A stretch of 64,000 nt of DNA from Rhodospirillaceae bacterium (GTDB lineage: Bacteria > Pseudomonadota > Alphaproteobacteria > Bin65). The notes beneath the pieces were generated by a model that searched no databases, was not told the origin of the DNA, and was given only the letters and a program-made list of their open reading frames with translations. This document shows, piece by piece, positions 1 through 64,000 of the stretch. The position numbers and the translations under genes were made by a program. The DNA lies in NCBI GenBank assembly GCA_028819475.1, contig JAPPLJ010000033.1, forward strand, positions 1 to 64,000, written 5' to 3'. How positions within the stretch are numbered: the stretch's first letter is position 1; every line of letters begins with the position of its first letter.

Positions 1-115
1 CGGACAGGTTGAGAATCCCCTTTCGCAGAGAAATCCTCTGAAGAGGGGGAAGGATGAGTTTGCGGCGGCCTGGCCCTTTTCGCAGAGGAAACAACGTTGG
101 GGACGCCCTCCGGGA
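1..115. repeat. Dispersed palindromic repeat fragment
   Basis: This stretch downstream of the corC-like gene holds the palindromic core CCTCTGAAGAGGGGGAAGG and two copies of a CCTTTCGCAGAGGAA-like word. The same words recur near 7.35-7.58 kb, and the core recurs near 30.4-30.6 kb. No coding potential is convincing here. The window edge cuts the element, so its full extent is unknown. Confidence 0.6.
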
Positions 116-1429
116 TCAGGTTTCGCCGGCCTCCGCCCCGGCGTCGTCGAGCCGGGCCACCCGGATCGAGGTAACCCGGTGGCCGCGGCGGCGCAGGATT
201 TCGAAGCGGAAGCCGTGGAAGGCGAAGACCTGGCGCACTTCGGGGATCCGCCGCGCCTCGTGCATGACCAGGCCGGCGACGGTGGCGGCGTGTTCGTCTG
301 GCAGATCCCAGCCGTATTCCCGGTTGAGGTCGCGGATCGTCACGTCGCCGTTGACGACCAGCGAGCCGTCGCGCCCGGCGCGCACCCCGGCGACCGTCCG
401 GTCGTGCTCGTCGGCGATGTCGCCGACGATCTCTTCCAGGATGTCCTCCAGGGTCACGATGCCCATGAAGGCGCCGTATTCGTCGACCACGGTTGCAAAA
501 TGTTCGCGCCGTTCGCGGAAGGCGTGGAGCTGGTCGAGCAGCGCCGTCGATTCCGGGATGAACCAGGGCGCGGTAGCGATCTTGCGGATTTTCAGTTTCT
601 CGACGTCGCCGCCGGCGCGATGGACGGCGCGCAGCAGATCCTTGGCGTGCAGGACGCCGACGATGTTGTCCGGATCGCCCTTGAACACCGGCAGGCGGGT
701 ATGGGGGCTCGCCAGCACCTGTTTCACGATCTCCGGCGCCGGCTTGTCGACGTCGATCATCGCCACGCCGGAGCGGTGGGTCATGATCTCCTCGACCTCG
801 ACGTCGCCGAGATCCAGGATGCTCGCCAGCATTTCGCGCTCGGCGTCGACCTCCGGGTCGGGTTCGGGCGCGGCGTGCATCCGGATCGCGCCGCGCAGCT
901 CCTCCTCGCTGGCCGCCGGCGAGAGCGTGCTCTCGAACCGGACGCCGAACAGCCGGAACGTCCCCTCGACGACGAGCTGGATCGCCTGCGCCGCCGGCGC
1001 CAGCACGGACACCACGGTGCGCAGCACCGGCGCGATGCGCAGGGCGGTGCTGTCGGCATGGTTGATGGCGTAGGCCTTCGGCATGACCTCGGCGAAGATC
1101 AGCACCAGCAGCGTCATGACGATGGTGGCGTAGAACACGCCGTTCGAACCGAACCAGCCGATGAACAGGCCGGTCGCCAGCGCCGACGCCAGGATGTTCA
1201 CCAGATTGTTGCCGAACAGGATGGCGCCGATCAGCCGGTCGGTGCGCGCCCGCAGGCGGTTCACGATGCCGGCCGCGGCGACCTCCTGGCGCTCGAGCTC
1301 CAGCATCCGGGGCTGGGAGGCCGCCGTCATCGCGGTCTCTGACCCGGAGAAGAAGGCCGAGAGCATCACCAGCAGGAGAATCGGAAGGATATCGAGGAAG
1401 AGTTCCATGATTGCTATGGGGGCTGCCAC
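116..1429 (-). CDS. HlyC/CorC (CNNM) family transporter with CBS pair
   Basis: This is a 437-residue integral membrane protein of the CorC/HlyC/CNNM family, implicated in Mg2+/Co2+ efflux or in tolerance of divalent cations. The N-terminal DUF21 membrane domain (about residues 8-190) begins with hydrophobic ILPILLLVMLSAFFSGSETA. A pair of CBS domains (about 215-330) follows, then the small C-terminal CorC_HlyC domain (about 345-425). The longest reading starts at GTG; an in-frame ATG at 1408 (MELFLDI) is an equally good start, and neither has a clear Shine-Dalgarno sequence. It lies downstream of aroB on the same strand with a gap of about 75 bp, so co-transcription with aroK-aroB is plausible. 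The transported ion is not shown by the sequence. Confidence 0.9.
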   Translation of the reverse strand: MAAPIAIMELFLDILPILLLVMLSAFFSGSETAMTAASQPRMLELERQEVAAAGIVNRLRARTDRLIGAILFGNNLVNILASALATGLFIGWFGSNGVFYATIVMTLLVLIFAEVMPKAYAINHADSTALRIAPVLRTVVSVLAPAAQAIQLVVEGTFRLFGVRFESTLSPAASEEELRGAIRMHAAPEPDPEVDAEREMLASILDLGDVEVEEIMTHRSGVAMIDVDKPAPEIVKQVLASPHTRLPVFKGDPDNIVGVLHAKDLLRAVHRAGGDVEKLKIRKIATAPWFIPESTALLDQLHAFRERREHFATVVDEYGAFMGIVTLEDILEEIVGDIADEHDRTVAGVRAGRDGSLVVNGDVTIRDLNREYGWDLPDEHAATVAGLVMHEARRIPEVRQVFAFHGFRFEILRRRGHRVTSIRVARLDDAGAEAGET

Positions 1430-1504
1430 AGGAAGAGTCAGCGGGATGCCGCAGGGAGGGGCCGGCTGGCGCGCGCGCCGCTCCGGGCCGGAGCGGCCGG
1501 CCGG

Positions 1505-2641
1505 TCAGCCCAGTACCTTCGAGAGATAGGACTCCAGGTCGCCCTCTTCGACCGCGGCGGTGACGAAGGCCTCGCCGATGCCGCGGACCATGACGAAGAC
1601 GATCCGGCCGTCGGCGACCTTCTTGTCCCTGCGCATCAGGCCGATCGCTGCGGCGGGCGTGAGGCCGAGGCCTTCGACGGCGGCCGGCGCGGTCGGCAGG
1701 CCGACGGACTCGAGATGGGCCCGGACCCGCGCGGCCTCCTGCCTGCCGGTCCATCCCAGGTCGGCCGACAGGTCGAAGGCCATGCACATGCCGATGGCGA
1801 CGGCTTCGCCGTGCAGCAGGCGGTCGCTGTAGCCGGTTGCCGTTTCGAGCGCGTGGGCGAAGGTATGGCCCAGATTCAGGAGCGCACGCTCCCCGGATTC
1901 GCGCTCGTCCCGCGCAACGATCTCCGATTTGGCCGTACAGGCGGTCTCGATGGCCCGCACCCTCGCATCGCCGCCGCCGTCGACCACGGCGCGGCCGTTC
2001 GCCTCCAGCCATTCGAAGAAGGCGCGGTCCCGGATCAGCCCGTATTTGACCGTCTCGGCGTAGCCGGCAAGGCGCTGGCGCCGGTCGAGCGTATCCAGCG
2101 TCTCCGGATCGATCAGGACAAGCCCGGGCTGGTGGAAGGCGCCGACCAGGTTCTTGCCGCCCGGCATGTCGATCGCCGTCTTGCCGCCGACCGACGAATC
2201 GACCTGGGCGAGCAGCGTCGTCGGGAGCTGGATGCAGCCGACCCCGCGCAGCAGGATCGCCGCGGCAAACCCCGCAAGGTCGCCGATCACGCCGCCGCCC
2301 AGCGCGATCAGCGTGTCGCGCCGCTCCAGGCCGAGATCGAGGCATTGCGCGGTGAGCCGTTCGAGATGGGCGAAGGACTTGGTCTCCTCGCCCGGCGGCA
2401 GGACGATCGAATCGGCCGAAACGCCGGCTGCCGCAAGGCCGGCCTCCAGCGGCGCCAGATAGTGCCCGGAGACGGTCTCGTCGGTCACGACGATGGCGCG
2501 CGGCCGGGGCAATGCCGCTGCGATCTCCGCCGCAAACCGGCGGCGCAGCCCGTTGGCGATCAGGATGTCGTAGCTGCGCTCGGCGAGGGAGACCCGGACG
2601 CGCGCCGCGGGATCGCCGGGCGAGGTTTCGGATCCCGTCAT
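1505..2641 (-). CDS. aroB: 3-dehydroquinate synthase
   Basis: AroB converts DAHP to 3-dehydroquinate, the second step of the shikimate pathway, in the cytoplasm with NAD+ and a divalent metal. The length of 378 residues is normal. Visible motifs are the nucleotide-binding GGGVIGDLAG (115-124), the PTTLLAQVDSSVGGKTAID block (140-158), GYAETVKYGL (193-202, metal-binding Glu), LGHTFAHALE (257-266) and LLHGEAVAIGM (275-285), which supply the metal-ligand histidines. Its start overlaps the end of aroK by 4 bp (ATGA), so the two genes are translationally coupled. Confidence 0.97.
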   Translation of the reverse strand: MTGSETSPGDPAARVRVSLAERSYDILIANGLRRRFAAEIAAALPRPRAIVVTDETVSGHYLAPLEAGLAAAGVSADSIVLPPGEETKSFAHLERLTAQCLDLGLERRDTLIALGGGVIGDLAGFAAAILLRGVGCIQLPTTLLAQVDSSVGGKTAIDMPGGKNLVGAFHQPGLVLIDPETLDTLDRRQRLAGYAETVKYGLIRDRAFFEWLEANGRAVVDGGGDARVRAIETACTAKSEIVARDERESGERALLNLGHTFAHALETATGYSDRLLHGEAVAIGMCMAFDLSADLGWTGRQEAARVRAHLESVGLPTAPAAVEGLGLTPAAAIGLMRRDKKVADGRIVFVMVRGIGEAFVTAAVEEGDLESYLSKVLG

Positions 2642-3225
2642 CGCTTCGGCGCCGGCCGCAATGCCCGTTCCGGATGGGCGGCGATCCAGTCCTGAAGCGC
2701 GTCGGCCACCCGGACCGTCATTTCGCCCAGCGGCCGGTCGACGCTGGCAACGGTAATATCCGCCTCCGCATAGACCGGGTTGCGGATCGCCATCAGCTCC
2801 GACAGGGTCTGCCGCGCATCGCCGTTTTTCAGGAGCGGCCTGTTGCTGCGGCGGCTCACCCGTTCCACGAGGGTATCCAGATCGGCGTTCAGCCAGATCG
2901 ATATGCCCCGCGCCCTGACGAGGCCGCGCGTCTCGGGATCCATGAAAGCGCCGCCGCCGGTGGCAAGGACATGCGGTTCGCCTTCGAGCAACCGGGCGAT
3001 GACCCTGCGCTCGCCGGCGCGGAATTCCGCTTCGCCATGCTGCCGGAAAAGCTCCTCGATGGAATTGCCGGCGGCCGCTTCGATCTCGGCGTCGGCGTCG
3101 ATGAACGGCAGGTCGAGCCGCCGGGCCAGCCGCCGGCCGACCGCGGACTTGCCAACGCCCATCAGGCCGACGAGGACAACCGTCCTGCCGACGCGGAGCC
3201 GGGATATGTCGCTGTGGGCCGTCAT
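2638..3225 (-). CDS. aroK: Shikimate kinase
   Basis: AroK phosphorylates shikimate at the 3-OH using ATP. The start chosen gives 195 residues (MTAHSDIS...), close to the family length. A longer reading from 3489 would add an 88-residue tail with no family resemblance. The Walker A motif GLMGVGKS lies at residues 20-27. The shikimate-binding Asp region (FIDADAEIE), the GGGA motif and the lid-region RPLL are all present. It overlaps aroB by 4 bp, the usual alphaproteobacterial aroK-aroB arrangement, and is divergent from the exported protein at 3474. Confidence 0.96.
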   Translation of the reverse strand: MTAHSDISRLRVGRTVVLVGLMGVGKSAVGRRLARRLDLPFIDADAEIEAAAGNSIEELFRQHGEAEFRAGERRVIARLLEGEPHVLATGGGAFMDPETRGLVRARGISIWLNADLDTLVERVSRRSNRPLLKNGDARQTLSELMAIRNPVYAEADITVASVDRPLGEMTVRVADALQDWIAAHPERALRPAPKR

Positions 3226-3473
3226 GCTCAGTGCGCTACTGCAACTACGATGCATCCGGTTTCCCGGCAATGCCGAGCGAAGACATTGGCGCGGTCGCCC
3301 TGTGGGTACACAAGGTGCGGCAAAGGCTGCCCACGCCGCAATATCGCCGCAATATGTCGGTCGGATATCCTCCCGGCGCCAGCATTTTCTTTTTTGCCGG
3401 GCCGCAGAAATGCCGGTAAGGGCACGGCCGGGCATACGGCACCGGGACGATGGTCTATCCCCTGACGCGAACG

Positions 3474-5228
3474 ATGACCGAACCCTCACTTCCCCGATAC
3501 CGGCGGCCCGGATCCGCGGCGGGACTGTTGCTGATGGCGGCCGGTGCGTTCGGTCTCGCTGCCGGCCCGGCCGGACCGTCGCTCGCGCAGGACAGCAGCA
3601 AACCGACGCGGATCGACCGGTCCGGTGCGGAAGACCCGCCCGGGAACCGGCCGACAGTCCGCGTCGAGGAGCTCGGCGCGCCCGGCGCCGGATCGGGCGG
3701 CACCCTGGGCGATTCGAGCGGCGGTCTCGGCGCCGGCCTGTGGCGCGGGGCCGCTCTGGAAGAGGTGGTGGACCTGATCGAACGGCTGCCGGCGGCGAAC
3801 CGGTCGCCGGTACTGCATGCGCTGCAACGCCGGCTTCTACTGACCGTGGCGCTGGCGCCGGCCGGCAAGCCTCAGAGCGATTTCCTGCGGGCCCGCCTCA
3901 AGGCCCTGATCCGGATGGGTGCGGTCCGCGACACCGTCGAGCTGGCGGCCCGTACGCGGGCTGCGGCGGCATCGCCCTATCCCGCGATCCGCGCCCGGTT
4001 CCTTGCCGGCGACGCAAAGGGAGCCTGCGTCGCTGTCGCTGCCGTTCCCGGCGCGACCGCGCCTTTCATCGAGCAGGCGCGGATCGCCTGCCACGTCCTG
4101 AGCGGTCACGCCGAACGGGCGGAAATTGCGCTGCGCCTGCTTCACGAGCAGGGTGCGCCGCCGCCCCGGCGCTTCGAGCAAACGGTCATGGCGGTCACGG
4201 CCGGTAAGTGGCTGGCGCGGCCCGTGGAGCCCCTGGCGCTGACTCTGTCGATGCTGCGCAGCCGCAAGGTCGGCGTCAAATCGGCGAACCTGAAAAACCT
4301 GTCCACCGGCGCCCTGATCGCCCTTTCGGACAATCCGAAAATCCGCTGGACCATGCGGGTCCGCGCGCTGGAGCGCGCCCTGGCGCGGGGGGCGCCCGCG
4401 GACCGCAAGCTTGCCGCGCTCTATGCCGGCGTCCGCGCATCGCCGCAGGAAATCGCCGACGCAAGGGCAACGCGCCTGCGCGATTTCGATCCGTGGGCCC
4501 GGGCGCACCTGTATCTTGCGGCCGCCGGGGACGGCGATCCGCCCAGGCGTGTGCGCATCCTCGCGGCGTGGTGGCGCCTCGCGCTGGGCGCTGAGATGAA
4601 GGGCGACGAGGGCGCCGAGATGCTGGCGGCACGGCTGACGGTGCCGTTCCTCGTGGATGTCAGCCCGTCCCCGGCCTATCAGGACCAGGCGGCGCATATT
4701 GCGCGGGCCTATTTCGCGACCGGCCGGACCCGGGAGGCTTTCGCCTGGTACCGGTTCCTCAAGGCCGCGCCGTTCCGCAATCCCGCCGATCTGCACCGCA
4801 TCACCGTGCCGGCCTTGCTCGCGGCGGCGGCGACCCGGGAAACCCCGGAAACGATCAAGTCCTGGATCGGGTTCAAACGCTGGAGGAACCGCGATAACGC
4901 GGCGGTCCATCTTGCCGATCTGAAGGCGCTGTTCGACGGTCTCGGGCGCGCGGAGGATATTCCCCGGCCGTGGCGCAGCGAAACCGCCGAAGAACGGAAG
5001 GCCGCGCGGAAGGCGCGCCCGGAACGCGACGCCGCCCTGCTCGAAGCGGCGGCCGACGGCCGGCGCGGTCTGGCGGTCCTGCGTATCCTCACCCTTGTGA
5101 ACGGCCGTTCCCTGCGCCGGGTGCCGCGCCAGATCCTGCGCGACGCCGTGTTCGGCCTGCGCGCCGTGGGTCTCGAACGCGAAGCGCGCCAGCTTGCCGT
5201 CGAATCGGCGCTGGCGCGCCACCTCTGA
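3474..5228 (+). CDS. Unknown exported protein between aroK and xerD
   Basis: I do not recognise a named family. The protein starts with a short basic n-region (RYRRPGS), a hydrophobic core (GLLLMAAGAFGLAAG) and a likely signal peptidase site after SLAQ, so it is probably periplasmic. The rest of the 584 residues is Ala/Arg/Leu-rich and looks all-helical, with repeated helix pairs such as ALERALARG and ARAYFATGRTREAFAWYRF. That suggests a TPR-like or alpha-solenoid scaffold, which is inference. An alternative ATG at 3450 adds eight residues; 3474 was chosen because it gives a normal signal peptide. xerD follows 24 bp downstream. Confidence 0.8.
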   Translation: MTEPSLPRYRRPGSAAGLLLMAAGAFGLAAGPAGPSLAQDSSKPTRIDRSGAEDPPGNRPTVRVEELGAPGAGSGGTLGDSSGGLGAGLWRGAALEEVVDLIERLPAANRSPVLHALQRRLLLTVALAPAGKPQSDFLRARLKALIRMGAVRDTVELAARTRAAAASPYPAIRARFLAGDAKGACVAVAAVPGATAPFIEQARIACHVLSGHAERAEIALRLLHEQGAPPPRRFEQTVMAVTAGKWLARPVEPLALTLSMLRSRKVGVKSANLKNLSTGALIALSDNPKIRWTMRVRALERALARGAPADRKLAALYAGVRASPQEIADARATRLRDFDPWARAHLYLAAAGDGDPPRRVRILAAWWRLALGAEMKGDEGAEMLAARLTVPFLVDVSPSPAYQDQAAHIARAYFATGRTREAFAWYRFLKAAPFRNPADLHRITVPALLAAAATRETPETIKSWIGFKRWRNRDNAAVHLADLKALFDGLGRAEDIPRPWRSETAEERKAARKARPERDAALLEAAADGRRGLAVLRILTLVNGRSLRRVPRQILRDAVFGLRAVGLEREARQLAVESALARHL

Positions 5229-5252
5229 AGCCGCGGCCGGGTCCGCAACACG

Positions 5253-6170
5253 GTGACCGCGGGACTGCCGCCATCGGCCGAGCTGTTCGAGGAGATGCTG
5301 CGCGCCGAGCGCGGCGCCTCGGACAATACCGTCCAGGCCTATCGGCGCGACCTTGCGCATCTGGCGGCCTTCCTGGCCGAAGACGGGGCGAGCCTCGACA
5401 ATGCCGGGCCGGGCGCCCTGAGCGGGTATCTGGCAGCGCTCGACCGGGCCGGCATGGCGGCGCGGACCGCCGCGCGCCGCCTGTCCGCGATGCGCCAGTT
5501 CTACGGCTTTCTGCATGCCGAAGGCCGGCGCGCCGATAATCCGACGGCGACGCTGGAAGCGCCGAGGCGGGGCCGCCCGCTGCCGAAGCTCCTCTCCGAG
5601 CCGGAGGTCGACGGCCTGTTGCAGGCGGCCGGCGACCGCGCGGGGCCGGACGGCGTCCGCCTCGTTGCGCTGATGCAGCTGCTCTATGCAACCGGGATGC
5701 GAGTCAGCGAACTGGTCAGCCTGCCGCTCGCCGCGGCGGTGCGCGACCCGCGCCTGATCCTGGTGCGCGGCAAGGGCGGCAAGGAACGTCTGGTGCCGCT
5801 GAACCAGGCGGCGCGGGAAGCGGTCCAGGCCTGGGTCGAGGTCCGCAACCGGAATCCGCGCCTCGCGGCATCGCATTTCCTGTTTCCGTCGCGCTCCGGC
5901 GCCGGGCACCTGACCCGCCACCGCTTCGGCCAGCTGTTGAAGGACCTGGCGATCGAGGCGGGCATCGATCCGCCCCGGGTGTCGCCCCATGTCCTGCGCC
6001 ACGCCTTCGCGACCCATCTGCTCAACCGCGGCGCCGACCTGCGCAGCGTCCAGCAGATGCTCGGCCATGCCGACATCTCGACCACGCAGATCTATACCCA
6101 TGTGCTGGACGAGCGGCTGCGGCGGCTGGTCGAGGACCATCATCCCCTCGCCGGCGGGCCGGCGGATTAG
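5253..6170 (+). CDS. xerD: Tyrosine recombinase XerD
   Basis: XerD and its partner XerC resolve chromosome dimers at dif during division. At 305 residues with a GTG start, the protein has an N-terminal SAM-like core-binding domain (about 10-95, with the AYRRDLAHLAAFL helix) and a catalytic domain. The catalytic residues are all visible: Arg in ATGMRVSEL, Lys in GKGGKERLVPL, His-x-x-Arg in HVLRHAFATHLL, His in LGHADIS and the nucleophile Tyr in TTQIYTHV. The position beside aroK fits xerD better than xerC, but homology alone could not separate them completely. Confidence 0.93.
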   Translation: MTAGLPPSAELFEEMLRAERGASDNTVQAYRRDLAHLAAFLAEDGASLDNAGPGALSGYLAALDRAGMAARTAARRLSAMRQFYGFLHAEGRRADNPTATLEAPRRGRPLPKLLSEPEVDGLLQAAGDRAGPDGVRLVALMQLLYATGMRVSELVSLPLAAAVRDPRLILVRGKGGKERLVPLNQAAREAVQAWVEVRNRNPRLAASHFLFPSRSGAGHLTRHRFGQLLKDLAIEAGIDPPRVSPHVLRHAFATHLLNRGADLRSVQQMLGHADISTTQIYTHVLDERLRRLVEDHHPLAGGPAD

Positions 6171-6298
6171 CCCGCTATCGCGCGGCCCGGTGCGGCCGCT
6201 TCGGGCGCGGCCGGCCGGCGCGACACTTTCGAGATTCCGAAGGCTTGAGCGCGCCTCCTATGGTGCGCCGCGTCATCCCCGTTCGAGCAGGCTCCGCC

Positions 6299-7279
6299 AT
6301 GTCCCACATCCAGATCGCGCCGGCGCCGGCGCGGCTCAACCGCAGCGAACTGGCCGTTCCGGGCTCCAGCCCGCGCTTTTTCGAGAAGGCGGCTGCCGGC
6401 GAGGCCGACATCGTCTTTCTCGATCTGGAGGACGCCGTCGCGCCGGACAGGAAGGCCGAGGCCCGCAGGAACGTCATCGAGGCGATCGGCGATTGCGACT
6501 GGGGCGACAAGGCGCTCTCGGTGCGGATCAACGGGCTCGATACGCCCTACATGTATCGCGACATCGTCGACCTGCTGGAGACCTGCTCCGAACGCCTCGA
6601 CCTGATCATGATTCCCAAGCTCGGGACGGCCGCCGACGTCTACACGGTCGACGCCCTGGTCTCCCAGGTCGAAATGGCGATGGGGCGGAAGAAGCGCATC
6701 GGCTTCGAACTCATCGTCGAGACGGCGCTCGGCATGCAGAACATCACGGAAATCGCTGCTGCCAGCCCGCGCAACGAGAGCCTGCATTTCGGCGCCGCGG
6801 ACTATGCCGCCTCGACCCGGATGCGCACGGTACAGATCGGCGGCGCCAACCCGGATTACGGCGTGCTGACCGATCCGGACGAGAGCGGCCGGCGCGAGTT
6901 CCACTGGGCCGACATGTGGCACTACGAAATCACCCGCATGGTGGTCGCCGCGCGGGCCAACGGGCTGCGGCCGTGCGACGGACCGTTCGGCGATTTCCGC
7001 GACGCCGAGGCCTTCGCCGCCCACGCCAGGCGCGCCGCCGTGCTGGGCTGCGACGGCAAATGGGCGATCCACCCGAGCCAGATCGGCCTCGCCAACGACA
7101 TCTTCACGCCGCCGGCGGACGAGGTCGAAAAGGCGCGGGCGATCATCGCCGCCATGCGGGAGAGCGAAGCCGCCGGCGCCGGCGCCGCGGCCCTCGACGG
7201 CAAGCTGATCGACTACGCCTCGATCCGCCAGTCCGAGCATCTCGTGGCGATGGCGGACGCGATCGCGGCGAAGGGGTAG
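6299..7279 (+). CDS. mcl1: L-malyl-CoA/beta-methylmalyl-CoA lyase
   Basis: This HpcH/HpaI (citrate-lyase-beta-like) CoA lyase of 326 residues reversibly cleaves malyl-CoA to acetyl-CoA and glyoxylate, and beta-methylmalyl-CoA to propionyl-CoA and glyoxylate. Those reactions belong to the ethylmalonyl-CoA and related pathways. Motifs include VPGSSPRFFEKAA, the substrate/metal segment VFLDLEDAVAP, SVRINGLDTP, KLGTAADVY, GAADYAAS and KWAIHPSQIGLAN. The ending DYASIRQSEHLVAMADAI strongly resembles rhodobacterial Mcl1. The start is at MSHIQIAP; a longer reading from 6245 adds 18 unlike residues. The glyoxylate product links functionally, not physically, to the glcDEF genes at 28-32 kb. Confidence 0.88.
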   Translation: MSHIQIAPAPARLNRSELAVPGSSPRFFEKAAAGEADIVFLDLEDAVAPDRKAEARRNVIEAIGDCDWGDKALSVRINGLDTPYMYRDIVDLLETCSERLDLIMIPKLGTAADVYTVDALVSQVEMAMGRKKRIGFELIVETALGMQNITEIAAASPRNESLHFGAADYAASTRMRTVQIGGANPDYGVLTDPDESGRREFHWADMWHYEITRMVVAARANGLRPCDGPFGDFRDAEAFAAHARRAAVLGCDGKWAIHPSQIGLANDIFTPPADEVEKARAIIAAMRESEAAGAGAAALDGKLIDYASIRQSEHLVAMADAIAAKG

Positions 7280-7381
7280 GACGCGCTGCCAGGCGAAACG
7301 GCGTGAGTAACCAAGGACGCAGGCGCGTCCCCCCTCCCCTTGGGATTCCTCTGCGAAAGGGCGAGGCGTCGCAACCTTGTC

Positions 7382-7510
7382 CTTCCCCCTCTTCAGAGGG
7401 GGAAGTGACCGAGCGCAGCGAGGTCGATGGGGGTGTCCGCTCGCCGGTAGGGCCGTGCCGGGCGCCACGGCACCCCCACCTGACCTCCCCCTCTGAAGAG
7501 GGGGAGGAAT
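7382..7510. repeat. BIME-like composite palindromic element
   Basis: The element has two different ends, each built on the palindrome CCCCCTCTTCAGAGGGGG. The left end (7382-7435) continues into GACCGAGCGCAGCGAGGTCG and GATGGGGGTG. The right end (7471-7510) is CACCCCCACCTGACC followed by the palindrome. The same two ends occur in the opposite orientation at 30418-30563 with an unrelated spacer. Short words like CCTTTCGCAGAGGAA flank it (about 7346-7361 and 7541-7556). The whole 7280-7585 gap is non-coding. Confidence 0.8.
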
Positions 7511-7585
7511 AGGAAAGCGACCGTTGGCGGATACTTGCGGCCTTTCGCAGAGGAACCCTCAAGAGAAGGGGATTCGGTCAGTGCC

Positions 7586-7903
7586 CTATTCCTCCGGCTC
7601 GGTGGTGAAGGTCAGGGGATGGCCGGCCTTGCGGCCTTCCTCCGTGCCTTCGGTCGCCTTGCTCTCGGCGACGTCCTTCGTATAGACGGCGACGACGCAG
7701 GCATCGCGCGTATGGGCGGTCATCATCACCCGGTAGGCCTGGTCCTCGCTCATGCGGAAGACGGCCCTGAGGACCCGCACCACGAATTCGCGCGGCGTGT
7801 AATCGTCGTTGAGCAGGATGACCTTGTGCAGCCGCGGGCGCTGCGTTTTCTTCCGCGTCTCCGGGCGGGTATCGGTACGGGGCTTTGTATCGATGCCGGT
7901 CAT
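7586..7903 (-). CDS. clpS: ATP-dependent Clp protease adaptor ClpS
   Basis: ClpS delivers N-degron substrates to ClpAP. The 105 residues comprise a charged flexible N-terminus (about 1-25) and the ClpS core. The motif LHKVILLNDDYTPREFVV forms the substrate-binding hydrophobic pocket region, and MTAHTRDACVVAVYTKDVAE follows. clpA, often next to clpS, is not adjacent here: the downstream side is a 300-bp repeat region and the upstream neighbour is a divergent transporter. Confidence 0.95.
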   Translation of the reverse strand: MTGIDTKPRTDTRPETRKKTQRPRLHKVILLNDDYTPREFVVRVLRAVFRMSEDQAYRVMMTAHTRDACVVAVYTKDVAESKATEGTEEGRKAGHPLTFTTEPEE

Positions 7904-8007
7904 GGGCAGCAGGGTCCGTCCGGGCGTGCCGCCGAGTGTAGCACAGACCGGGCAGGAATTCGATTTGCCGGGCGCTGCGCCGCCATGATCCGGCCGTAAA
8001 CCCGCCG

Positions 8008-8892
8008 ATGTTCGTCAACTATCTCATGCTGTTCACGCTGGGCACGGTCTGGGGCTCGACCTTCCTGTTCGTCAAGCTTTCCCTGCCGGCGTTCGATCCG
8101 GCGACCCTCGCCCTGCTCCGCACGGTGCTGGGCGGCGCCTTCCTCATCGCCGTCGCCTTCCTCCTGGGCCGGCGGCCGCCGCGCGAGCGCAGCCTGTGGC
8201 TCGCCCTGCTTGCCATCGGGCTGATCGGCAACGCCATGCCCTTCGTCATGATCAACGTCGGCCAGCAGCTTATCGACAGCAGCCTGGGCGCGATCCTGAT
8301 CACGACCGTGCCGCTGTTCACCCTCGGACTGGCGCACTTTTTCTCGGACGACAAGTTCACCTGGCGCAAGCTGACCGGCACGGCGCTGGGCTTCGCCGGC
8401 GTGCTCGTTTTGCTCGGCCCCGCGGCGCTCGAAGGGCTGGGCGGCGCGCTGGCCGGCCAGATCCTGGTGATCGGCGCCGCCGCCTGTTACGCCGTCGCGA
8501 TCATCGTCACCCGGCGCACGATGGGCGACGTCCATCCTGCGGTCAGCGCGGGCTGGTCGCTCGCCATGGCGACGGCGCTGCTCCTCCCGGTTTCCTTCGG
8601 GATCGGCGATCCGCTGGCCTCGAAACCCGCGACGGTGCCGGTACTGGCTGTGCTCGCCCTGGCGCTGTTCAGCACCGGAACGAACGTCCTGCTCTTCTTC
8701 GTGCTGATCAAGCGGACCGGGCCGAACTTCGTCGCCATGAGCAACTACATGTCGCCGCTGGTCGGCGTCGCCTGGGGCGCCCTGTTCCTCGCCGAGCCGG
8801 TCACCTCGGCAAAGGTCGCCGCCACGCTGACGATCCTGGCCGGCGTTGCAGTGGCGACCTGGCAGACTCCGCGGGCCTGGAAGCGGAGGTGA
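8008..8892 (+). CDS. EamA/DMT-family transporter
   Basis: This is a 294-residue inner-membrane protein with about ten hydrophobic segments arranged as two EamA repeats of five (roughly residues 5-140 and 150-285). The start MLFTLGTVWGSTFLFVK is typical of the drug/metabolite transporter superfamily, and the second repeat carries FVAMSNYMSPLVGVAWGALFLAEP. Substrate is not predictable. It is divergent from clpS and followed by the CMD-family gene about 140 bp downstream. Confidence 0.88.
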   Translation: MFVNYLMLFTLGTVWGSTFLFVKLSLPAFDPATLALLRTVLGGAFLIAVAFLLGRRPPRERSLWLALLAIGLIGNAMPFVMINVGQQLIDSSLGAILITTVPLFTLGLAHFFSDDKFTWRKLTGTALGFAGVLVLLGPAALEGLGGALAGQILVIGAAACYAVAIIVTRRTMGDVHPAVSAGWSLAMATALLLPVSFGIGDPLASKPATVPVLAVLALALFSTGTNVLLFFVLIKRTGPNFVAMSNYMSPLVGVAWGALFLAEPVTSAKVAATLTILAGVAVATWQTPRAWKRR

Positions 8893-9031
8893 CCGACCGT
8901 CATGCCGGCCGGAGGCGAGCCACCGCCGATCCGCCGGCCGGCGATCCGATACAGCCGATGAACGTATTGCAATGGAGGACCCGATCGGGAAACTGGTCTC
9001 ACCGCCGACGATCGGCCCCGGGAGGAAGCTT

Positions 9032-9610
9032 ATGGCAGCAACGGGATATGAAAGCCGGCAAAACCTCGAGATGCACCATTGGCCCGAACTGCGGCAGAGT
9101 GTGAACGATCTCCTGAGACTCGTCTTTCCGGGCCGCGGTATCGACGGGGAACTCAAACAGCTGATCTTCACGGCCGCGAGCCTGGCAAGCGGATGTCTGC
9201 ATTGTCAGTCCCACGGCTCCTACCACCTCCACAAGCTCGGGGTCTCGGACGAGAGGATCCAAGCGCTCTGGAGCTATCAGACCTCTCCCGAATTTTCCGA
9301 TGCCGAGCGGGCGGCCCTCGACCTGGCGTTTGCGGCGGGCGTTTCGCCGAATGCCGTCGAACCGGAGAATTACGTCGAACTGCGCAAGCACTATTCGAAC
9401 GACCAGATCATCGAGATACTGGCGGTGATCGCGGTCGGCGGCTTCCTGAACCGCTGGAACGACACCATTGCAACGGTCACCGACCAGGAGTCGATCGACT
9501 TTGCCGAGCGCGTGCTGCGCCCCGTCGGCTGGAACTCGGGAAAGCACACCGGGGCTGCGGAAGAACAGCGCAAGGGGCACCCGATCACGCTCGGCTATAT
9601 CGACAGGTAG
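9032..9610 (+). CDS. Carboxymuconolactone decarboxylase/AhpD-like protein (CxxC)
   Basis: This 192-residue protein belongs to the CMD/AhpD fold, whose members are thiol peroxidases or decarboxylases. The redox motif is visible as GCLHCQSHGSYH, with CxxC followed by His four residues later. The helix pattern up to VGGFLNRWNDTIATVTD fits the family. The start at 9032 is preceded by GGGAGGAAG at good spacing. An in-frame ATG at 8972 would add 20 residues (MEDPIGKLVSPP) but has no ribosome-binding site. It is convergent with another CMD-family gene, the predicted selenoprotein, with only 28 bp between their ends. Confidence 0.85.
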   Translation: MAATGYESRQNLEMHHWPELRQSVNDLLRLVFPGRGIDGELKQLIFTAASLASGCLHCQSHGSYHLHKLGVSDERIQALWSYQTSPEFSDAERAALDLAFAAGVSPNAVEPENYVELRKHYSNDQIIEILAVIAVGGFLNRWNDTIATVTDQESIDFAERVLRPVGWNSGKHTGAAEEQRKGHPITLGYIDR

Positions 9611-9618
9611 AACCCGGC

Positions 9619-9639
9619 GCCGGCCTTCCGCCGGCCGGC
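9619..9639. terminator. Putative bidirectional terminator hairpin between convergent CMD genes
   Basis: A perfect 7-bp stem (GCCGGCC / GGCCGGC) with a 7-nt loop sits between the two convergent stop codons. There is no T-run, so intrinsic termination is uncertain. Confidence 0.4.
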
Positions 9640-10745
9640 TATCTGTCGTCGGGGTAGTGCCTGAACGTGCTCGCCGACGACCGGAAGACATTCAACCCGA
9701 GTTCCGCCCGGATCTCCCTGGAATTCCGCAACATTTTCAGCTCGGACGGAATGCCGGTGCCATTGGCCATGCGATCGTTCTTGGTGAAGGTCGCGGCAAT
9801 GGCCGCCGCCGCCGATACCGCCACCGGCCCGACGGCGCCGGCGAGGTTCTGCCGCGCCCGGTCCAGTGCGGCCCGGTCGGGTCCGATGACGGCATCGGCA
9901 AAGGCCAGGATTTCCCTGCCGCCGGGCACCCCGCTGTCCCGATCCGGGTCGAGCAGTGCCGCCAGATTGACGGTGAGGCCGGTTACGCGTCCACTCTCAC
10001 GGAGGAACCAGGCGTGGCCCGCCGTTCAGTAGAAGCACTCGTTGAGGGCGGATACCCGCCCTGCAATCAGTTCGACCTGGGCGCGCGTGAACCCCTCATG
10101 ATGCTGAAAATCCTTGATGAAAACATTCTTCATAGGAAGGTATTGCACTTCTTCCAGTTCAAGATGCCGCCGCACTTCATCCGGCACCAGACTGACCGAC
10201 CGGATGATGTAGGGCCGGTAATCCTCGCCGTACATCTCGGCGGCCTCCTCGCCGCCCTCCGGGAGATTCGGAACGGTGGGCACCCAGGCCATTTCCTTCC
10301 TGGCGACCCGGGGGCGGACCCGGGACGGCCGGCCGTCACGCGCGGCCGGCAGGGGGCGTAGAGGAACGCCAAGGCCGCGGGCAAACACGTCCATGCAGGT
10401 CAGGCGCGATACGATGCCGACAATTTCGACATATTCCTCGTCGCTGAGACCGCCGCTCCTGGCTTCTTCATAGGAATCCTCGTCGAAATCCCTGGGCGCG
10501 ACAGCCAGTTTCCGGACCGTCGCGCAGACCGCCTCCGGCAGTTTGACTTTACTCAGCGGGCCGGTGTCTTCCGGTTCTTCCTGCGTACCCGCGTCATAAC
10601 ACGCCTGGCGAACCTCTCCGGCGACCGCCAGGCGCTGCGCGCCGGTGCCCCAGGTGCCCGGGTCGGCCAACTGATCGAGATGTCTGGCATGAACGGCGTC
10701 GAGATCGTCTCGCACCGGATATTGCGAATCTGCGTAGAGGGTCAT
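9639..10745 (-). CDS. Predicted selenocysteine-containing AhpD/CMD-family protein
   Basis: Read through one in-frame TGA (forward positions 10026-10028), this is a single 368-residue protein. The TGA is codon 240, within C-F-Y-[TGA]-T-A-G-H. That is exactly the AhpD redox motif CxxCxxxH with the second Cys replaced, and Cys237 and His244 are kept. The region before the motif (FTRAQVELIAGRVSALNEC) and the region after it (AAIAATFTKNDRMANGTGIP, then ELGLNVFRSSASTFRHY) are both typical CMD-family sequence. The reading frame is intact on both sides for 240 and 128 codons. The N-terminal half looks like a second, degenerate CMD domain (GAQRLAVAGEVRQA) without CxxC. The start MTLYADSQYP is preceded by GGGAAA; a longer reading from 10895 is possible. 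If TGA were simply stop, the product would lose its resolving residue and its C-terminal helices. A peroxidase or thiol-reductase role is inferred from family. Confidence 0.82.
9978..10013 (-). promoter_or_regulatory. Putative bacterial SECIS hairpin after the in-frame TGA
   Basis: Counting from the base after TGA, nucleotides 13-15 (GCC) pair with 46-48 (GGC). U16 is bulged, and 17-20 (GGUU) pair with 42-45 (AACC). Inside, 21-22 (CC) can pair with 34-35 (GG), leaving an apical loop of about nucleotides 23-33 that contains G residues. A bulged-U stem with a G-containing loop about 16-37 nt from UGA is the loose consensus for bacterial SECIS elements. GC-rich DNA forms hairpins easily, so this supports rather than proves selenocysteine insertion. 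Confidence 0.55.
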
Positions 10746-10932
10746 TTTCCCGGCTTTCCCGTGCGGCCGCTCGACAATTACGCGGTCTTCGCCGCACCGG
10801 CAACCGTTTGGATCGCGCGCCGCGTAAGCCGCCGGGAAATGCGCTAGCAGCGCAGACGCCGCGGGCGTGGCGGCGGGGGTATAGGGCCGATTCAAGTGTT
10901 ACGGCCTGCGGAGGCATCGCTCGCGAAATTAA

Positions 10933-11056
10933 CCGTCATATCGACCGGAATGGCCTGCAGGGCCATGGAGCGGAGATATCTTTCCCGCGTGGTGTCAGGT
11001 CCGAAGCGCTGTACCGGAAAGATTTCTCCGCTCACTCCGTTCGGTCGAAATGACGG
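10933..11056. repeat. Long nested palindrome (REP-like)
   Basis: The outer arms CCGTCATATCGACCG (10933-10947) and CGGTCGAAATGACGG (11042-11056) are inverted repeats with one mismatch. The inner arms 10968-10985 and 11016-11033 form an 18-bp stem with one mismatch (GAGCGGAGATATCTTTCC against its complement). A further small palindrome, ATGGCCTGCAGGGCCAT, lies at about 10949-10966. This is the form of a dispersed extragenic palindrome. It occupies much of the 457-bp gap between the selenoprotein gene and ettA; nothing else is evident in that gap. Confidence 0.75.
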
Positions 11057-11202
11057 GTTGGAAATTTTTCGTCCTGAAGCCCGGTCTCGCAGGACGCCGC
11101 GACATCGCCGCGCCTGCCTTGCGCTTCGGTTCCGATCTATCTCGCGCCGCAACCCGCCGCCTTCACCGAACGGCGCCCCCGAAACCCCGAAACCCCGAAA
11201 CC

Positions 11203-12882
<1,680 letters not shown>

Positions 12883-13091
12883 TCGCCGACGGCTTCGCAA
12901 TCCCGCGGTCGACATTTCCGCCTTCACCCGTATTTGACCGCGTTCGGGTTGAGCAATGGCCGTGTCGGCGCGTATAGACAGGGTCAGGGGGAGGCGTCAT
13001 ATTTCTGCCGGTTTCAGGGCGATTCTCAGTCTCCCCAGGATGCCGATCGGGCGTCGGTTGCGGTGGTTTTCCGGCAAGGGAAAGGCGTTTG

Positions 13092-14066
13092 ATGCGTTTT
13101 GTGCATCCGCACATCCGGGTGGCGGCTGCCGCCCCTGTCTTCATTGTCGGGGTCCTCTTGGCCGGTTTCTCGGCCGAGGCCGCCGGCTGCGCCCGGATTG
13201 CCGACACGATTCTGGTCACCGGCGAACCGGCGACCGGCGCCGGCGGCGCTTCCGATTCCGGCTTCAGCCCGCCGCTGGAAGATTTCGAGACCTTCGCCGC
13301 CTTCATGCAAAAGGCCCGGGGCGACAAGCCGGACTTCCTGCGCGCGAAGTGGGAGCGCTATCTCGCCATGATCGAGAATTTCGACCTGTGGCGGGACAAG
13401 GAGAAGCGCGCCTTCCTGGCGACCGCGCGCGAAGAGTTTTCCCGCAGCGGCAGCGCAGCGCGAACCTACGCCCATACCTTTCTCGATATCGGCTGCGGCG
13501 TGACGATCTCCGGCCCGCACATCGTGGGCCGCATGACCTCGGAACTGGACGTCCAGCCCGGCGACAGGGTGCTCGAGATCGGCACCGGCTCCGGCTATCA
13601 GGCGGCGCTCCTGACCTATCTGACGCCGCACGTCTATTCGGTGGAGATCATTCCGTCCCTTTCCGAGTCGACGGACCGGATTCTCGACAGGCTGACCGAT
13701 GCCAAATATATCGAGTTCGCCCGGGTCCTGCGGAAGACCGCCGACGGCTATTTCGGCTGGCCGGAGCATGCGCCCTTCGACAAGATCATCGTGACCGCCG
13801 GCATCGACCATATCCCGCCGCCCCTGGTAAAGCAGCTGGCGGACGGCGGCGTGATGGTCATCCCGGTCGGCCCGCCCGGCGCCCAGTCATTGCTCAAGCT
13901 GACCAAGACAAAAAGCGAGACCGGCCGCATCCGCATCAAGCGGCACGATATCTACGCCGCCCAATGCAGCCGGGCGGAAAAGCAGCGCTGCAAGCGTAAG
14001 GTGAACTTCGTGGCGCTCACCAAGTATCGGGGCGGCAAGACCGTTTCGCGCTGGGGCGGGAACTAG
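13092..14066 (+). CDS. Exported PCMT-like (protein-L-isoaspartate methyltransferase) protein
   Basis: This 324-residue protein has a SAM-dependent methyltransferase domain of the PCMT family. Motif I is VLEIGTGSGYQAALL, the pre-motif is ISGPHIVGRMTSEL, and post-motif II/III are KIIVTAGIDHIPPPLVKQLADGG and MVIPVG. It begins with a signal-peptide-like segment (VAAAAPVFIVGVLLAGFSAEAAG), so it appears to act outside the cytoplasm, which is unusual for a family that repairs isoaspartyl residues with cytoplasmic SAM. About 100 extra residues precede the catalytic domain. The ATG at 13092 is preceded directly by an in-frame TTG at 13089. Confidence 0.82.
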   Translation: MRFVHPHIRVAAAAPVFIVGVLLAGFSAEAAGCARIADTILVTGEPATGAGGASDSGFSPPLEDFETFAAFMQKARGDKPDFLRAKWERYLAMIENFDLWRDKEKRAFLATAREEFSRSGSAARTYAHTFLDIGCGVTISGPHIVGRMTSELDVQPGDRVLEIGTGSGYQAALLTYLTPHVYSVEIIPSLSESTDRILDRLTDAKYIEFARVLRKTADGYFGWPEHAPFDKIIVTAGIDHIPPPLVKQLADGGVMVIPVGPPGAQSLLKLTKTKSETGRIRIKRHDIYAAQCSRAEKQRCKRKVNFVALTKYRGGKTVSRWGGN

Positions 14067-14089
14067 GATGTACTGCCATCGTTGCCGGC

Positions 14090-14255
14090 AGGCCGGTCCC
14101 TCGATACGGCCCTTCGACGGGCTCAGGACAGGCTGCTGGCGCGCCTACTCGGGATGAGGGAAATAATAGCCGCCTGCAACACGCTCTCTCACCCTGAGTA
14201 GCCGCCGCAGGCGGCGTATCGAAGGGCGGGGCGTATCGAAGGGCGATTCGGGCTG
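14090..14255. repeat. REP-like palindromic cluster
   Basis: Inverted segments include ATACGGCCCTTCG near 14105 against CGAAGGGC...GTAT near 14220, CTACTCGGGATGAGGG (about 14146) against CACCCTGAGTAG (about 14192), and a GCCGCCGCAGGCGGC hairpin (about 14202-14216). The word CCCTTCGACGGGCTCAGGACAG is a relative of the CCTGAGCTTGTCGAAGG word found near 54.74 and 62.74 kb. It lies in the gap between the PCMT gene and the membrane aminopropyltransferase-like gene. Confidence 0.65.
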
Positions 14256-14313
14256 GTGGCTTCCGACCAATGTTGACCAATCTCCGGACCGGTCCGATGA
14301 CCAGAGTCGCCCG

Positions 14314-16932
14314 TTGACGTCGCCCGTTTCCGATCCCACAGGCGGCATGGAGCGTCGCGCGCTCGACCTGTCCTTCTATGTTTCGGTCGGGCTGATCGCC
14401 GGCGCGATTATCGCGCTGCAAATCGGCATCATGCGGGTCTTCGCGGTCGGAACCTGGTCGCATTTCGGCTCGTTCGTGATCTCGATCGCCATGCTCGGCT
14501 TCGGCGTGATGAGCGCGGCGATGTGCGTGAGCACGCCGGCCTTCCGGAAATACTGGGAGCCGCTGATTACCGGCGCGCTCATCGTTTTCGGGCCGCTCAT
14601 GCTGCTATCGAACGCCGTCGCCCAGTCGCTCGGCTTCAACCCGATCGAGCTGGTCGCCAATCCGGAACAGAAGTTCAGGCTCTTCTACCTGTTTCTGGTC
14701 TATTTCATTCCGTTCCTGCCCGGCGCCCTCTTCCTCGGGCTGGTATTCCTGCGCGGCCAGGCGGTGTTCGGGAAGGTCTATTTCGCCGACCTCGCCGGCT
14801 CCGGCCTGTGCGGGCTGGTCTTCCTCGCCGGCCTTTATGTCGTGCCGCCGGACTGGATCCTGCTGATCCCCTTCGGCCTGTGGGCGCTCGCCGCGGCGGT
14901 GTGGTTCGGCGCCGCGCGCGCCTGGGTGCCGCTCGGCATCGCCGCCGTGCTGGGCGCCGGCGCGCTCTGGGTCTCGGCAAGCCACACACGGATCGAGGTC
15001 AACCAGTTCAAGGGCGTCAGTTACGCCCGCAAGTTCCCGGATTCGAAGCGCATCTACCGCGATTATTCCCCCTTCGGCCTGCTCGAGGGCTACGCCAGTT
15101 CCTACCTGCATTTTGCGCCGGGGTTGAGCGACAACGCCTCGGTCAATCTCGAGTCGATGCCGAAGAACGCCTACCTGGCGCTCTACATCGATTCGGACGG
15201 CCCCATCGGGGCGATGAAGCGGATTCCCCGGGCGCAGCAGGCCTATTTCGAATTCCTGCCGATGTACGCGCCCTACATCGTCAAGAAGCGGCCGGACGTC
15301 TTCGTGGTCCAGCTGGGCGGCGGCATCTCGTCGAACGTCGCGCTCGCCGCCGACGCCAGGTCGCTCACCGTTGCCGAAAGCAATCCGGCGCTGCTCCGGG
15401 CGCTGACCGGCGACGGGCCGATTACCCGCCTGACCGGCAATCCGCTGAACGACGCCAAGGTCCGGATCGTCCCCTATGACGGGCGGCTCCATCTCGCCGG
15501 GGTCCGGGACCGTTACGACGTCATCGACCTGAGCCTCGCCGACTCGACCGGCCTCAGCCACGCCGGCGGCTTCGCCATCGTCGAGAAATACAACTACACC
15601 CAGGAGACCCTGCAGGACTACATGCGCGCGCTCAAGCCGGACGGCGTGCTCGCGATCACCCTGTGGAACAAGGAGGATTTGCCGAAATCGGTGCCCAAGC
15701 TGTTCGCCACCGTGGCCGCCGCGGCCCGCGGCCTCGATGGCGACAGGGCGCGCGACAGGCTGTTCATCTTCCACACCTACCTCTCGACCGTCACGGTTCT
15801 CTACAAGAAGAACGGCTTTACCCCGTCCGAGACTGCGGCCCTGACGGCGTGGTCGGAGGACATGTCGTGGGAACTGCTGCACGCGCCCGGCGGCGCGGCC
15901 GGCGCGTCCCGCTTCGGTCCGAAGGACGCCGCACGCATCTGGCGGACCTACCGGGCCTCCCATTTCATCGTCGGCAAGGCCGGGTCCGGGTCTGGGGCCG
16001 GGTCCGGGGCCCACGGGGCGCCGGACGGCAGGGACGCGGACCGGGCGGCGCCGACCTGGCAGAATCTCTACCGGCTGATGCTGGGCCACATGCTGGCCGG
16101 CGAGTTCGCCGAGGTGCAGGAAAAATACGTCTTCGACACCCGCCCGCTGACCGACAACCGGCCCTATTTCGCCGCCTATATCAAGGCGCCGGAAATCCCG
16201 CACTTCCTCGACCAGCTCGAAGCCGTGTCCGACGAATGGGGCTATCTGCTGCTCTGGGCGACGCTCATCATCGCGACGATCTTCGGCGTCTTCCTGATGA
16301 TGATCCCGGTTGCTGCGGGCTGGCGCACCATCTTTTCGCGCCAGCCGGGCAAGATCGGCATCTTCGTCTACTTTTTCTGCCTGGGCGCCGGCTACATCAC
16401 CATCGAGGTCGGCCTGATCGGCAAGTTCCTGGTGGCGCTCTCGAACCCGACGATCTCGGCGACCGTCCTGATCACCAGCATGCTGTTCTTCTCCGGCCTC
16501 GGCTCGCTGGCCAGCGGGCGCTTCGTGGCGGACTGCCAGCGCGTCATGCCGCGGATTTTCATCGGCATCGCGGCGCTGGTGGCGCTGGGCGCCCTGCTGT
16601 TCGATCCGGTGCTCGGCGCGATCGGCCAGTGGCCCTACCCGCTGCGCATCGCCACCTGCATCCTGCTCGTCGCACCGGCGGCCTTCCTGATGGGCTTTCC
16701 CTTCCCGACCGGCATGACGATGCTCTCGCGCCTCGGCAAGGAACGGTTTTTCCTGTGGGCCTGGGGGATCAACGGCACCTTCTCGGTCGTCGGCGCGGTT
16801 GCCGTGCCGATCGTCAACGTGCTGTTCGGCCAGCAGACCCTGCTGCTCGCCGCCGCCGCCCTCTACCTGATCGCCCTGCCGGCCTTCTTCAGCCTGCTCA
16901 AACCGGCGCCGGGAGCTTCCCCGGAAACGTAG
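14314..16932 (+). CDS. Polytopic membrane protein with spermidine-synthase-like domain
   Basis: This large (872-residue) inner-membrane protein combines N-terminal membrane segments (about 18-220), a soluble Rossmann/spermidine-synthase-like domain (about 240-560; RPDVFVVQLGGGISSNVALA, DAKVRIVPYDGR, YDVIDLSL, LKPDGVLAITLWN) and C-terminal membrane segments (about 645-865). The canonical glycine motif is present in altered form (QLGGGISSN), so SAM or decarboxylated SAM binding is plausible but unproven. A Gly/Ser/Ala-rich linker (GSGSGAGSGAHG) lies near residue 558. The first in-frame start is TTG at 14314; ATG at 14347 (MERRALDLSF) just before the first helix is also likely. The gene is flanked by repeats on both sides. 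Confidence 0.78.
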   Translation: MTSPVSDPTGGMERRALDLSFYVSVGLIAGAIIALQIGIMRVFAVGTWSHFGSFVISIAMLGFGVMSAAMCVSTPAFRKYWEPLITGALIVFGPLMLLSNAVAQSLGFNPIELVANPEQKFRLFYLFLVYFIPFLPGALFLGLVFLRGQAVFGKVYFADLAGSGLCGLVFLAGLYVVPPDWILLIPFGLWALAAAVWFGAARAWVPLGIAAVLGAGALWVSASHTRIEVNQFKGVSYARKFPDSKRIYRDYSPFGLLEGYASSYLHFAPGLSDNASVNLESMPKNAYLALYIDSDGPIGAMKRIPRAQQAYFEFLPMYAPYIVKKRPDVFVVQLGGGISSNVALAADARSLTVAESNPALLRALTGDGPITRLTGNPLNDAKVRIVPYDGRLHLAGVRDRYDVIDLSLADSTGLSHAGGFAIVEKYNYTQETLQDYMRALKPDGVLAITLWNKEDLPKSVPKLFATVAAAARGLDGDRARDRLFIFHTYLSTVTVLYKKNGFTPSETAALTAWSEDMSWELLHAPGGAAGASRFGPKDAARIWRTYRASHFIVGKAGSGSGAGSGAHGAPDGRDADRAAPTWQNLYRLMLGHMLAGEFAEVQEKYVFDTRPLTDNRPYFAAYIKAPEIPHFLDQLEAVSDEWGYLLLWATLIIATIFGVFLMMIPVAAGWRTIFSRQPGKIGIFVYFFCLGAGYITIEVGLIGKFLVALSNPTISATVLITSMLFFSGLGSLASGRFVADCQRVMPRIFIGIAALVALGALLFDPVLGAIGQWPYPLRIATCILLVAPAAFLMGFPFPTGMTMLSRLGKERFFLWAWGINGTFSVVGAVAVPIVNVLFGQQTLLLAAAALYLIALPAFFSLLKPAPGASPET

Positions 16933-16957
16933 GGGAGGGTTTCAAACCCTCCCCTAC
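16929..16957. terminator. Perfect 14-bp palindrome between convergent genes
   Basis: GTAGGGGAGGGTTT (16929-16942) and AAACCCTCCCCTAC (16944-16957) are exact complements around a single C, and the left arm includes the stop codon of the preceding gene. It lies between convergent genes, which suggests a bidirectional terminator or an mRNA 3'-end stabiliser. No T-run follows, and it could equally be a dispersed repeat. Confidence 0.6.
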
Positions 16958-17000
16958 AGATCGAGCAGGAAATTCCCGATATCGGCAGTACTGCCGCCGG

Positions 17001-17732
17001 CTACACCCCCCGTCCGCCGTCGACCGGGAAGGCGACGCCAGTGATGAAGCTCGCCTCGTCGCTCGCCAGCCACAGGGCGGCCTTGGCGACATCCTCGGAG
17101 GTGCAGAGCCGGCCGAGCGGCACCGTCGCCTCGAAGGCCTCGCGCGGATTGGCGCCGAGGAAGGAGGCGAGCAGCGGCGTATCGCCGGCGACCGGGCAGA
17201 GCGCGTTGACCCGGATGTTGTCCGGGCCGAGCTCGGCCGCCATCGACTTGGTCATGGTGATGGCCGCGCCCTTCGAGGCGTTGTACCAGGTCAGGCCCGG
17301 CCGCGGGCGCAGGCCGGCAGTCGAGGCGGTGTTGATGATGCAGCCGCCGCCCTGCTCGCGCATCAGCGGCACGATCTCCAGCGCCGCCAGGTAGATCGCC
17401 TTCACGTTGACGGCGAAGATGCGGTCGAATTCCTCTTCGCCGACCTCCAGCATCGGCCGGTTGACGTGGGTGATGCCGGCATTGTTGACCATGGTGTCGA
17501 GCCGCCCGTAGCGGTCGACCGCGGTGCGGACCATGGCCTTCACGTCGTCCCGGTCGGCGACGTCGGCATGGACATAGGCGCCGCCGATCTCGTCGGCGAC
17601 CTTGCGGCCGAGCTGGTCGTTCAGGTCGGCGCAGACGACGTTCGCGCCCTCCGCGGCATAGCGCCGGGCGATGGCCTCGCCGAATCCCGATGCCGCGCCG
17701 GTGACGATGGCGGCCTTGTCCTTGAGCTGCAT
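17001..17732 (-). CDS. SDR-family oxidoreductase (FabG/glucose dehydrogenase-like)
   Basis: This is a classical short-chain dehydrogenase of 243 residues. It has the cofactor motif TGAASGFGEAIA near the N-terminus, an acidic residue after beta-2 (CADLNDQ) favouring NAD(H), NNAG, the catalytic Ser in NTAST, YNASK and a C-terminal GVAFPVDGG. The start MQLKDKAAIVTG was chosen because the longer reading from 17978 adds 82 residues unlike the family. The substrate is unknown. It is convergent with the preceding membrane-protein gene and divergent from the DUF1330-PhyH pair. Confidence 0.9.
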   Translation of the reverse strand: MQLKDKAAIVTGAASGFGEAIARRYAAEGANVVCADLNDQLGRKVADEIGGAYVHADVADRDDVKAMVRTAVDRYGRLDTMVNNAGITHVNRPMLEVGEEEFDRIFAVNVKAIYLAALEIVPLMREQGGGCIINTASTAGLRPRPGLTWYNASKGAAITMTKSMAAELGPDNIRVNALCPVAGDTPLLASFLGANPREAFEATVPLGRLCTSEDVAKAALWLASDEASFITGVAFPVDGGRGV

Positions 17733-17925
17733 GGCGGTCTTCTCCGCTGGTCGTTGTCTGGGGTCCGGGGATGATGCGGCGGCAAACTGCCTTACCCGGC
17801 CCGCACTGGCAACAGGGCGGGAGGCCCCGGCGGCGGCCATGGGGACAGGCGACTCCTCAACCGCCGGCGGGTTGTGTATGGAAGGCTGTCTTACCGACAG
17901 CGCAGCCGGATTGCAGGAGGATGCC

Positions 17926-18213
17926 GTGGCAGGAATATTCGTCGCGTTCGTGAACGTGACCGACCCGGAAAAATACAAGAACTACACCGCGCTGACCCCG
18001 GCGGCGGTCGCCGCCTACGATGGCGAGTGGCTGGTGCGCGGCGGCGAAACCGAGACCTTCGAGGGGCCGGAAGAGGCCCGCCGGGTCGTCGTCATCCGCT
18101 TCCCCTCGGTCGAGCGGGCGCGGGAATTCTGGACATCGCAGGAATACCAGACGGCGAAGATCGAACGCGCCGGCGCGGCCGAGATGCACGCGATCCTCGC
18201 CGAGGGCGCGTGA
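17926..18213 (+). CDS. DUF1330 family protein
   Basis: This small 95-residue protein has the ferredoxin-like DUF1330 pattern: FVAFVNVTDPEKYKNYTALTP, the GEWLVRGGETETFEG strand pair, VVVIRFPSVERAREFW and the ending SQEYQTAKIERAGAAEMHAI. The GTG start follows CAGGAGGATGCC, a strong ribosome-binding site. Function is not established for the family. The stop is 3 bp before the GTG start of the PhyH-type gene, so the pair is one transcription unit. Confidence 0.88.
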   Translation: MAGIFVAFVNVTDPEKYKNYTALTPAAVAAYDGEWLVRGGETETFEGPEEARRVVVIRFPSVERAREFWTSQEYQTAKIERAGAAEMHAILAEGA

Positions 18214-18216
18214 GCC

Positions 18217-19044
18217 GTGCCGTACCGGGCCACCCCGCAGGAGATCGAGGCGTTCGAGGCGGACGGGGCCGTCCTGCTCAAGGGCGTCATCGGCCCGGAA
18301 TGGCGTGAGCGGGTCGCCGCGGCGATCGAGCGGGACATCGCGAACCCCGGGCCATTCTGCCACAGCTACGAGGCCGAGGGTGAGGGCCGGTTCCACGGCA
18401 ATTTGCGGGTCTGGCAGAACGATCCGGACTTCCGCGCCTACTGCTTCGGGAGCGGCCTGCCGGAGTTGGCGGCGCAGTTCTTCGGCGGGGCGAAAGTCAA
18501 CCTGCTCTACGACCAGCTCTTCGTGAAGGAGCCGGGGACGGTCAACCGGACGCGCTGGCACAACGACCAGCCCTACTGGCCGGTGCGCGGCCGGCAGGTC
18601 ATGTCCTTCTGGCTCGCGCTCGACCCGACCACGGCGGAGAACGGGCGGCTGGAATTCGTGCGCGGTTCGCACCGGTGGGACCGCTGGTTCCAGCCCGAGC
18701 CGTTCGGCAAGACCGTGACCCGCAGCTACGACGACAATCCGGACTATGAGACAATGCCGGATATCGAGGCGGCGCGCGGCGACTACGACATCGTCGCGTG
18801 GGACATGGAACCCGGCGACGTTATCGCCTTCCACGCCATGGCGGTCCACGGCGCCGGCGGCAATCTGCGCAGCGACGTCCGACGGCGCGGCTACACGGTG
18901 CGCTATACCGGCGACGACGCCCGCTACGATATGAGGCCGGGCACGGCGAAGCCGCTCATGACCGAGGCGCTGCGCGACGGCGACCCGATGGACTGCGGCC
19001 TCTACCCGGTCGTGTGGCGGCGGGACGCGGCGGCCGCCGCCTGA
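18217..19044 (+). CDS. Phytanoyl-CoA dioxygenase (PhyH) family protein
   Basis: A 275-residue Fe(II)/2-oxoglutarate-dependent oxygenase of the PhyH superfamily. The metal-binding HxD is seen in [11 protein letters not shown] and the distal His in [13 protein letters not shown] conserved Arg in the following [12 protein letters not shown] could bind 2-oxoglutarate. The GTG start is 3 bp after the DUF1330 stop. The substrate cannot be inferred; bacterial PhyH proteins act on diverse small molecules. Confidence 0.88.
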
Positions 19045-19153
19045 GCTCTCGCTGAACGGGACCGGAAATGCGCCGGAACGCGCGGTTGACTCACGGCAGG
19101 CGTGGCCCTATCTGCCCGCCTTCGAGGCTGTTCCCCAATCCGGCGCCGGACCC

Positions 19154-19279
19154 ATGAAAGTCGCAAGCTCCGTCAAGACCCTGAAGAAGCGCCACAAGGA
19201 CTGCCGCGTCGTGCGCCGGCGCGGGCGCATCTATGTCATCAGCAAGACGGTGCGGAAATTCAAGGCGCGCCAGGGCTGA
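19154..19279 (+). CDS. rpmJ: 50S ribosomal protein L36
   Basis: A 41-residue basic protein ([20 protein letters not shown]..., ending [11 protein letters not shown]) that matches the L36 family over its whole length. It retains one Cys only (position 17), so it is the zinc-free type usual in alphaproteobacteria, where rpmJ stands alone. A hairpin terminator follows 31 bp downstream. Confidence 0.96.
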
Positions 19280-19310
19280 ATCGGCGCGGGCGACCGCCCG
19301 GATACGGTTG

Positions 19311-19337
19311 AAACGGCGGGCCCCGGTCCGCCGTTTT
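19311..19337 (+). terminator. Rho-independent terminator after rpmJ
   Basis: The stem AAACGGCGG / CCGCCGTTT (9 bp, perfect) has an 8-nt loop and is followed by a short T-run (TTTT, then GCG). Position and shape fit termination of the single-gene rpmJ transcript. Confidence 0.7.
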
Positions 19338-19395
19338 GCGTTCCAGGGACCCCCACCGTTCCCGGCAGCGAGGCCGGTGCCCAGTCGGCGCGCGG

Positions 19396-20601
19396 TCAGT
19401 GCCCGATCAGCGCCCGGGCGAGCCAGACGTGATAGTGGCGGGTCGGCGCGTCCATGACCGGGGTGAGCGCGCCGCCGTCGAACGCCGGCGAATGGCGGCC
19501 GGCCTGCATCCCTTCGACGGGGATCACGTCCTCGGCGAAGATGCCGCGCCAGATCTCGACGGTCTGCCGGCGCAGCGCCTTCAGGTCGTCGGCGAGGCCG
19601 TCCGGGCTGTAGCAGTAGATGCGCGCCCGCTCGGTCGTGCGGCCCGGCGCAACCGGCGTCGCGATCACGCTGTAGAGATGGTCGCGGTGAATGCCGAACA
19701 TGACGTTGGGGAAGACGGCGATATATTCGGCCTTCTCCAGCCATTCGTCCGGCAGCCCTTCGAGGGTCGGCAGCCGGCGGCCCTCTTCGTCCATCGGCGG
19801 GCGGCAGACCGTCGAGCCCTGGCCCGCGATGCCGCCCGGCCCGGCGATGTTGTAGTGGTCCTCCAGGCGCGAGAAGCGGTTGAGGCCGGGATGGATGGTC
19901 GGCAGATGGTAGGATTCGAGATAGTTCTCGATCGGCAGCTTCCAGTTGGTCGCCAGGTCGAAGCCGAAGCCGAAGCCGTCCTCGGTGACCAGGGTTGCGT
20001 CCTCGAACGCCGCCCAGCGCTCCTTCAGCGGCGCCAGGGCTTCTTCGAGCGGCGGCGCCTTGCCGTCGAGATTGACGAAGACGGTATCGTGCCAGGCGCC
20101 GCTGCGCACCGGCATGAGGCCGAAATCCCTGGTATCGAAGCCCTCGCATTCGTGGACGCCGGGGCCGCCGACATGGGGCGTGGCGCTCAGGCGCCCGTCG
20201 AGCCCGTAGCACCAGGCGTGATAGGGACATCTGATGACCCGGCCGGCGTTGCGCGGCGCGCCGACCAGCTTCATGCCGCGATGGCGGCAGACATTGTGAA
20301 AGACGCGCAATGCCCCGTCGCGGCCGCGCACCAGCAGCAGCGGCAGGCCGGCCAGATCGACCGGGAACAGGTCGCCGGCCTCCGGCACGTCGGCGCCGAA
20401 GGCGAGCGCCGTCCAGCCGGTCGCGAGCACCGTGTCGCGCTCCAGGGCCAGCATCGCGTCGTCGGTATAGAAGGGCGCCGGCAGGCCGGTCGGGTGGTCC
20501 GGATCGTCTGCCAGCGCGGCGACCGCAGCGGCGATCCCGGGGGTCCAGGCAGGCGCGGCGGCGGGGGAGGAATCCGGGGTTGGAGACACGCGCATGTTCA
20601 T
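19396..20601 (-). CDS. Rieske-type aromatic-ring-hydroxylating oxygenase, alpha subunit
   Basis: A 401-residue oxygenase component. The Rieske [2Fe-2S] ligands are C105 and H107 (CRHRG), and C125 and H128 (CPYHAW). The mononuclear iron site is seen in ENYLESYHLPTIHPGLN, which supplies the His pair. The arrangement matches alpha subunits of ring-hydroxylating or demethylating oxygenases, including those acting on quaternary amines. No ferredoxin or reductase gene is adjacent, so the electron donor must be elsewhere. The ATG start is followed by a low-complexity Pro/Ala stretch. Confidence 0.9.
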   Translation of the reverse strand: MNMRVSPTPDSSPAAAPAWTPGIAAAVAALADDPDHPTGLPAPFYTDDAMLALERDTVLATGWTALAFGADVPEAGDLFPVDLAGLPLLLVRGRDGALRVFHNVCRHRGMKLVGAPRNAGRVIRCPYHAWCYGLDGRLSATPHVGGPGVHECEGFDTRDFGLMPVRSGAWHDTVFVNLDGKAPPLEEALAPLKERWAAFEDATLVTEDGFGFGFDLATNWKLPIENYLESYHLPTIHPGLNRFSRLEDHYNIAGPGGIAGQGSTVCRPPMDEEGRRLPTLEGLPDEWLEKAEYIAVFPNVMFGIHRDHLYSVIATPVAPGRTTERARIYCYSPDGLADDLKALRRQTVEIWRGIFAEDVIPVEGMQAGRHSPAFDGGALTPVMDAPTRHYHVWLARALIGH

Positions 20602-20752
20602 TGCTCATTCTCGCACAGGTTAAGGCCATACGGAATGTCGGGGCGCGCTCATACGCCCATGCCGGGCGTTTGAAAAGACCGAATCGCGAAGCCCCATGCG
20701 CCGGAGCCGGTCCGGGGCAATCGCGCACTCCGGTAGAATGCGGCTCCGGCCC

Positions 20753-20782
20753 GGTCTATTCTTCCCTGGTCTATTCTTCGTT
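20753..20782. repeat. Two-copy 15-bp tandem repeat upstream of Sel1 gene
   Basis: GGTCTATTCTTC occurs twice with a period of 15 bp about 20-50 bp before the start of the Sel1-repeat gene. It may be part of the promoter or a simple duplication. Confidence 0.5.
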
Positions 20783-20799
20783 GAGCCCGGTTCTGGCGG

Positions 20800-21549
20800 A
20801 TGCCGGCGGCGATGTTCCGATTCGCCCACAGGATACGCAGCGTGAAATTTCGTTCCGTGCTTCTTGTCGCCGTTGTTGTCCTGCACGCGGCCCAGGCGTC
20901 CGGCCAGGATCTCCTCCGGACCGGCATCGACGCCTACCGGCGCGGCGACTATCCCGAAGCCTTGAAGGCCTTCCGCGTACTTGCCGAACGGGGCAACGCG
21001 AACGGGCAGAACACGCTGGGCATCCTGTACGGCAGGGGTCTCGGTGTCCCGGCCGATCATGCGGAAGCGGTAAAGTGGTTCCGCAAGGCCGCAAAACAGG
21101 GGCATGCGGTTGCGCAGCACAATCTGGGCAGCGCCTATTTCCGGGGCCGGGGCGTCCCCGCCGACGATGCCGAAGCGCTGAAATGGTTCCGCAAGGCGGC
21201 GGCGCAGGGACACGCGGCCTCCCAGCACAATTTGGGTTTCGCCTATTTCACGGGTAAAGGGGTGCCGGCCGACAATGCGAACGCGGCCCGGTGGTTCCGC
21301 CTGGCTGCGGAACGCGGCCTGGCGCGGGCGCAGTACAATCTGGGCCTGTTGTACTTCCGGGGATACGGCGTCCCGCAGGACGATTTCCGGACGTTCGTCT
21401 GGACCAGCCTGGCCGCCGGACAGGGATATGTCCGGGCGCCGGAGTTGAGAGATGCCGCCCGGCTCCGCCTTTCGCCCGCGGCGCAAAACCGGGCGGCGGA
21501 CCTGATCGCGGAAATCTGGCAGCGAATCCGGGCCACCCGCCGGAGGTAG
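20800..21549 (+). CDS. Sel1-repeat (SLR) exported protein
   Basis: A 249-residue protein with a signal peptide (FRSVLLVAVVVLHAAQASGQ) followed by four or so Sel1-like repeats between about residues 40 and 210. Each has the pattern A-KWFRKAA-QGHA-AQHNLG-AYF-G-GVP-D. Sel1 repeats are protein-protein interaction solenoids, often in signalling or envelope proteins. The signal indicates a periplasmic location. The first Met could be 20800 or the internal ATG at 20812 (MFRFAHRIR). Confidence 0.88.
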   Translation: MPAAMFRFAHRIRSVKFRSVLLVAVVVLHAAQASGQDLLRTGIDAYRRGDYPEALKAFRVLAERGNANGQNTLGILYGRGLGVPADHAEAVKWFRKAAKQGHAVAQHNLGSAYFRGRGVPADDAEALKWFRKAAAQGHAASQHNLGFAYFTGKGVPADNANAARWFRLAAERGLARAQYNLGLLYFRGYGVPQDDFRTFVWTSLAAGQGYVRAPELRDAARLRLSPAAQNRAADLIAEIWQRIRATRRR

Positions 21550-21603
21550 CGCCGGCGCAACGGGCGTTGGGGCTGGAAGCGCCGGCCCCGGCGGGCGTAG
21601 CCG

Positions 21604-22404
21604 TCAGGCCGCCGGAAAGGTGTCGCCCGCCGCGGCCGGATCGACCGGGCGGGCCGGCGGCGGCTTGAGCGGACCCCACATGCGGTATTCGAAGGGCGGC
21701 GCCGCCTGCCGGAAGGCCGGCCGCTCCTTCATTCGCCCGAACCATACGCCGACCGCCGGCAGGTCGGCCCACAGGCCGGCAAGGTCGAGGGACTCGACCC
21801 GGTCGAGGATCGGCGCGACGCAGATGTCGGCCAGCGAATAGTCCGGCCCGCAGATCCACGGGCCGCCGCTTGCCGCCAGCGCTTTTTCCAGATGCGTCAG
21901 GTGCCAGCGGATTTTGGCCGCGGCCGCGTCGACGGCGGCACGGTCCGGCGGCCCGGAAACCCGGCGCAGATACTCCTGGGCGCGATCCTGGTCCGGGTGG
22001 CGCAGCGACCATTCCTCAAGCTGCGCCATGCCGAAGCCTGCGCTGCGCAGCTTCATCATCAGGTTGAAGCTGAGGGTGACGATCAGCGGGAACAGGTATT
22101 CCTGCTCCTCGGCGATCCATTCGCGCATGGTCGCGCGCGCCGCCGGATCGTCGGGCCTGAGCCGGGGTTCGGGGAACCGCTCGTCCAGATAGCGGGCGAT
22201 CTCGGAGGACTGGATGACCGGCCTGCCGTCATGCACCAGGGTCGGAATCTTGCTGTGGCGGTTGAGCGCCTGGTATTCGGGCCGAAAATGCTCGAAGCGG
22301 TGGGTCGCGATATAGCGCTCTGACCAGTCCAGCCCCTTCTCGGCCAGGACCAGCCGGACCTTGAAGCAGCAGGGCGAATCCCAGAAGTGATAGAGTTCCA
22401 GCAT
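21604..22404 (-). CDS. Glutathione S-transferase family protein
   Basis: This 266-residue protein has an N-terminal thioredoxin fold with HFWDSPCCFKVRLVLAEKGLDW (possible catalytic Cys), the SKIPTLVHDGRPVIQSSEI segment containing the cis-Pro and glutathione-binding Gln-Ser-Ser, and an all-helical C-terminal domain. The start MLELYHFW is preferred over an upstream reading. It is the downstream gene of a minus-strand run with the binding-protein gene (79-bp gap), but a shared role is not evident. Confidence 0.88.
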   Translation of the reverse strand: MLELYHFWDSPCCFKVRLVLAEKGLDWSERYIATHRFEHFRPEYQALNRHSKIPTLVHDGRPVIQSSEIARYLDERFPEPRLRPDDPAARATMREWIAEEQEYLFPLIVTLSFNLMMKLRSAGFGMAQLEEWSLRHPDQDRAQEYLRRVSGPPDRAAVDAAAAKIRWHLTHLEKALAASGGPWICGPDYSLADICVAPILDRVESLDLAGLWADLPAVGVWFGRMKERPAFRQAAPPFEYRMWGPLKPPPARPVDPAAAGDTFPAA

Positions 22405-22483
22405 CGCCGGTTTCCCGCCATTGCCGCCGCCGGCGCCAGCCTTCATTGCAACGGAAAACCATGCAATGCGGAACGCGCCATCG

Positions 22484-23623
22484 TCAACCGCCGCCCCTCG
22501 CCGGGACCGAGCCCGACCCGGCGAGCCACGCACGAAAGCGCGCCACGATCCGGTCGTAGAGGCTGGCATACCATTCGGTGTCCTTCAGGATCGCCGTGCT
22601 GAAGTTCGACGGGTCGGTCGGCAGGTGGGGGCGCATGTCCACGCCGGTACCGGCGTGCCGGGAAACCAGTTTCATCGACGACCGACGGGCCGGGCCGTAG
22701 GCGATGTATTTCGCCTGGTCGGCAAGCGGACGGGTGCCGGTGGCGAACCGGATGAAACGCAGGGCGTCGCGCAGCCGGGGAGTCCCTTTCGGAATCGCCA
22801 GCGCGCTCAGTTCGGAGACCTGCGCGTCCCAGACGATCTCGATGGGATGGCCCCTGACCGCGGCGGCATCGAACAGCCGGCCGTTATACTGCGAAGCGAT
22901 GACCGCCTTTCCGGAGACAAGCAGCTCCACCGGCCGCGCCACGTCGGTCCACCAGATCGTATGGTCGCGGATGCTGTCGAGCTTCTCGAAGGCGAGCCGG
23001 AGGCCGCGTTCCGTACTCAGCAGCGGGTAGATTTCCTGGCGCGGCACCCCGTAGGACCTGAGCGCCCATTCGAGGTTCGCGTCGGGAATCTTCTGCAGCG
23101 CCCGCTTGCCGGGGAAGCGCCGGATATCGAACAAATCCCGTATCCGGCTCGGGCGTTCGCCCGGAAAGGCGTTGCGGTTGTACGCGATGACCGTCGCATA
23201 GACGATATGCGACACCCCGCATTCCGTCAGCGCGCCGTCGACGAAATCCCGGCGGGCGGGCGTGCCGTCGATGCCCGGGAGAAGAATCGAATGGTCGATC
23301 GGCTCCAGCAGTCCCTGTTTGCAGGCCGCGCGGTTATCGGCCTTCGTCATGTCGATGACGTCCCAGGCGACGTTGCCGCTGCGGCGCTGCCGGCGGAGCT
23401 CCGCCAGCCCGCCATTGTAGCGCGCGGTCCTGATGGGAATGCCCGTCTTTGCGGTGAACGGCTCGAAATAGGCTTTCTTCTGGCTGTGTTCGTAGGCGCC
23501 GCCCCAGGTCGCGACCGTAAGCGCCCGGTCGGCGGCGGCGCCCGGCCCGGCGACGGCAAGCCACAAGGCGGCCGCGAGGACCGCGAGTCCGGCGGCGGCG
23601 AAACGGATCGGTTGCAGTGGCAT
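22484..23623 (-). CDS. Periplasmic substrate-binding protein of a polyamine-type ABC transporter
   Basis: A 379-residue extracellular solute-binding protein with a signal peptide (IRFAAAGLAVLAAALWLAVAGPGAAA) and the PotD/PotF-like opening LTVATWGGAYEHSQKKAYFEPF. Further matching segments are WDVIDMTKAD, VIAYNRNAF and SGKAVIASQYNGR. GGGAGGAA lies just upstream of the start. No permease or ATPase genes are adjacent, so the transporter is an orphan component here. The polyamine ligand is inferred from family only. Confidence 0.85.
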   Translation of the reverse strand: MPLQPIRFAAAGLAVLAAALWLAVAGPGAAADRALTVATWGGAYEHSQKKAYFEPFTAKTGIPIRTARYNGGLAELRRQRRSGNVAWDVIDMTKADNRAACKQGLLEPIDHSILLPGIDGTPARRDFVDGALTECGVSHIVYATVIAYNRNAFPGERPSRIRDLFDIRRFPGKRALQKIPDANLEWALRSYGVPRQEIYPLLSTERGLRLAFEKLDSIRDHTIWWTDVARPVELLVSGKAVIASQYNGRLFDAAAVRGHPIEIVWDAQVSELSALAIPKGTPRLRDALRFIRFATGTRPLADQAKYIAYGPARRSSMKLVSRHAGTGVDMRPHLPTDPSNFSTAILKDTEWYASLYDRIVARFRAWLAGSGSVPARGGG

Positions 23624-23649
23624 GGTTCCTCCCGGCCGGCGGCGGGCGC

Positions 23650-25392
23650 TCATGCCCCCGCATTCTCCTCCCGGCGCATGTCGTTCATCGTGTCCAGCCA
23701 GGCCTTGACGATGGCCGCCTCGAACACCACGCCCAGCATCCGGCCGTCTTCCCCGTCCTCGAGCACCGGGATGCTCTCGCCGACGAAATCGCCCATCTGC
23801 TCCATCGCGGCCCAGATCGACATTCCCCCCGTGAAGATCAACGCCTCGGGCTTCGCGAGCTGCGCGACCGTAGCGCCGGACGCCGCGCCGCCGCCATCTT
23901 CCCACGCCACCAGTTCGTCAAGCTTCACCGTGCCCAGATAGCGTCCGCCGGCGTCGACGACATAGCCCTCGTGGCGGCGGTCCTCCACGAGCCGCGATTT
24001 CGCCTCGGCAGGCGGCGTGTCCGGCGCCAGGGCCGTGTAGTCCTGGCTGAGATAGCCGTCGATCGGGCGAAGGTCGAGGATCGCCCTGTCCCGGCCGGAG
24101 GCAAGGTCGAAGCCCCCGGCCCGGAGCTGCACGTCGAACAGGGAGCGCCCGAAAATCCGGTAGGAGACCAGGTTCGAAAAGACGACGCTGACCATGGCCG
24201 CGGTCGCCAGGTCGTAGTTGCGGGTCAGTTCGAACACGATCAGGATTGCGGTGAGCGGCGCGCCGATGACCGCGCTGGTCACGGCAACCATGCCGCAGAT
24301 CGCATAGATGGCGATGTCCGAGCGCAGGTCGCCGAGCAGCGGTTCGGCGCCGACGCCGGCGAGCGCGCCGAACAGGATGCCGATCAGCAGGGCCGGGCTG
24401 AACACGCCGCCGGCGAAGCCGAACCCGATGCACAGCGCCGTCGCTGCGACCTTGGCGACAAGCAGGGCAGCCAGTTCTGCCGGGGCGAAGGCGCCGTCGA
24501 TGACGGCGAAGCGCAGCGTCTCCTTGCCGATGCCCAGGATGTCGGGCAGCCAGATCGCGGCCACGCCCAGGGCCGCGCCCGCCAGCATCGGCTTGGACCA
24601 GTCGGCGAGAGGCAGGCTCCGGGCGACCCGGCCGGCGAAGAGGATCGCGCGCATATAGAGCACGGCGACGAAGGCGCCGACGGCGCCGATCAGGATGAAA
24701 CCGAGGAATTCGGGCGCGGCCTTCACGCTTACCGCCTCCACCTGGAACAGCGGCGGGCGCTCGAAGACGATGTTGGCGACGACGTAGCCGATCGTCGCCG
24801 CCACGGTGATCGGCGCGAAGGTGCGCAGGGAATAGTGGCGCAGGATCACCTCGTGGGCGAAAATGATTCCCGCAATCGGGGCATTGAACGCGGTCGCGAT
24901 CGCGGCGGCTGCGCCGCAGCCTACGCCTGCCGTGCCCATCCACCGGCTGTTCCGGTCGAACCGCGCGGCCAGGGAGCCGAGGGTCGCGCCGAGATGCGCG
25001 AGCGGACCGTATTGCCCGACCGATGCGCCTGACCCGAGCGAAACCAGACTCGTCAGCGCGCTGAGGAAGCCGGCGCGGGCCGGCATCCGGCCATCGTGCA
25101 GATGGGCGGCGCGGATGATGTCCGGCGGCCCGTGCGGCCGGCGGTCCGGCATGTAGCGGTGAAGCACGCCGACGATCAGCCCGCCCGCTGCCGGCACGCA
25201 GATGGTGGCGGCTATCAGCAGGAGCGGATCGCCCGCCATGAAGCGGCTGCGCGGCGAGACGAGCAGCCAGTCGTTCAGCAGGGCGACCGTTTCGACGAAC
25301 CCGATCGCGGCCAAGGACGCCAGCGTCCCGGCCACGACGCCGAGCGCGGCGATCGACACGATCCGGAGAGCCGCAACCGCCGCCCGGCCCAT
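23650..25392 (-). CDS. ClC-family chloride channel with C-terminal CBS pair
   Basis: A 580-residue membrane protein with a ClC core (about 1-410) and two CBS domains (about 440-575). The GxFxP motif is present (GGVFSPALLIG). The segment that normally reads G-K/R-E-G-P is here GSGASVGQYGPLAHLG (residues 120-135), so the gating Glu is Tyr128. That argues against a Cl-/H+ antiporter of E. coli type and for a channel or altered transport mode. The gene ends 26 bp before the start of the binding-protein gene. Confidence 0.88.
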   Translation of the reverse strand: MGRAAVAALRIVSIAALGVVAGTLASLAAIGFVETVALLNDWLLVSPRSRFMAGDPLLLIAATICVPAAGGLIVGVLHRYMPDRRPHGPPDIIRAAHLHDGRMPARAGFLSALTSLVSLGSGASVGQYGPLAHLGATLGSLAARFDRNSRWMGTAGVGCGAAAAIATAFNAPIAGIIFAHEVILRHYSLRTFAPITVAATIGYVVANIVFERPPLFQVEAVSVKAAPEFLGFILIGAVGAFVAVLYMRAILFAGRVARSLPLADWSKPMLAGAALGVAAIWLPDILGIGKETLRFAVIDGAFAPAELAALLVAKVAATALCIGFGFAGGVFSPALLIGILFGALAGVGAEPLLGDLRSDIAIYAICGMVAVTSAVIGAPLTAILIVFELTRNYDLATAAMVSVVFSNLVSYRIFGRSLFDVQLRAGGFDLASGRDRAILDLRPIDGYLSQDYTALAPDTPPAEAKSRLVEDRRHEGYVVDAGGRYLGTVKLDELVAWEDGGGAASGATVAQLAKPEALIFTGGMSIWAAMEQMGDFVGESIPVLEDGEDGRMLGVVFEAAIVKAWLDTMNDMRREENAGA

Positions 25393-25500
25393 CGGCCGCT
25401 CATCCCGGTCCGGATTGACCGGCGTTTGGCACGTCCTGTTCCCGGTGGCCGGGCGGCGCCGGAGAATCCGGTGCCGCCCAAGCCACGCCGGGCCGCCGGG

Positions 25501-27156
25501 TCAGGCGTGCAGTTCCTGGGCCATGCGCGTCCCGTCGGGCGCACGGTCCTCAGGCGGCGCGGCGACCGCGCTCGGATCCTCGTGCAGCGACTTGACGATG
25601 CCGTAGGCCATCAGCAGCAGGATCACGCTGACCGGGAGCGCTGCGGCGATCGACGCCGTCTGAAGGGCCGTCAGGCCGCCTGCCGCCAGCAGTACGGCGG
25701 CGACGAAGCCCTCGCCCATGCCCCAGACGATGCGGAAGCGCTGGGGCGGATTGTCGTCGCCCATGCTCAGCATGGTCGTAATCACCAGCGTTCCCGAATC
25801 CGACGAGGTGATGAACCAGGTTGCCAACAGCATGGTGGCGAGCGCCGCCATGGCCCAGTTGAGCCAGCCGAGTTCCGTCACCTGGCTGATCGTGCCGTAG
25901 AGCGCAGACGGCAGATCCCAGTTGCGCACCAGGTCTGCGATGCCCGCGGTGCCGACGCCGCCGGCGGCGTTCAGCTCCATCCACATCGCCGTCCCGCCGA
26001 ACATGCACAGCCATACGAAGGAGATCGAGGTCGGCACGAACATCACGCCGAGCATGAATTCGCGGATCGTCCGGCCCCGGCTGATCCGGGCGATGAACAT
26101 GCCGACGAAGGGCGCCCAGGAAATCCACCAGCCCCAGTAGAAAATGGTCCAGCCGCCCTGCCAGGAGGCCGCGCCTTTATCGCTGAAGATCTGGAAGCCC
26201 ATTGGAATGGCGTTCCACAGATAGTCGCCGAGAGTCGTGATGAAGAAGCCCATCAGCCAATTGAACGGCCCGCCGAACAGGAAGAAGGCCAGCAGCACCG
26301 CGCTCAGCCAGATATTCCACTCGGAGATTATCCGGATGCCATTGCCGACGCCCGATACCGCCGACAGGGTCGCCACGACGGAAATCACCGCGATCAGGAC
26401 AAGCTGCGTGACCAGACCCGGGTCGAGCCCGAACAGATGATTGAGACCGGCCGCCATCTGGGTGACGCCGAGACCCAGGGACGTAGCAACGCCGAACACC
26501 GTGCCGAACACGGCCAGCAGATCCACGGCATGGCCGATCGGCCCGTAAATCCGGTCGCCGATGATCGGATGCAGCGACGAGCGCAGGGTCAGCGGCAGCT
26601 TCTTGCGGAAGCCGAAATAAGCCAGACACAGCCCGACGATCACATAGACCGCCCAGGCGTGGAAGCCCCAATGGAAATAGGTCACCCGCATCGCAGCAAT
26701 CGCTCGCTGCTCGTTCATCGCCGTATGGCCGGCCACGTCGGCAAACGGGTTATTGGGATATTTCCAGGGCTGGGTGTTGTCGAAATAGAACATCGGCTCG
26801 GCGATGCCGAAGAACAGGATGCCGATGCCGACGCCTGCCGAGAACAGCATTGCGAACCAGGAGAATCTGGAAAATTCCGGCCGGCTGTCGTCGTCGCCCA
26901 GCCTGATCTTTCCGAACCGGCTCAGCATCAGGTAGAAACAGACGAACATCAGGATCACCAGCGCAATCACATAGTACCAGTTGAGCGCTGTCTCGATCCA
27001 GCCGCGGACCGCCGAGTAGATCCCGTTGGCAAACTCCACGTTGAGCGCGGTGAAGACCACGAAGGCGACCACCATGCCCTTCGCCGCCAGCCCCATCCCG
27101 CTGTGCAGCCCTTTGAAAATGCCGGTTTCGGCGACGAGATTTCGGTTTGTCGACAT
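25501..27156 (-). CDS. BCCT-family (betaine/carnitine/choline) transporter
   Basis: A 551-residue, 12-helix secondary transporter for compatible solutes or quaternary amines. Family landmarks are ILFFGIAEPMFYFDN, AVYVIVGLCLAYFGFRKKLP and the signature WTIFYWGWWISWAPFVGMFI with the ISRGRTIREF continuation. FITSSDSGTLVI also fits. Start is at MSTNRNLVAETG; the upstream extension to 27306 is non-family sequence. Osmoprotectant or nutrient uptake cannot be separated. Confidence 0.92.
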   Translation of the reverse strand: MSTNRNLVAETGIFKGLHSGMGLAAKGMVVAFVVFTALNVEFANGIYSAVRGWIETALNWYYVIALVILMFVCFYLMLSRFGKIRLGDDDSRPEFSRFSWFAMLFSAGVGIGILFFGIAEPMFYFDNTQPWKYPNNPFADVAGHTAMNEQRAIAAMRVTYFHWGFHAWAVYVIVGLCLAYFGFRKKLPLTLRSSLHPIIGDRIYGPIGHAVDLLAVFGTVFGVATSLGLGVTQMAAGLNHLFGLDPGLVTQLVLIAVISVVATLSAVSGVGNGIRIISEWNIWLSAVLLAFFLFGGPFNWLMGFFITTLGDYLWNAIPMGFQIFSDKGAASWQGGWTIFYWGWWISWAPFVGMFIARISRGRTIREFMLGVMFVPTSISFVWLCMFGGTAMWMELNAAGGVGTAGIADLVRNWDLPSALYGTISQVTELGWLNWAMAALATMLLATWFITSSDSGTLVITTMLSMGDDNPPQRFRIVWGMGEGFVAAVLLAAGGLTALQTASIAAALPVSVILLLMAYGIVKSLHEDPSAVAAPPEDRAPDGTRMAQELHA

Positions 27157-27502
27157 CGATTGAATCTCCGGTCTCAAATGCTGGACATCGCCCGGCGCCC
27201 GAAGACCGCGAACCCTGTCCGACGCCGCGACGATAGCACAGCCGGCCGCTCTTGTCCCACCGGTCCGTGCAACTGCAAACACCCTCCGTGGATACCGGAG
27301 CGGCAAGGGCCGACGGCGCGAGCGGCGCCTGAAGGCGATGCCTCGCCCGCGGCGGCGCGCATATGCGGGCCGCCCCTCCGGGTCCGGGACCGGCGGACCG
27401 ACGGCCGATTGACAGCGATAGCGGCAAAACGCGAAAACGGACGACGGGTTCTCCGGCCATCGGAAGGCGTGCCGGCCCGGCGCGGTGCGATACGGGAAAA
27501 GC
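27157..27502. other. Divergent intergenic region BCCT/ynfA
   Basis: This 346-bp gap separates divergent genes and should contain both promoters. I could not recognise a confident sigma-70 promoter, operator palindrome or small gene in it. Confidence 0.4.
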
Positions 27503-27829
27503 GTGACGACAATCGCCGTTTATATCGGCGCTGCCCTCGCCGAGATCGCAGGGTGCTTTGCGTTCTGGGCATGGCTTCGCCTCGACAAGCCGGCCTGGTG
27601 GGTCCTGCCCGGCCTGCTCTCGCTGGCGCTGTTCGCCTGGCTGCTGACGCTCACCCATGTGCAGGCGGCGGGGCGCGCCTATGCCGCCTATGGCGGCGTC
27701 TACATCGCCGCGTCGCTGTTCTGGCTGTGGGCGGTCGAGGGCGTCGCCCCGGACCGCTGGGACCTGATCGGCGTCTCTGTCGTTCTGGTCGGCGCCGGCA
27801 TCATCCTCTTTGCGCCGCACGGCGCCTGA
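27503..27829 (+). CDS. YnfA family (UPF0060) membrane protein
   Basis: A 108-residue protein with four membrane segments, identical in length to E. coli YnfA when started at GTG 27503 ([22 protein letters not shown]). Conserved features are [14 protein letters not shown], the [16 protein letters not shown] helix and the short C-terminal helix. It resembles small multidrug-resistance-like proteins; function is uncertain. An in-frame GTG at 27485 would add six residues. Confidence 0.9.
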
Positions 27830-27850
27830 GCGGCGGCGCAGGCGGGACCG

Positions 27851-29140
27851 TCAGTTCATCGCGGCCGGCTTCGGCCCGCCGGCGGCCCAGTCGAGCAGTT
27901 CGACCGTATGAACGACCGGGACGCCGACGGCGCCGGCAAGCTGCATCGTGCAGCCGATATTGCCGGTTGCGATGACGTCGGGCGCGGTCGCTTTCAGGGT
28001 GGCGATCTTGCGCGCCTTGAGCCGGCCGGCGAGCTCGGGCTGCAGCATGTTGTAGGTGCCCGCCGAGCCGCAGCACAGATGGCCCTCCGCCGGCTCCCGC
28101 ACCGTGAACCCGGCGTTGCGCAGCAAGCCGAGCGGCGGTTCCTTGATCTGCTGGCCGTGCTGCATCGAACAGGCCGAATGGTAGGTCACCGCCACCGTCT
28201 CCGGCGTCCGGACATCGCTCGTGTCCAGCCCGGCGAGAAATTCCGTAATGTCCTGAGCCAGACCGGCGATCCGGGCCGCCTTCTCGGCCCAGGCCGGATC
28301 GTCCCGGAACATGTGGCCGTAATCCTTGACTGTCGTGCCGCAGCCGGAGGCGTTGACGACGATGGCGTCCAGGCCCGCGCCGTCGGCCTCGGCGATCCAG
28401 GCGTCGATCATCGCCCTCGCCTGGGCGTGGCTCGGCGCGGTCCGGCCCATGTGATGCACCAGCGCGCCGCAGCAGCCGGCCGGGCGGGCGACGACGACCT
28501 CGACGCCGAGCCGGTTGAGCAGGCGCACCGTCGCTTCGTTGACCTGCGGCCCGAGCACCTGCTGGGCGCAGCCGGCCAGCATGGCGACACGCTTGCCGGC
28601 CGGCCCGTGCTCAGCCGGAAAGACCGCCGCCCGGTCGGCCCAGCCGGGCGCCGGCAGCTTCGGCGGCAGCAGGTTCAGCATGGTCCGCAGCCGCTGCGGC
28701 ATCAGCGCCCGGAACGGCCAGGCCAGCGACCCGGCGATCAGCATCCAGCGAAACAGGCCGGGCCGGGGCAGCACGAGGCTTATGAACCGCCGCGTCAGCC
28801 GGTCGAGGAGCGGGCGCCGGTAGGTCTTCTCGATATGCGCCCGGCCGTGATCGACCAGGTGCATGTAGTGGACCGAGGCCGGACAGGTCGTCATGCAGCT
28901 CAGGCACGAGAGACAACGGTCGATATGCTTGACCTCTTCGGCGGTCGGCGGCCGGTCGTCCTCGAGGAAGCTCTTGATCTGGTAGATGCGGCCGCGCGGG
29001 CTGTCGAGCTCGTCGCCGAGCAGGACGTAGGTCGGGCAGGTTGCGGTGCAGAAGCCGCAATGCACGCAGGAACGCAGGATACCGTTCACGGTCTCGATGG
29101 CCGGGTCGGCGAGCTGCGCCAGGGTGAAGTTGGTCTGCAT
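27851..29140 (-). CDS. glcF: Glycolate oxidase iron-sulfur subunit GlcF
   Basis: GlcF carries the [4Fe-4S] clusters that pass electrons from glycolate oxidation to the respiratory chain. In 429 residues two ferredoxin motifs are seen, C25-C28-C31-C35 (CVHCGFCTATCP) and C76-C79-C82-C86 (CLSCLSCMTTCP). Two cysteine-rich CCG domains follow (AGCCGALVHHMG and HLCCGSAGTYNML). Its start is 4 bp after the glcE stop, indicating a common transcript. Confidence 0.94.
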   Translation of the reverse strand: MQTNFTLAQLADPAIETVNGILRSCVHCGFCTATCPTYVLLGDELDSPRGRIYQIKSFLEDDRPPTAEEVKHIDRCLSCLSCMTTCPASVHYMHLVDHGRAHIEKTYRRPLLDRLTRRFISLVLPRPGLFRWMLIAGSLAWPFRALMPQRLRTMLNLLPPKLPAPGWADRAAVFPAEHGPAGKRVAMLAGCAQQVLGPQVNEATVRLLNRLGVEVVVARPAGCCGALVHHMGRTAPSHAQARAMIDAWIAEADGAGLDAIVVNASGCGTTVKDYGHMFRDDPAWAEKAARIAGLAQDITEFLAGLDTSDVRTPETVAVTYHSACSMQHGQQIKEPPLGLLRNAGFTVREPAEGHLCCGSAGTYNMLQPELAGRLKARKIATLKATAPDVIATGNIGCTMQLAGAVGVPVVHTVELLDWAAGGPKPAAMN

Positions 29141-29144
29141 GCCC

Positions 29145-30356
29145 CTACCCCATCCTGCCGGGATTGAGCACGCCATGCGGATCGAACTGCGCGCGCAAAC
29201 GCTCGCTGAGCGCGGCGACCGGTGCAGGCTGCGGATGAAACACCGGGACGGCGCTGCGCAGGTCTTCGGGCCCGCGCACCAGTGTGGCGTGGCCGGCGCA
29301 GCCGGCGGCGGCGGCGCGGATCGCCTGCGCGGCGGCTTCGGTGGGCGGCACGGAGAGCCAGACCATGCCGCCGCCCCAGTCGGCGAACCAGTCCGCATCG
29401 AGGTTTTCGGCGAGACCGTTCAGGAATCCGGCCGGCGCGGCCGGCGGGGCGGACAGGCGCCAGACCGCCTTCGTCTGATCCCCGGCAAAGAAGGAGACAT
29501 CGCGCACTTCGGCCCACAGGGCGGCGGAGTTGCGGCCGTGCAGTTCCTCGGTCGCGCCCCATTCCGCGAGCAGATCGCGCAGGGCGGCGCAGCGGTGCTC
29601 GACCGACGGCCCCGGCCCCTCGACCCGCACCGCCGTGGCCGCCGTTCCGGGCTCGCGCACATAGCCGACCGCCGATTGCGCTGCGATGCCGGCGGGCAGA
29701 TGGGCCGCGCCGGAGACTTCGTGGGACGAATTGAGCGCCGCCGCCATGGCTTCTGCGGACCGCCCATCGTCGAGGCCGTAGACCAGCACCGTGCGGGTCT
29801 TCTCGCCCGCGGGCAGCACCTTTACGGTCACTTCGCTCAGCACGGCCAGTGTACCGAACGAGCCGGCCATCAGCTTGCACAGGTCGTAGCCGGTGACGTT
29901 CTTCATCACCCGGCCGCCGGACTTGAAGGTCTCGCCCCGGCCGCTCACCCCGGCGAAGCCGAGAAAATGGTCGCGCGCCGCACCGGCCTTGATGCGCCGC
30001 GGCCCGGCCAGATTCGCGACGATGGCGCCGCCCAGCGTCTGCCGGCCCGCCGGACCGCCGAACAGCGGGCCGAGGTCCGGCGGCTCGAAGGCGAGTTGCT
30101 GGCCGTTCTCCGCCAGCAGCGCCTCGACTTCGGCAAGTGGCGTCGCGGCCGAGGCCTGAAGGATCAGTTCTTCCGGTTCATAGAGCCGGATGCCGGCGAG
30201 CGCCGACAGGTCGAGCACATGGTTGGTCGCCGGCGGCCTGCCCCAGCCCCGCTTGGTTCCGCCCCCGACGATCTCCACCGGCGCTTCCTCTGCGACCGCC
30301 CAGCGGATGGCATCGAGAACGTCGTCATGGGATTTGGGAGCGAGGCTCTCGGTCAC
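29145..30356 (-). CDS. glcE: Glycolate oxidase FAD-binding subunit GlcE
   Basis: A 403-residue FAD-binding PCMH-type protein, shorter than GlcD. It has the N-terminal FAD segment EIVGGGTKRGWGRPP, the GGAIVANLAGPRRIKAGAARD loop and GGRVMKNVTGYDLCKLMAG. The family role is a subunit of the GlcDEF membrane-associated oxidase. The start is GTG. Between it and glcD lies a 285-bp gap filled by a palindromic element, so linkage to glcD is interrupted. Confidence 0.93.
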   Translation of the reverse strand: MTESLAPKSHDDVLDAIRWAVAEEAPVEIVGGGTKRGWGRPPATNHVLDLSALAGIRLYEPEELILQASAATPLAEVEALLAENGQQLAFEPPDLGPLFGGPAGRQTLGGAIVANLAGPRRIKAGAARDHFLGFAGVSGRGETFKSGGRVMKNVTGYDLCKLMAGSFGTLAVLSEVTVKVLPAGEKTRTVLVYGLDDGRSAEAMAAALNSSHEVSGAAHLPAGIAAQSAVGYVREPGTAATAVRVEGPGPSVEHRCAALRDLLAEWGATEELHGRNSAALWAEVRDVSFFAGDQTKAVWRLSAPPAAPAGFLNGLAENLDADWFADWGGGMVWLSVPPTEAAAQAIRAAAAGCAGHATLVRGPEDLRSAVPVFHPQPAPVAALSERLRAQFDPHGVLNPGRMG

Positions 30357-30417
30357 GGCAGCCTGTCCAAGAGTTCCTCAGACACCATGATCGAACAGCG
30401 AGAAGCCACGTCCCGAT

Positions 30418-30563
30418 TCCTCCCCCTCTTCAGAGGGGGAGGCCAGGTGGGGGTGGCGCGTCGCCAGACGCGCAGCGCCGCAAGGCGCTTCTTGCAGATT
30501 CGACACGGCACCCCCATCGACCTCGCTACGCTCGGCCACTTCCCCCTCTGAAGAGGGGGAAGA
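30418..30563. repeat. BIME-like composite element between glcD and glcE
   Basis: The left end is TCCCCCTCTTCAGAGGGGGA followed by GGCCAGGTGGGGGTG. The right end is CACCCCCATCGACCTCGC, then GGCCAC and the same palindrome. This is the reverse-complement order of the ends at 7382-7510, with a different spacer (containing GCGCGTCGCCAGACGCGC, itself a hairpin). No gene is seen in the 30357-30641 gap. Confidence 0.8.
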
Positions 30564-30641
30564 AATTGTTCGACCGCCTGTCAGTTGAGAAGTTATCCAA
30601 ATTACAAGCCTCGACGTTCCGGCCCTGCCGGAGATCCCGGA

Positions 30642-32132
30642 CTAGAACCTCGGCAGATCGAGAAATCGCGTCTGGCCGCGGTGGATGTGGACCCGGCCGA
30701 GTTCGGCGCAGCGGTGCAGGGTCGGGAAGACCTTGCCGGGGTTGAGCAGCTGCTCCGGGTCGAAGGCGCACTTGACGCGCTGCTGCTGCTTGAGATCGTC
30801 CTCGCTGAACATCTCGCCCATCAGGTCGCGCTTCTCGACGCCGACGCCGTGCTCGCCGGTCAACACGCCGCCGACCTCGACGCACAGCTTCAGGATATCC
30901 ACGCCGAACTCCTCGGCGCGCTCCAGCTCGCCGGGCACGTTGGCGTCGTAGAGGATCAGCGGATGCAGGTTGCCGTCGCCGGCATGGAAGACATTGGCGA
31001 CGCGCAGGCCGTAATGCGCCGACATCTCCTTCATCCGGTCCAGCACCTCGGGCAGGCGGGCGCGCGGGATCGTGCCGTCCATGCAGTAATAGTCCGGCGA
31101 GATGCGGCCGACCGCCGGGAACGCGTTCTTGCGCCCGGCCCAGAAGGCGACCCGCTCCTCCTCGGTCCGGCTGACGCGGATCTCCGTCGCGCCCTGTCCG
31201 CGCGCCAGCCCGTCGACCCGCTCGATCAGATGGTCGACCTCGGCGGCCGGCCCGTCCAGTTCGACGATGAGCAATGCCTCGACATCCAGCGGATAGCCGG
31301 CCCGGACGAATTCCTCCGCGGCGTGGATCGCCGGCCGGTCCATCATCTCGATCCCGGCCGGCACGATGCCCGAGCCGATGATCGCGCCGACCGTCGCCCC
31401 GGCCGCCGCGCTGGACGGGAAGCCGATCAGCAGCGCGCGCATGGTCTCCGGCGCCTTGAGCAGCCGCACCGTGACCTCGGTGACGACGCCGAGCAGCCCC
31501 TCGGAGCCGACGGTGAGGCCGAGCAGGTCGTAGCCCGCCGCGTCGAGCTGCTTGCCGCCGAGGCGGATCAGCGTGCCGTCCATCAGCGCCATCTGGACGC
31601 CGAGGACGTTGTTGGTCGTCAGCCCGTATTTCAGGCAATGCACGCCGCCGGAATTCTCCGCCACGTTGCCGCCGATGGTGCAGGCGATCTGGGACGACGG
31701 ATCGGGCGCGTAGTAGAAGCCGTCCTGCTGCACCGCCTGGGTGATCGCCAGGTTTGTGACGCCCGGCTGCACGACGGCACAGCGGTTGGCGTAGTCGATG
31801 TCGAGGATCCGGCTGAACTTGCCGAGGCCGAGCAGCACGCCGTCCTCCAGCGGCAGCGCGCCGCCCGAAAGCGAGGTCCCCGCGCCGCGCGGCACGACCC
31901 GGATGCCCTCCGCGTGGCAATAGCGCAGCACGGCCGAAACCTGCTCCACCGTTTCCGGCAGCACGACGACCATCGGCAGCTGGCGATAGGCGGTGAGCCC
32001 GTCGCACTCGTAGGGCCGCCGGCCGGTCTCGTCGTCGATCACGCCTTCGCCCGGCACGATGGCGCGCAGGGCGGCGACGATCTCCGCGCGCCGGTCGAGC
32101 ACTCCGCGGTCGGGTTCCGGCATTGTGAGCAT
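30642..32132 (-). CDS. glcD: Glycolate oxidase FAD-linked subunit GlcD
   Basis: The 496-residue catalytic subunit oxidises glycolate (or D-lactate-like 2-hydroxyacids) to glyoxylate. The FAD-binding domain shows VVPRGAGTSLSGGALPL, CTIGGNVAENSGGVHCLKYG and GLTVGSEGLLGVVTEVTVRL. The C-terminal FAD-oxidase domain carries VFHAGDGNLHPLI and the near-terminal GVLTGEHGVGVEKRDLM, which has the conserved His-Gly-Val. It is first of the glcD-E-F set on the minus strand. Confidence 0.95.
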   Translation of the reverse strand: MLTMPEPDRGVLDRRAEIVAALRAIVPGEGVIDDETGRRPYECDGLTAYRQLPMVVVLPETVEQVSAVLRYCHAEGIRVVPRGAGTSLSGGALPLEDGVLLGLGKFSRILDIDYANRCAVVQPGVTNLAITQAVQQDGFYYAPDPSSQIACTIGGNVAENSGGVHCLKYGLTTNNVLGVQMALMDGTLIRLGGKQLDAAGYDLLGLTVGSEGLLGVVTEVTVRLLKAPETMRALLIGFPSSAAAGATVGAIIGSGIVPAGIEMMDRPAIHAAEEFVRAGYPLDVEALLIVELDGPAAEVDHLIERVDGLARGQGATEIRVSRTEEERVAFWAGRKNAFPAVGRISPDYYCMDGTIPRARLPEVLDRMKEMSAHYGLRVANVFHAGDGNLHPLILYDANVPGELERAEEFGVDILKLCVEVGGVLTGEHGVGVEKRDLMGEMFSEDDLKQQQRVKCAFDPEQLLNPGKVFPTLHRCAELGRVHIHRGQTRFLDLPRF

Positions 32133-32326
32133 GGTCCGGTTTTACTCCCCCGCCGTCCGGTTGCATAGCGCCACGGGCCGGCACGCGGGAAGCCGCGCGG
32201 CCGCCTTGCCTCGGTGCGGATTAGTTGATGTATTGGACTGCCGACCGTCGATCTTTACCCGGCCGGCCCAGCGCCGGCGACGGCGAACCTGACCCGATAC
32301 CGTCGGAACGAGCCGGGAATCCGTCC

Positions 32327-33193
32327 ATGCGTCTGCGGATCGAGAGCGCGACAGCCTATTCCTACGACTGGCCGCCGCAGCGCTGCACGCAACGCCTCCG
32401 GCTGACGCCGCTCTCCGGGCCGGGACAGACGGTCGAGGACTGGCGGATCTCCGCACCCGGCGCGCTCGAACCCTGGACCGACATGTTCGGCAACCGCTGC
32501 CACACGCTCAACGTCGAACGACCGGCCGCAATGTTGAAAATCGGCGTCGCCGGAACCGTCGATACCCGGGACACCGCAGGGGTCCTGCCGCCGTCGCCGG
32601 CCGATGCGCTGCCCGAAGCCGCCTATCTGCGCAGCAGCGGCTACGCCAGAGCCGATCAGGCGCTCGCCGCCTGGGCGGACGGATGGCGCGCCGCCTGCGA
32701 GAAGGACCGGCTGAACGGCCTGCACGGCCTGATGTCGGCGATCCATGCCGACGTCGCCTATGTCGAAGGCGCGACGACCGTGCTGACCACGGCCGCCGAA
32801 GCCTTCGCCAACCGGCGCGGCGTGTGCCAGGACCATGCCCACATCCTGATCGCCGCGGCGCGCCGGCTCGGCATCCCGGCGCGCTATGTCAGCGGCTATC
32901 TGTGGACCGGCGGCCCTATGGAAGAGGCCGGCGGCCCTATGGAAGAGGCCTTCAGCGCCAGCCACGCCTGGGCGGAATGCCGGGTCGAGGGGCTGGGCTG
33001 GGTCTCCTTCGATCCGGCCAACGGCGTCTGCGCGACCGACGCCTATGTCCGGGTCGCCGTCGGCTTCGACTATGCCACCGCCTGCCCGTTGCGCGGCGTA
33101 CGCACCGGCGGCGGCACCGAGCGCATGGAGACCGAAATCCGCCTGTTTCGCGAGGACGATCCGGCGACCGGCCGGGAGCGGCAGGAACCGTAG
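32327..33193 (+). CDS. Transglutaminase-like domain protein
   Basis: A 288-residue protein with an N-terminal beta domain (MRLRIESATAYSYDWPPQRC) and a transglutaminase-like cysteine protease core. The catalytic Cys is in RRGVCQDHAHILIAAARRLGIPARYVSGY, the His in ASHAWAECRVEGLGWVSFDP and the Asp in that last segment. Proteins of this type are often encoded with Anbu peptidase, which lies about 2.5 kb downstream. A 21-bp tandem duplication (32909-32950) repeats GGPMEEA in the loop before the catalytic His. Confidence 0.88.
   Translation: MRLRIESATAYSYDWPPQRCTQRLRLTPLSGPGQTVEDWRISAPGALEPWTDMFGNRCHTLNVERPAAMLKIGVAGTVDTRDTAGVLPPSPADALPEAAYLRSSGYARADQALAAWADGWRAACEKDRLNGLHGLMSAIHADVAYVEGATTVLTTAAEAFANRRGVCQDHAHILIAAARRLGIPARYVSGYLWTGGPMEEAGGPMEEAFSASHAWAECRVEGLGWVSFDPANGVCATDAYVRVAVGFDYATACPLRGVRTGGGTERMETEIRLFREDDPATGRERQEP
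32909..32950 (+). repeat. 21-bp in-frame tandem duplication in transglutaminase-like gene
   Basis: The unit GGCGGCCCTATGGAAGAGGC(C) occurs twice exactly (32909-32929 and 32930-32950), doubling the peptide GGPMEEA. The exact identity points to a recent slippage event. Confidence 0.9.
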
Positions 33194-33216
33194 AAGGGTT
33201 TGCAAAGGAAACGGCG

Positions 33217-33915
33217 ATGTTTGCGAAAGAGAATCTGAAATACGAACCGGTCACCCTTCCCGACCGAATCGAGCTTGACGATTCCGAGATGCTCGACGAG
33301 GCCGCCGGGTTTTACCGGCGCATGAAAAAACGACACTCGGTTCGCGATTTCTCCGGGCGGGCGGTGCCGCGCCAAGTGATCGAGGAATGCGTACGCACGG
33401 CCGGCACCGCGCCGAGCGGCGCAAATCACCAGCCCTGGCATTTCGCAGCGATTTCCGATCCCCAAGCCAAGCATCGCATTCGATTAGCCGCGGAAACGGA
33501 AGAACGGCACTTCTACGCCGGCGCTGCGGGCGACGAATGGCTGAAAGCGCTCGAGCCCATCGGCACCGGACCGGAAAAGCCCCATCTGGATATCGCGCCG
33601 TGGCTGATCGTGGTCTTCGCCCAGCGCTGGGGTACCTTCGACGACGGAACGAAATTCAAGAACTACTATGTGCCGGAGAGCGTCGGTATCGCGACGGGCT
33701 TCCTGATTGCCGCGCTTCATCATGCGGGCCTGACGGCCCTGACCCATACGCCCAACCCGATGAATTTCCTGAACGGGATGCTCGGCCGGCCGCCGAGCGA
33801 AAAACCGACGATGATCGTTGCCGTCGGCCATCCCGCCGGGAACGCCACCGTGCCCCGCGTCGCCAAGATCAAGAAACCCCTGGATGAAATCCTGACTGTA
33901 TTCGACGCCCGATAG
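33217..33915 (+). CDS. Nitroreductase family protein
   Basis: A 232-residue FMN-dependent nitroreductase-fold protein. It has RRMKKRHSVRDFSGR (FMN phosphate contact), GTAPSGANHQPWHF (the conserved PSG-N-QPW segment), ESVGIATGFLIAALHHAGL and the ending PTMIVAVGHPAGNATVP. AAAGGAA lies upstream of the ATG. It starts 23 bp after the transglutaminase stop, so the two are probably co-transcribed. Similarity to BluB/iodotyrosine-deiodinase-like members is possible but not decided. Confidence 0.88.
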   Translation: MFAKENLKYEPVTLPDRIELDDSEMLDEAAGFYRRMKKRHSVRDFSGRAVPRQVIEECVRTAGTAPSGANHQPWHFAAISDPQAKHRIRLAAETEERHFYAGAAGDEWLKALEPIGTGPEKPHLDIAPWLIVVFAQRWGTFDDGTKFKNYYVPESVGIATGFLIAALHHAGLTALTHTPNPMNFLNGMLGRPPSEKPTMIVAVGHPAGNATVPRVAKIKKPLDEILTVFDAR

Positions 33916-33984
33916 CCCCGAACCGGCTGTGGCGGCCGTGAACCTCAACAGGAACACACCTTGAGAAAGCCGTCAGGCTGTCCG

Positions 33985-34140
33985 ACAGACCGGGGCCACC
34001 CCGGTCCCTGAGCGCAGCGAAGGAGAATGGGGGCGCCGTTCAAAGCCGAAGCGTGGCGCCTCGCGGTGCTGCGCGTCTTGCGACGCGCCACCCCCATCCC
34101 GATTCAAGTTCGGGTCTCGCCCTCGGAAGAGCGGGAGGTA
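33985..34140. repeat. Degenerate palindromic repeat between convergent genes
   Basis: Words related to the 7.4-kb and 30.5-kb elements are seen here: CTGAGCGCAGCGAAGGAG, GAATGGGGGCGC, GCGCGTCTTGCGACGCGCCACCCCCATC and CTCGGAAGAGCGGGAGG. The arrangement suggests an older copy. No coding sequence is evident between 33916 and 34146. Confidence 0.55.
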
Positions 34141-34146
34141 CGGTCC

Positions 34147-35169
34147 CTACAACCCCGAAAGGAACTTCTCCAAGTCGGCGTTGAAGCGCTTGGCGTCCTC
34201 GATGAAGGGGGCGTGGCCGATGCCGTCATAGACGATGCGGGTGGATTTTCCGGCCCCGTCAGTTCGGGCGCCGTCCACCAGCCCTTTCATGATCTCGGTC
34301 GAGCGCGGCAGAACGTGCCGGTCCTTGCTCCCGTGAATGAACAGTACCGGCACCTTGACCGTCTTGAGCGTCGGCGAATGGTCGAGCGGCCCGCCCTTGA
34401 CGAAGCGGTCGATGACCATCGCGCGCCGGACGTAGGGCGGCGTCTGCATGTTGTAGGCCAGCGCCTCCGCCGCCGCGGCCGCCGGCAGCGGCTTGCCCGG
34501 CACCATGTCGAGGAACCGCTTCGTCCCCGCAAGCTGGCGCGCATAGGCGCCGCAGGTCTTGGCTTTGCCGCAGCCGTCGAGATCGGCGCCCGGCGGACCG
34601 GCGGGGATGCCGGCCATCGGCCCGGTATTCTCGATCACGCCCGGCCCCAGCACGAGTTCCGGCCCGCCCTTGTCCGGTGGCCTGAGATCGAGATTGTAGC
34701 CGGTCGCGACGAACACCATGGCCGAGAGCTTGCCCTGGCCGTGCTCGCGCACATAGTCGAGCAGGGGCAGCCCGGCGTAGGACCAGCCGACGAGGACAAC
34801 GTCCTTGAGACCCTTGGCGGCGATGACGGCGGCGATATCGCCGGCCCACAGCTTGCTGTCGATGTAGTGTTTGGGATCGGCGGGCTTGGAAGAATAGCCG
34901 TGGCCGCGCATGTCGAACGCGATCAGCCGGTATTTGTCGCCGAGATCGCTCAGCATCTGGCGGCGCCAGGCGGCGGCGCTCTGGGAAAAGCCGTGAACGA
35001 ACAGGACCGGGCGTCCGGTCGTTTCGCCGCTTTCGACGACAGCAATCGACAGGCCGTCGGGCGACGTCACTGTCGAGGGCACCAGTCCGCGGAGCCGTTC
35101 GGCCTGCGCGGGCAGGGCAAGGGCTGCGGCAAACGCCGCGGCGGCGAGCATTGCAGTCATTCGTTTCAT
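34147..35169 (-). CDS. Exported alpha/beta hydrolase
   Basis: A 340-residue alpha/beta-hydrolase with a signal peptide (MTAMLAAAAFAAALALPAQA). The oxyanion region is VLFVHGFSQSA, the nucleophile elbow is LVGWSYAGLPL (G-W-S-Y-A), the acid lies near VLFIHGSKDRHV and the His is in VYDGIGHAPFIED. A pair of Cys (GCGKAKTCGAY) in the cap region could form a disulfide, in keeping with export. Substrate is unknown. The upstream non-coding region holds three copies of the palindrome GACCGGTC. Confidence 0.88.
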   Translation of the reverse strand: MKRMTAMLAAAAFAAALALPAQAERLRGLVPSTVTSPDGLSIAVVESGETTGRPVLFVHGFSQSAAAWRRQMLSDLGDKYRLIAFDMRGHGYSSKPADPKHYIDSKLWAGDIAAVIAAKGLKDVVLVGWSYAGLPLLDYVREHGQGKLSAMVFVATGYNLDLRPPDKGGPELVLGPGVIENTGPMAGIPAGPPGADLDGCGKAKTCGAYARQLAGTKRFLDMVPGKPLPAAAAAEALAYNMQTPPYVRRAMVIDRFVKGGPLDHSPTLKTVKVPVLFIHGSKDRHVLPRSTEIMKGLVDGARTDGAGKSTRIVYDGIGHAPFIEDAKRFNADLEKFLSGL

Positions 35170-35711
35170 GGCAACCCCCCTGCATTGTCCGCCCCGAACG
35201 CTAGAATGATCGTCGACGCCGGTAAAGGCATTGTCCCGTCGGCGTTGCGACCGGTCAGACCGGTCATGAGGGCCGCGGGCAGCGGAGCGGAGCCGATTCG
35301 CAAGGCTGAGCAAGGGTTCGAGCGGATCGGGCGGGCAAGCCATTGAAATAGACAGACCGGTCTTTATATAGTGTTTTTTCGTCTCCGGCTGCCCGGCCGG
35401 GCCGCGCGGACGAGACCCGATCAAGGAATATAGAATACGATTCCGGAATATCAAGGGAAAAATAAATAAATTTTTAACATTTTCCTATTTTGATTTGCTG
35501 CAAGCGCCCGCCGCCCTCTGGCGGCGGAATCCCGCGGTAAGACGGAGGAGCGATCCGGAAAAGCCTGCCCCGAGCCGGTGGCAGGAATCGTGCCTTCCGC
35601 CCCGTCCCGAAAGGCGGGCGTGCCGCCGTTTGGCAAGGCGCGTTAGACGGGCCGGTTCCCAATTCCGGCCGGAGATACCTATATTGCCCTCCTCGCCGCG
35701 CCGGAACGTCC
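35170..35711. other. Divergent intergenic region with AT-rich patch
   Basis: This 542-bp gap lies between the divergent hydrolase and Anbu genes. It contains the palindrome GACCGGTC at 35249-35256, 35258-35265 and 35355-35362 (the last inside AGACCGGTCT followed by TTATATA). A strongly AT-rich stretch occupies 35425-35500 (AAAAATAAATAAATTTTTAA). No open reading frame is convincing. The palindromes may be regulator sites of TetR type, which is inference. Confidence 0.5.
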
Positions 35712-36446
35712 ATGACCTATTGTGTCGGAATCAAAGTGAACGAGGGCCTCGTCCTCGCCTCGGATTCGCGGACCAACGCGGGCGTCGACCGGGTTTCGAC
35801 CTTCCGCAAGATGTTCGCGTTCGACCGGCCGGGCGATCGGCTGTTCGTGCTGCTGACCTCAGGCAATCTTTCGGTCACCCAGTCGGTCGTGAGCATCCTG
35901 TCACGGCAGTTCGGCGCGGCCGATGCCGGACAGGACCTGATGGCGGCCGACTCGATGTTCGCCGCCGCGCGGATCGTCGGCGGCGTCATGCGCGACGTTC
36001 AGGATCGCGACGGCCCGGCGATCCGGGCGGCCGGGGTGGACAGCGACGCCACGATCATTTTCGGCGGCCAGGTGCGCGGCGGACGGACCCGGCTCTACCA
36101 GATCTACACGGCGGGAAACTTCGTCGAGGCGACCGCGGAAACGCTCTATTTCCAGGCCGGCGAGGTGAAATACGGCAAGCCGGTGCTCGACCGGGTGATC
36201 CGGCCCGAAACGTCCCTGATCGACGCCGCGAAATGCGCCCTGGTCTCCTTCGATTCGACCATGCGCTCCAACATGTCGGTCGGGCCGCCGATCGACGTGC
36301 TGCTCTACCGTACCGATACGTTCGAAATCGGCCACCGCGCCAGCCTCGAGGCCGACGACCCCTATTTTTCCGCGCTCAGCGCGAAATGGAGCGAGTCCCT
36401 CAACCGCGCTTTCCTCAGCGTCGAGGACCCCGACTGGCCGATTTAG
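35712..36446 (+). CDS. Anbu-type proteasome-like peptidase
   Basis: A 244-residue Ntn-hydrolase of the proteasome beta-subunit/HslV superfamily. The opening MTYCVGIKVNEGLVLASDSRTNAG is characteristic of Anbu (ancestral beta subunit) peptidases, in which the Thr after the initiator Met is the candidate nucleophile. FRKMFAFDRPGDRLFVLLTSGNL and the ATIIFGGQV strand follow the fold. Anbu genes commonly sit beside transglutaminase-like, alpha-E and ATP-grasp-like genes. Here only a transglutaminase-like gene is nearby (32327-33193), separated by two genes. Confidence 0.88.
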   Translation: MTYCVGIKVNEGLVLASDSRTNAGVDRVSTFRKMFAFDRPGDRLFVLLTSGNLSVTQSVVSILSRQFGAADAGQDLMAADSMFAAARIVGGVMRDVQDRDGPAIRAAGVDSDATIIFGGQVRGGRTRLYQIYTAGNFVEATAETLYFQAGEVKYGKPVLDRVIRPETSLIDAAKCALVSFDSTMRSNMSVGPPIDVLLYRTDTFEIGHRASLEADDPYFSALSAKWSESLNRAFLSVEDPDWPI

Positions 36447-36455
36447 CCTGGGCCG

Positions 36456-37838
36456 TCAGGCCGCCCGCCGCTTTGCGATCCCCGAAACCAGCCGCACCTT
36501 ACGCGGCGCGCCCATCCACATGCCCAGGATCGAGAGCGCACAGGCGCCGAGCGCGGCCCACCAGGCCAGGTCGTAGCTGCCCGTCCGGTCGTAGAGTTCG
36601 CCGGTGAGCCATGGGCCGCAGGCGGCGCCGAGCGAGATGATCATGCCGAAGGCGCCGAAGATCTGGCCGAAGCGGCGGCACTGGAACACCTCGGCCAGGA
36701 TCGCGCCGAAGACAGACGCCAGGCCGTAGCCGAGCGCGCCCTGCCCGGCAACCATGAGCCAGAGCAGGAGCTGGCTGGGATTCTCGCGCATCAGGATCAG
36801 CAGGGCGTAGCAGACGGCGAATCCGAGGGTGGAGAGCGTCCAGGCCCATTCCCGGCCGATCCGGTCGCTCAGCCCGCCCATGCCGATCTGGCCGACGACG
36901 CCGAACAGGCCGACCAGCCCGAGCGCGAAGGCGGCGGCGGTCGCCGAAAAGCCGATCTCGCCGAGATACTGCGTCTGGTGGACCTGCACCGCGTACCAGA
37001 CATACATGCCGAAGAAGAGGCCGAGGCCGAGCCACCAGAACCGCGCCGTCAACATGGCTTCGCGGAGCGACCAGTCGCGCGCCGCCCATTCGGCATCCAC
37101 CACCGTGTCGGGAACGGCGGCGGATTTTTCCGAAGCGCTGCCGGCCGGTTCCCCCGACGCCGTCTGCGCCGCCCGCTCGCCGTCCGGCCGCAGGCCCATG
37201 TCCTCCGGACGGCGGCGCTGCAACAGCAGGTTGAGCGGCAAAACGAGCACGAACAGGATCAGCGCCATGGTCAGGCAGGCCTCGCGCCAGCCATCCTCGC
37301 GGATGATGTCCTGCCACCAGGGAAACAGCAGGATCGAGCCGACCCCGGCGCCGGAAAAGGCCAGGCCGGTCGCCAGGCCGCGCCGCCGCACGAACCAGAA
37401 CGGCATCAGATAGGCGTGGCCGGTGTAGCCGAGGATGATCGCGCCGCCGACGACGGCGCAGCCCAGGCTCAGGAAGATCAGGCTCTGCCCGCCCGCGAAC
37501 GTGGCGAGGACGAGGCCGCCGCCGACCAGGACCGAGCCCGTCGCCATGACGACGCCCGGCCCCAGGCGATTGACCGCGACGCCGATGAAAGGCGTGATCA
37601 GCATCGAGGTTGCGAAACCGACCGAGAAGATCGCCGCGGTATCGGCGCGCGGCCAGCCGAATTCGTCGAGGATCGGCGGGTAGAGCAGCGAAAACGCGGT
37701 CCGCACGTTCACGCCGACGCCGAGCGTCACGAAGGCAACCGCTACGACGATCCAGCCGTAATAGAAGGGCAGCCGGGCCAATAGGCCGGGCCGGCCGGCG
37801 GGAGACCCTCCGGGCGTTTCGTTCGCGTCGGCGGTCAT
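36456..37838 (-). CDS. MFS transporter (monocarboxylate/OFA-like), copy 2
   Basis: A 460-residue, 12-helix major facilitator protein. Typical features are LPFYYGWIVVAVAFVTLGVGVNVRTAFSLL split over the first helix, FWFVRRRGLATGLAFSGAGVG and GGLSDRIGREWAW. A long acidic/Ala-rich central loop (about 215-250) separates the halves. The start overlaps the stop of the neighbouring paralogue by 4 bp. It shares much of its sequence with that neighbour, indicating a tandem duplication followed by divergence. Confidence 0.9.
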   Translation of the reverse strand: MTADANETPGGSPAGRPGLLARLPFYYGWIVVAVAFVTLGVGVNVRTAFSLLYPPILDEFGWPRADTAAIFSVGFATSMLITPFIGVAVNRLGPGVVMATGSVLVGGGLVLATFAGGQSLIFLSLGCAVVGGAIILGYTGHAYLMPFWFVRRRGLATGLAFSGAGVGSILLFPWWQDIIREDGWREACLTMALILFVLVLPLNLLLQRRRPEDMGLRPDGERAAQTASGEPAGSASEKSAAVPDTVVDAEWAARDWSLREAMLTARFWWLGLGLFFGMYVWYAVQVHQTQYLGEIGFSATAAAFALGLVGLFGVVGQIGMGGLSDRIGREWAWTLSTLGFAVCYALLILMRENPSQLLLWLMVAGQGALGYGLASVFGAILAEVFQCRRFGQIFGAFGMIISLGAACGPWLTGELYDRTGSYDLAWWAALGACALSILGMWMGAPRKVRLVSGIAKRRAA

Positions 37839-39199
37839 TCCGCGACCGCCGCCTGCACTTTCAGCCTCCCGGCGCGCTTCTTCGCCTGGCCGGCGACGAG
37901 GCGGACCTTGCGCGGCGCGGCCATCCACATGGCGCCGATCGAGAGCACACCGGCTGCGGCGCCGACGGCGAAACCGGTCTCGTAGCCTCCCGTCAGATCG
38001 TACAACTCGCCGGTCGCCCAGGGGCCGACGGCGGCGCCGAAGCCGCTGGTCGCACCGTAGATACCGAAGATCTGGCCGTATTTCGGGCTGTGGAACAGTT
38101 CGGCCGGGACCGTCGGATACACCGCCGAGGCGCCGTAACCGATCAGGCCCTGCACGACGACCATGACATAGACCAGCCAGAGCGCCGGATAGTGGGGCAG
38201 GATCAGCAGGATGGCGTAGCAGGCGGTGAACCCGGCGAAGGCGATGCTCCAGCCCCATTCCCGGCCGATCCGGTCCGAAAGCATGCCGATGCCGATCTGG
38301 CTCGCCACGCCGGTCAGGCCGACCAGCCCCAGCGCAAACGCCGCGGTTTCGGCCGATACGCCGATGTCGATCAGGAACTTGGTCTGGTGGACCAGCACGG
38401 CATACCAGGCATACATGCCCGCCATATAGCTGAGGTGCAGCCACCAGAAGCGGCCGGTGCGCGCGGCGGTCCGGAAGGTCCATTCCCGGTGCGCCCAGTC
38501 CGGATCGACGACGGCGTCGGCCGCGGGCTTGCGCGGGGCGCGGCCGGGCCGGTTGTCGCCGTCCGGCTCCAGGCCGATATCGTGCGGGTGGCGCCGCTGC
38601 AGCAACAGGTTGAGCGGCAGGACCAGCCCGACCATCAGCAGCGCCAGGGCATAGCAGGCGCGGCGCCAGCCGTCGGCGCCGATGATGCCCTGCAGCCAGG
38701 GGAACAGCAGAATCGCGCCGATGCCGACGCCGGTAAAGGCGAGCCCGATCGCCATCCCGCGCCGGCGCACGAACCAGTAGGGCAGGAAATAGCTGTGGGT
38801 GACGTAGGCGAACATGACGCTGCCGCCGATCGTCATGCAGCCCATGGTGGCGGCGAGTTCCGCCACCGAGCCGACGCCGGTCGAAAGCGCCAGTCCGCCG
38901 GCGGAAAGTATTGCGCCGACCGCCACGATCCGGCCGACACCGAAGCGATCGATCAACACGCCGGCGAAGGGCGAGAAGAACAGGGAGATCAGGAAACCGG
39001 CAGAGAAAACCGCCGCCGTCGTGCCGCGCGACCAGCCGTATTCCTCGAGGATCGGCGGAAAGAGCAGCGAGAAGGCGACCCGGACGTTGGCGCCGATCGC
39101 CATGGTCGCAAAGGCGACGCCGAGCACGACCCAGCCGTAATAGAAGGGCAGGCGCGCAAGCGGCGACAGCGGACTGTCGGGATCGGCGGGCCGGATCAT
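37835..39199 (-). CDS. MFS transporter (monocarboxylate/OFA-like), copy 1
   Basis: A 454-residue, 12-helix transporter closely related to the downstream copy. Matching segments include LPFYYGWVVLGVAFATMAIGAN, YWFVRRRGMAIGLAFTGVG, LLPLNLLLQRRHP-like sequence, MLSDRIGREWGW and the ending PRKVRLVAGQAKKRAGRL. Its last bases overlap the next start (ATGA), so the pair is co-translated. The substrate is unknown; the two may have different substrates or form a paired system. Confidence 0.9.
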   Translation of the reverse strand: MIRPADPDSPLSPLARLPFYYGWVVLGVAFATMAIGANVRVAFSLLFPPILEEYGWSRGTTAAVFSAGFLISLFFSPFAGVLIDRFGVGRIVAVGAILSAGGLALSTGVGSVAELAATMGCMTIGGSVMFAYVTHSYFLPYWFVRRRGMAIGLAFTGVGIGAILLFPWLQGIIGADGWRRACYALALLMVGLVLPLNLLLQRRHPHDIGLEPDGDNRPGRAPRKPAADAVVDPDWAHREWTFRTAARTGRFWWLHLSYMAGMYAWYAVLVHQTKFLIDIGVSAETAAFALGLVGLTGVASQIGIGMLSDRIGREWGWSIAFAGFTACYAILLILPHYPALWLVYVMVVVQGLIGYGASAVYPTVPAELFHSPKYGQIFGIYGATSGFGAAVGPWATGELYDLTGGYETGFAVGAAAGVLSIGAMWMAAPRKVRLVAGQAKKRAGRLKVQAAVAE

Positions 39200-39299
39200 G
39201 GCGCTGCTATATCGCCGTTGCCCCGGCTTGGCGAGGCTGCCCGGCGCATGGGGCGGATGTGCTTTGCGCCGCGCGGGTCGGCGCGACAGGCTCCGGTCG

Positions 39300-39578
39300 C
39301 TAGCGGGTCACGGCAAGCCGCATTTCCAGCATGTCGAGAACCTTGAACAGCGTGTCGAGGCGCGGATTGCCGTCGCCGGAAAGCGAGCGATAGAGCGCTT
39401 GCCGGCCCAGCCCGGTCGCTTCGGATACCGAGGTCATCCCCTTCGCCCGCGCGACGTTGCCGAGCGCCTTGGCGAAGTACTTCGGATCGTTTTCTTCCAG
39501 CGCGACGTTCAGATATTCGACCAGCGCCTCGTCGCTGTCGAGAAAGTCAATCGGGTCGAATTTCCTCAGTTCCATCAT
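39300..39578 (-). CDS. HigA-type antitoxin (addiction module antidote, HTH)
   Basis: A 92-residue protein with the probable addiction-module antidote pattern: ALGNVARAKGMTSVSEATGLGRQALYRSLSGDGNPRLDTLFKVL in pieces forms a helix-turn-helix of XRE type. It follows the toxin gene with a 6-bp gap, giving the toxin-first order of HigBA-like modules. A second in-frame ATG is one codon further on. Confidence 0.88.
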   Translation of the reverse strand: MMELRKFDPIDFLDSDEALVEYLNVALEENDPKYFAKALGNVARAKGMTSVSEATGLGRQALYRSLSGDGNPRLDTLFKVLDMLEMRLAVTR

Positions 39579-39584
39579 GCTTCC

Positions 39585-39872
39585 CTAGAGTTGGCCGGCG
39601 ATCCGGTGCGCACGGCGCACATCGCGTTGCTGATTCGACTTGTCGCCGCCGCATAGCAGAACGACCACCGTCCGTCGCCGAATCGTGTAATAGACACGGT
39701 AGCCCTTTCCGATGTCGATCCGGAGTTCGCTTACGCGGCCACCGACCGACTTACGGTCGCCGAAGTTGCCGTCCTCAATTCGTTCGATCCGGGAGACGAT
39801 TGCGGCTTTCGCCCGTGGATCGCGAAGCCCGCGCAGCCAATTCCCGAACGTTTCCGTGTAGACGACTTCCAC
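39585..39872 (-). CDS. RelE/HigB-type toxin (Gp49-like)
   Basis: A 95-residue RelE/ParE-superfamily toxin of the phage-derived Gp49/HigB type (VVYTETFGNWLRGLRDPRAKAAI, GRVSELRIDIGKGYRVYYTIRR, VVVLLCGGDKSNQQRD). Such toxins usually cleave mRNA at the ribosome. A TTG at 39878 is in frame, but it overlaps the predicted -10 box, so GTG 39872 is preferred. That places the start almost at the predicted transcription start, giving a leaderless message. Confidence 0.88.
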   Translation of the reverse strand: MEVVYTETFGNWLRGLRDPRAKAAIVSRIERIEDGNFGDRKSVGGRVSELRIDIGKGYRVYYTIRRRTVVVLLCGGDKSNQQRDVRRAHRIAGQL

Positions 39873-39877
39873 ACCCA

Positions 39878-39906
39878 ATTGTCCCTTAAATAAGACAGCA
39901 TGTCAA
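39878..39906 (-). promoter_or_regulatory. Predicted sigma-70 promoter of the toxin-antitoxin operon
   Basis: On the minus strand a perfect -35 TTGACA (39901-39906) is followed by a 17-bp spacer and a -10 GACAAT (39878-39883). The GTG of the toxin lies six bases beyond. Confidence 0.65.
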
Positions 39907-40019
39907 ATCCAACGTAAGGACGGGCGCATGGGGAGGGTGTGCCCAGTGCCGCACGGTTTACGCATGGGCGGACGGAACGTAGAACCGGAACTCCATTCCA
40001 AGAAGCCCACGCCGGCCGC

Positions 40020-42248
40020 ATGACCGACCCCTCCCCCATCACCCCCGACCTCGTCGCCGGCCACGGCCTGACGCCGGATGAGTACCGAACGCTGCTCGAC
40101 ATCCTCGGCCGCGCGCCGACGCTCGCCGAACTCGGCGTCTTTTCGGTCATGTGGTCGGAGCATTGCTCCTACAAATCCTCGAAGAAGTGGCTGAAGACGC
40201 TACCGACCGAAGCGCCCCACGTCATCCAGGGGCCGGGCGAGAACGCCGGGGTCATCGATATCGGCGGCGGGCTGGCCTGCATCTTCAAGATCGAAAGCCA
40301 CAACCACCCGTCCTTCATCGAGCCCTACCAGGGCGCGGCGACCGGCGTCGGCGGCATGATGCGCGACGTGTTCACCATGGGCGCCCGGCCGGTCGCCAAC
40401 CTGAACGCCCTGCGTTTCGGCGATCCGGCGCATCCGAAATCGCGCCATCTCGTTTCCGGCGTCGTGGCGGGCATCGCCGGCTACGGCAATTGCATGGGCG
40501 TCCCGACCGTGGGCGGCGAATGCGATTTCGACCCGGCCTACAACGGCAACATCCTGGTCAACGCCATGACGATCGGCATCGCGCCGGCGGACCGGATCTT
40601 CTATTCGGCGGCGGCCGGGCCGGGCAATCCGGTGGTCTATGTCGGCTCGAAGACCGGGCGCGACGGCATCCACGGCGCGACCATGGCCTCGGCGACCTTC
40701 GAGGACGACAGCGAGGAGAAGCGGCCGACCGTGCAGGTCGGCGACCCGTTCACCGAAAAGCTGCTGCTCGAAGCCTGCCTGGAGCTGATGGCGACCGACG
40801 CCATCGTGGCAATCCAGGACATGGGCGCCGCCGGCCTGACCTCGTCGTCGGTCGAAATGTCGTCCAAGGGCGGCGTCGGAATCGCGCTCGACCTCGATCT
40901 GGTGCCGACCCGCGAGACCGGCATGACAGCATACGAAATCCTGCTCTCGGAGAGCCAGGAGCGGATGCTGATGGTGCTGAAGCCCGGCCGCGAAGAGGAA
41001 GCCCGCGCCATCTTCGAGAAATGGGAACTGGACTTCGCCGTGATCGGCAGAATTACCGGCAGCGGCCGGTTCGTGGCCCGGATGGGCGGCGAACCGGCGG
41101 CGGACATCCCGGTCGATCCGCTGGTCGGCGAAGCGCCGGAATACGACCGTCCGTGGGAGGCGACGCCGCAGCCTGCGCCGGTCGATCCCGCCGGGTGTGC
41201 ACCGCCGGGTAGCGTGGAAGACGCCCTGCTCACCCTGCTCGCCAGCCCCGACCAGGCAAGCAAGCGCTGGATCTGGGAGCAGTACGACCATCTCGTCATG
41301 GGCCGGACGCGCCTCCGGCCGGGCGGCAATGCCGCCGTCGTCGGCCTGCCGGACAGCACCCGCGCGCTGGCCCTGACCACGGACTGTACGCCGCGCTACT
41401 GTCTCGCCGATCCCGTCGCCGGCGGGCGGCAGGCGGTCGCCGAGGCCTGGCGCAACCTGACGGCGGTCGGCGCAACGCCGCTGGCGATTACGAACAATCT
41501 GAATTTCGGCGATCCGACCCGGCCCGAAATCATGGGCCAGCTTGCCGGCTGCGTGACCGGCATGGCCGAGGCCTGCCGGGCGCTCGACTTCCCGGTCGTT
41601 TCGGGCAACGTCTCGCTCTACAACGAGACCGGCGGGCAGGCGATCCTGCCGACCCCAGTGGTCGGCGGCGTCGGCGTACTGGAGAACGGCGCAAACGCGG
41701 TCGATCGGGGCATAGTCGCACCGGGCCACGCCCTTGTCCTGATCGGCAGGACTGCGGGCCATCTCGGCGCCTCGATCTACCTGCGCGACCTGCTGGGCCG
41801 GACGGACGGCGCGCCGCCGCCGGTCGACCTGGCAGCCGAACGGCGCAACGGCGACCTCGTGCGCCGCCTGATCGGCAGCGGCGATGTCCTCGCCTGCCAC
41901 GACCTTTCGGACGGCGGCCTGGCGCTGGCCCTTGCGGAAATGGCGCTCGCCGGCCAGGCCGGCATTGTCTTCAACGAGCCGCCGGCCGGTTTACCGCTGC
42001 ACGGTTGGCTGTTCGGCGAGGACCAGGGCCGCTACCTCGTAGAATCTGAAGATGCCGGGGCAATTCTGGAGGCGGCGCAGGCCGCCGGCGTGCCCGCCTC
42101 GGTTATCGGCGAAACTGTCGCGGAGCCTTCGTTGACCCTCCGGAAGGGCTGCCCTATATCGCTCGCGCGCCTCCGGGAGGCGCATGAAGGCTGGCTGCCC
42201 GGCTGGATCGGGGGTTCGCAATCCGGCACGGCCGCCGCCCGATCCTGA
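40020..42248 (+). CDS. purL: Phosphoribosylformylglycinamidine synthase subunit PurL
   Basis: PurL, the small multi-subunit type (742 residues), converts FGAR to FGAM with ATP and ammonia from PurQ. It shows the N-terminal [13 protein letters not shown] (catalytic His region), [20 protein letters not shown] in parts, [21 protein letters not shown] and [10 protein letters not shown], then the second half-repeat with [11 protein letters not shown] and [17 protein letters not shown]. The start [10 protein letters not shown] fits; an upstream reading from 39939 adds unrelated residues. bolA follows 31 bp downstream, the common alphaproteobacterial order. Confidence 0.96.
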
Positions 42249-42279
42249 CCGACGAACGACCGCCGGAGTGCCGCAGCCC

Positions 42280-42510
42280 ATGGCGATGGATGCACGCGAG
42301 ATCGAATCCCTGATCAAGCAGGCCCTGCCCGACGCGCAGGTGACCATCCAGGACCTCGCCGGCGACGGCGACCACTATGCCGCGCAGGTCGTTTCTTCCG
42401 AATTCGCCGGCAAGACCCGGGTGCAGCAGCACCAGATGGTCTATGCCGCGCTCCAGGGCCGGATGGGCGGCGTGCTGCACGCCCTCGCCCTCAACACCAG
42501 CGCCCCTTGA
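42280..42510 (+). CDS. BolA family protein
   Basis: A 76-residue BolA-like protein (BolA2/IbaG type). It has [35 protein letters not shown] in pieces, then the conserved F-x-G-K-x-R-V-x-x-H motif ([17 protein letters not shown]), where His is the [2Fe-2S] ligand in complexes with monothiol glutaredoxin. Its partner glutaredoxin gene is immediately downstream. Confidence 0.93.
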
Positions 42511-42587
42511 GCCGGGAGGAACCGGCTGCCATGTTCGGGCTCTTCAAACGCAAACCGGCGCAACCGCTTTCCGATGAGGACCATCCC

Positions 42588-42941
42588 ATGACCCAGGCCG
42601 CCGCTCCCGCCGACCATCCCGTGTTCGACCGCATCAGGACCGAAATCGACGACCAGGACGTCGTCCTGTTCATGAAGGGCACGCCGGTCTTTCCCCAGTG
42701 CGGCTTCTCGGCGGCGGTGGTCCAGATCCTGTCGCACATGAACGTCAAGTTCAAAGGCGTGAACGTGCTCGACGACATGGAAATCCGCGAAGGCATCAAG
42801 GCCTACAGCAACTGGCCGACCATCCCGCAGCTTTACGTCAAGGGCGAATTCGTCGGCGGCTGCGACATCATTCGGGAGATGTTCGAGGAAGGCGAGCTCG
42901 AGCAGTATATGGCCGGCAAGGGCCTTTCCGGGACAGCCTGA
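42588..42941 (+). CDS. Monothiol glutaredoxin (CGFS type)
   Basis: A 117-residue Grx4/GrxD-family protein with the CGFS active site at residues 38-41 ([10 protein letters not shown]), [25 protein letters not shown] and [15 protein letters not shown]. It assembles [2Fe-2S] clusters with BolA. The start at 42588 is preceded by GAGGA. An earlier in-frame ATG at 42531 (MFGLFKRKP) has a strong GGGAGGAA site and would add 19 residues; either is possible. Confidence 0.94.
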
Positions 42942-42983
42942 CGGCGATACCGCCGGTTAGACGCCGGCATAAAGGCGGCGCAC

Positions 42984-43370
42984 TCAAACCAGTTCGATCG
43001 GCCCCGGATAGCGGGCGACGCGCCTGTCCGCGGTCAGCAGTGTCAGCCCCTCGCACCGCGCCTGCGCCACCAGGATGCGGTCGAACGGATCGCGATGAAT
43101 CGCCGGCAGGGCGGCGGTTTCGAGCGCATGCGGCCCGGTTACGGGCAATTCTTCGTAACGTCTGGCCAGTAGCCCCCGTCTCAGATCAGCGCCTTTGACC
43201 GGGAAATTACCGCGACCGAGGCTGTTCTTGATCGCGACTTCCCAAAGACTGGCTACGCTGAACACCAGCGTCTCCTCCCGGGCCTCGAGTCTTCGCCGGA
43301 CGTCAGGCGGAAGACGATGCGAGGCGGCAGATATCCAGACCAGAATATGGGTGTCGAGTAGCAGGCTCAC
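42984..43370 (-). CDS. PIN-domain toxin (VapC-like)
   Basis: A 128-residue PIN-domain ribonuclease. The acidic active-site residues are seen in LLLDTHILVW (Asp), SLWEVAIKNSLG (Glu), RDPFDRILVAQA (Asp) and TADRRV (Asp). The GTG start overlaps the antitoxin stop (GTGA). Together they form a type II toxin-antitoxin pair with the antitoxin first. Confidence 0.93.
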   Translation of the reverse strand: MSLLLDTHILVWISAASHRLPPDVRRRLEAREETLVFSVASLWEVAIKNSLGRGNFPVKGADLRRGLLARRYEELPVTGPHALETAALPAIHRDPFDRILVAQARCEGLTLLTADRRVARYPGPIELV

Positions 43371-43603
43371 GCGCCGAACATCTCGGCAATCTCGTCCTCG
43401 AACATCGTATCGAAATCATCCGGGACCTGGAAATCTCCGGCGAGAAAGTCGAACTGTTTCTCCGGCGCTTCCGGCTGCTCCAGCGCCTCGACCTTGACCA
43501 ATGGTTTCCCGGCGCGCGCAATGATGAAGGGCTCGCCCGCGGCCGCCGCCGCGACGAGGCGCGACAGGTTGGTCTTGGCGTCGTGCATGTTGACGGTTTT
43601 CAT
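43367..43603 (-). CDS. Phd/YefM-type antitoxin
   Basis: A 78-residue antitoxin with the Phd opening MKTVNMHDAKTNLSRLVAAAAAGEPFIIARAGKPLV in overlapping segments, then an acidic C-terminal tail (DDFDTMFEDEIAEMFGA) expected to wrap the PIN toxin. Two AACTTAG words upstream may be autoregulatory half-sites. Confidence 0.93.
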   Translation of the reverse strand: MKTVNMHDAKTNLSRLVAAAAAGEPFIIARAGKPLVKVEALEQPEAPEKQFDFLAGDFQVPDDFDTMFEDEIAEMFGA

Positions 43604-43615
43604 CGGAAACTCCCG

Positions 43616-43640
43616 AACTTAGTCCGATAAACTTAGCTAA
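43616..43640 (-). promoter_or_regulatory. Putative operator upstream of phd-vapC
   Basis: AACTTAG occurs at 43616-43622 and 43630-43636 (14-bp period), and the second copy extends into the palindrome TTAGCTAA. The position just upstream of the antitoxin fits autoregulation, but no consensus was available to compare. Confidence 0.4.
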
Positions 43641-43687
43641 AGCCGGGCCCGTATTCAATTGGAATTTGCACGATTTCGCTAAATCGA

Positions 43688-44554
43688 TCAACCGGGCGGA
43701 TGCTGTAACGTGGTCAGCGTCGCCGTGACCAGCAGGATGGCGCAGACCGCGAGCCATTCGACGGCGATGGAGCGGCGCAGGCGGGCCGCCGCCGCCGGTT
43801 CGCCCCGGCGCATGGCCGGCACGAAGCGCAGCTTGTTGTGCGCCGCCGCGCCGAGCAGGACCGCCACCCCGGCGATCTTGGCGAGCAGGGTGAGGCCATA
43901 GCCGGTCGTCGCCAGCGCCGAAACGTCGCCGAGGAGGCGCCACACCATGACGATCCCGGCGGCGATCAGGACCGGCACCGTGACGGCGGCGATTCGGCCG
44001 AAGCGATGGCCCAGTTCGGCCGCCGCGGACAGTTCATCCGGTAGCGCGGCCAGCCTGCGCAGCGGCGACAGGATGCCGATCCAGAAGGCCGCCGCCGCTA
44101 GATGCAGGACCAGCAGCGCCTGGAGCCAGAGCGGCCCGGCGTCCGGAATATGGCCGATCCGCGCGAACGACCAGAGCGCAAGCAAACCGCCGGCGCCGGC
44201 GATCCAGAGGCCGATCCGCGGCGCGCGCAGCCCGGCGAGGACCAGAAGCAGGCCCGAACCGAGGAGAAGCAGCCGGGTGCCCGGCGGATTCCGCCAGAGC
44301 AGGCCCAGCATCTCCGGGTCCGTCATCCCGGACGCATCGCCGGTCATTGCCGCGCCGCGCAACAGGAAACCGAAGCCGGCGGCGGCGAGCGCCAGCAGCG
44401 CCAGCGCCGAAGCCTGCCCGCAGATCCGACGGTGCGCCGCTCCGGTCTCCCGCCTGAAGACGAGACGCGCGAGAACCAGCCCGACGCTGCCGAGAACGCC
44501 GAAATACATCAGGAACTTCGCAAGGATCGAGAGCAGTTCCCAGAGGTCCGGCAA
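43688..44554 (-). CDS. CopD-family copper transport membrane protein
   Basis: A 288-residue protein with about eight membrane helices, typical of CopD (inner-membrane copper uptake partner of CopC). Characteristic segments are MYFGVLGSVGLVLARLVFRR, LLVLHLAAAAFWIGILSPLR and GVAVLLGAAAHNKLRFVPAM. The TTG start lies 3 bp past the copC stop, so translation is probably coupled. It is the last gene of the four-gene minus-strand copper operon. Confidence 0.88.
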   Translation of the reverse strand: MPDLWELLSILAKFLMYFGVLGSVGLVLARLVFRRETGAAHRRICGQASALALLALAAAGFGFLLRGAAMTGDASGMTDPEMLGLLWRNPPGTRLLLLGSGLLLVLAGLRAPRIGLWIAGAGGLLALWSFARIGHIPDAGPLWLQALLVLHLAAAAFWIGILSPLRRLAALPDELSAAAELGHRFGRIAAVTVPVLIAAGIVMVWRLLGDVSALATTGYGLTLLAKIAGVAVLLGAAAHNKLRFVPAMRRGEPAAAARLRRSIAVEWLAVCAILLVTATLTTLQHPPG

Positions 44555-44557
44555 CGG

Positions 44558-44899
44558 TCACTTCACCCTGAATTCGAAGCTGCCGCGCATCGTGTGGCCG
44601 TCCGCCGCCAGCCCGCGCCATTCGATCCGGTAAAGGCCGGAGCCGCCGCCCGATACCGGAATGGCAATTCGGGTCGCAAAGCCCTTCTGCCCGCTCAGAT
44701 CGAGGTCCACCGCGGCGTTGTCGCCGTGGCGCATCCGCACTTTCGTCAAGCGGATCCGTTTCGCGAACGACAGGACGATCCGGCCCGGCGCTTGCGCCAG
44801 CACCGCGCCGTCGGCCGGCTCCGTCGTATTCAGCTTCGAATGCGCGAATGCCGTCGTCGCGCCCAGGAACAGCAGGCCGGCCAGCAGGATTGGCTTCAT
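44558..44899 (-). CDS. CopC-domain periplasmic copper-binding protein
   Basis: A 113-residue protein with a signal peptide (MKPILLAGLLFLGATTAFA) directly followed by HSKLNTTEPADGA. The mature N-terminal His is the Cu(II) ligand in CopC proteins. The conserved GLAADGHTMRGSFEFRVK C-terminus contributes another His. Only one typical copper site (His-based) is evident; the Met-rich Cu(I) site is absent. Confidence 0.92.
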   Translation of the reverse strand: MKPILLAGLLFLGATTAFAHSKLNTTEPADGAVLAQAPGRIVLSFAKRIRLTKVRMRHGDNAAVDLDLSGQKGFATRIAIPVSGGGSGLYRIEWRGLAADGHTMRGSFEFRVK

Positions 44900-44908
44900 G
44901 GCTCGTCT

Positions 44909-45352
44909 TCAGTTGATGCCGTTGGCCCGTTGCAGTTCCCGGATATAGGCCACGATCAGGGCGACGTCGTCACGGCTCAAGCCCTCGACCGGCGCCATGT
45001 TGCCGAACCGCCAGTGATGGGCGCGGACGCCGAGGGCGACCGCCCGCTGGAACGATTCGTCGCCATGATGGCCGGGTTCATAGATGATGTGAACCAGCGG
45101 CGGCCCGAGCTCCTCCTGCCCCGCGGCGTTCGGCCCGTGGCAGGTGACGCAGTTTTCGTCGAACAGCCGTTTACCGCTCTGCGCCCGGTCGGACAGCGCA
45201 TCCGGCAGGACGATCTCGACCATCGGAGCGCCGCCCGCTTCCGTTGCGGCCTCCGGTGTCGCCCTGCGGTCCGAAGCGCCGAACAGGAAATATCCGCCGG
45301 CGACGAGCGCGCCGGCCAGCACGAGCAAGATCGCGGATTGCTTCAGTGACAT
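44909..45352 (-). CDS. Membrane-anchored c-type cytochrome
   Basis: A 147-residue protein with one N-terminal membrane segment (AILLVLAGALVAGGYFLFG) and a single heme motif C68-V-T-C71-H72. A Met in FGNMAPVEGLSRDDVALIVAY is the likely axial ligand. It resembles cytochromes in copper and heavy-metal loci. The start overlaps the DUF4396 gene by 10 bp. Confidence 0.92.
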   Translation of the reverse strand: MSLKQSAILLVLAGALVAGGYFLFGASDRRATPEAATEAGGAPMVEIVLPDALSDRAQSGKRLFDENCVTCHGPNAAGQEELGPPLVHIIYEPGHHGDESFQRAVALGVRAHHWRFGNMAPVEGLSRDDVALIVAYIRELQRANGIN

Positions 45353-45789
45353 GCCCGGCCCAGCGCCTTGAGCCGCCAGTAGTTGTAGGGCAGCGGCGTG
45401 ACGAAGCCGGCAGCCAGCATGAGCGGCACGACCCACCATGTCAGCATGGCACCGCCGGTCAGCGCCCAGTCGACCGCGTTCATCATGGTCTCCATGGCGA
45501 CCATCGAGATGAAGGACATGCCGATGGCGGTGCGGAAGGCCGTCCGCAAGTCCATCTGGCGGGCGAGGATGAAGGTCTCCAGGGCGATGGAGGTCAGCAG
45601 GCCGTTCACGATCGCGAGGGTCATGATCGCCAGGGTCGGCCAGGGGATGCCGGTGAACTGGAAGAAGGCGATGGTGCCGAAATCGCCGATGGCGCAGCCG
45701 AGCAGGCACCAGGCCGTGTTCTTCGACGCCCTGTTCCAGGTGTGGCGGCAGCGCCAGTCTATCGCCAGGTTTTCCGCAATCGCAGCCAT
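45343..45789 (-). CDS. DUF4396 membrane protein
   Basis: A 148-residue protein with four membrane segments and the DUF4396 hallmark NTAWCLLGCAIGDFGTIAFF followed by TMMNAVDWALTGGAMLTWWVV. It heads a four-gene operon (DUF4396, cytochrome c, CopC, CopD) under a MerR-type promoter. Function is unknown; the context suggests copper handling. Confidence 0.88.
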   Translation of the reverse strand: MAAIAENLAIDWRCRHTWNRASKNTAWCLLGCAIGDFGTIAFFQFTGIPWPTLAIMTLAIVNGLLTSIALETFILARQMDLRTAFRTAIGMSFISMVAMETMMNAVDWALTGGAMLTWWVVPLMLAAGFVTPLPYNYWRLKALGRACH

Positions 45790-45819
45790 GTGCGCCCCGC
45801 TTGCTTTGCTCTCCGAGGC

Positions 45820-45850
45820 AACCTAGTGTTTCCAGTTACTGGAAGGTCAA
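45820..45850 (-). promoter_or_regulatory. MerR/CueR-type promoter with 19-bp spacer
   Basis: On the minus strand TTGACC (45845-45850) and TAGGTT (45820-45825) are separated by exactly 19 bp. The spacer contains the dyad TTCCAGTAACTGGAA. An over-long spacer with a central dyad is diagnostic of MerR-family activated promoters. It drives the DUF4396-cyt c-copC-copD operon, and the cueR-like gene starts 11 bp away in the opposite direction. Confidence 0.85.
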
Positions 45851-45860
45851 GAGGTCCGCG

Positions 45861-46292
45861 ATGAACATTTCCACTGTGGCCGAAGCCGCCGGGCTACCGG
45901 TCAAGACGGTGCGCTACTATTCGGACATCGGCCTGGTGCCGGCGCCCGCCCGATCCGATTCCGGTTACCGCAGCTACGACGACAGCGCGCTGCGCAAGCT
46001 GGTGTTTGTCCGCCGGGCGCGGGAATTCGGCTTCTCGGTCGGAGAGTGCCGCGAGCTTCTGGGTCTCTATGAGGACCGGCACCGCTCCAGCGCCGACGTC
46101 AAACGGATCGCGGCCCGGCGGCTGGAAGAGATCGCCGAAAAGCAGCGCGAGCTGCAGTCCCTGCACGACGAGCTCGCCCACCTGGTCGAAGCCTGCCGCG
46201 GCGACCACCGGCCCGACTGCCCGATCATCGACGGCCTGGAAGCCCGCCGCCCGGCCGCGCTGGCGCGCGCCCCGATCGATCGGCCCGGGTAG
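45861..46292 (+). CDS. cueR: Cu(I)-responsive MerR-family regulator (CueR-like)
   Basis: A 143-residue regulator with an N-terminal winged helix-turn-helix (NISTVAEAAGLPVKTVRYYSD), a long dimerisation helix and a metal-binding loop. C112 and C120 sit in ACRGDHRPDCPII, at the same residue numbers as the copper-ligand cysteines of E. coli CueR. It is divergent from the operon it most likely activates. Confidence 0.92.
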   Translation: MNISTVAEAAGLPVKTVRYYSDIGLVPAPARSDSGYRSYDDSALRKLVFVRRAREFGFSVGECRELLGLYEDRHRSSADVKRIAARRLEEIAEKQRELQSLHDELAHLVEACRGDHRPDCPIIDGLEARRPAALARAPIDRPG

Positions 46293-46326
46293 GTCGACCC
46301 GGTTCCGGCCGACGGGAGCAGAGCTT

Positions 46327-46779
46327 ATGGACTTCGAACTTCGCTTCGCTGCCGCCGGGGAGGCGAGCGAGGTCGCGGCGCTGGTGGACCGCGCCTACTC
46401 CGGCTACATCGAACGGATGGGCCGCATGCCGGGCCCGATGCTGGACGACTATGCCGCGCTGATTGCCGACGGGCTGGTGCGCGTTATCTGCCGCGACGAA
46501 CGGATCTGCGGTGTCCTCGTGCTGATCGAGAAGGACGACCACCTGCTGCTCGACAACGTCGCCGTCGATCCGGACGCCCAGGGTTTCGGAATCGGGCGGC
46601 GGCTGGTGGAGGCGGCGGAAGCGGCCGCGCGGCGCCTGGGCTATGGCACCGTGCGCCTCTACACCCACGAAACGATGGTCGAAAACGTCGCCCTGTACGA
46701 ACATCTCGGATTCTCGATTACCCACAGGATGAAAGAACGCGGATACGACCGGATCTATATGGCAAAAGCGGTCGATTGA
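46327..46779 (+). CDS. GNAT-family N-acetyltransferase
   Basis: A 150-residue acetyltransferase with the acetyl-CoA-binding motif A (LLDNVAVDPDAQGFGIGRRLVEAAE), then LYTHETMVENVALYEHLGF, where the Asn-x-x-x-x-x-Tyr pattern is typical. It is 34 bp after the cueR-like gene on the same strand. Substrate is unknown. Confidence 0.9.
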   Translation: MDFELRFAAAGEASEVAALVDRAYSGYIERMGRMPGPMLDDYAALIADGLVRVICRDERICGVLVLIEKDDHLLLDNVAVDPDAQGFGIGRRLVEAAEAAARRLGYGTVRLYTHETMVENVALYEHLGFSITHRMKERGYDRIYMAKAVD

Positions 46780-47023
46780 TCGGCGGGGCCGGATGGCGGC
46801 ACACCGTCGCCCGGCCGATTGGCGGCATGCGGCAGTCGGCGCGAAGTCCGCGAAGCCAATAATTCGCAAATCCAAAATATCGTTTTAATTTATCCTGAAT
46901 TTTGCATGAAGCCGGTCCAAACTGCCCCGATGCTATCATCGGTCAGGTCTCAACATCCCAATAAATATGAAAATTGAAAATTAGAATTTGTATTTGCATA
47001 GAACCTGACCTAGAATACCCCCC
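46780..47023. other. AT-rich intergenic patch with inverted repeat
   Basis: The base composition drops sharply (about 46855-47000 is AT-rich). GGTCAGGT (46941-46948) and ACCTGACC (47003-47010) form an exact 8-bp inverted repeat 54 bp apart, just before the DUF4143 ATPase gene. A TTGAAA at about 46973 with an AT-rich continuation could be its promoter. No gene is seen. Confidence 0.55.
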
Positions 47024-48205
47024 ATGATCCCCCGTGACATCGCCCCTTGGCTCGAACGGGCAGCGCGGACATGGCCGTCGATCACGCTCACCGGCCCCCG
47101 CCAGAGCGGCAAGACGACACTGTGCCGGGAGCTGTTCCCGCATCTGCCGTATCGGTCTCTGGAGACGCCGGACGTGCGGGCGTTTGCAGCCGAAGACCCG
47201 CGCGCGTTCCTGGCGCAACTTCCCGACGGTGCCGTGATCGATGAAGTGCAGCGGGTTCCGGACCTGTGCTCCTACCTTCAGGGTATCATAGACGCCGACC
47301 CAGCGCCGGGCCGCTGGATCCTCACGGGTTCGCAGAATATCTCCCTGTTGGAGAACGTGAGCCAATCGCTGGCCGGACGGACGGCGATCTACAATCTCCT
47401 TCCGCTGAGCCATCGCGAGATCCTGCGCTTTCCGCGCCGTCCGAAGACCCTGGGCGTGACCCTGTTCGCCGGCGGCTATCCGCGCATTTTCGACCGCGAA
47501 CTGGACCCCGCGGACTGGCTGGGTTCCTACGTCGCCGCCTATATCGAACGCGACGTGCGGACGGTGTCCAACATCGGCGATCTCGCGACGTTCCAGCGCT
47601 TCGTCGCGCTGTGCGCCGGCCGGACAGCGCAATTGCTGAACTACGCATCCCTGGCCGGCGATTGCGGCATTACGCAACCGACTGCAAGGGCCTGGCTCAG
47701 CGTCCTCGAAACCGGCTTTATCGCGTTCCGGCTGCCGCCGTTTCACGGCAATCTGCGCAAACGGCTCGTGAAGATGCCCAAGCTGCATTTCTACGATACC
47801 GGTCTGGCCTGCTGGCTGCTCGGGATTCGCACTCCCGACCAGCTTCGCAGCCATCCCTTGCGCGGCGCCATCTTCGAAAGCTGGGTCGTCTCGGAGATCG
47901 CCAAACACCGGATCAACCGGGGCGAAACCGGCGGGTTGTCCTTCTATCGGGACAGCAACGGAGCCGAAGCTGACCTAGTAATCGAACACCCGTCCCGCCT
48001 GACGATCGTCGAGGCCAAATCCGCCGCAACCGCCTCGTCTGATCTGTTCGCCGGCGCCCGGCGCGTCCGACGGCATTTCGCTCAACAGTCGCGTCCCTGT
48101 TCGCTGATTGTCGCCTATGGCGGCGAAAGAACCGAACATCGCGAGGCCGGCGATCTGATACCGTGGCGGGAACTCCACCGGGCCGGATTTCACGAAGCGC
48201 CGTAG
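47024..48205 (+). CDS. AAA ATPase with DUF4143 domain
   Basis: A 393-residue ATPase of the AAA_14/DUF4143 family. It has Walker A GPRQSGKTT (about 24-32), Walker B GAVIDEVQRVP, ILTGSQN (sensor) and the LAGRTAIYNLLPLSHREI arginine-finger region. The C-terminal DUF4143 contains a nuclease-like core (FESWVVSEIAKHR, SFYRDSNGAEADLVI, IVEAKSA, which supply D/E-x-K). These stand-alone ATPases are widespread and often laterally transferred; function is unresolved. Confidence 0.9.
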   Translation: MIPRDIAPWLERAARTWPSITLTGPRQSGKTTLCRELFPHLPYRSLETPDVRAFAAEDPRAFLAQLPDGAVIDEVQRVPDLCSYLQGIIDADPAPGRWILTGSQNISLLENVSQSLAGRTAIYNLLPLSHREILRFPRRPKTLGVTLFAGGYPRIFDRELDPADWLGSYVAAYIERDVRTVSNIGDLATFQRFVALCAGRTAQLLNYASLAGDCGITQPTARAWLSVLETGFIAFRLPPFHGNLRKRLVKMPKLHFYDTGLACWLLGIRTPDQLRSHPLRGAIFESWVVSEIAKHRINRGETGGLSFYRDSNGAEADLVIEHPSRLTIVEAKSAATASSDLFAGARRVRRHFAQQSRPCSLIVAYGGERTEHREAGDLIPWRELHRAGFHEAP

Positions 48206-48245
48206 GTCGTCTCGTGCGTCGGCGGCAAATCGATACCAGTTGCTC

Positions 48246-49019
48246 ATGAACCGCCGCGCCGCATCCCTTTGGCTGTTGCTTCTGCTGGCCGCGCTCGCCG
48301 CCGGGCTGGCTGCCTGGGGACTCGTCCGGCATGGCGCGGTAACGGAGCGGACGCTCTCCGACCGGCGGGTCGCCCGGCATTTCCTCACGATAGCCTTCGG
48401 CCGGGAACATGCGGACCGGCCGCGGCAGCACCTGGCGAAATGGCGGGGCGGCATCCGCTACAGGGTGGTGCGCTGGACCGGCGGGCCCGACACCGAGCGG
48501 GCCGAGGCGGCGCTGCACCGCCAGATGCGCAACCTCGCCGGCCTCACGGGCCTGGCGATCGTCCGGACAACGCTGTTCGACGCCAACTTCCTGATCGCGC
48601 TGACCGGCGAGGACCTGTTCGCCTGGCAGGTGCGCCGGGCGCTGGCCGCAGCCAACCGGCCCCTCGGCGGCACGATCGCCGACGCCAATTGCGCCGGCTT
48701 CTTCGGCCAGGATGTCGAGACCGGGGCCATCGTCAACGCCCGGGTTCTCATCCCGGTCGACCGGGCGGTGCGGCGCAACCTGCTGGAGCGCTGCATCGTC
48801 GAGGAAACCGCCCAGGTGCTCGGCCTGCCCAACGACGCCGACGGCGGCGTGCGCTCGGTGTTCAACGACGCCGACCGTTCGACAGCCCTGTCGCGGCTCG
48901 ACCGGCTGTTCCTCGCCCTGCTCTACGATCCGCGCCTGGAACCGGGCCTGAGCCGCGCCGAAACGGCCCGCCGCGTCCGGCAGATCCTGCCGGCGCTGCG
49001 CCGCAGGATGGGCTACTGA
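48246..49019 (+). CDS. DUF2927 family exported or membrane-anchored protein
   Basis: A 257-residue protein with an N-terminal membrane segment (LWLLLLLAALAAGLAAWG) and a DUF2927 domain (FLTIAFGREHADRP, IRYRVVRWTGGPD, RCIVEETAQVLGLPNDAD, SVFNDADRSTALSRLD). The E-E-T-x-Q-x-L-G-L segment resembles a modified metalloprotease helix lacking HExxH. Function is unknown. An in-frame TTG lies six bases upstream of the ATG. Confidence 0.82.
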   Translation: MNRRAASLWLLLLLAALAAGLAAWGLVRHGAVTERTLSDRRVARHFLTIAFGREHADRPRQHLAKWRGGIRYRVVRWTGGPDTERAEAALHRQMRNLAGLTGLAIVRTTLFDANFLIALTGEDLFAWQVRRALAAANRPLGGTIADANCAGFFGQDVETGAIVNARVLIPVDRAVRRNLLERCIVEETAQVLGLPNDADGGVRSVFNDADRSTALSRLDRLFLALLYDPRLEPGLSRAETARRVRQILPALRRRMGY

Positions 49020-49513
49020 AGGAGATTCGGAGCGATCCGCCCTTCGATACGTCCCGGGCCTTAGATTTCGATAACTTGGTTCAGTTCCATAGTGCATTGT
49101 AACAACACGGTAAATCACTTCCGTTTGGGAGGCCGGGAACGGGTATTGCAGGACCGGTCATCAAACCGAATTCGATGTTTTTCAGTGTGCGGACGATCGC
49201 TGGCTCCAAGTGGCGGCGGCTGACCGGTTTCGCACCTGCCGGCATTCTTCGGGCGGTCGCGCGGGGTGACGGCGATGAGAACTGCACCAGTCCAACCCGG
49301 TCCATGGTGAAGCCGTGCCGCGAGCGGGCGGCTCACCTGGAAGCGCCATCGCCCGCCAAGCGACGGAATGCGCCGGCTGACGGGTGTCGGTCGTACCGTG
49401 GCGAACGGGGCTACTCTAACGTATCGGGCCTCGTTTCCGATCCCTCCGGAGTTGCCTGACCCACAAGCCGTCTGCCAGCGGGGCGGAACCGCTCGGGCGT
49501 TGCTGGTCAGGTT
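49020..49513. other. Intergenic region, nothing recognised
   Basis: This 494-bp gap separates DUF2927 and the convergent LysR gene. I see no convincing gene, RNA or known repeat in it. Part is less GC-rich (about 49060-49190). Confidence 0.4.
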
Positions 49514-50446
49514 CTATTCCGGCGGTCCGGGACTGCGCCCGAACGCAACGTCGCGCATGGCGCCTTCGAGCATCCTGAAAGGCTCCAGATCCTCGGCCGA
49601 GCGGCGGGCGATGAATCCCGCGCGGTAGCGGCGTCGGCCGAAGTCGAGGGGCAGGGCCTTCAGCGGGGTTCCGGGCAGCCGATCGAGCAGGTCGAGCGGC
49701 AGCCAGGCGAGCCACGGGCCGGCCGCCAGCAGCGTCAGGCCGGCCGAGCCCGCGCGGAGGACGGCGCGCACCGGCCCGCCGGTGAGCCCGCGGAGTTCGT
49801 TGAGGACGGCGGCCAGGGATGGACGGCCGTCATCTGTCCCGCCCGGCCCATCGATGTCGATCCAGGGCCAACCGGCGAGGTCGCGGGGCTCGGGCGCGGC
49901 GTCATGGAGCGGATGGCCGCTTGCGGTGACGATGCCCCCGGTCACTTCGAGGAAGCGCTCGCGCCGGAGATGCGCCGGCAGGGCCTCGCCGGATTCGGGC
50001 CCGCCGATATGAAGATCGCTCCAGCCGTCGTCGAGCATCCGCAGGCCGTCGCGCCAGGCGGCGGTGCGGAGCCCGAGCTCGACCTCGGGGAAGGCGGCGT
50101 GGAACGCCTGGACGGCGGGCGCGACCACGGCCTGCATCCAGAGCGGCGGCGCGGTCACCCGGAAGCGGCCGGTGCGCCCGGCGAGCGCGGCCGCGACCGC
50201 CTCCTCGCCGTCCTCGATGTCGCGCAGGATGCGGCGCGCGTGCCCGACGACGATGGCGCCGAGGCGGGTCAGGCGCACGCCGGCGGGGATGCGCTCGAAC
50301 AGGCTGCCGCCGAACTCCTGCTCAAGGCGGGCGACGATGCGGCTGAGCGCCGGCTGGGTCATGGCAAGCCGGTCGGCCGCCGTGACGATCCTCTCCGCGT
50401 CGGCGACGGCGAGGAGCCGGACCAGGTCGCTGCGCCGCTCAAACAT
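49514..50446 (-). CDS. LysR-family transcriptional regulator
   Basis: A 310-residue LysR regulator. The N-terminal HTH (VTAADRLAMTQPALSRIVARLEQEFG, with GSLFERIPAGVRLTRLG) is followed by a periplasmic-binding-like effector domain. Its target is unknown: the adjacent upstream region contains a topA remnant and the autotransporter gene, in the opposite orientation. Confidence 0.93.
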   Translation of the reverse strand: MFERRSDLVRLLAVADAERIVTAADRLAMTQPALSRIVARLEQEFGGSLFERIPAGVRLTRLGAIVVGHARRILRDIEDGEEAVAAALAGRTGRFRVTAPPLWMQAVVAPAVQAFHAAFPEVELGLRTAAWRDGLRMLDDGWSDLHIGGPESGEALPAHLRRERFLEVTGGIVTASGHPLHDAAPEPRDLAGWPWIDIDGPGGTDDGRPSLAAVLNELRGLTGGPVRAVLRAGSAGLTLLAAGPWLAWLPLDLLDRLPGTPLKALPLDFGRRRYRAGFIARRSAEDLEPFRMLEGAMRDVAFGRSPGPPE

Positions 50447-51003
50447 GTCAGCGCGTCCCGGTCTGTGGGCGGACCGGACCGGTCCGGCGGGTCGCCGCGC
50501 CCCGAGGCCTTACTGCCTCATGCTGATTCCGTGTCACGCCGTTTTCCATTGCGCATGCCGCCATTCAGGCTCTCTCCGCAGCCCTCTTACGTGGACCTGC
50601 TTCGGACATGCGGCCTCGCGCCGGCGGCGTCCAACAGGGTTTTCCTATCGCGCGGATGGCTTCGGTTTATGGGATTTATGGACCCGGGGATTCCGGCGGA
50701 CGCGGGCGCCGGGATGCTCCCGGCCGGGGCGACGAAGACGGCAGACAGCAAGGGTTTGCGGCGTGCGGCTCGCCGGCGGCCGGCATCTGCGGCAGCAGCG
50801 CGGTCGCGCCCGGCCAGGCGGCCGACATGGCCCGGCCGGCATGCAGATTCACCGGATCGGCATTTCCAATTGCGCCCCCGAGCCCTTAATGGATCGGGTC
50901 TTGGACTCGGCAACGCGGCCGCCATGGCGGCCGGGCGGGACATGGACCGGCGCGCGCCTCACCGACCGCAGCCCCGGGCCGCCCCTCCTCCGCGGCGGCG
51001 GCG
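50447..51003. other. Upstream region of lysR and autotransporter
   Basis: This 557-bp region between divergent genes shows no convincing gene. It precedes the topA fragment and may hold the lysR promoter. Confidence 0.35.
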
Positions 51004-51240
51004 ATGAGCCTGAGCGCGGAAACGGCCGAGGAGCGCATCCGCGCGGGCGTCTTCCGCGTCGCCTCGGTCGAACGGGACGCGGTCCGGCGCGATCCCGTCC
51101 CGCCCTTCACCACGGCGCCCCTGCAGCAGGCGGCATCGCGCCCACTCGGCTTCGGCGCGCGCAAGACCATGCCGGTCGCACAGGGCCTCTACGAAGGCGT
51201 CGCGCCCGACGGCGTCGGCTATCGGGCGCAGGGAAGGCGT
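51004..51240 (+). pseudogene. topA: Internal fragment of DNA topoisomerase I (topA)
   Basis: The translation ETAEERIRAGVFRVASVE, then RRDPVPPFTTAPLQQAASR, PLGFGARKTMPVAQGLYEG is clearly the conserved internal segment of bacterial TopA around the PFTTSTLQQ motif. Only about 75 residues remain. The regions before and after do not match topoisomerase (the expected GLITYMRTD continuation is lost), so it is a remnant. It is in frame with the following autotransporter gene, whose true start is therefore placed at 51244. Confidence 0.75.
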
Positions 51241-51243
51241 GCA

Positions 51244-54200
51244 GTGAGCGTTTTCCGGTTGGGTCTCCGCGAAGGCGGCCGCCGGCCGCGGGCATCCGCG
51301 GTCGCGGCGGCACTCAGGACGTTCGGTTTCGGCGCCGCGCCCCCCGGCGCCGGACTCGCGCTCGCGCTACTCGCCGCCCTGGCCCTGCTGTTCGCCGCGG
51401 CCACCGCCGCACAGGCCCAAACGACGCTTGTCAGCAACGCAGGTGAAGGTCGCGACAACGCTATAAACGCAGGAAACTCTGCATCCGGCAGAATTACGCA
51501 GCGATTCACGACCGGTAGCAATATGACGGGTTACGATCTGAGCTCCGTCGGAATCCATATTCACGAGGACAATTCCTCGAGCTCTGAAACCATTACGGTT
51601 TCGGTTCACAGGTTCGACAGCAGCGAGACCAACAATCTGGGAGAGCTGGTGGCCACATTAAGCACTCCGTCCACGCTGAACGAAGGAGCCGTGAACGATT
51701 TCACGGCACCTTCAAATACCAGATTGCTTCCGAATACCCGATACCTGGTGAATATCGTTGGCGTCGGCAACCACACGCACGATTTCCAAATAGGGGTGAC
51801 GAACAGCGATGCCGAGACGGGGGCCGCAGGATGGCTTATCGAAAATGCCTTCAGGCTCAATGGAATTTTAGTTACCGCGGCCATCATGATGAACGTCAAG
51901 GGCAGCAACTGGGTACCGCCGCTCATCCCGACGTTGGACTCCGCCGAAGCCTTCTTTGCCAACGGCGCCCTGCGATACCGGTTCGACCTCAGGCTGTCCG
52001 AAGGCGTGAGCATCCCTCACCGGGAGATGCGCGATCATGCCTTCAGCGTGACCAACGGGCACATGGTGAAGGCGAAGCGCATCCACAAAGAGCGCGCGGG
52101 GGGCAATCTCTACAGCAATCACTGGCGCATGACGGTGGCGCCGGCCGACGAGACGGAGCCCGTCACCGTTATCCTGCGCGGCAACCGGCCCTGCGGCGAG
52201 ACGGGCGCTCTCTGCACCGGGAGCGGGGGCTGGCTCGACGGCTCGCCGACGCTCACCCTGAGCACCGATACGGAGCCGCTCGACCTCGGCAGCCTGCCGA
52301 GCCTCTCGATCGCCGACACCAGCGGCACCGAGGACTCCGCCAACCTCGCCTTCGACGTCAGCCTGTCGAAGGCGGTGAGCGCGACCGTCGCAGTCGACTT
52401 CCGGACCGTTTCGGGCGGCACAGCGACCGCGAACGCCGACTACCGGGAGGCGAGCCACCGGATCGTCTTCTCGGCGGGGGAAACGGTGCAGCCGGGTTCG
52501 GTTGGGCTGATCGAGGATGCCGCCGCCGACGCCGGCGAGACGGTGAAGGTCGAGATCGCCAATGCGCGGGTAATCACGCCCCGGGGGGCCGAGTTCGGCC
52601 CGCTGTCGATCATCAGGGGGCAGGCGACGGGGACGATCAACGCGCCCGCGAGCACCAAGACCCCGTTGTCGAACGTGAACATGCGGATCGAGAACACGAG
52701 CGGGAGCGAGAGAGGCGGCTGGCTGCACTTCACCATCAGGCTCTCGCGGGCGCTGAACGAGAATGTCTGCTACGACTTCGAGACCCTCGACACCGGCACG
52801 GCGAGCGAGGGGATCGACTACCTGCAGCGTCCGAAGACGACGCTGTGGCAGCCGGCCGGGGTCACCGAATGGACCGAATTTGTCCGCATCCTCGACGACC
52901 CGATCGACGACGGCGGGGAGACGGTGCAGGTCAGGATCAGCGACGCGGAACTGTGCGACGACGCGTCGAAGACCATCGCCATCAACCGGGGGGAGGCGAC
53001 GGGCACCATCACCAACTCCGACCCGATACCGGCTGCGTGGCTCGCGCGCTTCGGGCGCACGGTTGCGGACCAGGTGATCGATGCGGTGGAGGGCCGGATG
53101 GGGGCGGCACGGGCTCCCGGCACGGAGGTGACCCTCGGCGGCCAACGGGTCGGCGCGGCCGGGGCGCCGGAGGGCCAGGCGCCGATCGAGACCGACATGG
53201 ACCTCATGATGGCAGCGCTGGGCGGGCGCACAACGTCGGAGGAGGTGCGCGGGAGCAGCGGCAGCCTTGCGGCGTCGGAGGCGAACGCGACGCGTCTGCG
53301 TCCCAAATCGGGGAGAGCGGCCCCCGACCTTCGAGCCGGGGGTGCAGGAGACCCGGAGGGGACGACCCGGCACCCGCTCCAGGGCCGGGGCATGACGGAG
53401 CGCGAGTTCCTGCTCGGGAGCTCCTTCTCGCTCGCGGCGGGCGATGCGCGGACCGGGCACTACGCGTTCTGGGGCCGGGGGACGGTGTCGCGCTTCGACG
53501 GGCGCGACGGCGCGCTCACGGTCGACGGCGAGGTGGTGAGCGCGTTCCTGGGCGCCGACTGGAGCCGGGAGCGGACCACGCTGGGCCTGATCCTCGGGCA
53601 CAGCATCGGCGATGGCGGCTACCGCTCGGAGACCGGGCGCGGCTCGGTGTCCTCGACCCTGACCGGGCTCTATCCGTGGGTCCGCCAGGCGCTGGGCGAG
53701 CGGATCTCGGTCTGGGGCGTGGCGGGCTACGGCGAGGGCACGCTGACGGTGACGCTGGCGAACGAGGACGGCACGTCGCAGGCGGCGATCCGCACCGACC
53801 TTGAGCTCGCGATGGGCGCGGTCGGCCTGCGCGGCACGCTGGTGCAGGCGCCGGACGAGGGCGGCTTCGAGCTTGCGGTGAAGACCGACGCGATGGGGGT
53901 GCGCACGCGCTCGGCGTCGGTGCCGGGGCTTGCGGGCGCAAGCGCCGAGGTGACGCGGCTCAGGCTGGGCCTTGAGGGCTCGCGGCCGTTCCGCTTCGAG
54001 GGCGGGGCGGAACTGAGGCCGAGCATCGAGATCGGCGTGCGCCAGGACGGCGGCGACGCCGAGACCGGCTTCGGGGTGGATGTCGGCGGCGGCATCGCCT
54101 GGACGGACCCGGAGCGCGGCCTGAGCGTGGACCTGAAGGGCCGGGGGCTGATGAGCCACAAGTCCAAGGGCTTCCGCGAGGCCGGGATCTCGGGCGCGCT

Positions 54201-54639
54201 GTCCTGGACGCCGCGGGCCGAGAGCGCGCGGGCCGGCCGGGGTCCGAGTCTGACGCTGACGCAGACGATGGGCGGGCAGGCCTCGGGCGGCGCGGACGCG
54301 TTGCTCGAACGCGGCACGCTTGCCGGTCTCGCGGCGAACGACAACGGCGCGAAGGACGGCGGGCTGCTGTCGCGGCGGCGCCTTGAGGTGCGGTTCGGCT
54401 ACGGCTTCGCGGCGTTCGGCGACGGCTTCACCTCGACGCCGGAGCTGGGCTTCGGGCTGTCGGAGGCGGCGCGCGACTACCGTCTCGGCTGGCGGCTCTC
54501 GCGTGCCGCGGGCGCCGGCTCGCTCGACCTGTCGCTGGAAGCGACGCGGCGCGAGGTGGCCAACGACAACTCGGCGGGCGGCGGCGCGGGCGTGGAGCCC
54601 GAGCACACGGTCGGGCTACGCATCGAGGCGCGGTTCTAG
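51244..54639 (+). CDS. Calx-beta autotransporter outer-membrane protein
   Basis: With a GTG start preceded by GGGAAGG, this is an 1131-residue surface protein. It begins with an extended signal peptide (hydrophobic GLALALLAALALLFAAATAAQAQ). A Thr/Ser/Asn-rich domain follows (about 60-220; FTTGSNMTGYDLSSVGIHIH and NTRYLVNIVG) that resembles choice-of-anchor-type domains. Then come two Calx-beta-like modules (SIADTSGTEDSANLAFDVSL and FTIRLSRALNENVCYDFETL, each ending in GEATGTI or GQATGTI). A linker and a C-terminal beta-barrel (about 780-1131) end in the outer-membrane signature RIEARF. An in-frame reading from 51004 would fuse the topA fragment. Confidence 0.82.
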   Translation: MSVFRLGLREGGRRPRASAVAAALRTFGFGAAPPGAGLALALLAALALLFAAATAAQAQTTLVSNAGEGRDNAINAGNSASGRITQRFTTGSNMTGYDLSSVGIHIHEDNSSSSETITVSVHRFDSSETNNLGELVATLSTPSTLNEGAVNDFTAPSNTRLLPNTRYLVNIVGVGNHTHDFQIGVTNSDAETGAAGWLIENAFRLNGILVTAAIMMNVKGSNWVPPLIPTLDSAEAFFANGALRYRFDLRLSEGVSIPHREMRDHAFSVTNGHMVKAKRIHKERAGGNLYSNHWRMTVAPADETEPVTVILRGNRPCGETGALCTGSGGWLDGSPTLTLSTDTEPLDLGSLPSLSIADTSGTEDSANLAFDVSLSKAVSATVAVDFRTVSGGTATANADYREASHRIVFSAGETVQPGSVGLIEDAAADAGETVKVEIANARVITPRGAEFGPLSIIRGQATGTINAPASTKTPLSNVNMRIENTSGSERGGWLHFTIRLSRALNENVCYDFETLDTGTASEGIDYLQRPKTTLWQPAGVTEWTEFVRILDDPIDDGGETVQVRISDAELCDDASKTIAINRGEATGTITNSDPIPAAWLARFGRTVADQVIDAVEGRMGAARAPGTEVTLGGQRVGAAGAPEGQAPIETDMDLMMAALGGRTTSEEVRGSSGSLAASEANATRLRPKSGRAAPDLRAGGAGDPEGTTRHPLQGRGMTEREFLLGSSFSLAAGDARTGHYAFWGRGTVSRFDGRDGALTVDGEVVSAFLGADWSRERTTLGLILGHSIGDGGYRSETGRGSVSSTLTGLYPWVRQALGERISVWGVAGYGEGTLTVTLANEDGTSQAAIRTDLELAMGAVGLRGTLVQAPDEGGFELAVKTDAMGVRTRSASVPGLAGASAEVTRLRLGLEGSRPFRFEGGAELRPSIEIGVRQDGGDAETGFGVDVGGGIAWTDPERGLSVDLKGRGLMSHKSKGFREAGISGALSWTPRAESARAGRGPSLTLTQTMGGQASGGADALLERGTLAGLAANDNGAKDGGLLSRRRLEVRFGYGFAAFGDGFTSTPELGFGLSEAARDYRLGWRLSRAAGAGSLDLSLEATRREVANDNSAGGGAGVEPEHTVGLRIEARF

Positions 54640-54689
54640 GTCCCGCCGAGCCGCGCATGGGACGTGGCGGCGGCGCGATATCGAGGGGC

Positions 54690-54755
54690 CTCGTCCCGAG
54701 TAGGCGCACCAGCGCCGTATCGAGAGCCTGCCCTGAGCTTGTCGAAGGGGCCGCC
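54690..54755. repeat. Dispersed repeat word downstream of autotransporter
   Basis: GAGCCTGCCCTGAGCTTGTC followed by GAAGG occurs at about 54724-54748 and again at about 62731-62755. A variant in the opposite orientation is at about 14110. It is a common extragenic repeat core. Confidence 0.6.
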
Positions 54756-55409
54756 CTACCCTCTTCGCAGTTTCCCGACAAAGCCGTGCAGGCCGATCTG
54801 CCGCTCCCGCCTCAACCGTTCGGCTTCGAGAATCGAACGGGCCTGGCGGACGCTCGCGCCGATCTCCCGGTTGATGACGATGTAGTCATACTCCGCCCAG
54901 TGGCTCATCTCGTCGGAGGCCTTGGCCATGCGCGCGCGCACGGTTTCGGCGCTGTCCTGGGCGCGGCTGTGCAGCCGCCGCTCAAGCTCCCCGGTCGAGG
55001 GCGGCAGGACGAAAACGCTGACGACGTCGTCCCGCTTCGCCGCCTTGAGTTGCTGGGTGCCCTGCCAGTCGATGTCGAACAGCACATCGCGCCCGGCGGC
55101 CAGCGCCGCCTCGACCTCGGCGCGCGGCGTGCCGTAGCCGTTGCCGAACACTTCGGCATGCTCCAGCAGATCGCCGGCCTTCGCCATCGCGTCGAACCGC
55201 GCCCGGTCGATGAAGTGGTAGTCGACGCCATCTTCTTCGCCTGGCCGCTTTTCTCGCGTGGTGACCGAGACGGACAGGGTGAGGTTGCCGTCGCCGTCCA
55301 GCAGCGCGCGCGAGATCGTCGTTTTGCCCGCGCCGCTCGGCGACGACAGCACCAGCATCAGGCCGCGCCGCTTGATACCGCGGCCGCCGCCGCTTGCGCT
55401 ACTCGACAT
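54756..55409 (-). CDS. gmk: Guanylate kinase
   Basis: A 217-residue nucleotide kinase converting GMP to GDP. Visible: P-loop LSSPSGAGKTTISRALL, the GMP-binding TTREKRPGEEDGVDYHF, HAEVFGNGYGTP, LFDIDWQGTQQL and the lid RMAKASDEMSHWAEYDYIVIN. Overlap with yicC by 11 bp indicates a yicC-gmk operon, the usual arrangement. Confidence 0.97.
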   Translation of the reverse strand: MSSSASGGGRGIKRRGLMLVLSSPSGAGKTTISRALLDGDGNLTLSVSVTTREKRPGEEDGVDYHFIDRARFDAMAKAGDLLEHAEVFGNGYGTPRAEVEAALAAGRDVLFDIDWQGTQQLKAAKRDDVVSVFVLPPSTGELERRLHSRAQDSAETVRARMAKASDEMSHWAEYDYIVINREIGASVRQARSILEAERLRRERQIGLHGFVGKLRRG

Positions 55410-56286
55410 TCTGCACCTGCTCGCGGAGCTGCTCGATGGCGGCCTTGAGATCGAGGCCGATCCGGGTGAGCGCGATGTCGGCGGCCTTGGAACACAGGGT
55501 ATTGGCCTCCCGGTTGAGCTCCTGGCACAGGAAATCCAGCTTCCGCCCGATGGCGCCGCCCTCGTCGAGCAGGGCGCCCGCCGCCGCGATATGGCTGGCC
55601 AGCCGGTCGATCTCCTCGCGGATATCGGCCTTCGCCGCCAGCAGCGCGGCCTCGTGGGCCAGGCGCTCCTCGCCGACGCCGACCCGCGCCTCGAGCAGGT
55701 CCGCGACCTGCTTCTCGAGGCGCTGCCGCAGCATGGCCGGCTGGGCTTCGGCCGTTTCGGCGGCGGCGGCGGCCAGCCGCTCGATCCCGGCGAGATGGGC
55801 CCGCAGCAGGGAAAGCAGGCGGGCGCCCTCTTCCGTCCGCGCCGCCGCCAGTCCCTCGAAGGCGTCGGCGAGCGTGTCCAGTATCGCCCGTTCGCGCGCC
55901 GCCACCGCCGCGGAGTCCTCGGCCGGCTCGACGGTCTCGGCGATGCCGCGGATCGTCAAGAGGGTATCGAGGCGCGGCGGCGCCGGATCGACCCGCTCTC
56001 CCAGGGCGCCCTGAAGCGCCAGAACCTGTTCCAAGGCCGTCTCGTTGATCCTGAGCGCAGCCTGCCGCTCGCCCCGGTCAATCTGAAGCGACAGCGACAG
56101 GGCACCGCGCGCGAAAGCGGCGGCGGCGGCCTTGCGCGCCGCGGCGTCGATCGCCTCGCAGCCCGCCGGCACACGGCAGCGGACGTCCAGGCCCTTGCTG
56201 TTGACGCTGCGCGCCTCCCAGAACCAGGCCGTCCCGTCCAGCGCCCCCTCGGCGCGGGCATAGCCGGTCATGCTGGATACGGTCAT
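55399..56286 (-). CDS. YicC/YloC-family endoribonuclease
   Basis: A 295-residue YicC-type protein. It has the start MTVSSMTGYARAEG, the N-terminal YicC domain with the EARSVNSKGLDVRCRVP segment, and the C-terminal DUF1732 (REEIDRLASHIAAAGALLDEGGAIGRKLDFLCQELNREANTLCSKA in pieces). Family members cleave RNA and influence small-RNA turnover. It is upstream of and overlaps gmk. Confidence 0.94.
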   Translation of the reverse strand: MTVSSMTGYARAEGALDGTAWFWEARSVNSKGLDVRCRVPAGCEAIDAAARKAAAAAFARGALSLSLQIDRGERQAALRINETALEQVLALQGALGERVDPAPPRLDTLLTIRGIAETVEPAEDSAAVAARERAILDTLADAFEGLAAARTEEGARLLSLLRAHLAGIERLAAAAAETAEAQPAMLRQRLEKQVADLLEARVGVGEERLAHEAALLAAKADIREEIDRLASHIAAAGALLDEGGAIGRKLDFLCQELNREANTLCSKAADIALTRIGLDLKAAIEQLREQVQNVE

Positions 56287-56373
56287 CCGGGCCTGCCTGA
56301 AGGATTGCGCCGGTCTGCGGTCATGCGGTTTCCGTCGTTGTCCCATGCCGGCATTTCCGGCGTGGAACGGACT

Positions 56374-57348
56374 TTAGCCCGGTTTTTTTGCCATTGTCAT
56401 GGTCTGCGCACCGATCCCGGCCCGGTAGGGGTCGTCCGGCGCGAAATGCAGGACCGTTTCGCCGACGACGAAGGCCTGTCCCTCGACGGTCGGGACGATG
56501 CCGCCGCCGGCGCCGGCCCGGTAGTGCGCGCGGTAGGTGCTGCCGATGATGCTTTCCTGGACCCAGGCCGCGCCCGGCGCCAGGGCGCCGTCGGCGGCGA
56601 GACAGGCGAGCTTGGCGCTGGTGCCGGTGCCGCAGGGCGAGCGGTCGTAGGCGCCGCCCGGACAGAGGGTGAAATTGCGGCTGTCCGCTGCCGGCGACAC
56701 GGGCGGGCCGAAGAACTCGATATGGTCGATCTCCGCGCCGTCCGCGCCGGTAATGCCGGCACGGGCGAGCGCCGCCCGCACCTTGAGCGCCGCGTCGGTC
56801 AGCGCCGGGATGTGCGCCGTTTCGAGCGTTACCGGCGGCTCCTTGCACAGGAAGAACCAGTTGCCGCCCCACGCCACGTCGCCGGTCACGGCCCCCAGCC
56901 CCTCGGCCTCGACCGTTACGCCGGCGTGCAAGCGATAGCTCTCGACATTCTCGACCGCCGCAATGTTGGCGGTCTTCAGGTCGACCGTAACGACGCCGAC
57001 CGGCGTTTCGATCCGGTGCGCGCCCGGCGCGATCCGGCCGAGGAAGGCGAGCGTTGCCGCCACGCCGATGGTGCCGTGGCCGCACATGCCGAGATTGCCG
57101 GCGGGGTTGAAGAAGATGACGCCGGTGGCGCAGGACGGATCGTCCGGCGCGCACAACAAAGCGCCCACCATGGCGTCGAAGCCGCGCGGTTCGGTCAGCA
57201 GGGCGCTGCGGACCCAGGCATGGTCCGCCTCAAACCGCGCCGCCCGGTCGGCAAGCGTGCCGTCGCCCAGGTCAGAATCCAATTCCGGGCCGCCCTCGAC
57301 GATCGTGCGGGTCGGCTCGCCCGCGGTGTGGGAATCGACTACGCGCAC
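56374..57348 (-). CDS. Proline racemase family protein, probable 4-hydroxyproline 2-epimerase
   Basis: A 324-residue protein with both catalytic cysteines: C89 in GNLGMCGHGTIG and C239 in RSPCGTGTSA. Such paired-Cys members are racemases or epimerases, commonly interconverting trans-4-hydroxy-L-proline and cis-4-hydroxy-D-proline. The start MRVVDSHTAGEPTR (GTG) is the family start. It overlaps the DapA-family gene by 10 bp. The combination fits hydroxyproline use, but no D-hydroxyproline dehydrogenase is seen in the window. Confidence 0.9.
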   Translation of the reverse strand: MRVVDSHTAGEPTRTIVEGGPELDSDLGDGTLADRAARFEADHAWVRSALLTEPRGFDAMVGALLCAPDDPSCATGVIFFNPAGNLGMCGHGTIGVAATLAFLGRIAPGAHRIETPVGVVTVDLKTANIAAVENVESYRLHAGVTVEAEGLGAVTGDVAWGGNWFFLCKEPPVTLETAHIPALTDAALKVRAALARAGITGADGAEIDHIEFFGPPVSPAADSRNFTLCPGGAYDRSPCGTGTSAKLACLAADGALAPGAAWVQESIIGSTYRAHYRAGAGGGIVPTVEGQAFVVGETVLHFAPDDPYRAGIGAQTMTMAKKPG

Positions 57349-58298
57349 AGGCGGGCCGCGTCCGGGTCTTTCATCCAGCCGGCATGCCACGCCCTGAACA
57401 GGGCGAGCTGGGCCTCGGCATGGCAACGCTGGCTTTCGCTCAGCGCGTCCGTGGCGTTGAAATGTCGGTCGTAGCCGGCATGGCCCGCCACCGTCATCAG
57501 GTGCTTGTAGTATAGCACCAGGTCCGGCCCTTCGTCGAAAGAGGCGAGCACGGCCAGCGCCTCGTCGAGTTCCTGCGCCAGCCGCCGGGCGGTGGCGTCG
57601 CCGGCCGCCGCCCGTTCGCACAGCGCGACCAGTTGCAGGACCTCCCGCGGCAGCACGTTGCCGATGCCGGTGATGACCCCGGTCGCGCCACAGCGGACAT
57701 AGCCGCGATAGACCGCGGTATCGACGCCGACCAGCAGCGACAGGCCGGGGTCGCGGCCGGTGATGTGCTCGGCGGCGTAGCTGAGCGCCGCTGCGCCGCC
57801 GAATTCCTTGAAACCGACCAGATTCGGATGATCCCGCCGCAGGTCGAAGAACAGGTCGGCCTTCGTCTCGAAGCCGTAGTAGGGGCTGTTGTAGATCACC
57901 GCCGGCAGGTCCGGCGCCGCGGCGAGGATGCCCGCGAAATGCGCCCGCTGCGCCGCCGGCGACGTCGCGCGCGACAGCACCCGCGGGATCGCCATCAGCC
58001 CCTGCGCCCCGCAGGCCTGGGCATGGGCGGCGTGCGCTGCGGCCAGCTTCGGATTCTGCGCCCCGGTCCCGACGATCACCGGTACGCCGGCCGCAGCGAG
58101 CCGCGCGACGCCGTCCCGGCGCTGGGCGTCGGTCAGGAGCGGCCAGTCGCCCATCGAGCCGCAATAGACCACCGCGCGCATGCCGGCTGCGATCAGCCGT
58201 TGCGCCGTATCGACCAGCCGGTCGAAGTCCGGTTCGCCCCGCGCCGTGCACGGCGTCATCAGCGCCGGGATGCAGCCGGTAAAGACGGAGGTGTCCAT
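57339..58298 (-). CDS. DapA-family (DHDPS/NAL) lyase or deaminase
   Basis: A 319-residue (alpha/beta)8 barrel. The Schiff-base Lys is in LVGFKEFGGAAAL and the catalytic Tyr in AVIYNSPYYG. The GTTGE-like loop reads CGSMGDWPLL, so it is not a classical DapA. By context (proline-racemase-family gene directly downstream) it may be 1-pyrroline-4-hydroxy-2-carboxylate deaminase, which is inference. The start MDTSVFTGCIPAL was chosen. Confidence 0.86.
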   Translation of the reverse strand: MDTSVFTGCIPALMTPCTARGEPDFDRLVDTAQRLIAAGMRAVVYCGSMGDWPLLTDAQRRDGVARLAAAGVPVIVGTGAQNPKLAAAHAAHAQACGAQGLMAIPRVLSRATSPAAQRAHFAGILAAAPDLPAVIYNSPYYGFETKADLFFDLRRDHPNLVGFKEFGGAAALSYAAEHITGRDPGLSLLVGVDTAVYRGYVRCGATGVITGIGNVLPREVLQLVALCERAAAGDATARRLAQELDEALAVLASFDEGPDLVLYYKHLMTVAGHAGYDRHFNATDALSESQRCHAEAQLALFRAWHAGWMKDPDAARLCA

Positions 58299-58372
58299 CG
58301 TGCCGCCCTTTCTCCGGGATGCCCTGCCGTCCAACATCACAGGAACTGCCGGAATGCAAGCCCGGTCCGGCG

Positions 58373-58681
58373 CTACCGGTCGAGCACGGTTTCGAAGCCT
58401 TCGAACTCGGGATGGCCGAGATAGAGGTCGCGGCGTTCCCCGGCGCCGGCATGGGCCTTGCGAAAGGCCTCGGACCGGGTCCAGGCCTCGAAGGCGCCCC
58501 GGTCGGTCCAGATCGAGTGGGAGGCGTAGAGCGTATGGTCGTCGGCCTCCGGGCCGCGCAGGAGACGGAATTCCAGGAAGCCCGGCACGCCGTCGAGATG
58601 CGTATCGCGTTCCGCCCAGACCCGCTCGAAATCCGCCTCGCGTCCCCGCGCGATGCGGAACCGGTTCATTGCAACGAACAT
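58373..58681 (-). CDS. Antibiotic biosynthesis monooxygenase (ABM) domain protein
   Basis: A 102-residue ferredoxin-like-fold protein (MFVAMNRFRIARGREADFERVW, GVPGFLEFRLLRG, YASHSIWTDRGAFEAWTRSEAF). ABM/HmoA-type proteins include heme-degrading monooxygenases and small oxygenases without cofactor; the substrate is unknown. It lies in the middle of a five-gene minus-strand run. Confidence 0.88.
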   Translation of the reverse strand: MFVAMNRFRIARGREADFERVWAERDTHLDGVPGFLEFRLLRGPEADDHTLYASHSIWTDRGAFEAWTRSEAFRKAHAGAGERRDLYLGHPEFEGFETVLDR

Positions 58682-58726
58682 CAGCCCTTCTTCCTCTGCC
58701 TCTCGCCCGCCGGCGGAAATTCCGGT

Positions 58727-60019
58727 CTATCGCCGGTCGACGAAACGCGGCGCCTTGACGCTGCTTTCGAAGGCCCGGGCGAGGGTGCCGGTCTCCAGCA
58801 GTTCGATCTCCGGGCGGACCTCGAAGGTCTCGCGGACCTCGCCGGCCAGCCCTTCGGCAACGGCCGCGGCGTCGCTGCCGCGCCTGACTTCGATCGCGAC
58901 ATGGAAGATGTCCGGTCCGCCGTCGTTGCGCAGCTCGACCTGGAAATCGTTGATCTCCGGGATGCGGAAGACGAAATCCTCGAACTCGGCATGGTTGATA
59001 TTGATCCCGCGCACCTTGAAGAACCCGACGGTGCGATGGGCGTGCCGCATCACCGGGAAGACGGAAAACGGGCCGTCCAGGCTCGAACTTTCATACATGC
59101 GGACGATATCGCCCGAACTCCAGCGCAGGAACGGCGTCGCGTTGTTGACGAACAGCGGCGTGATGACCATCAGGCCCGGTTCGCCCTCGGGGACCGGCAG
59201 GCCGGTCGTTTCGTCGACGACCTCGAACACCGCCTGGTCGGTCCAGACGTGGAAACCCTCGTGGTGCCGGCTGTCGGCGCCGAGAATGCCGATCTCGGTC
59301 ATGCCGAACAGGTCGTTGACCTCCGCGCCCCAGGCCCGCTCCAGCTTCTCCCGCTTGGCGTCCGAGAGCGCCTCGGCCCCGACGAGGATGCGCTCGACGG
59401 TGTGGCCGGCCAGGTCGATGCCCTGGTTGTCGGCAAGGTTGGCCAGGTGCAATCCGTAGCTCGGCATCCCCATCCAGATCGTCGGCCGGAGCGACAGGAC
59501 CAGGTCGAGCTGGACCTGGGACGGGGTGCCGGCGCCGGAGCCGGCCCAGATCACGCCGACGCCGCTCTGGTTGGCCGTCCGGGCCCAGAGCTGCCCCGCC
59601 GGATGGACGCCGAGCGGAAACGACATGTGGCACAAGTCGCCGTCCCGGGCGCCGGCGATCGCCCAGCAGCGGCAGAGCTGGAGATAGCTGTATTCCATGT
59701 CGGCATGGGTGCGCGGATAGTAGAGCGGCACGCCGGTCGCCCCGCCGGAGCGCCAGTATTCGGCGATCTCGCCGCGCGGCGCGATGCAGAACCGGTCCTC
59801 GAAATTTCCGACGCCGATGTCGCGCAGGATTTCCTTGTCGACAATCGGGATTTTGGCCCATTCCTCCGGATCGTCGAGGCGGCCGGTATCGATATGGTCG
59901 AGCCGGCCCCGGTAGTATTGCGCGCGTTTCGCGTTCTCGACGGCGAGCGGCTTTCTGGCGCGCTGGATGTCCGCGATTTCGCGCCGCGACTTCGGAAGCC
60001 GGAGGTCTCGCTTCTGCAC
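58727..60019 (-). CDS. Phenylacetate-CoA ligase-like adenylate-forming enzyme
   Basis: A 430-residue enzyme of the PaaK type. The AMP-binding P-loop is YWRSGGATGVPLYYPR. Further motifs are NDLFGMTEIGILG, FLRWSSGDIVRM and the C-terminal hinge VGFFKVRGININHAEFEDFVF. It activates a carboxylate as acyl-AMP, then acyl-CoA. The identity of the acid is unknown. It starts 13 bp after the MetE-like gene end. Confidence 0.88.
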   Translation of the reverse strand: MQKRDLRLPKSRREIADIQRARKPLAVENAKRAQYYRGRLDHIDTGRLDDPEEWAKIPIVDKEILRDIGVGNFEDRFCIAPRGEIAEYWRSGGATGVPLYYPRTHADMEYSYLQLCRCWAIAGARDGDLCHMSFPLGVHPAGQLWARTANQSGVGVIWAGSGAGTPSQVQLDLVLSLRPTIWMGMPSYGLHLANLADNQGIDLAGHTVERILVGAEALSDAKREKLERAWGAEVNDLFGMTEIGILGADSRHHEGFHVWTDQAVFEVVDETTGLPVPEGEPGLMVITPLFVNNATPFLRWSSGDIVRMYESSSLDGPFSVFPVMRHAHRTVGFFKVRGININHAEFEDFVFRIPEINDFQVELRNDGGPDIFHVAIEVRRGSDAAAVAEGLAGEVRETFEVRPEIELLETGTLARAFESSVKAPRFVDRR

Positions 60020-60032
60020 CGGACTTCCCCGA

Positions 60033-61154
60033 TCAGCCCCAGACCTCGGCGGCGACGGCCTGGATCAGGTCCATCTTGCGGCGGATGCCGTCGCGATCCA
60101 TGACCTGGCCGCCGCCGCCGGCCGAAGAGAATCCGCATTGCGGGCTCAGGCTCAGCTGCTCCAGGGGCGCGAACCGGGCCGCCTCGTCGATGCGCCGCCT
60201 GAGGTCGTCCTTCGCTTCCAGTTCGGGCGTTTTCGTACTGACCAGGCCGAGCACGGCCGTCTTGCCCGGCGGCAGGAAGCGCAGCGGCCGGAAATCGCCG
60301 GCCCGCGCGGTGTCGTATTCCAGGAAGAACGCGTCGACATCGAGCCCGCCGAACAGCCGCTCCGCGATGGGTTCGTAGCCGCCCTCGGCCATCCACATGG
60401 TCTTCAGGTTGCCCCGGCACATGTGCAGGCCGACGAAGGTGTCGTCGCGCCGTTCGCCGACGCATGCGTTGATGAGCCGGACATAGGCCTCGGTCAGTTC
60501 GTCCGGATCCTCGCCGCGCGCCGCGACGGCCGCCCGTGCCCGCTCGTCGCAATTGCAGGGCAGCGCGGTGTCGTCGAGCTGGACGTAGCGGCAGCCGGCC
60601 CGTTCCAGGTCGGCGATCTCTTCGCGGAAGATGGCGATCAGGTCGGCGAAGAAGGCGTCGCGGCCGGCGTAGACCTCCGGGTTGAAGCTGCCGTCGCCGA
60701 GCCAGAAATGCAGGACTGCGGGCGAGGCGATGGTGACCTTCGGCACGCCCTTCGGCCGGAGCGACGCCACATATTCGTAGTCGCCGGTCACGATGGGCCG
60801 CCGGCGGGACAGCCGGTCCTCGGCATAGGGCGAGGGCGGCACGCCGTATTCCGCGCTCTCGGAGTGGAAGCTGAGCATACCCTCCGCCTTCAGCCCCATC
60901 CCGTCGAGCGCTTCCGTCAGGCCGCCGGACCAGACCCGGCGCCGGAACTCCCCGTCGGTGACCGACGGCAGGCCGATCCCGTCCTGAAAGGCGACGATCT
61001 CCGCGATGCAGTCGTTCTGGACGTCGAGATACGCCCGGTCGCCGAGCTTGCCGGCCTTGTGCGCCCGGGCGGCCTCCAGCAGCCGGCCGGGCCGGACGAA
61101 ACTCCCGACATGCTCGACCCTGAAGGGCGGCCGGGCGGAATTGGAACCGGTCAC
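60033..61154 (-). CDS. MetE-like (UROD/MetE superfamily) methyltransferase, copy 1
   Basis: A 373-residue protein of the cobalamin-independent methionine-synthase C-terminal type. The zinc ligands are visible as VGLHMCRGN (His-x-Cys), LEYDTARAG (Glu) and SPQCGFSS (Cys). The opening RVEHVGSFVRPGRL and DGIGLPSVTDGEFRR are family hallmarks. The GTG start is preceded by GGAGGA at 9 nt; longer readings to 61223 are less likely. At this size it is a stand-alone catalytic domain without the folate-binding N-terminal half of MetE. The methyl donor and acceptor are unknown. Confidence 0.87.
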   Translation of the reverse strand: MTGSNSARPPFRVEHVGSFVRPGRLLEAARAHKAGKLGDRAYLDVQNDCIAEIVAFQDGIGLPSVTDGEFRRRVWSGGLTEALDGMGLKAEGMLSFHSESAEYGVPPSPYAEDRLSRRRPIVTGDYEYVASLRPKGVPKVTIASPAVLHFWLGDGSFNPEVYAGRDAFFADLIAIFREEIADLERAGCRYVQLDDTALPCNCDERARAAVAARGEDPDELTEAYVRLINACVGERRDDTFVGLHMCRGNLKTMWMAEGGYEPIAERLFGGLDVDAFFLEYDTARAGDFRPLRFLPPGKTAVLGLVSTKTPELEAKDDLRRRIDEAARFAPLEQLSLSPQCGFSSAGGGGQVMDRDGIRRKMDLIQAVAAEVWG

Positions 61155-61199
61155 GACGAATGATCCTCCGAAATACGATCGATCGTTTGTCGATATCAT

Positions 61200-61361
61200 T
61201 TCAGCAGCCCGGAAGGGAGACAAGTATTCCGGACGGAGCGGCGCGACGAGCCGTGGGTGGAGGCCTCTTTGCGATCCACTCCCGACGCTGCCTGTGCTTT
61301 GCGGGCCTGTGCTTTGCGGGCCCGTGCTTTGAGGGATCGTCCGCTATTGGCCGGAAACGGA
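61200..61361. repeat. Repeat cluster upstream of MetE-like gene 1
   Basis: It contains AGCAGCCCGGAAGGGAGACA with AGTATT (61203-61233), shared with about 62552-62584. Three 15-bp tandem units CCTGTGCTTTGCGGG (61291-61305, 61306-61320, and a diverged third to 61335) follow. A small GTCCG...CGGAC hairpin closes it near 61338-61361. Confidence 0.7.
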
Positions 61362-61408
61362 CCGGGGAGAGTTCATAGGCAGCGCAACGGCAGCCCGTGA
61401 CCGACCGC

Positions 61409-61861
61409 CTAAATGACTTCAAACACCTCCAGGATGACCGCGTTGGGGTCTCTTCGTCCGGTGCCGATGGCAAGCACGCGATTGAGCCATTCATAGGCCC
61501 CGGGCGGCGCCTCGAACATGATGGCCTCGCGGAAGTAGTATTCCCGCGGATCCACGTCTTCTCCCGCTGCCACGCGCTGCATGACCTCGGCCGGGCCATG
61601 CCGCAGGCCGAGGCCCTTCACGAAAATGATCACCCCGTCGTCGCACCGAAGGGCGACCCGGACGTCGAGTTCGGCCACTCCGTCCGCACGTATCAGTTGG
61701 CAATCGGATCCGCCCGCCAACATTTCCCCGCGCAGGCGCTCGCCCTCAAATGTTCCACCGGTGACCGGGATGAATCGACGATCCCCGACCGGGCCCTGCG
61801 GCGTCGTCTGCGGCTCGGCCACGCTCGCGTTGATGCGAAAAAGCGGCTTGAGTTGGATCAC
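61409..61861 (-). CDS. DUF3237 domain protein
   Basis: A 150-residue protein of the DUF3237 family (FRINASVAEPQTTPQGPVGD, RFIPVTGGTFEGERLRGEML, GSDCQLIRADGVAELDVRVAL, REAIMFEAPPGAYEWLNRVLAIGTG). The fold is a lipocalin-like/beta-barrel sheet by family; function is unknown. It overlaps the MarR gene stop by 4 bp, so the pair is co-expressed. Confidence 0.9.
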   Translation of the reverse strand: MIQLKPLFRINASVAEPQTTPQGPVGDRRFIPVTGGTFEGERLRGEMLAGGSDCQLIRADGVAELDVRVALRCDDGVIIFVKGLGLRHGPAEVMQRVAAGEDVDPREYYFREAIMFEAPPGAYEWLNRVLAIGTGRRDPNAVILEVFEVI

Positions 61862-62406
61862 GTCTGGTCCTCCGAATCTGCCTTGCGGATGTGCCGTCCA
61901 TGAGCCCCGCCTTCTTCAAGCGCGGCAAGCGTTGCGAGAAGGGAGGCTCTCAGTCGTTCGATCTGCGGCGGGCTGAGATCGCCGGCAAACAGGGACCGGT
62001 CCTGGGCGGAAACCTTCCTGGTCGCCGTTTCCACGAGCCGACGGCCTTTCGCCGTCAGCTTGACGATCTTGCTTCGGCCATCGGCCCGGTTCGACACCAG
62101 TTCGATCAGATTTCGCCCGGAGAGCGTCTTGAGGACTTTCGTCAGCCCGCCGGAGCTTATCAGATTGACGCGATAGAGCTCGGTCGGTGTCAGTTGTCTC
62201 GGTGGCGGCATCGACCGCAGCGCGACGAGGACCTCGAACGCCGCCGGTGTGAGATCGTGTTCGTTCAGCACCCTGTCGGTCTGCGTGCGCACAAGGCCGT
62301 GAAGACGGATCAAAGCAAGCACGACATCGGATTCAGGCGAACAAACGTCCGGCCAGTTCTCGCGCAGGCGGCTCAGCAACTCTTGCGTTGTCAGGCGTTC
62401 GGACAT
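61858..62406 (-). CDS. MarR-family transcriptional regulator
   Basis: A 182-residue winged-HTH regulator. It shows LTPAAFEVLVALRSMPPPRQLTPTELYRVNLISSGGLTKVLKTL in pieces, then the wing LVSNRADGRSKIVKLTAKGRRL. The start MSERLTTQEL was chosen over a 9-residue longer reading. A perfect palindrome lies just upstream, suggesting autoregulation. Confidence 0.92.
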   Translation of the reverse strand: MSERLTTQELLSRLRENWPDVCSPESDVVLALIRLHGLVRTQTDRVLNEHDLTPAAFEVLVALRSMPPPRQLTPTELYRVNLISSGGLTKVLKTLSGRNLIELVSNRADGRSKIVKLTAKGRRLVETATRKVSAQDRSLFAGDLSPPQIERLRASLLATLAALEEGGAHGRHIRKADSEDQT

Positions 62407-62471
62407 CCGGTCCCCGGTCGCTGTCCTGCACACGATTCCACAAAACTATCTTGCGAGAAATATAAAATTGA

Positions 62472-62493
62472 TTTATCTTTTCAGAAAGATAAA
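62472..62493. promoter_or_regulatory. Perfect 9-bp inverted repeat, probable MarR operator
   Basis: TTTATCTTT-TCAG-AAAGATAAA is a perfect dyad about 65 bp upstream of the marR start, in an AT-rich patch. Size and position fit a MarR-family operator controlling marR-DUF3237 and possibly the divergent MetE-like gene. Confidence 0.75.
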
Positions 62494-62689
62494 ATCGGCA
62501 GCGCCGGGTTCGACCGTGAAGGGCAGCCGCCGGCGCGCCCGCGCGGCCTCAAGCAGCCCGGAAGGGAGACAAGTATTTCGGACCGCACAATAGTCGGAAC
62601 ACTGCGGAAATTGGTTGGGGCCAATGCTTCTGACTATACGTTTGCGGCCACTGCCGTTTAGATCGCCAACGCCATAAACCGCCCCTCAA

Positions 62690-62815
62690 TGCCACCCCGG
62701 ACGGAGCGAAGCGGAGAGCCGGGGACCAGGAGCCTGCCCTGAGCTTGTCGAAGGAGCCGCAGGCTGACGTCTTTCGGGACGACCCTGGGCCCCGGAATAA
62801 ATCCGGGGCGGCATT
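62690..62815. repeat. REP-like cluster before MetE-like gene 2
   Basis: It contains GGAGCGAAGCGGAGAGCCGG, the GAGCCTGCCCTGAGCTTGTC word shared with 54.7 kb, and the hairpin CCCCGGAATAAATCCGGGG. Confidence 0.6.
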
Positions 62816-63019
62816 GTTATCTTTCTTGGACTTCGACGAACAAGCAGCGTTTGAAGTGTTCGCCGGCATCCTCCCGCCGTCGGAAAAAACCCCGACACTG
62901 CACGATCAATGGAACGAGTTCATTTTGTTGGCCGGTCCGGAACGAGGCGACTACGCTCTGAAGGAAGCGATCCGGCGTTCGCCCATCGGGCGTCAAATCC
63001 GCTACGACGAGGAAGCCCA

Positions 63020-64000
63020 TGACCGAGCTGAACGATCTGCGCGTCGATCATGTCGGCAGCCTGCTGCGGCCGCAATCGCTGATCGACGCCTTTCTCGCCC
63101 GCGGCCGGGGCGAGATCGACGGGGACGCGCTCACCGCAGCCCAGGACGATGCGATCCGCGCGGTCGTCGCAAAACAGGAAGCGACCGGCCTGCCGGTCGT
63201 CAGCGACGGCGAGTATCGCCGGCTGAACTGGCAGGTCAGCTTCTCCGAGGTCGCGGGCTGGGACCAGTGGGAAGGCTCGTGGCGGGCCTTTCTTGCCAGT
63301 CCGGACAACCTTATGGAGGGCGAGACGCCAGGCACGCGGGGCGCCGACGCGGTCGAACATTTCAAGGCGCCGGCGACCGGCAGGCTGGCCCTGCGCCGCA
63401 ACGCGCCGCTGGACGAGTTCCTGTTCCTGGAAGAGGCGGCGGCGGCGCCGGCGAAGGTCATGCTGATGGGGCCGGACCGGGTATCCCAGATGTGCGATCT
63501 CGATAAATCCGCGCCCTGGTACACCGACCGGCAAGCCTTTCTCGACGATGTCGCGGCGATCCAGAACCGGATGGTCGGCGAGATCGTCGCGGCCGGCTGC
63601 CCCTATGTGCAGCTCGATGAGCCGAGCTACACCGGCTATGTCGACCGGGCGACCCTGGAGCGCATGGCGGCGCGCGGCGAGGACCCGGTGGCGAATCTCC
63701 GCAACGCCGTCGCCGCCTCCAACGCCGCAATCGAGGGGCACCGGGGCAAGGCCTGTTTCGGCCTGCACATCTGCCGCGGCAACCGCGCCTCCATGTGGCA
63801 CCGCGAGGGCACCTACGACGGCATCGCCGAATTGCTCTTCGCCAGCCTGAAATTCGACCGGCTGCTGCTGGAATACGATACGGAACGGGCCGGCGGGTTC
63901 GAGCCGTTGCGCTTCGTGCCGAAGGGCGGGCCGACGGTCGTGCTCGGCCTGATCACGACCAAGACGGGCGCGCTCGAAGACGCCGACGCCCTGATCGCGC
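63020..64000 (+). CDS. MetE-like methyltransferase, copy 2 (cut by window end)
   Basis: The first 327 codons are present; the C-terminus lies beyond the window. The protein opens MTELNDLRVDHVGSLLRPQS. It has DGEYRRLNWQVSFSEVAGW, MLMGPDRVSQMCD, YVQLDEPSYTGYV, the zinc motif GLHICRGNRASMWH (His-x-Cys), and LLLEYDTERAGGFEPLRFVP (Glu), followed by VVLGLITTKTGALE. It is a diverged paralogue of the gene at 60033-61154. GAGGAAG precedes the ATG. The second Cys ligand is expected past the window edge. Confidence 0.88.

What the first reader, a model, noticed from the sequence alone, without database searches (positions are those of the whole stretch)
7382..7510. BIME-like element with two unlike ends, present in both orientations
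The ends at 7382-7435 and 7471-7510 recur in reversed order at 30418-30563 with different spacers. That is the architecture of bacterial interspersed mosaic elements, which are mobilised by RAYT transposases. A RAYT gene is not seen in the window.
Basis: partly seen in the sequence, partly recalled or inferred. Interest (0 to 1): 0.5.

Follow-up and report, generated by a model that had tools for sequence, protein, structure and literature searches.

The report
Gene-less partner of a nuclease element
A short repeated DNA element in an uncultured relative of the Rhodospirillaceae looks like the gene-less form of a widespread small element whose only gene is a DUF559 (homing-endonuclease-like) nuclease, which points to a partner for such repeats other than the known RAYT transposases.

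Summary
Two unlike ends, each a perfect hairpin with a G-rich inner arm, flank a variable spacer at 7382-7507 and, inverted, at 30419-30562. The 4.48-Mb draft genome has 49 such hairpins (reversed pattern: 0) and 24 two-ended copies.

The RAYT reading fails. The genome's one RAYT carries its own GTAG-type REPs; the two congeners with most hairpins have no RAYT hit; across 50 families RAYT presence does not predict the hairpins.

DUF559 (PF04480) does. All 6 DUF559 genes found in the genus (2 independent sites) have hairpins of this or a sister family on both sides. Of 79 DUF559 loci from many phyla, 58 have hairpins on both sides within 200 bp, against 3 of 55 neighbouring ORFs and 1 of 395 random places. 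In 137 families, 3 or more hairpins occur in 33 of 35 with a strong DUF559 hit and 7 of 102 without.

So the window element is best read as the gene-less form of a DUF559 element. Mobilisation by the nuclease is inferred, not shown, and no DUF559 was found in the window's own genome.

The parts
7382..7405 (+). A-end hairpin CTTCCCCCTCTTCAGAGGGGGAAG (copy 1)
   Evidence: most of its columns are invariant in 16 aligned copies
7406..7435 (+). A-end inner arm ending in GGGGGTG
   Evidence: the same hairpin and arm stand beside DUF559 in L206
7436..7470 (.). variable spacer (35 bp), the slot that holds the DUF559 gene in gene-bearing elements
   Evidence: variable columns; for the DUF559 loci
7471..7483 (-). 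B-end inner arm CACCCCCACCTGA
7484..7507 (-). B-end hairpin CCTCCCCCTCTGAAGAGGGGGAGG (copy 1)
7343..7358 (+). outer inverted repeat GGATTCCTCTGCGAAA, shared with insertion sequences of this genome
7543..7558 (-). outer inverted repeat, right arm (1 mismatch)
7330..7342 (+). half hairpin of the sister family (CCCCCTCCCCTTG); a sister-family element stands at this place in G001
30419..30442 (+). B-end hairpin of copy 2 (element inverted)
30443..30455 (+). B-end inner arm of copy 2 (CCAGGTGGGGGTG)
30456..30508 (.). spacer of copy 2 (53 bp)
30509..30538 (-). A-end inner arm of copy 2
30539..30562 (-). A-end hairpin of copy 2
34010..34140 (+). decayed third copy, oriented as copy 1 (34010-34096 about 80% identical to part of copy 2; degenerate B hairpin at 34118-34135)
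1..36 (-). right end of a multi-copy insertion sequence at the start of the contig; inserted in a hairpin of this family
37..49 (.). half hairpin (TCTGAAGAGGGGG) left beside the insertion sequence

Best explanation
The element is the non-autonomous (gene-less, 'spacer') form of a palindrome-ended element whose full form carries one gene, a DUF559 nuclease. DUF559 is linked in print to the EDxHD homing endonucleases and to Vsr-like nucleases. Each end is a C/G-rich hairpin followed on the inside by a G-rich arm; the two ends are inverted, and the slot between them holds either a DUF559 gene or a short spacer. SHOWN: the shared end architecture; the flanking of DUF559 genes by such ends in many phyla; the co-occurrence of DUF559 with many hairpin copies; presence/absence of copies between species. 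INFERRED: the DUF559 protein recognises the hairpin ends (or target half-sites such as CCTCCCCCTC) and cuts, and the element is copied into the break by recombination/repair in a homing-like way, in cis for gene-bearing copies and in trans for gene-less ones. In the window's species the nuclease gene appears lost, so its copies would now be fossils, used as landing sites by an insertion sequence.
For: (1) Genus: 6 of 6 DUF559 genes in 7 genomes have hairpins on both sides, 3 with the window's hairpin and 3 with the sister hairpin CCCCTCCCC..GGGGAGGGG; these are 2 independent sites, each in three species. (2) 79 DUF559 loci from many phyla (80 fetched; L224 dropped for a short flank): perfect stem of 8 or more within 200 bp on both sides in 58 of 79, against 1 of 395 random same-geometry places and 3 of 55 neighbouring ORFs; at least one side 72 of 79, against 41 of 395 and 14 of 55. 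The C-Y-T-C-Y-C-C arm signature on both sides: 30 of 79 against 0 of 55. (3) 28 class-level loci: both sides 12 of 28 against 2 of 320; at least one side 26 of 28 against 41 of 320. (4) Orientation: in the 114 ends where a C-rich hairpin lay within 250 bp (of 160 sides), G minus C is positive on the gene side in 102 and on the outer side in 43. (5) One genome per family, 137 families: 3 or more hairpins in 33 of 35 with a DUF559 hit of E 1e-20 or better and 7 of 102 without (p 1.7e-22); counting every DUF559 hit (E 0.001), 35 of 49 against 5 of 88; all 289 genomes, strong hits, 60 of 67 against 24 of 222. Among families of 2.5 Mb or more, 28 of 28 against 4 of 40. (6) In one complete genome (G022) 8 of 9 fetched DUF559 loci (of 10 hits) have hairpins on both sides, mostly each with its own variant; exact copies of four of these variants occur 15, 14, 10 and 31 times in a 0.8-Mb sample of that genome, the other seven strings tested 0 to 2 times. 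(7) The site with DUF559 in G001, G002 and G004 is a solo end in the window's genome. (8) The DUF559 profile matches 3hrl (endonuclease-like protein, E 1e-38) and weakly 3r3p (mobile intron protein, E 0.0077); PMC9403480 (passages) places a DUF559 gene in the EDxHD homing family.
Against: The window's genome has no DUF559 hit (0 of 9 candidates), so activity here would be past, or the gene is missing from the draft. Only 2 independent DUF559 sites in the genus, and extra ends are present at both. Exceptions: 21 of 79 DUF559 loci do not have hairpins on both sides and 7 of 79 have them on neither, among these both Legionella loci; of 20 loci fetched from genomes with long contigs (one of them, L295, already in the set of 28) 11 had both sides and 4 neither; 2 of 35 DUF559+ families lack the hairpin pattern, and 7 of 102 without a strong hit have it (two of these, G015 and G026, have a weak hit). 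With weak hits counted, 14 of 49 DUF559+ families lack the pattern. The pattern covers only part of the hairpin sequence space, and in G066 (208 copies) the reversed control also rings 64 times (leaving G066 out changes little). Nothing shows that DUF559 moves the element; it could be a passenger. The DUF559 loci are the best scorers by protein similarity, not a random draw, and some are close relatives.
Confidence: 0.66

Rival explanations
1. DUF559 is a passenger: a free-standing homing-type nuclease gene that settles in the spacer of pre-existing palindromic elements, which spread by some other means.
For: The gene sits in the spacer slot, which such invasion would also give; DUF559 is placed in a homing endonuclease family in print; 7 of 102 families without a strong DUF559 hit have hairpins.
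Against: Many hairpins are nearly confined to genomes that hold DUF559 (33 of 35 against 7 of 102); in G022 the DUF559 genes mostly have their own hairpin variant, alike on both sides.
Confidence: 0.22
2. It is a miniature inverted-repeat element (MITE) of the insertion sequence with ends GGATTYCTCTGCRAAA, moved by that DDE transposase.
For: 10 of 24 two-ended copies have the outer repeat (up to 3 mismatches) on both sides; contig C9 holds an IS-like unit with this repeat and a broken DDE transposase whose intact part is above a Pfam DDE cut-off and resembles IS5 models below their cut-offs; the composite at L023 is absent as a unit from G001.
Against: 7 of 24 two-ended copies, including 30419-30562, have no outer repeat and 7 have it on one side only. 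The IS inserts INTO the hairpins: 13 of 15 contig-end junctions read lie in this family's hairpin and 2 in the sister's, with 8-bp duplications where sides could be paired (TCTGAAGA; CTCCCCTT), so the hairpins are its targets. DUF559 loci in other phyla have hairpin ends of the same kind.
Confidence: 0.08
3. A classical BIME moved by a RAYT.
For: Layout; one RAYT in the genome.
Against: The RAYT has its own GTAG-type REPs; no Y1_Tnp hit in G001 and G002; no association in 50 families (p = 1.0); no CCTCYCCC-type hairpin in the 12 other Y1_Tnp loci read.
Confidence: 0.03

Closest known systems
REP / BIME with RAYT (REPtron)
   Same: Short hairpins in inverted pairs, gene-less copies in excess, a single small DNA-processing gene flanked by the same hairpins in the full form.
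   Different: Partner is a DUF559 nuclease, not a Y1 HUH transposase; hairpins have C-rich/G-rich arms with a G-rich inner arm and no GTAG tag at the foot.
CGTC-tagged REPs of Alphaproteobacteria (Di Nocera et al. 2013, PMC3733652; outline and sections 6 and 16 read)
   Same: Inverted pairs, mostly in Alphaproteobacteria, without an associated transposase.
   Different: The text describes stems that almost always begin with complementary A/T residues and mostly CCA tails; the window hairpin does not fit this description. Figure 2 itself was not seen.
EDxHD homing endonucleases (I-Bth0305I; Vsr-like)
   Same: A DUF559 gene is placed in this family in PMC9403480 (passage); the DUF559 profile matches 3r3p weakly (E 0.0077).
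   Different: The member described (I-Bth0305I; PMC3943268, passages) is a phage-type intron endonuclease; here the gene sits between hairpin ends of a dispersed repeat.
MITEs / IS5-like insertion sequence of this genome
   Same: Outer repeat on part of the copies.
   Different: Hairpins are targets of the IS; no clear duplication found at gene-less copies.

Membership tests
BIME/REP with RAYT | Inverted, unlike hairpin units, many copies, both orientations | tested here: met
BIME/REP with RAYT | Cognate RAYT flanked by the same hairpins | tested here: not met
BIME/REP with RAYT | GTAG tag at the hairpin foot | tested here: not met
   no GTAG at the foot of either hairpin; the RAYT's own palindromes do have it
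CGTC REP | CGTC-type tag, A/T first stem positions, CCA tail | tested here: inconclusive
   text; figure not seen
MITE of the GGATTYCTCTGCRAAA insertion sequence | Same terminal inverted repeats on all copies | tested here: not met
   both sides 10 of 24, one side 7, none 7
MITE of the GGATTYCTCTGCRAAA insertion sequence | Target site duplication | tested here: inconclusive
   no clear duplication at the 4 distinct presence/absence loci seen
DUF559-associated palindromic element (proposed here) | Same hairpin and inner arm flank a DUF559 gene in close relatives | tested here: met
DUF559-associated palindromic element (proposed here) | Movement depends on DUF559 | not testable with these tools
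   needs an assay

The most novel reading that the evidence does not exclude
DUF559 nucleases and C/G-rich hairpin pairs form a bacteria-wide class of minimal mobile elements that spread by nuclease-driven (homing-like) copying rather than by a transposase, and account for many of the hitherto partnerless palindromic repeats of bacterial genomes.
Probability: 0.42. Interest if true: 0.92.

Novelty: new variant of a known kind. Interest (0 to 1): 0.8.

Why it matters
Bacterial genomes carry palindromic repeats with no known mover; [quoted passage not shown] A single small nuclease gene found between hairpins of one kind in many phyla gives such repeats a candidate partner and makes the question testable with one protein and a marked element. 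It would also give a role to a large family still called a domain of unknown function.

Tried and rejected
RAYT partner: rejected. Rfam: 0 matches at gathering score in the window. Plain MITE of the IS: rejected for the core, because many copies lack the outer repeat and the IS uses the hairpins as targets. Reading the 'inverted' flanks of some composites as IS duplications was tried; two contig-end pairs gave 8-bp direct duplications (TCTGAAGA, CTCCCCTT), one pair (C47 end with C53 start) differs at the two central bases. A full copy of the multi-copy IS was not found in the DNA then held. Presence/absence comparisons gave 4 distinct loci, none with a clear duplication; at L148/L200 the empty allele keeps one CCTCCCCCTC half-site, which fits loss as well as gain. 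GIY-YIG nucleases as another small nuclease: hairpins of 8 or more on both sides in 2 of 21. The permuted-arm controls in G022 include permutations equal to the original arm, and for the CCTCCCCC arm they average 19.6 against 37, so they are weak. PADLOC: weak matches of DUF559 members to DpdF (13 of 26) and three others, not pursued. Hits of the DUF559 profile to toxin B chains (E 0.3 or worse) are taken as chance. Literature: ten searches. 14 papers were listed for DUF559 and 4 for COG2852. Of the 14 I read passages of PMC12907096, PMC12308824, PMC9403480 and PMC9927313 (the last is a match to DUF5590); the other 10 I saw only as listings. None of what I saw pairs DUF559 with palindromic repeats. 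In PMC12308824 (passages) a repeated segment with a transposase and DUF559 is a mutation and recombination hotspot in Legionella. Passages of PMC12306157, PMC5082802 and PMC3943268 were also read. Only open-licence papers were searchable; Taylor et al. 2011 was not held.

Full report
What is in the window. Copy 1 is at 7382-7507 and copy 2, inverted, at 30419-30562. End A is CTTCCCCCTCTTCAGAGGGGGAAG followed by an inner arm that ends in GGGGGTG; end B is CCTCCCCCTCTGAAGAGGGGGAGG preceded by CACCCCCACC. Spacers differ (35 and 53 bp). Folded as DNA, copy 1 is far more stable than its shuffles (z -5.97). 49 hairpins (up to 1 mismatch) occur in the 4.48-Mb draft against 0 for the reversed pattern. 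24 two-ended copies were counted in the 34 stretches I cut out, 10 in one orientation and 14 in the other; the rest are single or run off contigs. Copy 1 has outer inverted repeats at 7343-7358 and 7543-7558; over the 24 copies 10 have these on both sides, 7 on one side and 7 on neither, copy 2 among the last.

Distribution. Exact hairpins: 42, 59, 44, 10, 22, 5 and 0 in the seven genus genomes G000-G006, 7 in one of the four other family members, 0 in the three others and in the remaining 50 of 61 genomes.

Not a RAYT system. The one Y1_Tnp gene is bracketed by GTAG...CTAC palindromes, and no CCTCYCCC-type hairpin lies within the 9 kb read. G001 and G002 have no Y1_Tnp hit. In the 50 families scanned for both, 3 or more hairpins occur in 4 of 12 with and 11 of 38 without a RAYT (p = 1.0), against 9 of 9 with and 6 of 41 without a strong DUF559 hit (p = 2e-6).

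The DUF559 link. An orthologous site in G001 holds a DUF559 gene between element ends where the window's genome has a solo end. All six DUF559 genes found in the genus have hairpins on both sides, of the window's family (3) or of a sister family (3). They are two independent sites, each shared by three species, and both carry extra ends. At class level 93 of 289 genomes have a DUF559 hit. In the 28 new loci fetched, perfect stems of 8 or more stand within 200 bp on both sides in 12, against 2 of 320 controls, and on at least one side in 26, against 41 of 320 (controls are other places of the same loci and of 12 Y1_Tnp loci). Of 79 with enough flank, 58 have both sides and 72 at least one; random same-geometry controls give 1 and 41 of 395, neighbouring ORFs 3 and 14 of 55. 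In the 114 sides where a C-rich hairpin lay within 250 bp (of 160), the gene side is G-rich in 102 and the outer side in 43: the gene occupies the spacer slot. Of 20 loci from genomes with long contigs (19 of them new), 11 have both sides and 16 at least one. In G022, exact copies of four hairpin variants that flank DUF559 genes recur 15, 14, 10 and 31 times in 0.8 Mb, the other seven strings tested 0 to 2 times.

Co-occurrence. With one genome per family (137 families; 152 further genomes left out), 3 or more hairpins occur in 33 of 35 genomes with a DUF559 hit of E 1e-20 or better and in 7 of 102 without (p 1.7e-22). Counting every hit to E 0.001 gives 35 of 49 against 5 of 88 (p 4e-16); over all 289 genomes strong hits give 60 of 67 against 24 of 222. 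At 2.5 Mb or more it is 28 of 28 against 4 of 40, so genome size alone does not explain it. The genomes are related, so these p-values are not exact.

The protein. 18 alignment columns are invariant, including E15, D57 and H61 (first-sequence numbering). The profile finds 3hrl (endonuclease-like protein, E 1e-38) and, weakly, 3r3p (mobile intron protein, E 0.0077). PMC9403480 (passages) states that a DUF559 gene belongs to the EDxHD homing family; PMC3943268 (passages) describes I-Bth0305I of that family as dimerising on an exceptionally long target; [quoted passage not shown] That 3r3p is I-Bth0305I is recalled, not from a call.

Mechanism. Presence/absence comparisons gave four distinct loci: L023; L148/L200; L147/L027; and copy 2 of the window. 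None shows a clear duplication. At L148/L200 the empty allele keeps one CCTCCCCCTC half-site where the filled allele has two. Copy 1's place holds the sister-family element in G001 and a core without outer repeats in G002; at another place the window's genome has a sister-family element and G001 the window's family (L061/L058). Such switching at one place fits break-and-copy events better than simple transposition, but deletion and recombination between repeats could also give it. My reading is therefore homing-like copying driven by DUF559. The association is shown; the mechanism is inferred.

The insertion sequence. A multi-copy IS with ends GGATTYCTCTGCRAAA stops many contigs, this window's contig start among them. 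Of 15 contig-end junctions read, 13 lie in the window family's hairpin and 2 in the sister's. Where the two sides can be paired, an 8-bp duplication is seen (TCTGAAGA, with the intact hairpin in G001; and CTCCCCTT); a third pair differs at its two central bases. The hairpins thus serve as landing sites, as reported for REPs (Tobes and Pareja 2006, seen only as a reference in PMC5082802).

Novelty. Ten paper searches gave no paper that pairs DUF559 with palindromic repeats, as far as listings and the passages read show; only open-licence papers could be searched. The layout is of a known kind (REP with its gene), the partner is new as far as I could see, hence 'new variant of a known kind'. The limits are stated under evidence against.

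Noticed in passing
L310 (G001:C40), L319 (G003:C3), L322 (G004:C10): 3 of 21 GIY-YIG matches in the genus lie between copies of another repeat (GTCATTTCGACCGG / GGAGAAATC motifs on both sides), a possible second pairing of a small nuclease with a dispersed repeat.
   Followed up: partly
window 1-49; contig ends C15, C16, C21, C25, C27, C30, C34, C43, C47, C53, C60, C65: A multi-copy insertion sequence uses the element hairpins as target, with 8-bp duplications at two of the three places where sides could be paired.
   Followed up: partly
L016 1207-1848 (G000:C50): The RAYT reading frame runs through its own GTAG-type REPs at both ends, giving FVGEGFKPSPTA near the N-terminus and FVGEGLKPSPTA near the C-terminus.
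   Followed up: no
L049, L050, L051 (G000:C32, C2, C21): A repeated unit of about 0.6-0.9 kb between outer inverted repeats of the GGATTYCTCTGCGAAA type; copies of its interior also in G001. Gene content not worked out.
   Followed up: no
window 7330-7571 against G001 and G002: The same intergenic place holds three different elements in three species (window family nested in outer repeats; sister family; core without outer repeats).
   Followed up: yes
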